Below are positions 1 through 41,367 of a stretch of 41,367 nt of DNA, piece by piece. The DNA comes from Candidatus Hydrogenedentota bacterium. Lineage in GTDB: Bacteria; Hydrogenedentota; Hydrogenedentia; Hydrogenedentales; JAEUWI01. Numbering within the stretch: the stretch's first letter is position 1; each line of letters opens with the position of its first letter. Under the pieces are notes generated by a model. The model was not told the origin of the DNA. It saw nothing but the letters and a program-made list of their open reading frames with translations, and made no database searches. Both the position numbers and the translations under genes were made by a program. The stretch lies in contig JAHBVV010000042.1 in the NCBI GenBank assembly GCA_019637335.1, positions 1 through 41,367 on the forward strand, given 5' to 3'.

Positions 1-82
1 ACGGGGTGGCGGGATTTGCGTTGTTGGGGGGTAGGGATGTTACTGCTTTGGTGGGGTGGTGGTTGCGGCAGTTTGTTTCTGC

Positions 83-2725
83 TTACACGATATTCTGGAG
101 GAGTTCCACGCGTTGGATGGCGCGTTGTACGCGGGAGTCCTGGGGGCCTCGGGTGGCTTCGTAGATGTCGCGGGAGCGCTGGTAGCATTCGAGGGCGGCG
201 TCGTAGTCGTAGGCGGCCTGGTGCATCGCGCCGAGCTGGTAGGCGACGGCTCCGACGGATTCGTGGGTTTGTCCGTTGCGGGACTCTTCGCAGGCGAGGA
301 GGTCTTGCAGGATCTCGATGGCGCGATTGACTTTCTTTTGTTCCTTGAGGGCCTTACAGAGACGCCCGCAGACGGCGCCGAGTGTTTCTTCGTCCATCCA
401 GGCGCGCTTGACGTGCAGATCGAGGGCCGATTTCAGGGCGCTTTCGGCTTCCGCATGGCGGTCGAGCCGGGCCAGGGAGCGGGCGAGATAGAAGTAGTCG
501 GGGCCCATGGCGGGTGATTCGGGCCCTTCGGCGAGCCGAAGGGTCACGATGGCTTCGTTCAGGCACTCGACGGCCTTTTCGTATGCTCGCTCTTCCATCC
601 AGGTGCGGCCCTTCTGGCGCCAGATATTGGCCTGCTCCCGGGAGGCGCCTTTCGAGCGCGCCTTCAGAATGGAGAGGGCGTCATCGAAGGCGCGGTGGGC
701 TTCTTCGAAGAGGGAGACTTCGCGCAGGGCCTTGCCAAGGCCTATCAGGTCTGATGCAACATGGGAATGCTGGGGGCCGTAGTCCTTGCGGTCGGCGTCG
801 AGCGCGCGCTCATAGCAGGCGCGCGCCTCCCTGAAATTGTCTTCATCGAGCAGGCACTGGCCGAGGTTGCGCAGGAACCGCCCCAAATTGCCGCGATCGG
901 GGTCGTCGGCGTTTTCCTCGGCCTGGATCGCCTTTTCGAAGTATTGCCTGGCGACGGGGAAGTTTTTTTCCTTGAGGAAGAGTTGGCCGAGGCCGTTCAT
1001 GCTTTCCGCGACGAGCGAGTGGTTCCAGCAATAGACCTCCATGAAGACCTTAATCGCGCGCTGGTAGGCGGCCTTCGCGCCGGGAATATCGCCCATCAGT
1101 TCGAGGACCTGGCACAGGTTGCGGCTGGGCATGGTCAGCATGCTTCGGTGGGCGGGCCCGAGGGCGGCGTCCTGCGCGGGGCCGTATACGGTTTCGCAGA
1201 TGTGGAAGGCGCGCTCGTAGCAGGCGTGGGCCTCCGGGTAGCGTTTCATTTCCTGCAGAATGACGCCCAGGCTGTTCACCCGCGCGGCGATCGTGGGGTG
1301 CACCTGGCCGTAGAGGGATTCGGCGAGCCGGATGGAGCGTTCGAAGGCGGCGCGGGCGGCGTCGAGTTCGCGGCAGGCGTGGAGGTAGAGCCCGACATGG
1401 TTCAACAGGAGCCCGGTGCCTTCGCGGAGGTTGGTGGATTGCTCGCTGCGCGCGGTAACGGCGTATACGTGGCGCAGGAGCATGGAACATGCGGGGATTG
1501 GGTGGCCGTATTTCGATTCCACGGGGAAGGCCTCCCGGACGACGCGCAGGGCGGTCATCAGCCAGGCGAATTGCTGGTCTTGATCGAGGAGGTCCCGGGT
1601 CGCCTCCTGGACGGCCGCGTGAATGGCGATGCTGTTCTGCTCGAACTGGACGAGGGAAAGCCGGTGCAACAGGGTGAGCGCGCGGTTGAGCGATTCGGGG
1701 TCGCTGACGCAGCCGGCCAGGCGTTTGGGCAGGAAGGGGGCTCCGTCGCAAAGCATGGCGAGGGCGATATCCTCGGTATCAAACCAGGCGCAGAGGCACA
1801 TCATCTCCAGGGCGGCGGGATCGTTTTGCGAGAGGTAGCGCAGCGATCGCTGCACCACGATTCGGGTGGATTCCGTGAAACCGAGCGCGGGGGCGTTGGT
1901 TGGCGTTTTCTCTTTTTTCTTGCGGTCTTCGCGCGCGGGCAGCGCGGCGAGGTAATCTTCGAGTGAGGTGTCCGTGACCTGGCAATAGGCGCCGGCCAGG
2001 AAGATGGGCAGCGCGGCGCAGCCGAAATGGCGCACGAGGGCGCCGGTGAATTTGTCGCGCTGCTTCTGGCTGCGGTGCGCGAGGAAGAGTCCGGCCTGGG
2101 CGTGGGTGAAGGGGGGATGCTCGACCACTTCGATCGCGGCGTCTCCGAGAGGCGTGTCGCCCGTAATTAGAATCCGGCCCGTGGGCGGATCCGGGGGGAA
2201 GGCGCGGAAGACATCCGCATTGCTTGCGCCATCCACCACGAGCAGCCAGCGGAGATGGGTTTTCATCCAGGCGCGGATCGCCTCGATCTGATCTTGCAGG
2301 CGGGCCTCGTCCTTCCAGCGATCATCGAGGCGCGCGCCGGTGCGTACCAGGTCGAAGCGGGCGATGGTGGCGTCCTCGCCGTCTATCCAGAAGATGGCGT
2401 CGAAGTTGGGGCGGGCGCGGTAGGCGTAGGCCAGGGCCGTTTGCGTCGTTCCGGAGCCCCGCGGGCCGAGCAGGTGCACCATGGCGTGGCGTTGAAAGGT
2501 GTTGTGGAGTGTGACCATCAGCGACTCGCGGCCCATGAAATAGGGGTTGGGCCGCTGGCGCAGCCGCCAGAAGCGGGGGGCGGGGTATTGGGGCTGCGGG
2601 CGCGCGGCGATGCCATCGACGGGATAGGGGGTATCGATGGGATCCGAATGGCGCTTCGAGCGCATTTCCGGCACCGGGGTGTCGATATGGCCGCCGGCGT
2701 AATCCTGATCCTGTTCGTCGCTCAT
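83..2725 (-). CDS. STAND-like NB-ARC / tetratricopeptide-repeat protein with a degenerate P-loop
   Basis: An 880-residue protein. After a disordered ~60-residue N-terminus comes a STAND/NB-ARC-like nucleotide-binding region (about 65-280). Its Walker A equivalent reads GPRGSGTT at 87-94, so the invariant lysine is threonine (T93); a Walker B-like LLVVD lies at 161-165. The C-terminal half (about 430-880) is a run of ~42-residue kinesin-light-chain-type TPRs (for example ERAFHICETVYG). Proteins of this build usually act as ligand-sensing switches or scaffolds; the partner here is unknown. I chose the ATG at 2725 (MSDEQDQDY) over an upstream in-frame ATG at 2761, whose extra 12 residues are low-complexity Arg/Ala. 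The gene is divergent from the DUF481 gene. Loss of the P-loop lysine suggests weak or no ATP hydrolysis, but this is inference. Bases 1-82 beyond its stop hold nothing recognisable. Confidence 0.85.
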   Translation of the reverse strand: MSDEQDQDYAGGHIDTPVPEMRSKRHSDPIDTPYPVDGIAARPQPQYPAPRFWRLRQRPNPYFMGRESLMVTLHNTFQRHAMVHLLGPRGSGTTQTALAYAYRARPNFDAIFWIDGEDATIARFDLVRTGARLDDRWKDEARLQDQIEAIRAWMKTHLRWLLVVDGASNADVFRAFPPDPPTGRILITGDTPLGDAAIEVVEHPPFTHAQAGLFLAHRSQKQRDKFTGALVRHFGCAALPIFLAGAYCQVTDTSLEDYLAALPAREDRKKKEKTPTNAPALGFTESTRIVVQRSLRYLSQNDPAALEMMCLCAWFDTEDIALAMLCDGAPFLPKRLAGCVSDPESLNRALTLLHRLSLVQFEQNSIAIHAAVQEATRDLLDQDQQFAWLMTALRVVREAFPVESKYGHPIPACSMLLRHVYAVTARSEQSTNLREGTGLLLNHVGLYLHACRELDAARAAFERSIRLAESLYGQVHPTIAARVNSLGVILQEMKRYPEAHACYERAFHICETVYGPAQDAALGPAHRSMLTMPSRNLCQVLELMGDIPGAKAAYQRAIKVFMEVYCWNHSLVAESMNGLGQLFLKEKNFPVARQYFEKAIQAEENADDPDRGNLGRFLRNLGQCLLDEDNFREARACYERALDADRKDYGPQHSHVASDLIGLGKALREVSLFEEAHRAFDDALSILKARSKGASREQANIWRQKGRTWMEERAYEKAVECLNEAIVTLRLAEGPESPAMGPDYFYLARSLARLDRHAEAESALKSALDLHVKRAWMDEETLGAVCGRLCKALKEQKKVNRAIEILQDLLACEESRNGQTHESVGAVAYQLGAMHQAAYDYDAALECYQRSRDIYEATRGPQDSRVQRAIQRVELLQNIV

Positions 2726-3007
2726 GGGGCGCCCCCGGCGCGCCGCGCGGGCGCGCGCCACCCGCGCACCGCCTTGCGGTGGCGGGATTCCAGTCCAGGT
2801 CTTTCAGCCGCACCGGGCACGGGCGTAGTCTCCGGGGTTTGTCCAGGCCCTCCCATCCGCCGCCTGACCTGGGTCATCCACGCTCAATGATACCGACTTT
2901 TGCCGGTCCAGTAAACTCCCACGCCTCCCGCGGGCGTTTTCCCGAGAGCGCGCCATTGTGCTAGCATGTGCGCGCGGCTGTAGCCTTTTTTCACTGGAAG
3001 GAGTAGT

Positions 3008-4177
3008 ATGCGCTTACGCGGGTTGTTTCCGGCGATTCTGGCCGGCTATATCGGTTTGGCGGGGCTGGCGGCGTCGGATCAGGCGTTTCTCGAAGATGGA
3101 TCCGTGCTGGTGGGCGCGGTGCGCGGCATGTCGGAGGGCGCGTTACGGATTGAGACGTCTTTCGGGGGAGAACTGTCGATTCCGTGGGCGCAGGTGCGCG
3201 GCCTGGCGACAGACGGGGTGATTGTCGCCGAAGGAAGCGATGGCTCCCGTCTAACCGGCCGCCTGGTGGTAACCGATGGCGCGCCGGGCGTTCTGGACGC
3301 TTCCGGCGCGACGTCTTCCCTTTCCCTGCGGGACCTGACCGCGATCTGGCCCGAGGGCGAAGCGCCGGAGCGGGAATTGGCGCCCGAACCCGCGGCCACC
3401 GTTGTGGAAGCAAAGCCCAGGGCGGCTTGGACCGGTCGCGCGGAATTGGGGCTGAACGGTCAATCGGGGAACAAGGAGCGAATCGACGTTCGCGGGGGCG
3501 TGAATCTGAATCGCGCGACGGAAACGACCCGCCTGAATCTGTATCTCCGTGGCCAGTACGCCGAGACGAACAACGATCGATCAGCCAATGAAGTGATGGT
3601 GGGCGGCCGCATTGAATGGGACTTCAGCGAACGGACCTACATGTTTGCGAAGATCGATCTGGAGCAGGATGAGTTCGAGGATCTGGAGCTCCGCACCACG
3701 ATCACCACGGGCCTCGGCCACTTTTTCATCAAGCGGGAGAAGATCGAACTCAAGGGCTGGGCGGGCGCCGGCTACGAGCGCGAGATTTTCGAGAAACCCG
3801 AGCGCCAGCCCCTGCCGGCGGTGTCCTCGCTGGAGGAGGCGATCGAGGTGGCCGTGCGCCGCGAGGTGTCGCGGCGCCTGTCGGGTGGCGATCCGGACCG
3901 GATCATGAGCGAGGCGGTGGTGGAGCTGGGGTACAACTACCGGCACGATTTCGGCGCGAATTTCCGCTTCATCCACGGTCTGACTTATTATCCGTCCGTG
4001 AATGATCCCACGGGCGATTACCGGATTAACGCGGATACCTCCCTGGAGTTTCCGCTCGGGAAGGATCCGGATTGGACGTTGCGGACGGGGGTCCGCAACG
4101 AATATAACGCCATGCCGCAGGCCGGTGTGGAACGCCTGGACACATCGTATTTCCTGAACCTTGGATATAAATGGTAG
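3008..4177 (+). CDS. DUF481 family outer-membrane-type protein
   Basis: A 389-residue secreted protein. Residues 1-23 form a signal peptide (LFPAILAGYIGLAGLAAS). Residues ~25-125 form a small β-rich domain with repeated D-G-S-x-L-x-G patterns, often found in front of DUF481. From ~140 to the C-terminus is the DUF481 β-barrel, with alternating aromatic strands, an N-x-x-R-A-T-E-T-T-R-L-N-L segment and a terminal aromatic (LNLGYKW). DUF481 proteins (E. coli YdiY type) are thought to be salt-inducible outer-membrane barrels; their substrate is unknown. A strong Shine-Dalgarno (GGAAGGAG) sits just upstream of the ATG. The next gene, a 41-residue peptide, begins 32 bases after the stop, so the two may be cotranscribed. 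Confidence 0.85.
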   Translation: MRLRGLFPAILAGYIGLAGLAASDQAFLEDGSVLVGAVRGMSEGALRIETSFGGELSIPWAQVRGLATDGVIVAEGSDGSRLTGRLVVTDGAPGVLDASGATSSLSLRDLTAIWPEGEAPERELAPEPAATVVEAKPRAAWTGRAELGLNGQSGNKERIDVRGGVNLNRATETTRLNLYLRGQYAETNNDRSANEVMVGGRIEWDFSERTYMFAKIDLEQDEFEDLELRTTITTGLGHFFIKREKIELKGWAGAGYEREIFEKPERQPLPAVSSLEEAIEVAVRREVSRRLSGGDPDRIMSEAVVELGYNYRHDFGANFRFIHGLTYYPSVNDPTGDYRINADTSLEFPLGKDPDWTLRTGVRNEYNAMPQAGVERLDTSYFLNLGYKW

Positions 4178-4209
4178 GCGGCGGAATCCGCCGCACGGAG
4201 AAAGTGATT

Positions 4210-4335
4210 ATGGGCGCGGACAATTTCTTTGCAGGTATTATTGAGGCGATTCTCGCGTTGTTTGTCGAGTTGCTCCGAATTCAGTTTTCACCGATTTTCA
4301 CCCTGATCGAGCTCATTCAGCAGTTCATGATGTAG
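4210..4335 (+). CDS. Small 41-residue hydrophobic peptide
   Basis: A short ORF below usual length cut-offs. It has a GGAG ribosome-binding site (4197-4200) nine bases before the ATG and stops two bases before the methyltransferase start. The product is almost entirely hydrophobic or amphipathic, containing IIEAILALFVELL and FTLIELIQQFMM, with three acidic residues spaced along one face. It could be a single-pass or peripheral membrane peptide, or serve only to couple translation to the next gene, which lacks its own clear ribosome-binding site. I do not recognise a family. That it is translated is inferred from start, spacing and ribosome-binding site only. Confidence 0.45.
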   Translation: MGADNFFAGIIEAILALFVELLRIQFSPIFTLIELIQQFMM

Positions 4336-4337
4336 CC

Positions 4338-5129
4338 TTGGACCCGCGCGATCGCTTTTCCAACCGGGCCGACGATTACGATCGCTACCGCCCGGGCTAC
4401 CCGCGCGCGCTGGTTTCCCTGATTGCCGAACGGTGCGGTTTGCGGCCCGGGCATTCCGTGGCGGACATCGGGTCGGGTACCGGGATTCTGACGGACCTGA
4501 TATTGGAACACGGGAACCGGGTTTACGCCGTGGAGCCCAATGGCCCGATGCGCGAGGCCGCCGAACGGCGCCTGGGCGGGCGCCCGGGTTTCTTCAGCGT
4601 GGACGGCACGGCGGAGGCGACGACACTGTTGGCGTCGTCGGTGGACCTGGTTGTGGCGGCGCAGGCATTCCACTGGTTCGAGCCCCGGGCTACACGGGAC
4701 GAGTTGCGGCGGATTCTTCGCGCGCCGGGGTGGGTCGCCTTGATCTGGAATGAGCGCCCGCGGCAGGCGACGGGTTTTGAGGCGGCCTACGAAGCGCTGC
4801 TGGAGCGCCACGCTATCGACTACGCGGCGGTGGACCACCGCCGTGTCGATGCCGCGCGCGTGGACGAGTTTTTCCATCCGGCGCGGGCGGAGCGGATCGT
4901 GTTGTCGAATTCCCAGTCCCTTGACCGAGCGGGGCTGGCGGGGCGCGTCCGATCGTGTTCGTATGTGCCGGCGGCCGGCGCGCCGGGCTATGGGGCCATG
5001 ATGGGGGACGCCGGCGCGCTCTTCGATGAGCGCCAAGTTGGAGGTGTTGTTGTGCTGAACTATGAAACCATTATCTATCTGGGGGCGCTGCGGCCCGGCC
5101 CCGGCCGAGGCGCGCCACCCCGGGCGTGA
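4338..5129 (+). CDS. Class I SAM-dependent methyltransferase
   Basis: A 263-residue protein opening with RFSNRADDYDRYRPGYP, the typical N-terminus of a common Methyltransf_11/25 group. Motif I is VADIGSGTGILT (about residues 40-51), followed by an acidic residue at the end of β2 (YAVEPNG), then VDLVVAAQAFHWF, the usual post-motif in this group, and the aromatic C-terminus YETIIYLG. It should transfer a methyl group from S-adenosylmethionine to a small molecule; the substrate cannot be read from sequence. The only reasonable start is TTG at 4338, immediately after the small peptide gene, which suggests translational coupling. The last dozen residues (PGPGRGAPPRA) look like unconserved read-through. 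Confidence 0.85.
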   Translation: MDPRDRFSNRADDYDRYRPGYPRALVSLIAERCGLRPGHSVADIGSGTGILTDLILEHGNRVYAVEPNGPMREAAERRLGGRPGFFSVDGTAEATTLLASSVDLVVAAQAFHWFEPRATRDELRRILRAPGWVALIWNERPRQATGFEAAYEALLERHAIDYAAVDHRRVDAARVDEFFHPARAERIVLSNSQSLDRAGLAGRVRSCSYVPAAGAPGYGAMMGDAGALFDERQVGGVVVLNYETIIYLGALRPGPGRGAPPRA

Positions 5130-5148
5130 AGGCGGCGTGGCGGCCAGT

Positions 5149-5177
5149 TTGTCAGGCGCGCGCGCAAAGCGTATACT
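5149..5177 (+). promoter_or_regulatory. Predicted σ70-type promoter for the EF-G-like gene
   Basis: TTGTCA (5149-5154), a 17-base spacer and TATACT (5172-5177) match the -35/-10 consensus at five of six bases each. The site lies just after the methyltransferase and would give the EF-G-like mRNA a 5' leader of about 180 bases. That leader is GC-rich; I could not assign it to a known riboswitch. Confidence 0.5.
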
Positions 5178-5366
5178 GTGAGACGCCGCCGTGGATTTGC
5201 CCGGCGATCAGACGATTTCCCCACGGTGATTCCCGACGGCAGCGCCGTGGCGCTTTCGCCCCTCGGTACGAGACGCGCGCGGCGCGCGCCTGGCCGGACC
5301 CGCCGTTCCCGGCAACCCCGACCGGGTATTTGACACGCTGTTCAATACCGAGCGGAGGGAAGTCTC

Positions 5367-7403
5367 ATGCCAGTTGTTGACCCGGGCAAGGAACGTAATG
5401 TGGGCATTGTAGGTCACGGCGGCGTCGGGAAGACGATGCTTCTGGAGCATATTCTTCACGACGCCGGCGTAACCAACCGAATGGGCAGTATCGAAGAGGG
5501 CAACACCGTCGGGGATTATCTTGAGGAGGAGCGGGAGCGGAAGCACAGCATCACGATGAAGCTGTGCCACGTGGAATGGCGCGGGGACCGGATACATTTT
5601 ATCGACCATCCGGGCTACATGGACTTCCAGGGGGAGATTGCGGCGTCCACCCCGCTGATCGACGGCCTCATCATCATGGTGGACGCGACAACCGGGGTTC
5701 AGGTTGGGACGGACATCGCGTGGAAGTATGCGCAGCGCCACCGTGTGCCCCGGGCCTTTTTCGTGAACAAACTGGACCGCGAGCACACGAATTTTGACGA
5801 GGTCGTGGCCGGCCTGCGGGAGACCTACGGCAAGCAGTGCGTGCCGCTGGTGATACCGGTGGGCGAGGGCGGGAATCTCGAGCGCGTGGTGAATATCTTT
5901 GAGGGCGACACCTCCGGTATCGAAGATCAGATCGCGCGGGTGAAGGAAGCCATTGTGGACGCGGTGGCCGAAACCGACGACGCCTTGATGGAGAAATACT
6001 TCGAGACTGGCGAGCTTTCGCCGGAGGAGTTCCACCGGGGCCTGCACGACGGAATTACGGCGGGCAAGATCATGCCAATCATCGCGGGAAGCGCGATCAA
6101 GGACTTTGGCATTGACGAGCTGCTCGATGTCGTGGCGGAGTCTTTTCCGAGCCCGCTTGACCGGCATGTGGTCGCTACGAACGGGACCGGGGAATCGGTC
6201 GAGCTCAAAGTCGGCGCGGACGAGCCTTTTCTCGGCCAGGTATTCCGAAATGTGGTGGACCCGTACGTGGGCCACTTGACGTTTTTCCGCGTGCTGACGG
6301 GTACGCTCCGGTCGGATTCCGAGTTCTACAATGTGACGACCGGCGCGAAGGAGCGCACGGGGAAGATTCTGCTGCTGAACGGCAAGGAGCAGACGGTGGT
6401 CGACGCGGTGGGCCCGGGGGATCTGGCGGCGATGACAAAGCTGAAGAACACGAATTTCGGCGACACGATTGCGGCGGTGGGCTCGAATTACAGCATGCCT
6501 CCGATCTCCCTTCCCCCCTCGATGGTGAAGCTGGCCATTACGCCGAAGACCCGGGCGGACGAGGACAAGATCGGCGAGGCGCTGCACCGGCTCGCGGAGG
6601 AGGACCCGACGTTCCAGCACTTCCGCAACGAGGAGACGGGCGAACACATCATCCAGGGCACGGGCGATTTGCAGATTGAAATCATGCTCGACCGGATGCG
6701 GCGGAAGTACAACGTGGACGTCGAAACGTCGACGCCGCGGGTCGCGTACCGGGAGACGATCCGCTCCGAGGCGGAGGCCCAGGGCAAGCACAAGAAGCAG
6801 AGCGGCGGGCACGGCCAGTATGGCGACGTGCACTTGCGGCTCAAGCCCTTGCCCCGGGGCAGCGGCTACGAGTTCATCGACAGCATCGTCGGCGGGGTGG
6901 TCCCGAAGCAGTATATTCCGCACGTTGACAAGGGTGCGCAGGAGGCGCTTCAGCGCGGGGTTATCTCGGGGCATCCGGTGGTGGATGTCGCCGTCGAACT
7001 GTTTTTCGGGTCGTACCACAATGTTGATTCCTCGGAAATGGCCTTCAAGATTGCCGCGTCGCTGGCGATACAGAAGGCGGTTAAGAGCGCGCGCCCGTGC
7101 CTGCTTGAGCCCATTGTCGAACTGGCGGTGACCATTCCCGAGGAGTTCATGGGGGATATCAACGGCGACCTGAACTCCCGGCGCGGGCGCATCCTGGGCA
7201 TGGAGCCGGCCGGCGCCGGCCGCCAGCGCATTCGCGCGCTGGCGCCGGAGTCCGAGGTGCTTCGCTACTCCACGGATCTGCGCAGCATTACCCACGGGCG
7301 CGGCAGCTTTGAGGTCCAGCACTCGGGCTACGACGAAGTGCCGGAGAGCATCGCGCGCGGGATTATTGAGGCGTATGAGGCTGCCCGGGCGGAAGGGAAC
7401 TGA
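5367..7403 (+). CDS. Elongation factor G-like translational GTPase
   Basis: A 678-residue translational GTPase with the full EF-G domain plan. G1 is GHGGVGKT at 16-23, G3 is DHPGYMDF at 80-87 and G4 is NKLD at 134-137. Domain II follows at ~265-370, domain III with LHRLAEEDPTF, domain IV with GKHKKQSGGHGQYGDVHLR, and domain V to the end. It belongs to the EF-G-like (EF-G2 type) branch rather than canonical fusA: G1 is not the AHIDAGKT form, and the catalytic histidine of DTPGH is a tyrosine (Y84), as is common in that branch. Some EF-G-like proteins have no essential elongation role and may act under stress or in recycling. A GGAGGG ribosome-binding site precedes the ATG, and a strong terminator follows the stop. 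Confidence 0.92.
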   Translation: MPVVDPGKERNVGIVGHGGVGKTMLLEHILHDAGVTNRMGSIEEGNTVGDYLEEERERKHSITMKLCHVEWRGDRIHFIDHPGYMDFQGEIAASTPLIDGLIIMVDATTGVQVGTDIAWKYAQRHRVPRAFFVNKLDREHTNFDEVVAGLRETYGKQCVPLVIPVGEGGNLERVVNIFEGDTSGIEDQIARVKEAIVDAVAETDDALMEKYFETGELSPEEFHRGLHDGITAGKIMPIIAGSAIKDFGIDELLDVVAESFPSPLDRHVVATNGTGESVELKVGADEPFLGQVFRNVVDPYVGHLTFFRVLTGTLRSDSEFYNVTTGAKERTGKILLLNGKEQTVVDAVGPGDLAAMTKLKNTNFGDTIAAVGSNYSMPPISLPPSMVKLAITPKTRADEDKIGEALHRLAEEDPTFQHFRNEETGEHIIQGTGDLQIEIMLDRMRRKYNVDVETSTPRVAYRETIRSEAEAQGKHKKQSGGHGQYGDVHLRLKPLPRGSGYEFIDSIVGGVVPKQYIPHVDKGAQEALQRGVISGHPVVDVAVELFFGSYHNVDSSEMAFKIAASLAIQKAVKSARPCLLEPIVELAVTIPEEFMGDINGDLNSRRGRILGMEPAGAGRQRIRALAPESEVLRYSTDLRSITHGRGSFEVQHSGYDEVPESIARGIIEAYEAARAEGN

Positions 7404-7427
7404 TCGGAATTTCGCTCAACCCGGCGG

Positions 7428-7462
7428 GACCCGCGATTTATCGCGGGTCTCGTTTTTTTTTT
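7428..7462 (+). terminator. Intrinsic terminator after the EF-G-like gene
   Basis: A perfect 9-bp stem (GACCCGCGA / TCGCGGGTC) with a four-base loop is followed by a ten-T run. It begins 24 bases after the EF-G-like stop codon. Confidence 0.92.
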
Positions 7463-7593
7463 AGGCTTTAGGCTTTAGGCTTTGGGCTTTGGGCTTTGGG
7501 CTTTGGGCTTTGTGGGTAGCAGGGACGGCAGGGACGGCAGGGACGGCTGGGACTGCTGGGACTGCTGGGACTGCTGGGACTGCTGGGACTGCT
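7460..7593. repeat. Heptamer and nonamer tandem repeats directly after the terminator
   Basis: Seven heptamers run from 7460 to 7508: three TTTAGGC, then four TTTGGGC. After a short linker come eight nonamers at 7522-7593: two GGGACGGCA, one GGGACGGCT, five GGGACTGCT. The array begins inside the T-tract of the terminator. The same arrangement recurs after the next gene (9043-9275). No gene is visible from here to 7845. The ORFs through it are a side effect of the 9-base period. Confidence 0.9.
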
Positions 7594-7845
7594 GGGGGCT
7601 TTGGGGTTATGGCTGTCGTGAGTGTTTTGGATTTCGGGTTGGGGGATGGGTGGAGTTTGTGTGTTCGGATTGAGAAAATGTGTGGGTTTGAAAATAATTG
7701 TTTTTATTGAGTTTGATGCGCCCTGCGCCGGTTTTGCCCATGACGCAAGCTGGGGAGTGTGTAATAGTGTGGGGCGGCGGGGGCGTGCTGTCAAATAAAT
7801 ATCCGACCCCTCAACAACGCGGGTGTGCGCGCGGTAGCGGGTCTA

Positions 7846-7874
7846 TTGACAAGGGTTTCGAATCGCCATAGAAT
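7846..7874 (+). promoter_or_regulatory. Predicted σ70-type promoter upstream of the PEP-CTERM gene
   Basis: A perfect TTGACA (7846-7851), exactly 17 bases of spacer, then TAGAAT (7869-7874, five of six). Transcription from here would carry a ~245-base leader containing a possible 21-codon leader ORF before the PEP-CTERM protein. Confidence 0.65.
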
Positions 7875-8022
7875 TTAGTCAGAGTATGTTTGTGATCTAT
7901 GGTTGCGCGAAACGCTTTCATCTTGCAGAGGGGATGGAAGGGAAGCGGGGGATTCGATGCGGGGCGCAGGATTCAGACTTCCAACCGGCCGGCAAGGTGG
8001 CATTAACTATAGGAGGTAATGT

Positions 8023-8088
8023 ATGAGCCAAATCTATCGAGGTGGTGTAGGAAAGTACTCGCAATTGGAGGCGGTCCGGAAGACATAA
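8023..8088 (+). CDS. Possible 21-codon leader peptide
   Basis: An AGGAGG ribosome-binding site at 8011-8016 sits six bases from the ATG at 8023. This opens a short frame (begins MSQIYRGGVGKYSQL) ending in TAA at 8088, 39 bases before the PEP-CTERM start. The alternative ATG at 8019 is only two bases from the ribosome-binding site and opens a 78-codon frame that overlaps the PEP-CTERM gene; I think it less likely. No run of regulatory codons is present, so amino-acid attenuation is not supported. It may simply be a translated leader or a decayed gene start. Confidence 0.3.
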   Translation: MSQIYRGGVGKYSQLEAVRKT

Positions 8089-8127
8089 GGATGCCTTGGA
8101 CCGCTTTCTATGAAAGGGGTTCATCCA

Positions 8128-8970
8128 ATGAGAAAAGTTGGGTTGTGTTTGAGTGTGCTGGCGGTGGCGCTGTTTGCTTCGCAGGCATTCGCGTTTACCA
8201 CCGACGGCAATTGGTCGGATTGGTTCACGTACCACGGGAATCCGAGCCTCAATGACTGGCAGCAGGGCAACTACACGCTGACCAATCTGAATATCCGGCG
8301 GCTGGCCGATGAGGAGGGTCCCACGCCGGGGGGTGGCGGGCAGCCGTTCGATATCGAGGAAATTTTCTATTTCTGGGATGACTTCGATCCGGAAGACGGC
8401 GCGAGCGGCGGCATTATTCGGGTTGGGCTCGTGACGGGCTTCAACTCGGCGGGGGTGAATGTTTCTGGAACGTGGTACTACGCGGGGGACATGTTCTTTG
8501 ATTTCGGGAACACGGGCGGGTATGACGCCGCGGTCGGCGTGGGAACGGAGAACACGGTGCAGAATAATGGCGGCGCGCGCTTCGGGAATGCGTGGGGCAA
8601 CTCCGGCGTCCCGAATTGGACGCTTCAGGGGGTTGTCGTTCCCGCCTATTCGGATTCGAATCCGTACCGTGTGGACGAGAACGCGCCGGGAGCGATTCCG
8701 TTTCCGGGCGCCGCGACGGTCGCCTGGGGGGGCATGGGGGTCCACAATTTCCTGGAAATCGCCCTGACCGTGGATGGCGGTATCGAGGGGATTATCACCG
8801 ACGAGGACAATGGCGGTCTGGGCCTTCACTGGACGATGCTGTGCGGGAACGACGTGATCGACGTGCGCGACGATACGCCGCTGGTCCCGGTTCCCGAGCC
8901 CTCCACGGCTATCGTGCTGGGCATGGGCGTGCTGGGTGCGCTGCTCAGGGCCCGCCGTCCGGATTGCTGA
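8128..8970 (+). CDS. PEP-CTERM sorted secreted protein
   Basis: A 280-residue exported protein. The signal peptide is at 1-23 (KVGLCLSVLAVALFASQAFA). An aromatic, glycine-rich extracellular region of ~230 residues follows. A C-terminal PEP-CTERM tripartite signal is clear: VPEPST, then hydrophobic IVLGMGVLGALL, then basic RARR. PEP-CTERM proteins are processed by an exosortase and released to, or anchored in, the extracellular matrix of EPS-producing Gram-negatives; the exosortase itself is not in this window. The middle region matches no enzyme I recognise. I chose the ATG at 8128 (MRKVGL) over 8110 because AAAGGGG lies at the right distance and the signal peptide then starts normally. An intrinsic terminator follows. 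Confidence 0.85.
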   Translation: MRKVGLCLSVLAVALFASQAFAFTTDGNWSDWFTYHGNPSLNDWQQGNYTLTNLNIRRLADEEGPTPGGGGQPFDIEEIFYFWDDFDPEDGASGGIIRVGLVTGFNSAGVNVSGTWYYAGDMFFDFGNTGGYDAAVGVGTENTVQNNGGARFGNAWGNSGVPNWTLQGVVVPAYSDSNPYRVDENAPGAIPFPGAATVAWGGMGVHNFLEIALTVDGGIEGIITDEDNGGLGLHWTMLCGNDVIDVRDDTPLVPVPEPSTAIVLGMGVLGALLRARRPDC

Positions 8971-9010
8971 GACAGCGGCTGACTGGCCAGTGCATTGTCT
9001 GGGAATAGAA

Positions 9011-9042
9011 AGGGCGGCGCCCGATCGGACGCCGCCTTTTTT
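9011..9042 (+). terminator. Intrinsic terminator after the PEP-CTERM gene
   Basis: The stem GGCGGCG / CGCCGCC with a ten-base loop is followed by six T, about 40 bases after the stop codon. The tail runs directly into a TTTAGGC repeat, as at the previous terminator. Confidence 0.88.
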
Positions 9043-9275
9043 AGGCTTTAGGCTGTGGGGTTGGGAGGGACTACAGGGACTACAGGGACTACAGGGACTA
9101 CAGGGACTACAGGGACTACAGAGACGGGGGGGACGGAGGGGATGGAGGGGACGGGGGGGACGGAGGGGACGGAGGGGACGGAGGGGACGGGGGGGATGGA
9201 GGGGACGGAAGGGACGGAAGGGACGGAGGGGACGGAGGGGACGGCGGGGACCGGTGGGGACGGCGGGGAAGGCTC
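9043..9275. repeat. G-rich nonamer/decamer minisatellite between convergent genes
   Basis: A remnant of the TTTAGGC repeat starts just after the terminator. Six perfect GGGACTACA nonamers follow at 9067-9120, then about 15 degenerate GGGGACGGAG-type decamers to ~9275. The plus strand has dense runs of three or more G, so G-quadruplexes are possible. The minus-strand RNA, which would be the 3' tail of the fliP transcript, is C-rich and G-poor, the composition of Rho-utilisation sites. No intrinsic terminator is seen after fliP, so this array may end the flagellar transcript (inference). Confidence 0.88.
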
Positions 9276-9325
9276 TTCGGGGGACTCAGGGGCTGGAAGA
9301 GGGCGGGGCGTGTAGTGGGTTGGTG

Positions 9326-10105
9326 TCAGACGAAGCTGCGGGCGAGGGTCTCGAAGAGCAGGTGCCAGCCGTCCGCAAGGACGAACATGATGATCTTGAA
9401 AGGGAGGGACACGAAGATGGGGGGGAGCATCATCATGCCCATGGCCATGAGGGTGCTGGCGACGACCATGTCGATGATGAGGAAGGGGATGTAGATAATG
9501 AAGCCGATCATGAACGCGGTGGTGAGTTCGCTGAGTATGAACGCGGGGACGAGGACGTGGGTGGGGACTTCGTCGCGGGTGGCGGGGCGGGGCAGTTCGG
9601 CGATGCGCTGAAAGAGGGCGATGTCCTTGGGCCGCGTCTGGCGGAACATGAACTCGCGGAGGGGCTGGATGGCGGCTTCCATGGCTTCCGCGCCTTCGAG
9701 GGTTCCGGCGAGGTAGGGTTGGAGCGCGTTTGTGTTGACCTGCTGGTAGGTGGGGGTCATGATGAAGAAGGTGAGGATGAGGGCGAGGCCCACGAGCACC
9801 TGGTTGGGCGGGGTCTGCTGGGTGGCCATGGCCTGCCGGAGGAAACCCAGCACGACGATGATCCGCGTGAAGGAGGTCGTCATGACGAGGATGGCGGGGG
9901 CCAGGGAGATAACCGTGATCAGCAGGACCACGGCGAGGGAGGTTTCGGCATTCTCGCGGCTGGTCAGGTTGCGCGCGGCGCCCGCGATGTCGATTCCCGA
10001 ATCCGTGGCGGGGGTGACCTGGGCGGCGGCGGGAACGGCGAGCAGGAAGCATACCAGCGCCAGGCCGGCGAGCGCGGCGCGGACGGGTCGGCTACTCGCG
10101 GGCAC
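9326..10105 (-). CDS. fliP: Flagellar type III export gate protein FliP
   Basis: A 259-residue FliP, part of the FliP-FliQ-FliR export gate in the basal-body membrane. A cleavable signal ([19 protein letters not shown]) is followed by family segments including [18 protein letters not shown], the [19 protein letters not shown] helix and the C-terminal [12 protein letters not shown], then [17 protein letters not shown]. No ATG precedes the conserved region, so I placed the start at GTG 10105, giving a normal signal peptide and a 14-base overlap with fliO. It is the last gene of the cluster. FliQ, FliR, FlhB and FlhA, often its neighbours, are not downstream. Confidence 0.93.
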
Positions 10106-10853
10106 GGGCGCTGTCCTGGAAGTATTTCTTGAGGCGTTGCAGGTCGCCCTTGAGCGAGTCAATATCCTGATCAACCGCGGGCGCGGCGGGCATGGAATCC
10201 TGGACGGATCGCAACTGATCGAGGAAGGAGGCCCCGCTTTCCGGCGCTTCGGCGCGCGCCGCGGCGAGGTCCGGCTCCACGTCGAAATCCGCCGCGTCGA
10301 ATTGCTGGAGGAGGTTGACGGTGTGCTGCGTGACGCCGATGACGAGCACCTGATCGTTTGTGCGCACGAAATGCAGCGAGGCCTGCGGGGAAAGCGCGAC
10401 GCGGCCGATGACCTGGGCCAGTTTCTGTCCGGCAACGATGGGCGTACGCCGCCCGAGGCGTCGGGTCAGGTAGACGAGCAGGAAGAATATGCCCAGGACG
10501 GCGCACAGCGCGAAGAGCGCGTTCATCAGCGCCGAGACGGGGGAAAAGCCGGCTTCCCCGGGCGCCGGGGCCTCGGGCGGGTCCGGGGCGGCGGCGGCGG
10601 GATCTTCGCGCATGAATGCGCCGACCGCGTCGAGCAGGGGGTCGCCGGTTGGGGATTGATCGCCGGCTTGATCGGGGTTGGCGCTGTGCTGGCCGTCGCC
10701 GCCGCCGCTCTCCACGCCCGACAGCTGGGGCAGATTCACCTTTGGCGGGGCGGTCTGCCCGAACTCGTCGAGCGCCGGAGCTCCCGCCGCGAACGCGAGC
10801 GCCGCCATGTATGCCGCCACGATCATGGCCATCGCCCTACGCATAGCCGCCAT
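10092..10853 (-). CDS. fliO: Flagellar biosynthesis protein FliO
   Basis: About 253 residues. A putative signal peptide ([18 protein letters not shown]) precedes a ~100-residue Pro/Ala/Asp-rich periplasmic stretch. One transmembrane helix ([18 protein letters not shown]) leads into the conserved FliO cytoplasmic region ([23 protein letters not shown]...[14 protein letters not shown]), and the C-terminus is charged. FliO helps FliP oligomerise during gate assembly. The start is uncertain: ATG at 10853 or 10844; both overlap the end of fliN. Position between fliN and fliP is the usual one. The longer N-terminal periplasmic region resembles FliO of spirochaetes and Firmicutes more than the short enterobacterial form. 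Confidence 0.85.
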
Positions 10854-11172
10854 CCCGCTCCGCGAGGCCGACGATTTCGGCGATGCGCACATGAAGCGAA
10901 TCTACGAGTACGACCACCTCGCCCTTGCCAAAGGGAACATCGTTGATATAGATGTCGGCCAATTCGCCCGCGATTTTGTCGAGGGTCAGGATCGAGCCTT
11001 TTTGCAGTTCGAGCACATCGCGCACCGTGACCGCGCACTGGCCAAGGTCGGCGGAGATGTCGAGCGTCACCTCGCCGAGGTCGCCAATTTCCAGATGCTC
11101 CTGCGCGGGGGAACCCTGGGTCAGTTCCTCGTCGAAAGCGTGATCCGACGTGTCTCGTTCTTCGTTTGGCAT
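10837..11172 (-). CDS. fliN: Flagellar motor switch protein FliN
   Basis: A 111-residue FliN with one SpoA (surface presentation of antigens) domain: LDISADLGQCAVTVRDVLEL, then GSILTLDKIAGELADIYIN, then FGKGEVVVLVDSLHVRIAEIV. FliN forms the lower rim of the C ring and binds FliH and switch regulators. It follows fliL by six bases. FliM, which normally sits between FliL and FliN and carries the CheY-P site, is not encoded here; a single-SpoA protein this short cannot replace FliM's middle domain, so fliM must be elsewhere. It overlaps the start of fliO. Confidence 0.93.
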   Translation of the reverse strand: MPNEERDTSDHAFDEELTQGSPAQEHLEIGDLGEVTLDISADLGQCAVTVRDVLELQKGSILTLDKIAGELADIYINDVPFGKGEVVVLVDSLHVRIAEIVGLAERDGGYA

Positions 11173-11179
11173 CGCCGTC

Positions 11180-11725
11180 CTATCCGAGGTCCATAATGGC
11201 GAATTTGAGGTACATGGCCTTCAAGACGCTCAGTTGCGCGTTTGGCGCCATGCGCTTGAGCAAAATGTTTGATCGCTGCCGGATCTGTTCGAGGATGCTG
11301 TTTTGCACGAGCGGGTCGTTCAATTCTCCCCGTGTCCGGCCCTGATGGGCGCTGAGGATTTCAGCGGCGAAGTATTCCTTTCTCCCGGGCTCGCTGATCA
11401 GCGCCGCGGTCTGGCCGTCGGCGCAGGAGAGCGCCACCTGAAGAATCAGCAGCGGAGCGACAAGATCCGGGTCTTCGGTGAGGACGGAGACGTTCATATC
11501 GTCGAAGACGACCGTGCCCATCGATGGTGGAAAGGGAGGTATATCGTCGGCGCTGCCGGTTTCGGCGGGGGCGGGTGGCGAGAGGCGCGGCTTCAGGAGC
11601 GCCATGTAGGCCGCCACGCCGATCACCGCGGGGACGAGCACCGCGACGGCCAGAAGGATGAGGTTTTTGATGAGCGGCGAGGACTTCTTCTCGGCCTCGT
11701 TTTCGGGTGTCTGGTCTTCGGCCAT
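11180..11725 (-). CDS. fliL: Flagellar basal body-associated protein FliL
   Basis: A 181-residue inner-membrane protein. A short charged cytoplasmic tail (MAEDQTPENEAEKKSS) leads to one transmembrane helix (~20-44, NLILLAVAVLVPAVIGVAAYMALL), a Pro-rich linker, and the periplasmic FliL domain with its stomatin-like fold. That domain includes VSVLTEDPDLVAPLLILQVALSC and a conserved C-terminus. FliL rings surround the stator and stabilise MotAB. It starts six bases after the motB stop, consistent with one operon. Confidence 0.9.
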   Translation of the reverse strand: MAEDQTPENEAEKKSSPLIKNLILLAVAVLVPAVIGVAAYMALLKPRLSPPAPAETGSADDIPPFPPSMGTVVFDDMNVSVLTEDPDLVAPLLILQVALSCADGQTAALISEPGRKEYFAAEILSAHQGRTRGELNDPLVQNSILEQIRQRSNILLKRMAPNAQLSVLKAMYLKFAIMDLG

Positions 11726-11731
11726 GGGGGA

Positions 11732-12520
11732 TTACCTCAACTCATCCAGTTCGGCGGGGGAGAGCGGTAAATCGGTCCGCTGCCCTTCCGTGTCCAGCCC
11801 TTGTAATAGCGTATTCAAGCGGGCCTTGTCCAGCAGCCCGCGAACGTAGATCTCGACCCGCCGGTTGGCCGCGCGGCCCTCCTCGGTGGCATTGGTGGCC
11901 ATGGGCTGGGTTGCGCCCATTGCGTGAATCTCAAACTGGTTGACCGGAAGCCCCCCGGAGATGACCATCTGTTCGGTCACACTGTGGGCGCGCTCGTAGC
12001 TCAGGTCGTAGTTGTCCCGGAATCGGGCGGTGGAGGCCAGCGGGGTGGTGTCCGTGTGGCCCTGCACCTCGAAAAAGCTCTCGGGCAATTCGGCGAGCAC
12101 GGCGGCGATATCGCGGATCACGGGAATGGCCGCCGGCCGGAGGGCCGCTTCGCCCGGCTCGAAAAGCAGGCTTGCGGGCAGGTTTATCTTGATGCCGCCG
12201 AGGGCGTCAAAGTCGACGCGCACCTTGCGTTCCAGTCCGCGCACCTGCAATTGCCGGCGCAGTTTGCGGGCGGCCTGCTGCGCCTCTTCGTTCTGGCGCC
12301 GCGGCGGCTTGGGCAACGGGGCCACGAAGTGGGACGAGCGCGGGAAGGGGCGGAATCCTCCTTCGAGCGACATGAGGGCTTCCTTGAACTTGTCCTCGCT
12401 GATGGTCGAAAAGGACAGCAGGAGTACGAAGAAGGTGAGGAGGAGGCTCATCATATCCGCGAAGGTGGCCATCCATGCCGGGGCGCCGGGCGGTGGGCAT
12501 TTACATTTCTTCCTGGCCAT
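11732..12520 (-). CDS. motB: Flagellar stator protein MotB
   Basis: A 262-residue stator subunit. The N-terminal helix is AWMATFADMMSLLLTFFVLL, with the proton-accepting aspartate at D22. The plug and linker follow, then an OmpA-like peptidoglycan-binding domain (~130-240) with the conserved QGHTDTTPL and YDLSYERAHSV segments and ANRRVEI. I took the ATG at 12520, one base after the motA stop; the longer open frame upstream only overlaps motA. The aspartate with the adjacent MMSLLL form is the proton-type arrangement, but ion choice cannot be settled from this alone. Confidence 0.93.
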   Translation of the reverse strand: MARKKCKCPPPGAPAWMATFADMMSLLLTFFVLLLSFSTISEDKFKEALMSLEGGFRPFPRSSHFVAPLPKPPRRQNEEAQQAARKLRRQLQVRGLERKVRVDFDALGGIKINLPASLLFEPGEAALRPAAIPVIRDIAAVLAELPESFFEVQGHTDTTPLASTARFRDNYDLSYERAHSVTEQMVISGGLPVNQFEIHAMGATQPMATNATEEGRAANRRVEIYVRGLLDKARLNTLLQGLDTEGQRTDLPLSPAELDELR

Positions 12521-12521
12521 A

Positions 12522-13304
12522 TCACCGGCCGCCGCGGCCGCCAACCACGATTCGCTCGCGGATAGCCGGCGATACAAAAGCCTTGAGCTTCTGTTCGACC
12601 ACACGGGGATTGTCCCCGGACTGAATGCTCAGGATGCCCTCGATTACGACCTCTTTCTGGAGCAGTTCGGTGGCGGTGCGCACTTTCAATTTCCCGACGC
12701 ACGGCAGGAAGACGAGATTGGCAAGCACGGCGCCGTAGAGGGTGGTGAGCAGGGCGACGGCCATGGCGGGGCCGATCTGGGAGGGGTCGGCCATGTTGGC
12801 GAGCATCTGCACGAGGCCGATGAGGGTGCCGATCATGCCGAAGGCGGGCGCGAAGGCGCCGGCGGACTCTAGAATGGACGATCCCATATTGTGGCGGTCT
12901 TCCATGAAGGCGATTTCGGTTGTGAGGATGTCCTTGATGAGCTCGGGGGCGGTGCCGTCGATGGCGAGCTGGACGCTCTTGCCCAGGAATTCGTCGCCGG
13001 CGTCGGAGACGTGGCTTTCGAGGGCGAGGATGCCTTCGCGGCGCGCAATGGTGGCGAACTCCACCATTTTCTTGATGAGCTCCTCGGTCTGAAGGTCGCG
13101 GCTGAAAAAGGCGTTCTTCAGGACGCCCACAACGCCGACGACCTGGGACATCGGAAAGTTCACAAGCACCGCCGCGGTCGTTCCTCCGAGCACCACAACG
13201 AAGGAGGGAATATTGATGAAGATGCCGAGCGGCCCCCCGAGCACAATGGTAATCAGGATCAGGAGAAAGCCAGCCACCAAACCGATGAGTGTTGCGAGGT
13301 CCAT
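12522..13304 (-). CDS. motA: Flagellar stator protein MotA
   Basis: A 260-residue MotA/PomA-type subunit. Two N-terminal helices (DLATLIGLVAGFLLILITIV and IPSFVVVLGGTTAAVLVNF) are followed by a cytoplasmic domain with REGILALES, the family's charged stator-rotor region. Helices three and four are AFGMIGTLIGLVQMLANM and MAVALLTTLYGAVLANLVFLP, the signature region. The ATG at 13304 gives the normal MDLATLIGL start; ~39 upstream codons in the frame are unconserved. 157 bases separate it from flgE, with an inverted repeat between, so it could have its own transcript start. Confidence 0.93.
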   Translation of the reverse strand: MDLATLIGLVAGFLLILITIVLGGPLGIFINIPSFVVVLGGTTAAVLVNFPMSQVVGVVGVLKNAFFSRDLQTEELIKKMVEFATIARREGILALESHVSDAGDEFLGKSVQLAIDGTAPELIKDILTTEIAFMEDRHNMGSSILESAGAFAPAFGMIGTLIGLVQMLANMADPSQIGPAMAVALLTTLYGAVLANLVFLPCVGKLKVRTATELLQKEVVIEGILSIQSGDNPRVVEQKLKAFVSPAIRERIVVGGRGGR

Positions 13305-13413
13305 ACCCTGTGCCTTGTGATCGGCGAATGCATGCCGCGCCGATGTTGGGGTTCCCGTTCCGTGCCGTATTCTAACACCCGGCCCATGAGGGCGTCCATC
13401 AGCGGCGGCGCGG

Positions 13414-13447
13414 CCCGCCACCGCGCCGTGCGGGCGTCGGTGGCGGG
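13414..13447 (-). promoter_or_regulatory. Inverted repeat between flgE and motA
   Basis: A perfect 10-bp inverted repeat (CCCGCCACCG / CGGTGGCGGG) with a 14-base loop, 14 bases after the flgE stop in the direction of transcription. No T-run follows, so it is not a standard terminator. It may slow the polymerase, protect the upstream mRNA's 3' end or bind a regulator. Confidence 0.4.
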
Positions 13448-13461
13448 GCGTTCATGCGCGG

Positions 13462-14754
13462 CTAGCGGACGAGGTTCACGGCTTCCTGAAGGAGCGTGTC
13501 GGCCGCGGTGATGGTTCGGGAGTTGGCCTGGAAGGCCCGTTGCGTAATGATCAGTTCGCTGAATTCGGTGCCCAGATCGACGTTGGAACTTTCGAGCACG
13601 CCGCCATTCACGGAGCCGCGCCCGCCGGTGCCCGGCGTTCCAATCTGCGCCAGGCCGGAGGCCGGCGATTGGCGAAAGGCGTTGTTTCCTTCGCGGGTCA
13701 GCCCCCCAACGTTCGCGAAGGCCGCCAGCGCCACCTGGGCGATAACGCGGGTCCGGTCATTGGTGAAGACGCCGATTATCTGCCCGTTTGCGCCAATGCT
13801 GAAGCTCTGGAGCACGCCGAGGGGAAAGCCGTCCTGGCTGTTGAGCGTGATATTGCTCGGGGGCTGGGCGGCGGGATCCGCGGCGGGGTCCACGGGCGGG
13901 GTGAGCTGGGTTATGGTGGAAAAGTCGAGCGTTATCGCGAGGGGATCGACGGGCATGGTTGGTTCGCTGCCCAGGTCGGCGGCGGTTATGCTGATGGCGC
14001 CGGTTTCGCTCCCGGCCTGGACCGTGCCGTCGGTGTCAAAGGTCAGCGTGCCGGATCCGACGGTCGCTGGTCCACCGCCGTTGTCGAAGGTGGCTTCCCA
14101 GGTCCACTCGTTGGGGTTGGGGGTCTTGGTGAAGGTCAGTTCGACGTTGCGGGCTGTTCCGAGGGAGTCGAAGACCTCGATATTCCGGACGACGAACTCG
14201 CCGTCGCGCGTGCGCGCGTTCAGGTTGCCGACGATCTCGGCTTCGGTGGTGGCGCTTGCGAAACCCGCCTGTCCGAGGGGGATCGTAATGTCGCCGGGAA
14301 TGGTGTTGACGGCATCGATTACGCCGGCTGGCGAGGCGGTATAGCCCTGGACGCGCAGGCCGGTCGCGGGGTCGATCAGGGTCCCCACGGAATTGATGGT
14401 AAAGGAGCCGTCGCGCGTGTAGACGCTGGTGAGTCCATCGCTGAGGATAAAGAAGCCGTTGCCCTGTATCGCCAGATCGGAGTTGATGCCGGTGGTGACG
14501 AGCGAGCCCTGGCCGTGGTTTACATCGATGCTGGCGACCTGTACGCCGAGGCCCACCTGGCGCGGGTTGGTTCCGCCGAACTGCCCCGCGGGCGCGGAGG
14601 GGCCGCTGAGCGTCTGACTGAAAAGGTCCTGAAACAGGATGCGGGAGCTGCGATAGCCGGTGGTGTTCACGTTTGCGATGTTGTTCGCGACAATATCGAG
14701 TTTGGTCTGCTGGGCCTTCAGCCCGGTGACCGCGGTGAAAAGTGCTCTACCCAT
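13462..14754 (-). CDS. flgE: Flagellar hook protein FlgE
   Basis: A 430-residue hook subunit. The N-terminal rod/hook signature is ALFTAVTGLKAQQTKLDIVA followed by NNIANVNTTGYRSSR. The FlgE D1 region contains ASIDVNHGQGSLVTTGINSD and LAIQGNGFFILSDG, and a variable domain follows at ~190-330. The C-terminal coiled segment (SNVDLGTEFSELIITQRAFQ, then ITAADTLLQEAVNLVR) is characteristic. It is exported by the flagellar system and polymerises on the rod under the FlgD cap. The ATG at 14754 has an AGGAG ribosome-binding site. It lies downstream of flgD, as is usual. Confidence 0.94.
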   Translation of the reverse strand: MGRALFTAVTGLKAQQTKLDIVANNIANVNTTGYRSSRILFQDLFSQTLSGPSAPAGQFGGTNPRQVGLGVQVASIDVNHGQGSLVTTGINSDLAIQGNGFFILSDGLTSVYTRDGSFTINSVGTLIDPATGLRVQGYTASPAGVIDAVNTIPGDITIPLGQAGFASATTEAEIVGNLNARTRDGEFVVRNIEVFDSLGTARNVELTFTKTPNPNEWTWEATFDNGGGPATVGSGTLTFDTDGTVQAGSETGAISITAADLGSEPTMPVDPLAITLDFSTITQLTPPVDPAADPAAQPPSNITLNSQDGFPLGVLQSFSIGANGQIIGVFTNDRTRVIAQVALAAFANVGGLTREGNNAFRQSPASGLAQIGTPGTGGRGSVNGGVLESSNVDLGTEFSELIITQRAFQANSRTITAADTLLQEAVNLVR

Positions 14755-14796
14755 GGTTGAACTCCTGAAAGCCGCGCCCTGGGGCCGGCCGAATAC

Positions 14797-14812
14797 GGAC
14801 ACCGGGGTGTCC
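14797..14812. promoter_or_regulatory. Short hairpin between flgD and flgE
   Basis: A 7-bp inverted repeat (GGACACC / GGTGTCC) with a two-base loop, 43 bases upstream of the flgE start. Could be an operator or an RNA hairpin; no promoter elements are clear beside it. Confidence 0.3.
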
Positions 14813-14859
14813 TGGTGGTGGAAGAATAACGGGCCACGAGGGCCATTGAGCGGGATTGT

Positions 14860-15447
14860 CTATTCGGACGCCGTTTCGTTGCCTTCGCCCGCGGTTTCGG
14901 GCGCCGCGCGAGACACGGACATGACACCGCTCATTGGCAGGATCTGGCCGTCGACGTTGAGCATGACGATACTCCCATCAAGGTAGACCGAATTGACCGT
15001 GCCGGTAATCGGCTGCCCGCCGGAGTTCAGACCCTCGACGTACGTTCCCAGCATGCCCTGCGCCGAGATGAAGTTCAGCTGGTCAATGTTTCCGGCCAGG
15101 GCCTCGAAGCGCCCGTTCAGCTTTTCCATCTGCTCCAGCGAAGAGAACTGCGCCAATTGCGCGATCATCTCGCCATTGTCGACGGGATCGAGCGGGTCCT
15201 GGTTTTGCAATTCCAGCACGAGCAACCGCAGGAAGGCGTCGCGCCCGAGTTCGTTGGACGGAAGGGCGGGGGCCGGCGCCGCCGGTGATGTGGACGCGGC
15301 CTGCTTTGTGTGCGGGTGCTGCCGCGCAAGGGATGCGACCTTGGCGCGGTAGCTGGACGTGATCGCCGCCGCCGCGTCCTGGCGCTGCTTGTGGGTCACG
15401 TTCAGGTTGCCCAGGGCATTGGCGCGGAATGAGATCAATGCGTTCAT
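14860..15447 (-). CDS. flgD: Flagellar hook capping protein FlgD
   Basis: A 195-residue scaffold that caps the growing hook and helps FlgE polymerise. The family core is LGRDAFLRLLVLELQNQDPL, then MIAQLAQFSSLEQMEKLN (~70-110), followed by a β-rich domain (LGTYVEGLNSGGQPITGTV...). The first ~65 residues are a variable, Ala/Ser-rich export region. AGG lies nine bases before the ATG. It follows fliK with a 16-base gap; fliK-flgD-flgE is a common order. Confidence 0.92.
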   Translation of the reverse strand: MNALISFRANALGNLNVTHKQRQDAAAAITSSYRAKVASLARQHPHTKQAASTSPAAPAPALPSNELGRDAFLRLLVLELQNQDPLDPVDNGEMIAQLAQFSSLEQMEKLNGRFEALAGNIDQLNFISAQGMLGTYVEGLNSGGQPITGTVNSVYLDGSIVMLNVDGQILPMSGVMSVSRAAPETAGEGNETASE

Positions 15448-15463
15448 CAGAAGACCTCCATGG

Positions 15464-16765
15464 TCAGGCTAGAATATTGAGCGCGGTCGCCCCGGGAGCG
15501 GGGCCGGCGTCGCGCGTTTCGGCCCGGGGCCTGGCCTCGGGCGCCGGGGGCTCTTCCTGGGAGCCCGGTGCGTATCGCGGCGCGCTTTCCTGGCGGTAGG
15601 GCGATTCCCGGCCGCCCGCGCCGGCGTCCACGGTGACGTTGTTCAGGTTCAGGCCCTGCTTTTGAAAGGCCTGCCGGAGATCGGCCATCTGGCTGTCCAG
15701 CGCATCGCGGACCGTCGCGCTGGCCGCGATCATGCGCACGCGGAGGGTGTCTCCCGCGCCGTGGATCTCAATGCGCAGCTCGCCCAGGTGCTCGGGCACG
15801 ATCCGAAGCCGCATGCTTCGCGCGCCCTCCTGCTGCATCAAGTGCACCTGCTGGACAAGCTCTCCGGGCAGGTTGGCCAGCGGGATTCGGGGCGGGGTGG
15901 CTGTGTCGGTCCTTACGCCGGCGATATCCATGGCTCCGGCGCGCGGCGTGGGGGCCGGGAGCGGGGCCTCTTCGGCGGGCGCCGTCGCGCCGCTTTCTCG
16001 GGGCATATCCAGCGCGCTTTCCGCCTCCAGGGATAGTGGGGCGGCATCCCTGGGGGCCATTTCGCGGAGCACGCTTTCGGCCAGCAGGGCGTTGAGCGTT
16101 TTCGGCAGGGGCGGCGGCGCGTCATCGGGCGCCGGATCGGCTTCAATTTCCACATCCGCCGCGAGGGCCGGGCCGGGCGACTTTTCGGCTGATGTTGCCG
16201 CGGCGTGGCCCGGAGGTGCGGATGTATTTGAAGGGGCCTCGGCTTGAAGCAGGGGCGCGGTGCTGACTGTGTCGGGGCTTTCGAGGGCGGGCTGCGTCAC
16301 GGGCGCGTCCGTAGCCCTTGCGGGCGCGGCTGCCTCGGCGGTGGTGTCGGCGGGGGCCGTTTCGGCACCTTCCGGCAACGGTGTATTGACGTTCGTGAGC
16401 GCCTCACCGGACTCAGCGTTCTCGGAATCTGTGGGATCACGCAGGGCATCCGGCGTTTCCGCGGAATCGGGCGTCTCGTTCGTGTCCGCTGTGCTGGTCG
16501 CGGCCTCGGACGCGGCGTCGGAATCTTGTGCGGCTCCAGTGCGCCCGGCGTCGTGGGAAGGGGCGGGAGTACGGGCCTCCGGCGATGGCGCGGAATCGTC
16601 CCGGGGGGCGTCCGGCGCCTGGCCGGGTGCGCGGAGGTCGGGTCCGGTATTGAGCCTGGTCAGGAGCTCGAAGAATCCACCCGCTCCGGGCGCGTAGGCG
16701 TAGGCGCCGGGGCGTTTGACGGCCTCCAGGGCTTCATCGCGTCGCATATCGGTGGATACGTTCAT
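15464..16765 (-). CDS. fliK: Flagellar hook-length control protein FliK
   Basis: A 433-residue protein. The long Ala/Pro/Glu/Asp/Thr-rich middle (~45-290) fits the extended ruler region. The C-terminal Flg_hook domain (~295-390) contains LPGELVQQVHLMQQEGARSM, LRIVPEHLGELRIEI, then VRDALDSQMADLRQAFQKQG. FliK measures the hook and switches export from rod/hook to filament substrates by acting on FlhB. The ATG at 16765 (MNVSTDM) has AAGGAAA upstream; the longer reading frame has no ribosome-binding site. The 455 bases between it and motE hold repeats. Confidence 0.9.
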   Translation of the reverse strand: MNVSTDMRRDEALEAVKRPGAYAYAPGAGGFFELLTRLNTGPDLRAPGQAPDAPRDDSAPSPEARTPAPSHDAGRTGAAQDSDAASEAATSTADTNETPDSAETPDALRDPTDSENAESGEALTNVNTPLPEGAETAPADTTAEAAAPARATDAPVTQPALESPDTVSTAPLLQAEAPSNTSAPPGHAAATSAEKSPGPALAADVEIEADPAPDDAPPPLPKTLNALLAESVLREMAPRDAAPLSLEAESALDMPRESGATAPAEEAPLPAPTPRAGAMDIAGVRTDTATPPRIPLANLPGELVQQVHLMQQEGARSMRLRIVPEHLGELRIEIHGAGDTLRVRMIAASATVRDALDSQMADLRQAFQKQGLNLNNVTVDAGAGGRESPYRQESAPRYAPGSQEEPPAPEARPRAETRDAGPAPGATALNILA

Positions 16766-16837
16766 TTTGGGGTTTCCTTTTGAGCGGGCGGTTGACACAG
16801 CGGGCGCAGCGCAGGCTTTGGTCGCGACCCGTTTTTT

Positions 16838-16875
16838 TTGAACCGCGAATTAACGCGAATGGACACGAATGGAAG
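16838..16875. repeat. Eleven-base-period triple repeat (AACCGCGAATT type)
   Basis: Three imperfect units, ACCGCGAATT / AACGCGAATGG / ACACGAATGG, directly after a run of eight T. It follows the same scaffold as five further elements at 28155-28460, each three near-copies of an A-C-R-C-R-R-A-type unit. It lies in the 455-base gap between fliK and motE, which holds no gene I can support. Confidence 0.65.
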
Positions 16876-17010
16876 AATTGTCGTTCTGCGCTGGGATTCC
16901 GACGCTGTATTCACGGCATCAACGGGCCGTTCGAAATTGCCGTTCACGCTGTCTCAGGCTGGAAGCCTAAGCCACGTTGGCGGGCGTTGAACGTTTGGGG
17001 TGGAAGGGCT

Positions 17011-17185
17011 GGTGGCCGGTTGTACTGGCGGAGTTGGGTTGTTTCACGGCGGGCACACGAATCCGCCTGTGGCGGAATCGCGTGTCACGGGTTTCGTTTC
17101 AGCCGCGGATTGCCGGTTGTACTGTTGGACTGGGGTTGTTTCACGGCGGGCACACGAATCGGCGGCGCGGAATCGCGTGGCACGG
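17011..17185. repeat. Two tandem ~75-80-base direct repeats
   Basis: 17011-17091 and 17111-17185 share CCGGTTGTACTG, then a perfect block of over 24 bases around GTTTCACGGCGGGCACACG, then GGAATCGCGTG and CACGG. They fill most of the gap between motE and fliK. Their function is unknown; a spacer array after motE is all that can be said. Short palindromic debris (for example at 16951-16975) precedes them. Confidence 0.7.
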
Positions 17186-17220
17186 TGTGTGGTTGCCGGG
17201 GTGCGGGCGGCGTGCGGCGG

Positions 17221-17784
17221 CTAGGGGCGGTCGCGCATTTCCTTGAGGACGCGGGCGGCGGTCTCTGTGGCCATGGCGTCGAGGATGTTGCCCCGGGTCT
17301 TGTCCTTGACGTTCAGGAGGATTTCGGCGGCTTCGTTTGTGGGCATGGTTTCGAGCGTTCGGGCGGCGTTTTCGGCGTCCATGCCCTCGATGGTGATCGC
17401 GATTGTTTTCAATTGCGCCTGCCGGTTTTCGGACGCGGCGTCGTAGGATTGGTTTATGCTGTCGTGCAGCGCCTGTAACTCGGCGCGCATCCGATCGAGG
17501 TCGCTTTCCCGCTGTACCAGTTGCTTCTCGCGTTCATCGAGCGCGATACGCCGCGCGTCGAGGTCTTTCTCGCGCTGGTTGAGCTGCCTGGCGAGGGTGT
17601 TCAGGGCCGGGCCGGCCGCTTCCTGGGCCTCGCCGCGCTCGGCCTGGGCCCGGGCGTAGCCTTCGCGGTCGGTTATCGCGAGAACGGCGTCCTGAATGGT
17701 ATACCCGCTCCGCATGAGGACGGCCGCGACGGTGGCGGCAAAGGAAATGACGCCGACGCATGCGAATAGGATTAGTTTGGCCAT
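17221..17784 (-). CDS. MotE-like flagellar protein with MgtE_N-type domain
   Basis: A 187-residue protein anchored by an N-terminal helix (LILFACVGVISFAATVAAVL). A coiled coil (~60-120, rich in Arg/Glu/Asp) leads to a C-terminal MgtE intracellular N-like domain with MDAENAARTLETMPTNEAAE then ILDAMATETAARVLKEM. This build matches the MotE / YlxF / FlbB group found beside fliJ in many flagellar loci, thought to support stator or export-apparatus assembly on the periplasmic or cytoplasmic side. It overlaps the end of fliJ by 13 bases, so the two are coupled. The exact role in this organism cannot be read from sequence. Confidence 0.75.
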   Translation of the reverse strand: MAKLILFACVGVISFAATVAAVLMRSGYTIQDAVLAITDREGYARAQAERGEAQEAAGPALNTLARQLNQREKDLDARRIALDEREKQLVQRESDLDRMRAELQALHDSINQSYDAASENRQAQLKTIAITIEGMDAENAARTLETMPTNEAAEILLNVKDKTRGNILDAMATETAARVLKEMRDRP

Positions 17785-18260
17785 TTCGATACACTTCCCG
17801 GTTCGGTCTCGGGCTCCGGTTCGGCGTTGCGCGCGGCATAGAGGGTTGCGGTTTCGTCGAGAATCTTCTGTTCCATATGCCGGCGGTGCGCCCGGTATGC
17901 GGCGTGGCGCCGGACGTGCAGTTTCTCCGCGACGCGCCTTGACCGTGTCGCGGCTTCGAGTTTACCCAACTCCTCCGTCTCGCGTTGGCGCAGGTCCCGT
18001 ATTTCGGCGTCCTTCCGATCTCGGAGGTGGGCCACGTGCCGCTCGTATTGATAATAGCCCCGGACCTCATCGGCATCAAATTGCGCGCGCATGGTTGCGC
18101 CGGCTTCGTTGAGGGCCGACTGGCGGGCCACTTCCAGCCCGGTGCGTTCGCGGAGGGCCTGCTGTATTGCGCCGCGTATCGCCGCGACGGCCTGCGCCTG
18201 GCGGTTCTCCGCCTGCGAGCGTATTCGCAGGATAACCTTGTATCGGTCCGGATCGCGCAT
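17772..18260 (-). CDS. fliJ: Flagellar export protein FliJ
   Basis: A 162-residue, highly charged, almost wholly α-helical protein predicted to form the antiparallel coiled coil of FliJ. It begins YKVILRIRSQAENRQAQAV, like the usual F-x-x-x-L-x-x-R-x-x-x-E start, and ends in a basic region plus an acidic tail. FliJ is the stalk of the FliI ATPase ring and links it to FlhA. The assignment rests on composition, size and position immediately after fliI (gap of three bases), since FliJ sequences are poorly conserved. Confidence 0.82.
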   Translation of the reverse strand: MRDPDRYKVILRIRSQAENRQAQAVAAIRGAIQQALRERTGLEVARQSALNEAGATMRAQFDADEVRGYYQYERHVAHLRDRKDAEIRDLRQRETEELGKLEAATRSRRVAEKLHVRRHAAYRAHRRHMEQKILDETATLYAARNAEPEPETEPGSVSKWPN

Positions 18261-18263
18261 TTG

Positions 18264-19577
18264 TCAGCGGTTCCTTACCAGTTGTGACAGGCCGTGTACC
18301 GTCTCGGCGAAGGTGGTTGTTTCCTTGAGGCCCTGGCGGAGGAATCGGTTGAACTCCGGCATGGACTGGATGGCGGTGTCCACTTCGCGGCTGCTGCCCG
18401 GCACGTAGGCGCCGATATTGATCAAATCCTCGTTGTCGCGGTAGGCCGCCAGCAGTTCGCGCAGGCGCGCGGCCCAGCGCTGATGGTTGTCGTCACAGAC
18501 TTCGCTCACCACGCGGCTAACACTGCCGAGCACATCGATGGGGGGGTAGTGGCCCCGTCCCGCAAGATCGCGGGAGAGGGCGATGTGCCCGTCGAGGATG
18601 GAGCGCACCGTGTCGCCGACCGGATCGTTCAAGTCATCGGCTTCAACCAGCACGGCGTAGAAGCCGGTGATGCTGCCGGTTTCGGCGTTGCCCGCGCGTT
18701 CTAGCAGGCGGGGGAGCATGGCGTAGACCGAAGGGGGATAGCCGCGGGTGGTGGGCGGCTCGCCGATCGCGAGCCCGACCTCGCGCTGCGCCATGGCCAC
18801 GCGGGTGACGGAGTCCATAATGAGCATGACATTGGCCCCCTGATCGCGAAACCATTCGGCGATGGCCGTTGCGATGAGGGCTCCGTTGAGGCGCAGCAGG
18901 GCGGGTTCGTCGGAGGTGGCGACGACGACGACGGAACGGCGCAGGCCCTCGATGCCGAGGTCGCCCTCGATGAATTCGCGCACCTCGCGCCCGCGTTCGC
19001 CGACGAGCGCGATAACGTTCAGGTCGGCGTTGGTATTCCGTGCGATCATGCCGATGAGCTTGCTCTTGCCGACGCCGCTTCCGGAGAGGATGCCGACGCG
19101 CTGGCCCCGCCCGCAGGTGAGGCAGCCGTCGATGGCGCGGACGCCGGTGGCGATCGGGCTGAGTATGCGCTGGCGCGAGAGCGGCGCGGGCGGATCGCGG
19201 TGCAGCGGGGCCTTCGCTTCGTGGTTGAGGGGGCCCTGGCCATCGATGGGGGACCCGTTGCTCCCGATCACGCGCCCGATCAGCCCGTGGCCCACGGGGG
19301 TGGTATGGGGGGCGTGGGTCGGCCGAACGCGGCATCCCGGGCCGATGCCGCGCATCGTGCCCAGGGGCATGAGGAGGATCCGGTCCTTCCGGAATCCGAC
19401 GACCTCGACGGGCACGGGGGGCGCGCCGTTTTCGGGCTCGACGAAACAGTGATCGCCGATTTGCATCGATGGTCCGGAGGCTTCAATGGCGAGTCCCACG
19501 ACATCGGTGATGCGGCCCGAGGTCACCAGTGGCTCGCAGCCTTCGGCGCGCTGGCGGTAGGGGCTGAGGTCGATCAT
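18264..19577 (-). CDS. fliI: Flagellum-specific export ATPase FliI
   Basis: A 437-residue F1-like ATPase that energises flagellar export with FliH and FliJ. An N-terminal β-barrel leads into the ATPase core, with the P-loop SGSGVGKS at ~165-172, ALVGERGREVREFIEGDLG, the Walker B strand VMLIMDSVTRVAMAQREVGL, and PRLLERAGN. These are type III ATPase signatures. I took the ATG at 19577 (MIDLSPYRQ), preceded by GGAG at the right distance within the end of fliH, over an upstream ATG that overlaps fliH. Confidence 0.95.
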   Translation of the reverse strand: MIDLSPYRQRAEGCEPLVTSGRITDVVGLAIEASGPSMQIGDHCFVEPENGAPPVPVEVVGFRKDRILLMPLGTMRGIGPGCRVRPTHAPHTTPVGHGLIGRVIGSNGSPIDGQGPLNHEAKAPLHRDPPAPLSRQRILSPIATGVRAIDGCLTCGRGQRVGILSGSGVGKSKLIGMIARNTNADLNVIALVGERGREVREFIEGDLGIEGLRRSVVVVATSDEPALLRLNGALIATAIAEWFRDQGANVMLIMDSVTRVAMAQREVGLAIGEPPTTRGYPPSVYAMLPRLLERAGNAETGSITGFYAVLVEADDLNDPVGDTVRSILDGHIALSRDLAGRGHYPPIDVLGSVSRVVSEVCDDNHQRWAARLRELLAAYRDNEDLINIGAYVPGSSREVDTAIQSMPEFNRFLRQGLKETTTFAETVHGLSQLVRNR

Positions 19578-19584
19578 GGCCCGG

Positions 19585-20268
19585 TCACTCCGTAAGGGCA
19601 TCCAGCACCTGGGCGAGCAGCGTTTCGAGGCGCGCGTCCACCTCCATCTCCTCCGAGCGCGCGATACAGCCGCCGGGCTCGACGGCGTCGCTGGCCACCA
19701 CGTGCAGGTTCTCGACGCCGGACACGCTCTCGAGCAGGGTAATCTCGTGCATCCGGATGGCGTCGAAATCCTCGGGGTTGACGAGGAGGGTAACGGTGTA
19801 TTGCCCCGCCAGGCGGCTCAGGGCGCGCCGCGCGGTCTGCTGGACGAGACTTGGGTCGGTGCGGATCTCGCGATCGAGCACGCGCCGGACGAGGAGCTTG
19901 ACCAGGTCGACGACCTGCGGCTCCAGGGTGCTCAGAAAGTCCTCGTGGGCTTCGCGGAGGGACTCGGCGGCGGCTTCCAGGGCCTCGGCGCTTTTGGCGA
20001 TCGACGCGAGAAATCGTTCGCGTCCAGCCTCCGTACCGCGCGCCAGGCCCTCCTGGTACGCCTGCTTCACTTTTTCCTCGGCGTCGAAGCGGGCTGCCTC
20101 CATGATTTCCTGGCGGATCTGTTCCGGGTCGAAGGGCAATTCGACGGCGGTGTCCGGCTCTTCGGGGGGCGCGGGATCGGGGGCCTCGGGGAATTCCTCG
20201 AGGGATTCCCGCCCATAGGGCGTCACGCCGCCCGTTTCCGATCGTATGAATTTGAGCACGCGTGCCAA
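19585..20268 (-). CDS. fliH: Flagellar assembly protein FliH
   Basis: About 227 residues: the negative regulator and peripheral stalk of FliI. A Pro/Glu-rich N-terminus leads to a long helix with a small-residue-rich pattern (QAYQEGLARGTEAGRERF), then a conserved C-terminal FliH domain with LVKLLVRRVLDREI, then ITLLESVSGVENLHVVAS and the closing GGCIARSEEMEVDARLETLL. The start is uncertain. I prefer TTG at 20268 (ARVLKFIRS), which has GGAAAGG at a good distance and gives a typical FliH opening; an ATG at 20334 would overlap fliG by 29 bases. Confidence 0.85.
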   Translation of the reverse strand: MARVLKFIRSETGGVTPYGRESLEEFPEAPDPAPPEEPDTAVELPFDPEQIRQEIMEAARFDAEEKVKQAYQEGLARGTEAGRERFLASIAKSAEALEAAAESLREAHEDFLSTLEPQVVDLVKLLVRRVLDREIRTDPSLVQQTARRALSRLAGQYTVTLLVNPEDFDAIRMHEITLLESVSGVENLHVVASDAVEPGGCIARSEEMEVDARLETLLAQVLDALTE

Positions 20269-20305
20269 AACGTCAACCTTTCCGCGCGGTTTCGTGGCCG
20301 GCGCG

Positions 20306-21307
20306 CTAGACGAGGATCTCGTCGGCGTCGCCACCGCCGCGGCCCGAAATGACTACGTCGCCCGATTCTTCCAGGCGGCGGATGACGGCCACGATCTTCT
20401 GCTGCGCCTCTTCGACATTGCGCATGCGCACCGGGCCCATGAACTCGATTTCTTCCTTGATCATTTCGCGCGCGCGCTCGGACATGTTGCGGTAGACCTT
20501 GTTCGCCACTTCCTCGGTGGAAGCCTTGAGCGCGAGCGCGAGGTCCTTGCTTTCCACTTCGCGCAAGGTCTTCTGGATGCCGGCGTCGTCCACGTAAATG
20601 ATATCGTCGAAAGTGAACATGAGCCGCGCGATTTCGTCGGCCAGTTCCGGGTCGCGCTCCTCGAGGTCCGCCATGATGGTTTTCTCGGTGGCGCGCTCGA
20701 TCATATTGAGGATTTCGGCGACATCCTTCACGCCGCCGGCGAAGGTAAAGCCCTGGCTGAAGACGGCGGCCATCTTCCGCTCCAGGACGCGCTCCACCTC
20801 GCGCACGATCTCGGGCGCGGTGCGGTCCATCGTCGCGATCCGGATGATGACATCGGACTGGACATCGGGCGGCAGGGCCGAGAGGATAATGGAGGAGGTC
20901 GCGGGATTCATGTGCGCGAGAATCAATGAAATCGTCTGCGGGTGCTCGTCCTGGATGAAGCTGCAAATCTGCGAGGGGTCCGCCCGTTTCAGAAATTGAA
21001 AGGGGACCTCCTGCAGGCTGCTCTGGAGGCGGTTGAGCACTTCGAACGCGCGTTCGCTGCCGAAGGACTTCTCCAGCAGGCTCTTGGCGAACTCGATGCC
21101 GCCCTGGGCCACGTAGCGCTTGGCCACCGCCATTTCGTAGAACTCGTCGAGCACGGCGGACTTGCTGTTGGCGTCGACCGTGCCGAGGCTGGAGAGATCG
21201 AGGGTGAGCTGGTCGATCTCGTCGTCCGAAAAGCAATTCAGCACCCGGCTGGCGTTGTCGGGGCCGAGGCAGGCGAGCAGCACAGCCGCCTTCCGGCGCC
21301 CGTCCAT
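20306..21307 (-). CDS. fliG: Flagellar motor switch protein FliG
   Basis: A 333-residue FliG with all three domains. FliG_N begins RRKAAVLLACLGPDNASRVL, the middle domain carries the diagnostic EHPQT motif (~120) in SFIQDEHPQTISLILAHM, and FliG_C has MFTFDDIIYVDDAGIQKTL with the charged torque helix around LALALKAST. It couples the MS ring (FliF) to the stator through MotA. The ATG lacks a strong ribosome-binding site but is the only start that preserves the N-domain. It lies 37 bases after fliF. Confidence 0.95.
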   Translation of the reverse strand: MDGRRKAAVLLACLGPDNASRVLNCFSDDEIDQLTLDLSSLGTVDANSKSAVLDEFYEMAVAKRYVAQGGIEFAKSLLEKSFGSERAFEVLNRLQSSLQEVPFQFLKRADPSQICSFIQDEHPQTISLILAHMNPATSSIILSALPPDVQSDVIIRIATMDRTAPEIVREVERVLERKMAAVFSQGFTFAGGVKDVAEILNMIERATEKTIMADLEERDPELADEIARLMFTFDDIIYVDDAGIQKTLREVESKDLALALKASTEEVANKVYRNMSERAREMIKEEIEFMGPVRMRNVEEAQQKIVAVIRRLEESGDVVISGRGGGDADEILV

Positions 21308-21344
21308 GGCGGCGGGTTCTTTTTTGGGTGGCTGGGCCGTTGTT

Positions 21345-22934
21345 CTACTCCTCGTCTTCTTCCATCATCCAGCTGCGCAGCAGCGCGGCCACGGCCTCGG
21401 GATCTTCCATCGAAAGGCGGGCGATATCGGCCGCGACTTCCTGGCGCCGCATGTCTTCGAGCGTGGCTTCCGGAATTTCCTTGACGGGCTGCTCCATTCT
21501 TTCGTCGGACGGGTAAATGATCGATTTGTTCAGCGCCCAGCGCACGAGGAAGAGGCCGGCGAAGATGGCGGCCAGCAGCAGCGCGGCATTTATCCAGCGC
21601 TGGCGATCGGCGCGCATCTCCGAGGCTTCCCGGTGCTGCAATGCGGCCGCGACGGCGGTCACGCCCGCCGATACGTAGGGGTGATCCGTGATCTGCACGT
21701 CCGCTTCGGCGTTTTCCGAGGCGACGGCGCTCTGGGCGATACTCAGGCAGGCGAGGCGCGTTTTTTCGTCCAGCCCGGTGTACTGGCTGGTTTCGTTTCC
21801 GGCTTCGTCGGTGACGGTCTCGCTTTCGCCCTGCACCACGAGCGCTACCTTATATCGTACCACATTGCCGGGGTCGGTCCGGACCGTCCGGGTTGTCCGG
21901 CTGGGCTCGTGATTCACCAGCGTTTCGCGCATTTCGTCGTTCGTCTGCGTGCCGCCCGGGGCGGCGGCGGCTTCCGGGACGTTCTGGAAGGCGCCGGGGG
22001 CGCCTTCGGGAAGCCGCTCGGTGGAGGTGATGGTCTGGCGCGTGTCGAGTTCGCTCAGGGGCGTGCCCTCGCTCACCAGGCTCTCCATGGTTTCGATTTC
22101 GTCGAAATCGATTTGCGCGCCGACCGTCACGGTCCCATACACGCCCAGGCGGTCAAGCCTTTCCTGGATCTTGCGCTCGATGCGGGACTCCACGGTGTCC
22201 TGGTATTCGATCTTGTCGTTCGCAATCGATGCGAAGCGCGAGTCCGCCGGCAGGTGAAGCGCTTTGCCGTCGGTGGTGGCCACGGTGATATTCCCGGGGT
22301 TGAGGTTCGCCCCGCCCGCGCGGCTCACCATGCTCACGATGAGCTTGGTTTCGAGGGGGGAGACGGGGCGCTTCACGGAAAGGACCACGGTGGCCTCCGA
22401 GGGAATCTGCTCTTCGATGAAGTACTTGTTGTCGGCTTCGCGGATGAAGACGTTGGCGAATTCCACAAAGTCCAGGGAGGAAAGCTGTTTTTCGAGTTCG
22501 CCCTGCACCGCCCGCATGTAGTTGACGTTGTTGAACCACTGGTTGGACATGAAGTCCGGGCTGGTGAAAAGTTCTTCGAATCCGGAAGGTATACTGCGTC
22601 CCACGGGCAGGTTGTTCTGCTCGAGCAGGAGGAGCATGCGGCCGCGATCTTTCGGGAGCACGTGAATCGAGCGGGAGGTTTCGTCGAGCTTGTAGGGCGT
22701 TCGCTGCTCTTCGAGGAGCGCGATGGTTTGCGAAATCTGCTGGGCGCTCAGGTTGTCCGCCAGGGTGATGTAGCGCGTTTCGACGCCGCTGAAGGTGATG
22801 TAGAAAATGGGCGCCGCCACGAGGAGGCCCACGCAGACCAGCATCACCTTCGCGTTGAGGGAGAGCTGCCGCCAGGCATCGCTGACCTGCGCGCCGGTCT
22901 GGCGCATGAAGTCGATAAAATCCGCGAATCGCAT
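21345..22934 (-). CDS. fliF: Flagellar MS-ring protein FliF
   Basis: A 529-residue MS-ring subunit. A first transmembrane helix (~30-50, AKVMLVCVGLLVAAPIFYIT) leads to the YscJ-like ring-building motif domain (~50-220), with QISQTIALLEEQRTPYKLDE and LETKLIVSMVSRAGGANLNP. A second ring domain and linker follow, then a second helix (INAALLLAAIFAGLFLVRWAL) and an acidic C-terminus ending MEEDEE, which binds FliG. The ATG at 22934 (MRFADFIDF) has AGGG upstream; ~62 further upstream codons are low-complexity and not conserved. The 442-base gap to fliE is unusual in an otherwise tight cluster. Confidence 0.94.
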   Translation of the reverse strand: MRFADFIDFMRQTGAQVSDAWRQLSLNAKVMLVCVGLLVAAPIFYITFSGVETRYITLADNLSAQQISQTIALLEEQRTPYKLDETSRSIHVLPKDRGRMLLLLEQNNLPVGRSIPSGFEELFTSPDFMSNQWFNNVNYMRAVQGELEKQLSSLDFVEFANVFIREADNKYFIEEQIPSEATVVLSVKRPVSPLETKLIVSMVSRAGGANLNPGNITVATTDGKALHLPADSRFASIANDKIEYQDTVESRIERKIQERLDRLGVYGTVTVGAQIDFDEIETMESLVSEGTPLSELDTRQTITSTERLPEGAPGAFQNVPEAAAAPGGTQTNDEMRETLVNHEPSRTTRTVRTDPGNVVRYKVALVVQGESETVTDEAGNETSQYTGLDEKTRLACLSIAQSAVASENAEADVQITDHPYVSAGVTAVAAALQHREASEMRADRQRWINAALLLAAIFAGLFLVRWALNKSIIYPSDERMEQPVKEIPEATLEDMRRQEVAADIARLSMEDPEAVAALLRSWMMEEDEE

Positions 22935-23376
22935 TCGTCTACCCTGTTCCTGTCGTTGCGGGCGCGAACCCGCACACCAAACCGCAGCCGCCCGCCCGGG
23001 ATCGCATCCCGCGCGGCGACCTGTTGCGCCTGGCGCCGTCCCCCTGGACGACGGATTAGGAACCCACCCGCGCGATACTGGCCCGCACGGCGGATCGCGT
23101 GAATGGAGACGATACCGCATGGCGTTGCGCGGCGGCTGTTCCCAAGCAGGCCGCCGGCGGCAATGCGGTAGCGTGATTCAAATGTAACCTCCGCGCAACG
23201 GGGCCGGGAATGCTCCCGGGTCCCGAAGTGGGCTTACTGGACCGCCCGGCGTCCCGCCGTGGCGAAAACCCGCATCCGTGCGGCGTGGCGTCCCGTAAAC
23301 ACCAACGGAAGAAGCGGCGGCCGGGTGGGCCGCGCCTCTTCACGAGCATAAACGATTCAAAATGGGGAGCGGCGCG
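22935..23376. other. 442-base gap between fliE and fliF with no gene seen
   Basis: No ORF with a ribosome-binding site or family similarity is visible on either strand. The stretch is GC-rich with several potential stem-loops, for example CCGGGAATGCTCCCGG around 23203-23219. A GGGACGCCGGGC segment on the minus strand faintly recalls a c-di-GMP-I riboswitch, but the rest of the fold is absent. It may hold a 5' leader for a separate fliF-onward transcript; I see no clear promoter. Confidence 0.5.
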
Positions 23377-23697
23377 CTAAATCTGCATCCGCATGATTTC
23401 CTCGTAGGCCGTCATGACCTTGTTCCGGACGGTCATCATGGTCTGGAAGGAGACATCGGCCTTCTCGACGGCGATCATGGCCTCCGAGACATCCTTGATT
23501 TCGCCGGAAACCACCTGTTTGATGGTGGTGTCGGCTTCGTTTTGCAGCTGCCGCACTTCGGTAATGGCGTCGGCGAGAAAGTCCTGGAACGAGCGCGCTT
23601 CCGTCCCGGCGGGCTGGGCCTGCGGGGGGCGCGGCGTACGGGCGCTGATTTCCGGCGGTTGAAGGCCGGCGCCCGGTGTTCTCAAGGGATCAATCAT
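23377..23697 (-). CDS. fliE: Flagellar hook-basal body protein FliE
   Basis: A 106-residue adapter linking the MS ring to the rod. Residues 1-34 are a Pro-rich export region. The conserved part follows: SFQDFLADAITEVRQLQNEA, then VSEAMIAVEKADVSFQTMM and TVRNKVMTAYEEIMRMQI, the standard FliE C-terminus. It follows flgC by 65 bases; flgB-flgC-fliE is the usual order. Confidence 0.93.
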   Translation of the reverse strand: MIDPLRTPGAGLQPPEISARTPRPPQAQPAGTEARSFQDFLADAITEVRQLQNEADTTIKQVVSGEIKDVSEAMIAVEKADVSFQTMMTVRNKVMTAYEEIMRMQI

Positions 23698-23762
23698 GAA
23701 TTCCAGTACTCTCAGTACCTGGCCTATGCCTCAGACAGGAACATCGAAGTCCCTGTGTTCAA

Positions 23763-24185
23763 TTACTGTTGCAGAATTTCCAGCGCCCGCTGCCTCATCT
23801 GGCGCCCGGAAGTGATCACGGCGATGTTGGCTTCGTAGGCCCGCTGCGCCGAGATAAGATTCACCATTTCCACGGCCATGTTGATGTTGGGGTAGGCCAC
23901 CATCCCGTCTTCGTTGGCGTCGGGGTGCTGGGGATCAAACACCATCCGGAAGGGGGAGGTGTCGCGGATAATCCGCTTTACCCGCACGCCGAGCCGCTCC
24001 GGATTGGCGCCCGGGCGGATTTCGTCGCCCCGGAGGATGACGAGTTGCCGCCGGAAGGCGCCGCCCTCGGGGGTTCTTGTCGTTTCGGCGTTGGCGACGT
24101 TGTTGGCGATGATATTCATCCGCGCGCGCTGGGCCCGGAGCCCGCTTGCGGCGATGTCGGTGGCGGAGATTTTGTCAATATTCAT
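23763..24185 (-). CDS. flgC: Flagellar basal-body rod protein FlgC
   Basis: A 140-residue proximal rod subunit. The N-terminal signature is ATDIAASGLRAQRARMNIIA, then NNVANAETTRTPEGGAFRRQ; the middle region is R-D-T-S-P-F-R-M-V-F-D-P-Q-H-P-D-A-N-E-D-G; the C-terminus is NINMAVEMVNLISAQRAYEA then ITSGRQMRQRALEIL. All are standard for FlgC. It starts ten bases after flgB. Confidence 0.95.
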   Translation of the reverse strand: MNIDKISATDIAASGLRAQRARMNIIANNVANAETTRTPEGGAFRRQLVILRGDEIRPGANPERLGVRVKRIIRDTSPFRMVFDPQHPDANEDGMVAYPNINMAVEMVNLISAQRAYEANIAVITSGRQMRQRALEILQQ

Positions 24186-24195
24186 ACCGCCGCTC

Positions 24196-24594
24196 CTACC
24201 GCGCCAGGCTCTGCAACATGGACTTGGTCATTTCAAATTTCTTGCCGAGTAACCGTGCGTAAGTGGTGTACTCACCGGTATTTCGCGACAGTTTCATAAT
24301 CTGATCGTCGAGGTCGACCTTATTGTAGTCATTCTTTGACAAAATTGCAAGACGTTCGAAATCCAGACGGTGCGTTTCGTGGTCGAGATGGCGGGGTCGG
24401 GTCGTGCGGAGGGTGACTCCGCCCCGGCCCTCGACCATGGAACGCAGCGTCCGTTCGAAGTCGAGCTCCGTGGGGGTGTAGTGGGGGGTGTCGACGTTGG
24501 CGATGTTGTTGGCGATGAAGCGGTGGTTCTGCTCCCGCACTTTCATGGCCTGAATCAGCAACGTGCTGGTGTCTACCCCGGCGTACGCACCCAT
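24196..24594 (-). CDS. flgB: Flagellar basal-body rod protein FlgB
   Basis: A 132-residue proximal rod subunit and the first gene of the flagellar cluster. It contains STLLIQAMKVREQNHRFIAN, then NIANVDTPHYTPTELDFERT, and the C-terminal VDLDDQIMKLSRNTGEYTTY with ARLLGKKFEMTKSMLQ. The ATG at 24594 is preceded by GGAG and, about 40 bases upstream, by a σ54-type promoter. A much longer open frame extends upstream through the promoter and antisense to the esterase; I reject that extension. Confidence 0.94.
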   Translation of the reverse strand: MGAYAGVDTSTLLIQAMKVREQNHRFIANNIANVDTPHYTPTELDFERTLRSMVEGRGGVTLRTTRPRHLDHETHRLDFERLAILSKNDYNKVDLDDQIMKLSRNTGEYTTYARLLGKKFEMTKSMLQSLAR

Positions 24595-24634
24595 GGTTTT
24601 CGGTCGCTCCGTTTCGGTTACCTGAGTGTGGAGG

Positions 24635-24650
24635 AGCAAGTTTCGTGCCA
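24635..24650 (-). promoter_or_regulatory. σ54 (RpoN) -24/-12 promoter for the flagellar cluster
   Basis: On the minus strand the bases read TGGCACGAAACTTGCT, a full match to the TGGCACG-N4-TTGCW consensus with GG and GC exactly ten bases apart. Transcription would start near 24623, ~29 bases before the flgB ATG. σ54 control of rod and hook genes with a bacterial enhancer-binding protein (FlgR/FleQ/FlbD type) is established in several phyla. No activator gene is in the window. Confidence 0.85.
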
Positions 24651-24749
24651 GTGGGGTATACGGGCTGGATGTCGCGAATGCCGGGGGTTCTGGCGCGGGA
24701 GGGGGGAGGTGGGGCTTCGGGACCCGGCAAGAATTGCCCCCGTCCGGGC

Positions 24750-25598
24750 CTAATCTGCCGGGGAGTGCGCTGGATCGTCGGTCCTGGGCATGCGCTCCAG
24801 GACGAAGGCGAGCGCGGCCCGGGTGTCCTCGTAGTTGGTGGCGTGGCCGCCGTCGGGGCGATGAATGTGGAGCACGATGGCGCCGATCTTCTGGAGGATG
24901 CCGGCGAGGCGCGCGACGCTGTCCGGCGGGACGGCGGTGTCCCGGCCGCCGGTGGTAAGTGCGACGGGCATGGTGAAGGCGAGGGGCCAGTACTCGGCGC
25001 TGCGCCGGTGGTATTCGACGGGGATTTCGTGCTTTGCGCCGCCGAAGGACTCCGCGATGGCCTCCTGGAAGTTCTCGTATTCGAGGTGGTTCGCCGTGGC
25101 GTTCAGGGCGACGACGCCATCCACGAGATCGGGGTGGAGGGCGGTGAAGGTCAGGGCGGATGAGCCGCCCATCGAGCCGCCGCAGAGCAAGACCCGTTCG
25201 ATGCCGAACTCCGATTTGAGCAGCGCGATGAGTTGCGCCAGATCCGCTTCCGCCGCCGGGCCCATCCAGGAGGTTTTCGCGCGGTAGTCGGGCGAGACGA
25301 AGAATATGCCGGCTTCGGCGGCGGCGTCCCGCGCGGCGCGGCATTCGTCGCGCGGGTGCATTGCGAACTGCATGCGGTCGGCGCCGTGGCCGTGGAGGGC
25401 GATGAGGAGGTCGCGGCGATCGCCGGGGCGGTGCGCCTCGGGTGTCAGGAGGATGTAGCGCTGGGTGGACCCATCCCAGGTTGCGGTGAAGGCGCGGTCG
25501 ACCGGCGCGCGGAAGCCCGGGGCGGTTTCTGCGTGGAGCGTCAGCGGCGCCAGGGCGCAGAGGGCGGCGAGGGCGTGGCGGTGAAGCGAGGGAAGCAT
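24750..25598 (-). CDS. Secreted α/β-hydrolase (esterase/acyl hydrolase-like)
   Basis: A 282-residue exported hydrolase. The signal peptide is ~1-23 (ALAALCALAPLTLHA). The core has an oxyanion-region LIALHGHG at ~65-72, the nucleophile elbow G-G-S-M-G at 140-144 with S142, and a likely catalytic pair D220 (TTGGRDTAVP) and H252 (PDGGHAT). This resembles the dienelactone-hydrolase/PHB-depolymerase-like or feruloyl-esterase-like group; the substrate is not readable. It starts 25 bases after the metallophosphoesterase, so they are probably cotranscribed. Confidence 0.85.
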   Translation of the reverse strand: MLPSLHRHALAALCALAPLTLHAETAPGFRAPVDRAFTATWDGSTQRYILLTPEAHRPGDRRDLLIALHGHGADRMQFAMHPRDECRAARDAAAEAGIFFVSPDYRAKTSWMGPAAEADLAQLIALLKSEFGIERVLLCGGSMGGSSALTFTALHPDLVDGVVALNATANHLEYENFQEAIAESFGGAKHEIPVEYHRRSAEYWPLAFTMPVALTTGGRDTAVPPDSVARLAGILQKIGAIVLHIHRPDGGHATNYEDTRAALAFVLERMPRTDDPAHSPAD

Positions 25599-25623
25599 TG
25601 GGAGGGCCTTTGCGGGGTGGGGT

Positions 25624-26097
25624 TTATTCGGGGATGCCGGGGAGCGGCAGGATCTCAGCCGCCAGCGCATCGCCTTTCAGGGAGAGCCGCCCGACGGTGA
25701 CAGGCAGAGAAAAACGCCGGGGCCCCGCGCTGCCGGGATTGAAATAGAGGACCTCGGGCGTTTCGGTGATTTCGGGCTTGTGCGAGTGGCCGAAGATGAC
25801 GGCGTTGAAGCCGGCGGCGGCGGGGTCCAGCGCGAGATCGGCGAGAATGTGGAGCACGTAGATCAGTTTGCCGCGCCAGCGCACGACGGCATCGTGCGGG
25901 AGCGCCGCGCCGAAGGGGCCGTGGTCGGTGTTGCCCCGGACCGCGTGCACCGGGGCGATGGCCGCGAGGCGATCGAGGATGCGCTGGTCGCCGACGTCTC
26001 CGGCGTGGATGATGAGGTCCGCGCCCTGGAGCGGTTCGAGGGCTTCCGGGCGGAGGAGGCCGTGGGTGTCGGAGATGACGCCGATAAATGGGGGCAT
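25624..26097 (-). CDS. Metallophosphoesterase, YfcE/MJ0936 type
   Basis: A 157-residue single-domain phosphodiesterase. All metal-ligand motifs are present: D-T-H (10-12), GDVGD (~33-37), GNTD (~55-58), a histidine in LHILAD, and GHSHKP (~103-108), followed by the family's N-P-G-S-A-G. Such enzymes hydrolyse small phosphodiesters with Mn2+ or similar; in vivo substrates are mostly unknown. The ATG at 26097 has AAGGAT upstream. It lies 108 bases from the sialidase and is probably in the same transcript. Confidence 0.9.
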   Translation of the reverse strand: MPPFIGVISDTHGLLRPEALEPLQGADLIIHAGDVGDQRILDRLAAIAPVHAVRGNTDHGPFGAALPHDAVVRWRGKLIYVLHILADLALDPAAAGFNAVIFGHSHKPEITETPEVLYFNPGSAGPRRFSLPVTVGRLSLKGDALAAEILPLPGIPE

Positions 26098-26205
26098 GGC
26101 GGCGGTATCCTTACTCAGTGAGGTCGCGTTCGAGGCGTATCATATCGCGGCAGGGGATACCGTTTTCCACGATGGAGCGCAGCACTGGAAGGTCCATGCG
26201 CGGGG

Positions 26206-27285
26206 TCAGTCCGCTTCCAGCCACGCGGGCTCGATGTGCGCGATGGTGATCTTTTCGTTGTAGCGCTGGTCGCCGCGTTCGTAGAGGCAGAGGAGGGTCC
26301 CGTCATCGCGCTGGGCGAGGTCGGAATAGGCGCTGGGACCGGATTCCAGGACGCGCGGGTTGCTCCAGGTATTTCCTTCGTCCGCCGAGCGCCGGAGTGC
26401 GAGGCCGGAGCGCGATTCGGCGTTCGGGATGTTTGCGAAGACAAACTGGCCGTCCGCCAGGCAAAGGAGGCTGCCCTGGCAGGTGGGGTCCGGCAGGCTT
26501 TCGTCGAGCGCGGGCTCGGTCCAAGACTGGCCGCCGTCGTCGCTGGTGGCCGTGGCGCGGTGGCCGGCCTTGTAGGCGCGCATGTTCAGGTAGAGGACGC
26601 CGTCCGCACGCTCGGCCACGGTGCACTCGTTCAGGCGCGGAATTCGCTCGGGCACGAGACCGCCCGCGCGCCACGTTTGGCCGTCCGCGGCGCCGAGGAG
26701 CACGCCGGAGCGGTAGCGGATGCCTTCGGCGCCGGGCTCCGCGCTGCAATACCATATGGGCGCGACCAACTCGCCGTTGGCCCGCTGGATGCCGTGAACG
26801 GGGCCCGTGCCGATGCGCACCCAGGGGAAATCGACGCCGCGGAGCATCTCGGTACGCTCAATCGGGTCCGACCAGCTTGCGCCGTCGTCGGTGCTGCGCG
26901 TGTGGAAGAGGCGGCGGTTGTTGCGCGTGAAGAAGAGGTGAATGGTGTCGCCCGCCACGATGGGGCAGGGGTTGCCGATGGTGATCGGCTCGTCTCCGCC
27001 CTCCTCGTGGACCAGGAGCATTGGCCCCCACGTTACGCCGCCATCCGCGCTGCGTTTGAGCACCAGGTCGATGTCGCCGGCGTCGGACGGGCTGTTCTTT
27101 CGCGCCTCGCAGAAGGCCAGCACGGTTCCCGAGGCGCTGATGGCGAGGGCGGGGATGCGGTAGGTGTGGTAGCCGGCTTCGCCGCCGGTGAAGACGTCGA
27201 TCTTGACGGGCGCGGCGAGTACGGCGCCGGGAATCAGGCTGGCCGCAAGCAACACGCCCCGTGCTATAGTGAAGGGAAGAATCAT
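26206..27285 (-). CDS. Secreted exo-sialidase-like enzyme (GH33 type)
   Basis: A 359-residue exported six-bladed β-propeller. A signal peptide ends near residue 25 (VLLAASLIPGAVLAA). The F/Y-R-I-P motif is YRIP at 42-45, supplying the first arginine of the triad. Asp-boxes S-x-D-x-G-x-x-W recur at least four times: SADGGVTW, STDDGASW, SDDGGQSW and SADEGNTW. The C-terminal Y-S-D-L may provide the catalytic tyrosine. It should remove terminal sialic acids, or act on related sugars; many environmental members have unproved specificity. GGAGG precedes the ATG, and a σ70-type promoter lies just upstream. Confidence 0.88.
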   Translation of the reverse strand: MILPFTIARGVLLAASLIPGAVLAAPVKIDVFTGGEAGYHTYRIPALAISASGTVLAFCEARKNSPSDAGDIDLVLKRSADGGVTWGPMLLVHEEGGDEPITIGNPCPIVAGDTIHLFFTRNNRRLFHTRSTDDGASWSDPIERTEMLRGVDFPWVRIGTGPVHGIQRANGELVAPIWYCSAEPGAEGIRYRSGVLLGAADGQTWRAGGLVPERIPRLNECTVAERADGVLYLNMRAYKAGHRATATSDDGGQSWTEPALDESLPDPTCQGSLLCLADGQFVFANIPNAESRSGLALRRSADEGNTWSNPRVLESGPSAYSDLAQRDDGTLLCLYERGDQRYNEKITIAHIEPAWLEAD

Positions 27286-27306
27286 ACGGTTTGCCTCCTC
27301 GCGGGT

Positions 27307-27335
27307 ACGATACGTACTCCGGCGGACATGGTCAA
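27307..27335 (-). promoter_or_regulatory. Predicted σ70-type promoter for the sialidase gene
   Basis: On the minus strand, TTGACC (27335-27330), a 17-base spacer and TATCGT (27312-27307). Transcription would begin only ~15 bases before the GGAGG-preceded ATG at 27285. The gap is shared with the divergent SOUL-family gene. Confidence 0.5.
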
Positions 27336-27437
27336 ATCGTGTACCGCCGCGATTCTTGCTATGTGCCGGGGCGGGGCCGTACGCTTTAGGGGAGTTTGCG
27401 GCGCGGTTCCGGTCCTGAAGCCGCGAAAGGAGACGAG

Positions 27438-28124
27438 GTGTCGAGACGGTCCGTGCTTGGATTACTGGTGTTGCCCGCCGTGACCATCGTGTTGCTCGGC
27501 GTTTGGATCGCCATCGGGTGGTGGTCGGTGGCGGGCGTGGCGGAGCCGTCCTACGAGGTGATCAGCCGCCACGATGGCTATGAAATCCGGCAGTACGGGC
27601 CGCAACTGGTGGCGGAGGTCGAGGTAGAGGGCGCGTTCACGGAGGCCACGAATCGCGGTTTCCGGCAATTGGCCGATTACATCTTTGGCAACAATGTCGT
27701 GCCGAACGGCGAGGGCGCGGAGTCGTCGGCGGGCATCGCCATGACGGCGCCGGTGATCGAGCGGGAGGCGGTTTCGGAGGAAATCGCGATGACCGCGCCC
27801 GTGCTGGAGCGGGACGCTTCGGCGGGCCTGCGTATCATCACGTTTGTGATGCCGGCGTCGTACACCTTGGAGACGCTGCCCAAACCGCGGAATGAGGCGG
27901 TGCGCATTGTGGAAGTCCCCGCACGGCGCTGCGCGGTGCATGCCTTTTCGGGATCGGTTGGGGGCGAGAAGGCGGCGGCGCGGAAGGAACGGCTGCTGGC
28001 GTTGCTGGAACGGGATGGCCTGGGGCATGTGGGACAACCGATGCTGGCGCAGTTTGATCCGCCGTGGACGCCGCCGTTTATGCGGCGGAATGAGGTTTGG
28101 GTGGAGTTGGCGGCGGGGGAATAG
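27438..28124 (+). CDS. SOUL family heme-binding-type protein
   Basis: A 228-residue protein with an N-terminal membrane helix (~5-30) and a SOUL domain. It contains YEVISRHDGYEIRQYGPQLV, then AFTEATNRGFRQLADYIFG, two copies of the I-A-M-T-A-P-V motif about 15 residues apart, and the terminal PFMRRNEVWVEL. Vertebrate and plant SOUL proteins bind heme; function in bacteria is little known. I chose GTG at 27438 (SRRSVLG), five bases after AAGGAG. Gene-free repeat sequence follows for ~920 bases. Confidence 0.88.
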   Translation: MSRRSVLGLLVLPAVTIVLLGVWIAIGWWSVAGVAEPSYEVISRHDGYEIRQYGPQLVAEVEVEGAFTEATNRGFRQLADYIFGNNVVPNGEGAESSAGIAMTAPVIEREAVSEEIAMTAPVLERDASAGLRIITFVMPASYTLETLPKPRNEAVRIVEVPARRCAVHAFSGSVGGEKAAARKERLLALLERDGLGHVGQPMLAQFDPPWTPPFMRRNEVWVELAAGE

Positions 28125-28154
28125 GCGGTTGGGGGGCGACGGGTTGGAGATTTG

Positions 28155-28392
28155 GGGGGAACCGCAAAGAACGCAAGGAGCGCAAAGATTGGCGGGGCGG
28201 GGAGAGGAGGAGGGGAAGAGGGGGAGCCACAAAGGGCGCAAAGAACACAGGGCAGCCTTGGGCCGCTACCAAAGAAATGATCACCACGAAGGGCGCGAAG
28301 GTCACGAAGGAAAGAGAGACGAAGCTTTGACCGCAGAGAACGCAGAGAGCGCATTTTTAACCACGAATGAACACCAATGCACACGAATGCAT
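28155..28392. repeat. Five intergenic triple repeats built on one scaffold
   Basis: Five elements, each three near-copies with a period of about 10-11 bases: 28158-28188 (ACCGCAAAGAACGCAAGGAG), 28231-28252 (CCACAAAGGGCGCAAAGAAC), 28282-28309 (CCACGAAGGGCGCGAAGGTC), 28330-28351 (ACCGCAGAGAACGCAGAGAG) and 28361-28390 (ACCACGAATGAACACCAATG). All follow A-C-(A/G)-C-(A/G)-(A/G)-A. They stand one after another, ~25-70 bases apart, with related copies at 16838 and 28432. They are not coding: the open frames through them arise from the repeats. Confidence 0.8.
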
Positions 28393-28429
28393 CGGGAGCA
28401 GCCGCGGGCGGCGATCAGGAGTTGTGACC

Positions 28430-28625
28430 ACGGATTACACGGATGACACGGATAGCAATTCGTTCCGGCCGTTGCGGCGTGCCGGCGGCTGCGTGCGATT
28501 TTCGACGTGGCCTGTTTGGATTGTTCAGCATCGGAATTGTAGCGGGGTTGATCGGGTGGCGGGCTGCTTCTTCTCGTTTGGTTCGCGTGTCGCTGCAATC
28601 CGTGTCATCGGTGTAATCTGTGGTC
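28430..28625. repeat. Inverted pair of GGATTACACGGA-type triple repeats
   Basis: 28432-28457 reads CCACGGATTACACGGATGAC and so on. 28594-28620 is its inverted copy (ATCCGTGTCATCGGTGTAAT followed by CTGTGG). About 25 of 30 bases pair, enclosing ~135 bases with no gene I can support. It could form a long hairpin or be a small non-autonomous element with inverted ends. No target-site duplication is obvious. Confidence 0.7.
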
Positions 28626-28832
28626 AAGACAAGAATTTCGCCCACGAAACTTGCGGAACGGCCCGGAAATTCTCCCTGGGTATTTCGCTTCGTAAGTGAT
28701 TTTGCAACAATTGGTTATATGGATTTTGAACGAAAGCGCTTGCAGAAAAAACAAGAAGTTGACGGAAAGTAGTACAAAGAATAAAGGCGTGTGACGAAGA
28801 GGGGAAGCATGTGGAAACCGCAAACGGCTGCA

Positions 28833-29010
28833 GGGAACGCGAAGCGTGGTGGCGGCGCGAGGGCTTCTGATTGGGTTAAGGGCGCGGGGCGCGCGGTCGC
28901 GCTTTTGCAGACAGCGGCGCGGAATGGTACGGTGGGGTATCTCGCTCGTTGGGTGGGTTGAATATATCGATGTTTTCTGTTGTAATCTTGTCTACACGAG
29001 GCGTGAGGCG
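28833..29010 (+). repeat. Dispersed ~175-base repeat, copy 1 (left of the RHS island)
   Basis: Shares ordered blocks with 38686-38860: GAAGCGTGGTGG, GGCGCGAGGGCTTCTGATTG, TGCGCTTTTGCAG-like, GGGGTATCTCGCTCGT, GGGTGGGTTGAATAT and TGTTGTAATCTTGT. The ends fade in both copies. It sits just before the first RHS fragment, in the same orientation as copy 2 just after the island. Antisense reading frames through both copies look alike only because the DNA repeats. Confidence 0.85.
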
Positions 29011-29046
29011 TTGTGGAGATCAAACAACTGAAGGCGCGAGCACAGG

Positions 29047-30552
29047 ATGGGGCATGAAACTTTCAGCAAGAGGGACTATTTCTACGACGCGCGCAAGCGG
29101 CTCACCAAGGCGGAGCGTTTCGATACGGACGGGACGACGCTCCTACACCGCTACAGCTACACCTATGATGCGGGGGACAACCTGGTGACGAAGGCGGTGC
29201 TGGACAATGGGACTTCCACGACGACCACCACGGTCTTCGCGTACAACAGCGCCAACGAGCAAACCTCCATGACCGTGGGCGGGACGACCACAACGCAGGC
29301 CTACGACGCGTGGGGGCGCCTTACGGGCCGCGCCCAGGGCGGCTACAGCGCCACCTACGCCTTTCCTCCTGCGGCGGACCTTCGGCGCTACGGCGATAAG
29401 CTCTACAGCGTGACCAGCGACTTCCCGGGCGAGGGGGATGTCACCTACGAGTACGGGGGCGACCAGAAACGCCGCAGCCGCGTCGCGGGCGCCAGCGAGA
29501 CGTGGTACAACTGGGACGCGGGCTGGACGGTGCTGTCCGAGGAGGATAACGCGGACGGCTCCAGTGGCGCGCTGAAGCGGACCTACCGCGGGCGGAATGG
29601 CGCCCATGTCGACGGAACAAATCCGGCGACGGGCGCGTGGAAGTTCCCCACCCACGACAGCCTCGGCAGCAGCCGGAGCGTCTGGAACGCCGACAAGACC
29701 CTCTACGCCAGCTTCGAGCAGACGCCCTACGGGGAGGTGTACGCTTCTTCGGGTTCCACAACCAACGTCACGCGCCGCTACACCGGCCACGACTGGGACG
29801 AGACCGCCGAGGCCTACTTCGCGCCCTTCCGCTACTACCAGCCAGCCAGTGCGCGCTGGATGACGCGGGACCCCGCCGGAAACGTGGACGGACCCAACGT
29901 CTATGCCTATGTTGGCGGGAACCCGGTCATGGCCGTGGATTCGATGGGGCTTAGCCGAGGCCGTCCACGTAACCCTGAGCAAGAGGAGGAAGTTGAAGAA
30001 CACCGGCGGACTTATCACCGGGTCAGGAAAGCGTGTAACCTCCGAATAAAGAGCGCCCTGAAGTTAATTCAGACGGTGCTGGATTTGACTGCGGAGACTG
30101 TCAAGAGTAAGCGATACCTTACCGGTCGCTCGCGAAATGGAGAGCCGATCGAAGGTGATGAGATTGAGGGGGTCCACTTTGAATGGCAGGAACACATGGT
30201 GGTTGCAGGTAAAGAGTTTGAAGTCTTCAACTGGGATTCCGAGATTTCGGGCAGGGCCGGCGGAGTGCTTGGAGCGCATGGAAAGAGCCTTGTTAGAGGC
30301 CGTTTCAAGATAAGTATAAACGCTTGTCGAGAGGAGCTTCAGAACACTTCGCTTTCACCAGGGTTTCTTTGGCTAGTTGCCCACGAGGCCGCACATGCTG
30401 CACGCGACTTTAGTAGGGTGAAGTATGTCGTTACTGGAATCATGAATCTAGATGTATACGGGCGAGATCCTGGTACGTTCGCTGGGAGTGAGGAGACTGT
30501 AGCTGATGAATTTGCAAATTATATAGTCGCAGCTTTGCTTGTCTCGCCATAG
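29047..30552 (+). CDS. RHS 3' fragment 1 with zincin-like (HEAAH) C-terminal tip
   Basis: 501 codons without the N-terminal part of an RHS protein. RHS/YD repeats run from ~12 to 300 (for example RYSYTYDAGDN, YDAWGRLTGRAQGG). The RHS-associated core ends at ARWMTRDPAGNVDGPNVYAY, then VDSMGL (~300). The unrelated tip (~303-501) has H-E-A-A-H at 446-450 and E-E-T-V-A-D-E-F-A-N at 482-491, the layout of HExxH metallopeptidases with a downstream acidic ligand (IrrE/ImmA-like). RHS tips are usually toxins cut off inside the RHS shell and delivered to rivals. The start is weak (ATG with no ribosome-binding site), so this may be an orphan end rather than an expressed gene. GC content falls in the tip. 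Confidence 0.8.
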   Translation: MGHETFSKRDYFYDARKRLTKAERFDTDGTTLLHRYSYTYDAGDNLVTKAVLDNGTSTTTTTVFAYNSANEQTSMTVGGTTTTQAYDAWGRLTGRAQGGYSATYAFPPAADLRRYGDKLYSVTSDFPGEGDVTYEYGGDQKRRSRVAGASETWYNWDAGWTVLSEEDNADGSSGALKRTYRGRNGAHVDGTNPATGAWKFPTHDSLGSSRSVWNADKTLYASFEQTPYGEVYASSGSTTNVTRRYTGHDWDETAEAYFAPFRYYQPASARWMTRDPAGNVDGPNVYAYVGGNPVMAVDSMGLSRGRPRNPEQEEEVEEHRRTYHRVRKACNLRIKSALKLIQTVLDLTAETVKSKRYLTGRSRNGEPIEGDEIEGVHFEWQEHMVVAGKEFEVFNWDSEISGRAGGVLGAHGKSLVRGRFKISINACREELQNTSLSPGFLWLVAHEAAHAARDFSRVKYVVTGIMNLDVYGRDPGTFAGSEETVADEFANYIVAALLVSP

Positions 30553-30687
30553 CAGTAAATGACAACTCTGGATATAAGTACAACGGAATCAATCATCGCC
30601 TTTTCAGAAGGCGCTTACAGTGGCTTACAGGCGAGCGTTTGCTCTTAAGATGTTTTGAGCTGGTCGCCCAACCGGAGGAATACGCTT

Positions 30688-31368
30688 ATGTGGCGGCAAT
30701 GTAAGCATGGGTCTTTGATCATTGCGGCGAGCTTGTTCTTCGCCGCTTCAGCTTCCGGCTGTTCCCGGGCGAGACATGCTTATTCGTGCGAGAGCGTCAG
30801 GTCCAGCAATGCGGCCATGCCCGTTGAGGGTGTTCCGATTACGATAAGCCCTTCATTTACAATGAGGCCTGAAAACCCTTCCAAGGTGAAGCAACAGCTG
30901 GAGGACCGGAAGTCGATCCGGGCTCGTGTTGACGATTTATACGTTTCGCTCGAAAATCTGGGCGCGGACGCGTACAAGTTTGAAATTAAGTTGCATTTTG
31001 AGAATATTGGAGATATGGCGTATACAGTTCCAGTGAATAAGATACGGCTGGTCATGGCGGGCGCCGATGGCCTTGACGAGCGTGTCCTGTCGCAAGGGGA
31101 AAACGCGGAATACTATCCGTACGACATATACATGGTCCGGAATCTGTCGTTTGTGCAAATAAAAGGTAAGACAGCGGACGGGACCGTTGAAGTGGATTCA
31201 ATACAGTTGGTTCCGCGGGGCGAAGCCTATGTGCATGTTAATATCGATGCCGCGCCGTTTGAGGCCGGTACGCTTGTTCTTCCCCTGAAGCAGGAAACAA
31301 GCGGCATGGAGACCATGCTGTTTTTTGATCTTAAGCACATGCTTCAATACAGGGGCACAGTGCCCTAG
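30688..31368 (+). CDS. Lipoprotein, family A copy 1, in the RHS island
   Basis: 226 residues. The signal peptide ends in a lipobox (A-S-G-C, C25), so it is probably an outer- or inner-membrane lipoprotein. It is a clear paralogue of the gene at 32400: both share H/Q-A-Y-S-C, S-S-N-A/S-A-M-P, R-K-S-I-R/Q-A-R, a Y-F-E-V/I-K/H-L-x-F-x-N-x-G segment and Y-x-V-P-V-x-x-I-R-L. Predicted to be β-rich. I do not recognise a family. GGAGG lies nine bases before the ATG at 30688; a longer frame starts at TTG 30655. Lying 135 bases after RHS fragment 1, it is a candidate immunity or accessory protein, which is inference. Confidence 0.75.
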   Translation: MWRQCKHGSLIIAASLFFAASASGCSRARHAYSCESVRSSNAAMPVEGVPITISPSFTMRPENPSKVKQQLEDRKSIRARVDDLYVSLENLGADAYKFEIKLHFENIGDMAYTVPVNKIRLVMAGADGLDERVLSQGENAEYYPYDIYMVRNLSFVQIKGKTADGTVEVDSIQLVPRGEAYVHVNIDAAPFEAGTLVLPLKQETSGMETMLFFDLKHMLQYRGTVP

Positions 31369-31459
31369 CGCAGATGCGCAAATCGGTAGAAAGTCCAAGA
31401 GCGCCTGGCGCCGCAGGCCGAGGAGCGTCCCCAATGTGGCCGCTGAGAGGACCCATGAG

Positions 31460-32197
31460 GTGAAGAACGTCTACAAGTCTATAGGCACTCTACTGATGAT
31501 TTTGTGCTGCGGGAGTTCTAATTTCGCCTGTCTTTCGCAGAAGGTGCGCGTTTACGAAACGTATGACGTATCCGGCGTAAACGAATCGCCGCTGCTTGGT
31601 ACGGCGCAGACCAAAGTCGACTATATTGTGACCCCGTGGTTTCCAGTTGATTCGAAAGGGCGGGAGCTACTCAAAGGGCGCCAGTCGATACGTGTCGAAT
31701 ACAAGGGGCTGTATATCGAACCAATTCGCGCGACGCGGATATCCGGGTTGACCATCGCACTGAGATTGAAGAATGCGGGGAGTTCCGTTCAATCCATTCC
31801 TCTTGAATCCATTTATCTGGAAGTGGCAGATGAAGGCCGGGGCGGTGAGATTCTCCCCTTGGCGTATCTGCAAACAACAAGGCTGGAAGACGAAAACGGT
31901 GAACCGGTCGGCCTGCGTCGAGATTTGCCGTATATTAATATACGTCTTTACCATTTGGATGTAAAGAAGGGTGAAAGCGCGGAGCCCAACTCGCCTTTTT
32001 CGGAGGGCACAATATCGGTGCTCCCGAAGGAAGAGCTCGACGTTGTACTCGGATATCCGGGCTTCAATTTCAACACCGGGGAACTGCGCCTCGCGGTCCT
32101 GGAAAGTGATAGCGAACAAGAGGTAATGCCGAGATTCCAAATTCGGTATGTTGGAGCCTACAGAGCCCGTGGTCATAATATACTTCCCGTTCCCTGA
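31460..32197 (+). CDS. Lipoprotein, family B copy 1, in the RHS island
   Basis: 245 residues with a short signal peptide and a probable lipobox cysteine (N-F-A-C, C24). It is a paralogue of the gene at 33237. Both share V-x-V-Y-E-x-x-D-V-S-G, R-x-S-I/V-R-x-E-F/Y-x-G-L-x-I-E-P, a P-L-E/G-S-x-x-L-x-V-A region, and M-R/P-F-x-V/I-x-Y-x-G near the C-terminus. No known domain recognised. I took GTG at 31460, nine bases after GAGAGG, over the longer frame, whose N-terminus is Arg-rich and has no ribosome-binding site. It follows the family A gene by 91 bases. Confidence 0.72.
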   Translation: MKNVYKSIGTLLMILCCGSSNFACLSQKVRVYETYDVSGVNESPLLGTAQTKVDYIVTPWFPVDSKGRELLKGRQSIRVEYKGLYIEPIRATRISGLTIALRLKNAGSSVQSIPLESIYLEVADEGRGGEILPLAYLQTTRLEDENGEPVGLRRDLPYINIRLYHLDVKKGESAEPNSPFSEGTISVLPKEELDVVLGYPGFNFNTGELRLAVLESDSEQEVMPRFQIRYVGAYRARGHNILPVP

Positions 32198-32399
32198 ACT
32201 CAGGCAGGTACATACGATTGGGAAAGGACCGATACCTTCGCGGCGAGAAAAGTGTAGAAGTTCTTGCAGACCATGTTATTTCGGCCGGATTCGATTATAC
32301 TGCGTATACATCCGACAGCGTCACATACGGAAATGGACGGGCGACAGAAGGACCTGGTTCGAATTCTTCCAGAGCCAGGTTGCCGAGGAGGTATCCACC

Positions 32400-33089
32400 A
32401 TGGAAAAGTCGCGAGCGCATCGTTGCTTAGTCGTTGCCGTGATCCTGCTTGGAGTGATCACGTTGTCAGGATGTGGGCCAATTCGACAGGCCTATTCGTG
32501 CAATGGGGTGCAGTCGAGCAATTCCGCAATGCCACTGGAAGTTTCCCCCATCGTGATTGAATTCACGAACCGGTTGCCAAAAGATCCCATGGAAGTAGAC
32601 CCGCAGTTGCAGCGCCGGAAGTCGATTCAGGCCCGTATTAACGACCTTTCCGTTTCGCCGCTGAACCTGGCCGGGGATGCATATTACTTTGAGGTGCATT
32701 TACGTTTCGACAATGTCGGTGAGGCCGTGTACGCGGTGCCGGTCGATGAGATCCGACTCGAGATTCCAATCGATGGAGGCGGCGATGTGCGCGCCGAGGC
32801 GCCCGAAGGGGCAAATGAGGAAATCCTTCCCGCTTATCTTTCCGCTATGAGAAAAAGAGTTGAGCCGGCTTTCGAGGCGTTCAAGGGTGAATTTGCCGTA
32901 AGTAAAAGCGAAGAAAGTTCTATAACCTTGTTTGCGCATGACGAAACGATTATCAATGTGGATTTTCGCAGTCCACCCTTTGAAACTGGCACGCTGGTGT
33001 TTTCACTTCGGAACGAGACCACCCTGGAAAAAACCACCCTATCGTTCGACATCCAGCACTTCCTGACGTATCGAGGCGCGATCTATTGA
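32400..33089 (+). CDS. Lipoprotein, family A copy 2
   Basis: 229 residues with a standard lipoprotein signal: VVAVILLGVITLSGC, lipid cysteine C25. Aligns along its whole length with the gene at 30688; the best-conserved stretch is RRKSIQARINDLSVSPLNLA, then D-A-Y-Y-F-E-V-H-L-R-F-D-N-V-G. GAGGAGG lies a few bases before the ATG. A longer frame upstream is rejected because it has no ribosome-binding site and loses the lipobox position. A possible terminator separates it from the family B copy. Function unknown. Confidence 0.78.
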   Translation: MEKSRAHRCLVVAVILLGVITLSGCGPIRQAYSCNGVQSSNSAMPLEVSPIVIEFTNRLPKDPMEVDPQLQRRKSIQARINDLSVSPLNLAGDAYYFEVHLRFDNVGEAVYAVPVDEIRLEIPIDGGGDVRAEAPEGANEEILPAYLSAMRKRVEPAFEAFKGEFAVSKSEESSITLFAHDETIINVDFRSPPFETGTLVFSLRNETTLEKTTLSFDIQHFLTYRGAIY

Positions 33090-33193
33090 TTCATTCACCA
33101 TGCCTTGAACGCGATCGCGCGCCCGGTGCGATTTTGGTCGCGGCGCCACCCTGTTCGCGAGAACGGGCTTTACTAAAGTTGCGCGACGCGCAG

Positions 33194-33224
33194 CGCCCGA
33201 GGCGCCCGGGCGTTCTCGTTTTGT
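33194..33224 (+). terminator. Possible weak intrinsic terminator
   Basis: A CGCCCG / CGGGCG stem with a seven-base loop is followed by a T-rich tail (TTCTCGTTTTGTTT). It lies just before the ribosome-binding site of the second family B gene, so it could act as an attenuator rather than a full stop. Confidence 0.35.
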
Positions 33225-33236
33225 TTGGAGGCATGC

Positions 33237-33953
33237 ATGACGCGTTATATCGAACAACATAAACGACTTCTCGCAGTTTTGGCCCTGTTTTACTGTGCGT
33301 TTTCCGGCATGAGCTGTATGCCGGACGTGCACGTGTATGAGGTCCCGGATGTATCGGGCGAGGCCGGCGGCGAGGCAATAGCAATAGAACCTACTGTTAC
33401 GACGGATCCACGTTTTTTTCCGCTCCCAACTGACGGGGCCAGGTGGGCAGATAGTCGCCGCTCGGTTCGGGGCGAATTTCGCGGCCTGAATATAGAGCCG
33501 TTAAGCGTATTGTGCATAAAGGACCAAACTGAAATTTTGTTACGGATATTCAATAATGGGGATAGCGAATTCGCCATTCCCTTCGGGTCCATGCAGCTGG
33601 ACGTTGCGGCCGAGTTGGATGGCGAGGAAGAGAAGGCTTCACGCTCTCCGGAGAGAACAGTACCTGCAGACTGGGCCCAGGTTGTGCGCCGTGGCGAGAT
33701 GCCTGGAAGAGTTACGGTGTACCACAGGAAACAAACCTTCTATCAGGACGCCGGCGGGGTACCCCAACCTTTCGTGAATGCCAAGTTCACCGTAGAGCCA
33801 GAAGACGTAAGGGAACTTCTGGTAGGTTTTGAGGCGGCGGAGTTTCGTAATGGAGCGCTTATCATTACTGCAGTAGAAAAGGGAGGCGGACAAGAAATAA
33901 CGATGAGATTCGATGTAGAATACATGGGAAGTTACAAACACGCCCGCTACTAA
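33237..33953 (+). CDS. Lipoprotein, family B copy 2
   Basis: 238 residues. The signal region LLAVLALFYCAFSGMSC ends in a lipobox-like G-M-S-C (C27). The mature part opens VHVYEVPDVSGEAGGE, the same pattern as the first family B protein, and closes with M-R-F-D-V-E-Y-M-G-S-Y. GGAGG is five bases before the ATG. It ends only eleven bases before RHS fragment 2 opens. With 30688, 31460 and 32400 it forms a duplicated two-gene module. Function unknown; a role in protecting against, or displaying, the RHS-linked protein is a guess. Confidence 0.75.
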   Translation: MTRYIEQHKRLLAVLALFYCAFSGMSCMPDVHVYEVPDVSGEAGGEAIAIEPTVTTDPRFFPLPTDGARWADSRRSVRGEFRGLNIEPLSVLCIKDQTEILLRIFNNGDSEFAIPFGSMQLDVAAELDGEEEKASRSPERTVPADWAQVVRRGEMPGRVTVYHRKQTFYQDAGGVPQPFVNAKFTVEPEDVRELLVGFEAAEFRNGALIITAVEKGGGQEITMRFDVEYMGSYKHARY

Positions 33954-33964
33954 CCGCATTTCCA

Positions 33965-35686
33965 GTGGCATGGCGCAGGCCAACGAAGAGCGGGCGCCTC
34001 TGTGAAATCGTGGGAGTACGGACGGACTACGACGGCAGCCACCTGGACTACAGCTACGACAGCCAGGGGCGGGTAACCTCGATGAACGACTACCATGGCA
34101 ACACCACAAGCTACCTCTACGCGAGCGACGGGAAGCTGAGCACCATCACGGCGCCGGGCTCGAAAACATGGGCCTTTAGTTACGATGGCTACGACCGGCT
34201 GACCCGGGTGGACATCCCCAACGGCATGCACACGGAATACGCCTTCGATTCCGAGGGCCGGCGGACCTCCATCACGCATAAGGACGGCTCGACGGTGAAG
34301 CAGAGTTTTGATTACGCGTTCACCGATGGGAATGCCATTACAAAGATCACCCACGGCGATGGCTCGTTGTGGGAATACGAGCACGACGCGCGCAAGCGGC
34401 TCACCAGGGCGGAGCGTTTCGATACGGACGGGACGACGCTCCTGCACCGCTACAGCTACACCTATGATGCGGGGGACAACCTGGTGACCAAGGCGGTGCT
34501 GGACAACGGGACCTCCACGACGACCACCACGGTCTTCGCGTACAACAGCGCCAACGAGCAAACCTCCATGACCGTGGGCGGGACGACCACAACCCAGGCC
34601 TACGACGCGTGGGGGCGCCTTACGGGTCGCGCCCAGGGCGGCTATTCGGCCACCTACGCCTTTCCTCCTGCGGCGGACCTTCGGCGCTACGGCGATAAGC
34701 TTTACAGCGTGACCAGCGACTTCCCGGGCGAGGGGGACGTCACCTACGAGTACGGGGGCGACCAGAAACGCCGCAGCCGCGTCGCGGGCGCCAGCGAGAC
34801 GTGGTACAACTACGACATGGGCTGGAACGTGCTGTCCGAGGAGGACGACGCGGACGGGGCCACGGGCGCCCTGACGGCGACGAACGTGCTGCTGACGCCG
34901 GGCGCGGAGGTGAGCGCACTTCTCGCGGACATCGCGGGGGCCAGCCCCGCCAGCGGCGCGCCGCGCTACTACGTCACCGACCACCTCGGCAGCACCCGCG
35001 GCGCGTACGACGCGTCCGGGGCCGCCGCCGGAACCTACGAATACAGCCCCTACGGCGGGGCCTACGCCGTCGCGGGCGACGCGCTGGAGACGCTCTCCGC
35101 CAGCTTCACCGGCAAGCCCTGGGACGCCGACAGCAACCTGTACCACTTCCCCTACCGCACGTACAGCCCGGAACGCGCGCGCTGGATGACCCGCGACCCG
35201 CTGGGGATGGTGGATGGGCCGAATGTCTTTACCTATGTAAGAGCAAATCCGGTTATGTTTACAGATTTGCTTGGGAACGTCTCATCTGATCCAGGAGACC
35301 TTAATTGGACGAATTGGCTCTCCTATAAGTATAAAACTTCTGAAGGATTAATTCAGCAGAGTAGAGGGTGCTATCTTCAGGGTTCAACCGTAGAGATTCG
35401 CCAATATCGATGCTTGATTCAGCAGGAGTATTGGAACGCGGGGTTTTATCAAGAATGTTATGATGAATGCAGAGAATGGTTGGCTCCGGATTCGCTCTTG
35501 GGCGATATATTGGAATTTATAAAGGGTTATGGTACACTCGGGTTCTCCACCTTTGTGACCCATTATACATGTAGAGATTTCTGCAGAAACGAGGATGCCC
35601 AGTATGAGTATATATATGTGTACTACCAATGCACGGGTATGGATCAGGGTCATAGGCGAAAGAACTGCAAGGCTGGACGAGCGTAA
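33965..35686 (+). CDS. RHS 3' fragment 2 with cysteine-rich C-terminal tip
   Basis: 573 codons from a GTG with no convincing ribosome-binding site, so it looks like the 3' part of an RHS gene cut off upstream. YD/RHS repeats begin at ~20 (LDYSYDSQGRVTSMNDYHGN) and continue to the core (YYVTDHLGSTRGAYDASG, ARWMTRDPLGMVDGPNVFTY, TDLLGN, ending ~437). The remaining ~135 residues form a tip with eight cysteines, aromatic-rich and lower in GC; I recognise no toxin family. Nucleotides 34577-35226 are ~98% identical to RHS fragment 3. The next gene, a small membrane protein, begins 31 bases after the stop and is a candidate immunity partner. Confidence 0.78.
   Translation: MAWRRPTKSGRLCEIVGVRTDYDGSHLDYSYDSQGRVTSMNDYHGNTTSYLYASDGKLSTITAPGSKTWAFSYDGYDRLTRVDIPNGMHTEYAFDSEGRRTSITHKDGSTVKQSFDYAFTDGNAITKITHGDGSLWEYEHDARKRLTRAERFDTDGTTLLHRYSYTYDAGDNLVTKAVLDNGTSTTTTTVFAYNSANEQTSMTVGGTTTTQAYDAWGRLTGRAQGGYSATYAFPPAADLRRYGDKLYSVTSDFPGEGDVTYEYGGDQKRRSRVAGASETWYNYDMGWNVLSEEDDADGATGALTATNVLLTPGAEVSALLADIAGASPASGAPRYYVTDHLGSTRGAYDASGAAAGTYEYSPYGGAYAVAGDALETLSASFTGKPWDADSNLYHFPYRTYSPERARWMTRDPLGMVDGPNVFTYVRANPVMFTDLLGNVSSDPGDLNWTNWLSYKYKTSEGLIQQSRGCYLQGSTVEIRQYRCLIQQEYWNAGFYQECYDECREWLAPDSLLGDILEFIKGYGTLGFSTFVTHYTCRDFCRNEDAQYEYIYVYYQCTGMDQGHRRKNCKAGRA
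34577..35226 (+). repeat. 650-bp RHS core duplicate, copy in fragment 2
   Basis: Base-for-base alignable with 36283-36932, no gaps, about 12 differences by my count, mostly near the two ends; the central ~300 bases are identical. The first part (to ~34810) is also shared with RHS fragment 1 (29279-29510). Such identity points to recent duplication or ongoing gene conversion. Confidence 0.92.
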
Positions 35687-35717
35687 TTGGTTTCTTGAGG
35701 CAAGGAGATTTAAATCG

Positions 35718-36032
35718 ATGATGCGAACAGCTGGAAGATGGGTTTCGTCCTCAGGGAAAAAATACTTCGTCGGGGCGAGGAAGTGGATTCGCTTAAGAGG
35801 TGCAGTATTCATAACAGATGCCATCTTTGCATGCATCTACATTGCTGTCATGGAAGTTCTCTTCATATTTCCAAGCACACTCGTCGTCGCACCCCTAATT
35901 CTGGTTCCTATATTTATGGTATGGCTTTTTCTCGGTTGGCCAGTCTATGTCAAGGTGCGATCTATCTTTACTGCGCTGGGCGGCATTTCAAGGAATTCGT
36001 CACGAGCGAGCGATGACACTTCGACGAAATAG
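35718..36032 (+). CDS. Small membrane protein, candidate immunity protein for RHS tip 2
   Basis: 104 residues. A basic N-terminus (MRTAGRWVSSSGKKYFVGAR) is followed by two transmembrane helices (~AVFITDAIFACIYIAVMEVLF and VVAPLILVPIFMVWLFLGW) with a positive/polar tail. AAGGAG ten bases before the ATG supports this start rather than an earlier frame that overlaps the RHS gene. GC is lower than the flanks. Position directly after a toxin-like tip is what is expected of an immunity gene, but no family is recognised. Confidence 0.62.
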   Translation: MMRTAGRWVSSSGKKYFVGARKWIRLRGAVFITDAIFACIYIAVMEVLFIFPSTLVVAPLILVPIFMVWLFLGWPVYVKVRSIFTALGGISRNSSRASDDTSTK

Positions 36033-37398
36033 AGGGATTGGGGATAGGTGCCGAATTTCTGACAACGGGAACCTGACGAAGGTCACCGCCACGGGCCGGG
36101 ACGACACGCTGCTGGCCTACGACGGGATGAACCGATTGACAAAGGTGTCCTCCCCGGGCATCAATGAGGCGCAGACGACGACCTACGACCTCCTGGGGCG
36201 CGTGAGCGCCCGGAGCACGGTGAGCGGCGGGATCATGAGCCATGCCTACGACAAATGGCGCCGGGTGACGGCGATGAATCTCGGCGGGACGACCACAACG
36301 CAGGCCTACGACGCGTGGGGGCGCCTTACGGGCCGCGCCCAGGGCGGCTACAGCGCCACCTACGCCTATCCTCCTGCGGCGGACCTTCGGCGCTACGGCG
36401 ATAAGCTCTACAGCGTGACCAGCGACTTCCCGGGCGAGGGGGACGTCACCTACGAGTACGGGGGCGACCAGAAACGCCGCAGCCGCGTCGCGGGCGCCAG
36501 CGAGACGTGGTACAACTACGACATGGGCTGGAACGTGCTGTCCGAGGAGGACGACGCGGACGGGGCCACGGGCGCCCTGACGGCGACGAACGTGCTGCTG
36601 ACGCCGGGCGCGGAGGTGAGCGCACTTCTCGCGGACATCGCGGGGGCCAGCCCCGCCAGCGGCGCGCCGCGCTACTACGTCACCGACCACCTCGGCAGCA
36701 CCCGCGGCGCGTACGACGCGTCCGGAGCCGCCGCCGGAACCTACGAATACAGCCCCTACGGCGGGGCCTACGCCGTCGCGGGCGACGCGCTGGAGACCCT
36801 CTCCGCCAGCTTCACCGGCAAGCCCTGGGACGCCGACAGCAACCTGTACCACTTCCCCTACCGCATGTACAGCCCCGAACGCGCGCGCTGGATGACCCGC
36901 GACCCGCTGGGGATGGTGGATGGGCCGAATGTGTATGCGTATGTGGGCGGAGGTGTGGTAATGATGGTAGACGTGCTCGGATTGTCAGCGCGGGCAGACG
37001 AAGCGGAGTGCTATGAAAAACTTCGGAGAGAGTTCCTGAGCGAAGTCGAAGACTATCTTGCGTCCCAAGCCATAGGTTATGTGGTCGGACTCCTCCTTGA
37101 GGGCGGCCTCGTTTTCTATTGTGCGTATGCGACATATGTAGCCATTGCCAGTGCTGGAACTCTTTCGGTTGTCGCCGCAGCGTGCTGGGCGGTGTCTTCC
37201 TTTGGGCTCTTGGGCTTGAGCGCTGTTCTCGTTAGCCCTCCAACAGGGAGCGTAGATACGGCATTGAGAGAAACCGTAAAGAGTCTGAAACGATGCTTAC
37301 TTCAAATCGGCGTTGATTCCGATGACTTGGACCTGGGTGGCGGATACTACCGAGACGAACGAGGGCATAGGCGTCGAATACCGACCGTGAGATCGTAA
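36013..37398 (+). CDS. RHS 3' fragment 3 with hydrophobic C-terminal tip
   Basis: About 461 codons; RHS similarity begins near 36060 (DNGNLTKVTATGRDDTLLAY). The frame is open from ATG 35947, but the part before ~36050 is unconserved and overlaps the small membrane gene; no good ribosome-binding site is present. YD repeats lead to the core (ARWMTRDPLGMVDGPNVYAY, then VDVLGL). The tip of ~136 residues has a charged helix, then two hydrophobic helices (AIGYVVGLLLEGGLVFYCAY and a segment around AACWAVSSFGLLGLSAVL), then a basic tail. It could be pore-forming or membrane-acting (guess). Its YD repeats upstream of 36283 differ from those in fragments 1 and 2, showing mosaic structure. Confidence 0.75.
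   Translation: MTLRRNRGIGDRCRISDNGNLTKVTATGRDDTLLAYDGMNRLTKVSSPGINEAQTTTYDLLGRVSARSTVSGGIMSHAYDKWRRVTAMNLGGTTTTQAYDAWGRLTGRAQGGYSATYAYPPAADLRRYGDKLYSVTSDFPGEGDVTYEYGGDQKRRSRVAGASETWYNYDMGWNVLSEEDDADGATGALTATNVLLTPGAEVSALLADIAGASPASGAPRYYVTDHLGSTRGAYDASGAAAGTYEYSPYGGAYAVAGDALETLSASFTGKPWDADSNLYHFPYRMYSPERARWMTRDPLGMVDGPNVYAYVGGGVVMMVDVLGLSARADEAECYEKLRREFLSEVEDYLASQAIGYVVGLLLEGGLVFYCAYATYVAIASAGTLSVVAAACWAVSSFGLLGLSAVLVSPPTGSVDTALRETVKSLKRCLLQIGVDSDDLDLGGGYYRDERGHRRRIPTVRS
36283..36932 (+). repeat. 650-bp RHS core duplicate, copy in fragment 3
   Basis: Partner of 34577-35226 (about 12 mismatches, no gaps). Both ends are sharp: before it the two genes carry different YD repeats, after it different tips. 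Confidence 0.92.
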
Positions 37399-37504
37399 CA
37401 CTCAAGGTCAGGTCGACCTCACTCAAAGAGCCAATGGTTTTGAAAGTGTTGAGTAACGGGATAACTCTACGTGGTCAATAGAGTAACAGAGAGGGTGTGA
37501 TTCC

Positions 37505-38350
37505 GTGCAAATTCCCGAAGCAAACTCTTTTTTCACTTTTCCAGTGATCTTTCTATTTGCTGTGGCGAAATATGACATGTACATAATCATCGCTTGTCTG
37601 CTCGCCTTGTCTTCTGCATCTGTAATCATCGGTCGTATTGTAAAGCGCTTCCAAAAGGAGATGGCAAGTGCGCAAGCCACAACACACCTCAAGCGCCTTC
37701 GTGGGTGGTGTCTTCTTATTCAAGTTGCAGTCTACTCCTTACTCATAAGCACGTGGATCACGGAACAAGAAGGGTGGTTGCTGTTGCATGAGTTCTTGGA
37801 AGCGTGGTATTTCATTTCTTTGGCTCTAGGCTCCTTGGCTCTCTGTGCCCTGCTTGGGTTTAGTACTGGCATGGCAGAAATCTATTGGAGAGAAGTTCGG
37901 GCCCCGGGTGCGGGGTTGGCACTCTTACGTTCATACGAAGCATATCGACCTTCATCTAACTCCGCGCGGGTATTGCGTGCAATTTTGGTGCCGCCCCCGG
38001 TTTGTGTAAAGCGGGTTATGGTGTTGGTGTTATTTTCACTGGTCGCAGTCTTTGCATCGTTGTGGTTGAAGGCGATTTGGGTTACGCAACACGCCACAGT
38101 GGCCACAGCATATATGGCGGGCGGCTGGGCGGCGGAGTCTGAACTAGAGAAAGGAGAGGCTCCCAAGGATATGGTTCTGCGTAGACGGCCCGTGGCTAAT
38201 ACTGACCGTGTGCCCGGAGACTTAAGGGTTGAATACTGGGAGAGCAAATTGGGGTACATGCACTACATCGTACAAAAGGGATTTGTCGAAGGATATAACA
38301 TGTACGTAAAACATGCACGCCAAAGGGGCGAAACATCCGGTCGCGAATAG
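37505..38350 (+). CDS. Multi-pass membrane protein, candidate immunity partner of RHS tip 3
   Basis: 281 residues from GTG with GAGAGGG upstream. About four to five transmembrane helices: FFTFPVIFLFAV, MYIIIACLLALSSASVIIG, WCLLIQVAVYSLLIST, AWYFISLALGSLALCALLGF and VMVLVLFSLVAVFASLWL. A ~75-residue soluble C-terminus follows (MVLRRRPVANTDRVPGD...). No family recognised. It lies 106 bases after RHS fragment 3 and shares its lower GC. If tip 3 attacks membranes, a multi-pass protein would be a fitting immunity protein; this is inference. Confidence 0.65.
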   Translation: MQIPEANSFFTFPVIFLFAVAKYDMYIIIACLLALSSASVIIGRIVKRFQKEMASAQATTHLKRLRGWCLLIQVAVYSLLISTWITEQEGWLLLHEFLEAWYFISLALGSLALCALLGFSTGMAEIYWREVRAPGAGLALLRSYEAYRPSSNSARVLRAILVPPPVCVKRVMVLVLFSLVAVFASLWLKAIWVTQHATVATAYMAGGWAAESELEKGEAPKDMVLRRRPVANTDRVPGDLRVEYWESKLGYMHYIVQKGFVEGYNMYVKHARQRGETSGRE

Positions 38351-38444
38351 CTTTGGAGTTCAATGGGTGCAGTTCTGATATTACCGATGAATTACGAGCG
38401 CTATGGAGCGGGCCTTCAGCCCTCATAGGTTATTGGACCCCTTT

Positions 38445-38587
38445 GCCTGGGCCGATGGCCCAGGCTGGTTTGAAACAGGCCTTCGGCCCTGAATATCGTT
38501 TCTTCAGCGCCGAAGGCGCCCGATCATATCAGCCTGGGCCGCAGGCCCAGGAAGAATGCCGACGAATTCGGCCAGGGCTGAAAGCCC
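38445..38587. repeat. Cluster of five short palindromes with three-base loops
   Basis: Perfect or near-perfect hairpins at 38445-38465 (GCCTGGGCC/GGCCCAGGC, loop GAT), 38476-38491 (CAGGCC/GGCCCTG, loop TTC), 38507-38519 (GCGCC/GGCGC, loop GAA), 38533-38551 (CCTGGGCC/GGCCCAGG, loop GCA) and 38575-38587 (GGGCT/AGCCC, loop GAA). A weaker one lies at 38410-38422. Spacing is about 26-42 bases. This resembles REP-like intergenic elements. No gene is visible in 38351-38948. Confidence 0.85.
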
Positions 38588-38685
38588 GTATCATAGTGGG
38601 TTTCCGGCGAACTGCAAAAATCGGGACTATTCTTACTTCCTCATAGTCCGGGTGCGGTAATATTAGCATTGCACCCATTTCAATG

Positions 38686-38860
38686 GGGAACGCAAAGCGT
38701 GGTGGTGGCGCGAGGGCTTCTGATTGGATCCAGGGCGGCGGGTTGCGCTTTTGCAGCCAGCGGGGCGGAATGCTAGGGTGGGGGGGGTATCTCGCTCGTC
38801 GGGTGGGTTGAATATTTCGTAGGTTGCTGTTGTAATCTTGTTTGTGCAGAGAGTGAGGCG
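38686..38860 (+). repeat. Dispersed ~175-base repeat, copy 2 (right of the RHS island)
   Basis: Same block order and orientation as 28833-29010, with the best match around GGCGCGAGGGCTTCTGATTG and GGGTATCTCGCTCGT. The two copies bracket 9.7 kb holding all the RHS material. Confidence 0.85.
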
Positions 38861-38948
38861 CAATCGATAATCCGAGGAGGCTTGCGAGCGCAATTGCGGT
38901 TAGCCGCCGAGCGCTGCGCATCGCGGAGAATGTTGGGAGGCTGTCCAT

Positions 38949-39800
38949 ATGCGCTTGATTATCTTCATTTGCAGCGTGTGCGTCCACGCGGTAATTTCGC
39001 TCGCCTTATTCTTTGCGGCGCGCGGGGAACTTCACAACAAGTTTGCGGCAGATCTCATTCTCCTGGGCGTGGCGATTTACTTCGGCATTCGTCTGGCGAG
39101 GCACGAGGGACGCGATCCCACCCAGTTCAGCATGAATGCCGTCGGCGCATTCGTACCCGCTGTTTTGCTGGTGGTGGGCAACCTCTTCTCGCTGTCGGCC
39201 TCTTTTTTCTGGATCTGGCTGCGCGATTCGTTGCCGCCCTTTGCCCCGGTACCCGTGGAGCGGATGTCCGAGAGAATCGGCATTGCGGCGTGTCTGGTGC
39301 TGTCCATAGGAATCATTTGCCTGCTGGTATCCATCTACCGAAACGCCCGCGGGAGATCGGGGTTTCCGGCGGCAGCGCAAGACAGCCGATCGCCGGGCGG
39401 CGGCGGGGTCAAAGTCTCGCTGGGCAGGGCGCTTGGGCTGCAACTGGGCTTGATCTTCGTATTCGCCGCCGTGATGGCGGTCGGCGTCGTCTGGCACAAG
39501 GTGACTATCGCGGAGGTGCGAAAGGATTTGCTGAACGAGGCTTCCTTCAAGGACGTGGCGGTATACTCCCTCAGTCTGCGATTGGCGCAATCGGATTACG
39601 AATCCGGCAATCTGCGCCTGTTTACCCTGGAGGACACCGCCGTCGAGGGCGAATCGGAACCCGACGGGGACCGGTCCCTGAGCGTTTCCCGGCTGGAGTG
39701 GACCGGTGATGAAGCGACCGGTGCGGCGCTTGTCCGGAGGTTTGTTGCGGACTACAATCGAAAGATGCGGGGAACTGGTGAGCGCGCGTGCCGCGAATGA
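38949..39800 (+). CDS. Membrane protein of unknown function
   Basis: 283 residues. Four predicted helices in the first two-thirds: LIIFICSVCVHAVISLALFF, FVPAVLLVVGNLFSLSASFF, IGIAACLVLSIGIICLLVSI and LGLQLGLIFVFAAVMAVGVV. A ~100-residue soluble C-terminal domain follows (VTIAEVRKDLLNEASFKD...). GGGAGG precedes the ATG. GC-rich, unlike the RHS-linked genes before it. No family recognised. It lies just outside the dispersed repeat, so it may mark the return to ordinary sequence. Confidence 0.72.
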   Translation: MRLIIFICSVCVHAVISLALFFAARGELHNKFAADLILLGVAIYFGIRLARHEGRDPTQFSMNAVGAFVPAVLLVVGNLFSLSASFFWIWLRDSLPPFAPVPVERMSERIGIAACLVLSIGIICLLVSIYRNARGRSGFPAAAQDSRSPGGGGVKVSLGRALGLQLGLIFVFAAVMAVGVVWHKVTIAEVRKDLLNEASFKDVAVYSLSLRLAQSDYESGNLRLFTLEDTAVEGESEPDGDRSLSVSRLEWTGDEATGAALVRRFVADYNRKMRGTGERACRE

Positions 39801-39866
39801 GTAGAAGGGGAAGCGCGGGCGCGGGTATAGAGGAATGGCGGCAAGCTCAGTAGGAGGGTATATGAT

Positions 39867-40274
39867 ATGTCGAATCGCGCAGTGACTATGGCAATCCGTT
39901 GTTGCCAATTCCTGAATACCAAGTACGTGTTCGTGTTGGGTTCCGCATGGTTCTTCACACGTATCGGCGGGCAAAGCTTTCCGCTGCCATTCGTATTGTA
40001 TGGTATAGGGGTTTGCGCAGTTTATTTTGTTATCTGGCTGGAACTTAACAAACTCACCAGTCGGCGCGTTGTGTTTGGGAAGGGTGTCGGCTGCAGTTTG
40101 GGCGAGCTTGGCTCGGCCATCCTGATCCTGACGCATCCGGCGTTCTATCTGGCGGAGGATCGCGGCATCTGGGGAGTTCATGAGGTCTTTTTATATTTGT
40201 GGCCTGTTGGCTATCTCGTCGTCCTGGGCTTTGTCATTGGCATGATAGTGGATCGAAATGAGAAACTTACCTGA
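39867..40274 (+). CDS. Small membrane protein of unknown function
   Basis: 135 residues with four likely helices (YVFVLGSAWFF, LPFVLYGIGVCAVYFVIWL, GELGSAILILTHPAFYLA and LWPVGYLVVLGFVIGMIV). AGGAGGG is nine bases before the ATG. No family recognised. It follows the previous gene by 66 bases in the same direction. Confidence 0.7.
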   Translation: MSNRAVTMAIRCCQFLNTKYVFVLGSAWFFTRIGGQSFPLPFVLYGIGVCAVYFVIWLELNKLTSRRVVFGKGVGCSLGELGSAILILTHPAFYLAEDRGIWGVHEVFLYLWPVGYLVVLGFVIGMIVDRNEKLT

Positions 40275-40354
40275 GGATGGCCGCGGCGCCGCGTTGCGCC
40301 GGTGAACATAGTATAATACTACGGTGTGGTTCTTGCTTTGGGAATTCCGCAACT

Positions 40355-40561
40355 ATGAAAATGAATACCAAGTCCCTGGTTATCACAACAAGACGTCTGA
40401 TTCCGATCTGGCTGGTTGCCGCCGTGGCGGCTTTGGTCGGTGCTGTGTTCATGGGGGAATGCACGTTAAGCATTTCGGTGGCCGCGACCTGCCTCATGGC
40501 ACAGTGCCTGGGTTTGGTGTTGCTGTGTGAATTGTTGGACCCAAGCCCGTCCGAGGATTGA
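40355..40561 (+). CDS. Possible small membrane protein
   Basis: 68 residues (MKMNTKSLVITTRRL...) with two predicted helices, IPIWLVAAVAALVGAVFM and ATCLMAQCLGLVLLCELL, and an acidic end. The ribosome-binding site is weak. Size and layout resemble its neighbours. Real but minor if translated. Confidence 0.5.
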   Translation: MKMNTKSLVITTRRLIPIWLVAAVAALVGAVFMGECTLSISVAATCLMAQCLGLVLLCELLDPSPSED

Positions 40562-40695
40562 GATTAGCCGCATTGCCATGCCGCCGTCGCGGCTTCCCGC
40601 AATTTTGGGTGCTTGCCCGGCCAGTTTCTGTCGGAAGGTGTAGCCTGGCCATCCGACACGGATTTTGGCGGCTTGCACAAGAGGAGATTCTGCTT

Positions 40696-41367
40696 GTGGG
40701 AAGTACAATCGAGATCGAGAGCAAGAATCTGGAGATGATACGATTAAGTGTAGTACGTGATTTTTTTCAGACGTTACCGTTTTTCGGGATGTTCTTGTTC
40801 ATGTTGGCGGCTGTAGCATTGTATGTTTACTCTGGGGACTTTCAAGCAGAGGGGGATCTCGATGTTAGAGTACTTCTAATGTTGCTCTTTTTTGCGATTC
40901 TTACTGGAGGTTTCACATATATCGTCGCAAAAGAACTTTTTCTCCGTGTCGAGGAGACAGGCGTTCGGAACCTTCATCCATGGAGGGGATTGATCCGGAC
41001 GCCGTGGTGTTACATTCGTGTTGTCGATCTTGGCGGACTCCGCTGTCGTTTGGAAGATGTTCGTGATGACAGAGAGCTCGGTACGGTGCACCTCGGTGAC
41101 TATGTATGCCCGACCGATGTGTTCGATACCATCGCAGTGAATCTCGGCTTCAAGGATACGGACGAAGGAAGGGCTATTCATGCGCGGATAGCGTCTCTAC
41201 TTACGCCGCGGCCGCCGTACCTTCATCGAATTCTTATTATTGGTTGGATTCTCTATTGTATCGCATTGCTAGCGACGATTGTCTTGACAGCGCTGTACCG
41301 GGAAAGCAGTTGGACAGGAAAATCAATTAGCGCTGGCTTTGTTCTTCTTTTCATTTTGCGGCATTAT
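40696..41367 (+). CDS. Partial membrane protein with a PH-like segment, runs off the window
   Basis: The frame from GTG 40696 stays open to the last base (224 codons, no stop). GAGGAG at 40681-40686 lies nine bases upstream. Two helices near the N-terminus (FFGMFLFMLAAVALYVYSG and VLLMLLFFAILTGGFTYIVA) are followed by a segment resembling bacterial PH domains (ELFLRVEETGVRNLHPWRGL, then IRTPWCYIRVVDLGGLRC), a region with C-P-T-D-V-F-D, and a third helix near residues 183-205 (ILIIGWILYCIALLATIVLT). The PH-like reading is tentative. Confidence 0.6.
   Translation, partial: MGSTIEIESKNLEMIRLSVVRDFFQTLPFFGMFLFMLAAVALYVYSGDFQAEGDLDVRVLLMLLFFAILTGGFTYIVAKELFLRVEETGVRNLHPWRGLIRTPWCYIRVVDLGGLRCRLEDVRDDRELGTVHLGDYVCPTDVFDTIAVNLGFKDTDEGRAIHARIASLLTPRPPYLHRILIIGWILYCIALLATIVLTALYRESSWTGKSISAGFVLLFILRHY

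Follow-up and report, generated by a model that had tools for sequence, protein, structure and literature searches.

Contig C42 of a Candidatus Hydrogenedentota genome carries three RHS gene ends with different tips between two copies of a direct repeat (DR1 and DR2), which raises the question of whether such a locus is a working store of toxin tips, a block that moves between its repeats, decaying debris, or the remnant of a longer RHS array. The window analysed here (41,367 nt) is the complete contig, and its right edge at 41367 is an assembly break; the genome assembly amounts to 7.16 Mb in 55 contigs and is 96% complete.

Left of the RHS island sit flagellar genes, a sialidase-like gene and a SOUL-like gene (all named by sequence reading). 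From 28833 to the contig end, all called genes are on the plus strand and toxin/immunity-like, in the order RHS fragment 1 with tip 1, lipoproteins A1, B1, A2 and B2, RHS fragment 2 with tip 2, a small transmembrane protein, RHS fragment 3 with tip 3, a four-TM protein, DR2, and the membrane-protein genes m4, m5 and m7. Far from being constant among close relatives, the island was absent from the relatives searched. Congeners possessed the SOUL-like flanking gene with none of the other tested window genes beside it, and no empty site was readable.

Three truncated RHS genes with unrelated tips

The RHS-derived genes of the island are:
29047..30552, plus strand: RHS 3′ fragment 1 with tip 1; core to about 29949, tip with a HEAAH zinc-peptidase-like motif
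33965..35686, plus strand: RHS 3′ fragment 2 with cysteine-rich tip 2 (tip about 35261–35683)
about 36049..37398, plus strand: RHS 3′ fragment 3 with hydrophobic tip 3 (tip about 36961–37395); core an apparent mosaic of copies 1 and 2

All three fragments comprised RHS/YD repeats and the Rhs_assc_core domain (TIGR03696, E 1e-17 to 1e-19) and lacked the N-terminal body, while their C-termini beyond the Rhs_assc_core boundary were unrelated to each other. GC content was 0.44–0.55 in the tips vs. 0.64–0.71 in the cores. The basic description given in an earlier note on this DNA, i.e. three truncated RHS 3′ ends whose low-GC tips are unrelated, between same-orientation repeats, thus held, as did its statement that the window contains no full-length RHS gene. 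Among named records, the nearest RHS core belonged to Candidatus Hydrogenedentota MAGs.

Tips 1–3, putative toxins, matched no known family, and neither they nor the candidate immunity proteins had a convincing family match. Tip 1, whose HEAAH motif (read from the sequence) resembles zinc peptidases, had no Pfam or PDB match and no homologue in 290 relatives, and its predicted structure was poor (pLDDT 58).

Core DNA was shared between copies 1 and 2 (492 bp at 94.7% identity) and between copies 2 and 3 (662 bp at 97.6%). Of 21 informative sites in copy 3, the first seven were copy-1-like and the last 14 copy-2-like, a partition with a chance probability of about 1e-5. Given this clean split, the core of copy 3 seems to have arisen by recombination between the other two.

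Past recombination of this sort would be expected of an active archive, from which tips would continue to be transferred by recombination into a complete, expressed RHS gene, as described for orphan Rhs in Salmonella LT2. In LT2, an orphan tip was fused to the main gene with which it shares 522 bp at 95% identity (PMC3967940), and the core blocks of the island (492–662 bp at 95–98%) are long enough by comparison. However, the assembly offered no recipient for this core: no complete RHS gene whose core matches was found in the 96%-complete genome, so that one could be missing from the assembly, the best long core match elsewhere was a truncated fragment (49%), and the sole giant RHS of the genome had 36% protein identity to the island core. 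The proposed store of toxin tips therefore stood with respect to orphan tips, linked immunity-type genes and core recombination, but not with respect to entry into a complete RHS gene, and an archive still in use appears doubtful.

Lipoprotein and membrane-protein genes accompany the tips

The tips are interleaved with, and followed by, genes for lipoproteins and membrane proteins, which we infer to be immunity genes:
30688..31368, plus strand: lipoprotein A1, candidate immunity; lipobox seen in the sequence, homologous to B1, A2 and B2
31463..32197, plus strand: lipoprotein B1; homology within the lipoprotein family
32400..33089, plus strand: lipoprotein A2; homology within the lipoprotein family
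33225..33953, plus strand: lipoprotein B2; homology within the lipoprotein family
35718..36032, plus strand: small transmembrane protein, candidate immunity to tip 2 by hydropathy and position
37505..38350, plus strand: four-TM protein, candidate immunity to tip 3 by hydropathy and position
38949..39800, plus strand: membrane protein m4, with a paralogue (52%) right where contig C19 begins
39867..40274, plus strand: membrane protein m5; paralogue (87%) at C19:995-1402
40690..41367, plus strand: membrane protein m7 by hydropathy, cut by the contig end

The interleaved lipoproteins reported earlier proved real, and all four (30688–33953) belonged to one family located 3′ of tip 1, with identities of 42% for A1/A2, 29% for B1/B2 and 21–25% for A vs. 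B (E 1e-6 to 1e-11). A distant fifth member (C16:105494-106402) adjoins another RHS fragment, and the family was confined to this genome among the 291 genomes searched. Its predicted fold was mostly beta (pLDDT 77), and comparison of the model with the PDB returned no significant match with good overlay. Tip 1 and the lipoproteins fit a toxin that acts in the periplasm and is countered by lipoprotein immunity factors that have diversified; similarly, hydrophobic tip 3 and the four-TM protein would resemble membrane-active toxins paired with membrane immunity.

Beyond DR2, m4, m5 and m7 formed a toxin-free, same-strand run of immunity-like genes, with short spacing up to the contig end. Homology between m3 and m4, suggested by eye, was not supported by BLAST. 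On C19, a run of low-GC membrane-protein genes likewise extends from the contig edge (L101, 1–2248), and its m4 paralogue is conserved at the ends and diverged in the middle.

That all pieces are functionless pseudogene debris would be in line with the sister RHS fragments on C16, C4 and C30, which are frameshifted or carry repeat insertions. In the island, however, every core and tip and each of the four lipoprotein genes reads as an open frame, the codon changes that separate the core copies are mostly synonymous (9:4 and 13:7 codons), and the lipoprotein paralogues have diverged yet are intact. Pure decay is thus an unlikely account of the locus.

The direct repeat resembles a leader

The two repeat copies lie 9.85 kb apart in the same orientation:
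28833..29010, plus strand: DR1, ~175-bp repeat, probable leader immediately 5′ of RHS fragment 1
38686..38860, plus strand: DR2, probable leader upstream of membrane-protein gene m4 (38949–39800)

DR1 and DR2 were 83% identical over about 160 bp (E 2e-42); BLAST homology stopped at 28991/38841, and gapped similarity continued to about 29014/38860. No third copy was found in the 7.16-Mb assembly, ruling out a repeat scattered genome-wide. In 59 relatives, neither the repeat nor a single-copy site was found, a lone 24-bp match in G016 being too short, and a search for known RNAs gave nothing above the gathering score and no match at all inside the repeat. Left of DR1, the short repeat TGACCACGGATTACACGGATGACACGGATAGCA occurs as an inverted pair (28425–28457 and 28594–28626).

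Both copies keep a promoter-like TTGAAT-N17-TGTAAT (near the 3′ end in DR1), a modest match whose score was equalled by 21 of 2000 column shuffles and which a standard promoter scan did not list. Against a leader role, the copies precede different genes, RHS fragment 1 and m4, respectively. The stretch that follows DR2 (38875 on; m4, m5) has a paralogue at the leftmost edge of C19, which opens about 14 bp beyond the point where the repeat would end. As C19 begins at this point with the m4/m5 paralogues, a third repeat copy may lie just beyond its left end. C42 and C19 may even be neighbours, with C42 running out and C19 running in at the same gene orientation. Contig ends of C1, C30, C19 and C42 cut through RHS fragments, leaders or linked genes, and RHS arrays are therefore probably under-assembled in this genome.

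The earlier note had interpreted the repeats as a boundary or entry site. As att-like or homologous entry boundaries, they would let a mobile tip island enter and leave as one block, in keeping with two same-orientation copies that flank the island and occur nowhere else in the genome, and with the lack of the island in congeners. However, the copies are old, being 17% diverged rather than near-identical, a scan of the island proteins revealed no integrase, recombinase or transposase and the island has no tRNA, DR2 is contiguous with m4, a gene family whose C19 copy begins at the same place, and comparable leaders at other RHS loci stand singly. We thus consider a boundary quite improbable; the repeat is more likely a promoter-bearing leader that belongs to module genes and was duplicated.

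Repeat-bracketed arrays as a general rule were considered and rejected: the candidate repeats in G057 and G007 and one pair in G022 were RHS coding sequence, and those in G031 and the second G022 pair were intergenic repeats.

Leaders and a RAYT-associated motif at other RHS loci

Seven other RHS-derived loci of the genome share two further leader families, F1 and F2:
L102 7443–9300 (C11): F1
L105 16922–18130 (C16): F1
L106 7428–9857 (C24): F1
L157 7449–7930 (C3): F1
L105 2656–3010 (C16, second locus): F2
L109 8303–8660 (C4): F2
L108 11305–11410 (C30): F2, cut by the contig end

The F1 leader (~500 bp) joins the RHS core at the same codon on C11, C16 and C24, and on C3 precedes another low-GC gene and an RHS remnant. 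F2 has exactly three genomic copies, all upstream of truncated RHS genes. Full-length F1 and F2 copies precede solely RHS fragments or remnants, at which they do not act as brackets. Sigma70-like promoters were present in both families (TTGACA-N17-TACGGT in F1; TTGCCA-N17-TATACT in F2, followed by AGGAGG-ac-ATG). The simplest reading of the C42 repeat is that it forms a third family of leaders and was duplicated together with its module.

Some RHS fragment edges also carry a 16-mer, GGGACAGCCACCTATT, found at 20 sites with up to two mismatches, compared with 3 sites for a reversed control. It stands immediately 5′ of intact RAYT genes (Y1_Tnp) on C34 and C1. The motif, or a copy with up to three mismatches, also precedes RHS YD remnants on C34, C1, C16, C3 (two), C11 and C29 at a distance of 12 to about 260 bp, and RHS tips on C11, C16 and C24 carry it at their 3′ end. 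On C34 (L179, 2680–5276) and C1 (L180, 2786–5043), a RAYT gene and a low-GC cargo gene lie between two copies of this motif type, and RHS YD remnants follow immediately behind the second one. The RAYT-adjoining cargo genes on C34 and C2 are mutually homologous, and a secreted-looking family beside RAYT (L181 3886–6716 on C2 and L179 2903–4309 on C34) is 42–72% identical and shares the motif GGTETGLGxLPPVGSVSA. In the C42 island, neither the motif nor a RAYT gene was found; its related feature is:
38436..38561, no strand assigned: palindromic REP-like pair, also at C16

Leaders and the RAYT-associated motif thus recur at RHS fragment edges genome-wide, as an association only, and REP/RAYT insertion into intergenic spaces could explain the co-occurrence of motif and RHS genes. 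That RHS tip/immunity modules spread in this lineage as units of a leader (three families, one being the C42 repeat), a tip or cargo gene and a terminal GGGACAGCCACCTATT, with RAYT single-strand transposition helping to disperse and re-express cassettes away from the parent RHS gene, seems improbable.

A probable array without its head

The giant RHS gene of the genome, an ORF of about 6570 aa (L103/L104; C32 about 24825–44460, minus strand), is followed by two orphan tips, both opening with the core-end peptide VDPFGLAAGGNS. In the relatives G031 and G057, full-length RHS ORFs of 2257 and 2277 aa are directly followed, on the same strand, by RHS copies that are truncated and by low-GC genes for membrane or secreted proteins. 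Because tips stand behind full-length or giant RHS genes in these cases, the C42 array is best read as an array like that of the relatives minus its head. According to the published account, new cassettes insert at the 3′ end and older ones stay behind (PMC3482391).

Taken as a whole, we put the probability that the locus is a headless orphan rhs-CT/immunity array, with its 5′ part lost and its direct repeat a duplicated leader, at about three in four. An ancestral RHS toxin locus would have taken up tip-plus-immunity cassettes via homologous recombination in the core, each uptake leaving the older RHS 3′ ends downstream, and the 5′ part of the main gene would have been lost later. The candidate immunity genes may have been retained as protection against siblings or neighbours still bearing those tips, and the repeat may have been duplicated as a promoter-bearing leader, with DR1 placed before RHS fragment 1 and DR2 before m4.

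Relation to known systems and biological meaning

The layout, whose combination of bracketing repeats and interleaved lipoprotein modules the earlier note did not recognise, is best placed in the orphan rhs-CT/immunity class. As in the orphan rhs-CT/rhsI modules of Salmonella and other Enterobacteriaceae, a truncated core with an alternative tip is followed by an immunity-type gene, in tandem, and core homology allows recombination (PMC3967940). Unlike those modules, the C42 locus has no main rhs gene, belongs to a Hydrogenedentota host, has a four-member lipoprotein family as candidate immunity to tip 1 and carries promoter-like leader repeats. Arrays of tip cassettes with adjacent immunity-type genes are likewise known from polymorphic toxin systems (PMC3482391). 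The m4–m7 run resembles a polyimmunity locus in being same-stranded, closely spaced and toxin-free, its genes being candidate immunity genes and the contig ending there; unlike in such loci, no immunity-like gene of C42 matches a Pfam family. The REP-like palindrome of the island, and the RAYT genes and motif near RHS remnants elsewhere, recall REP/RAYT systems (IS200/Y1_Tnp), from which the island differs in having neither RAYT gene nor motif.

The locus documents orphan RHS toxin/immunity arrays in the barely studied phylum Hydrogenedentota, and adds a new family of lipoproteins that may confer periplasmic immunity, as well as a toxin-free run of immunity-like membrane genes. Orphan rhs modules usually lack start signals. 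If the pattern of leaders and RAYT-associated motifs holds, it would provide a concrete route for dispersing orphan tips with their own promoters.
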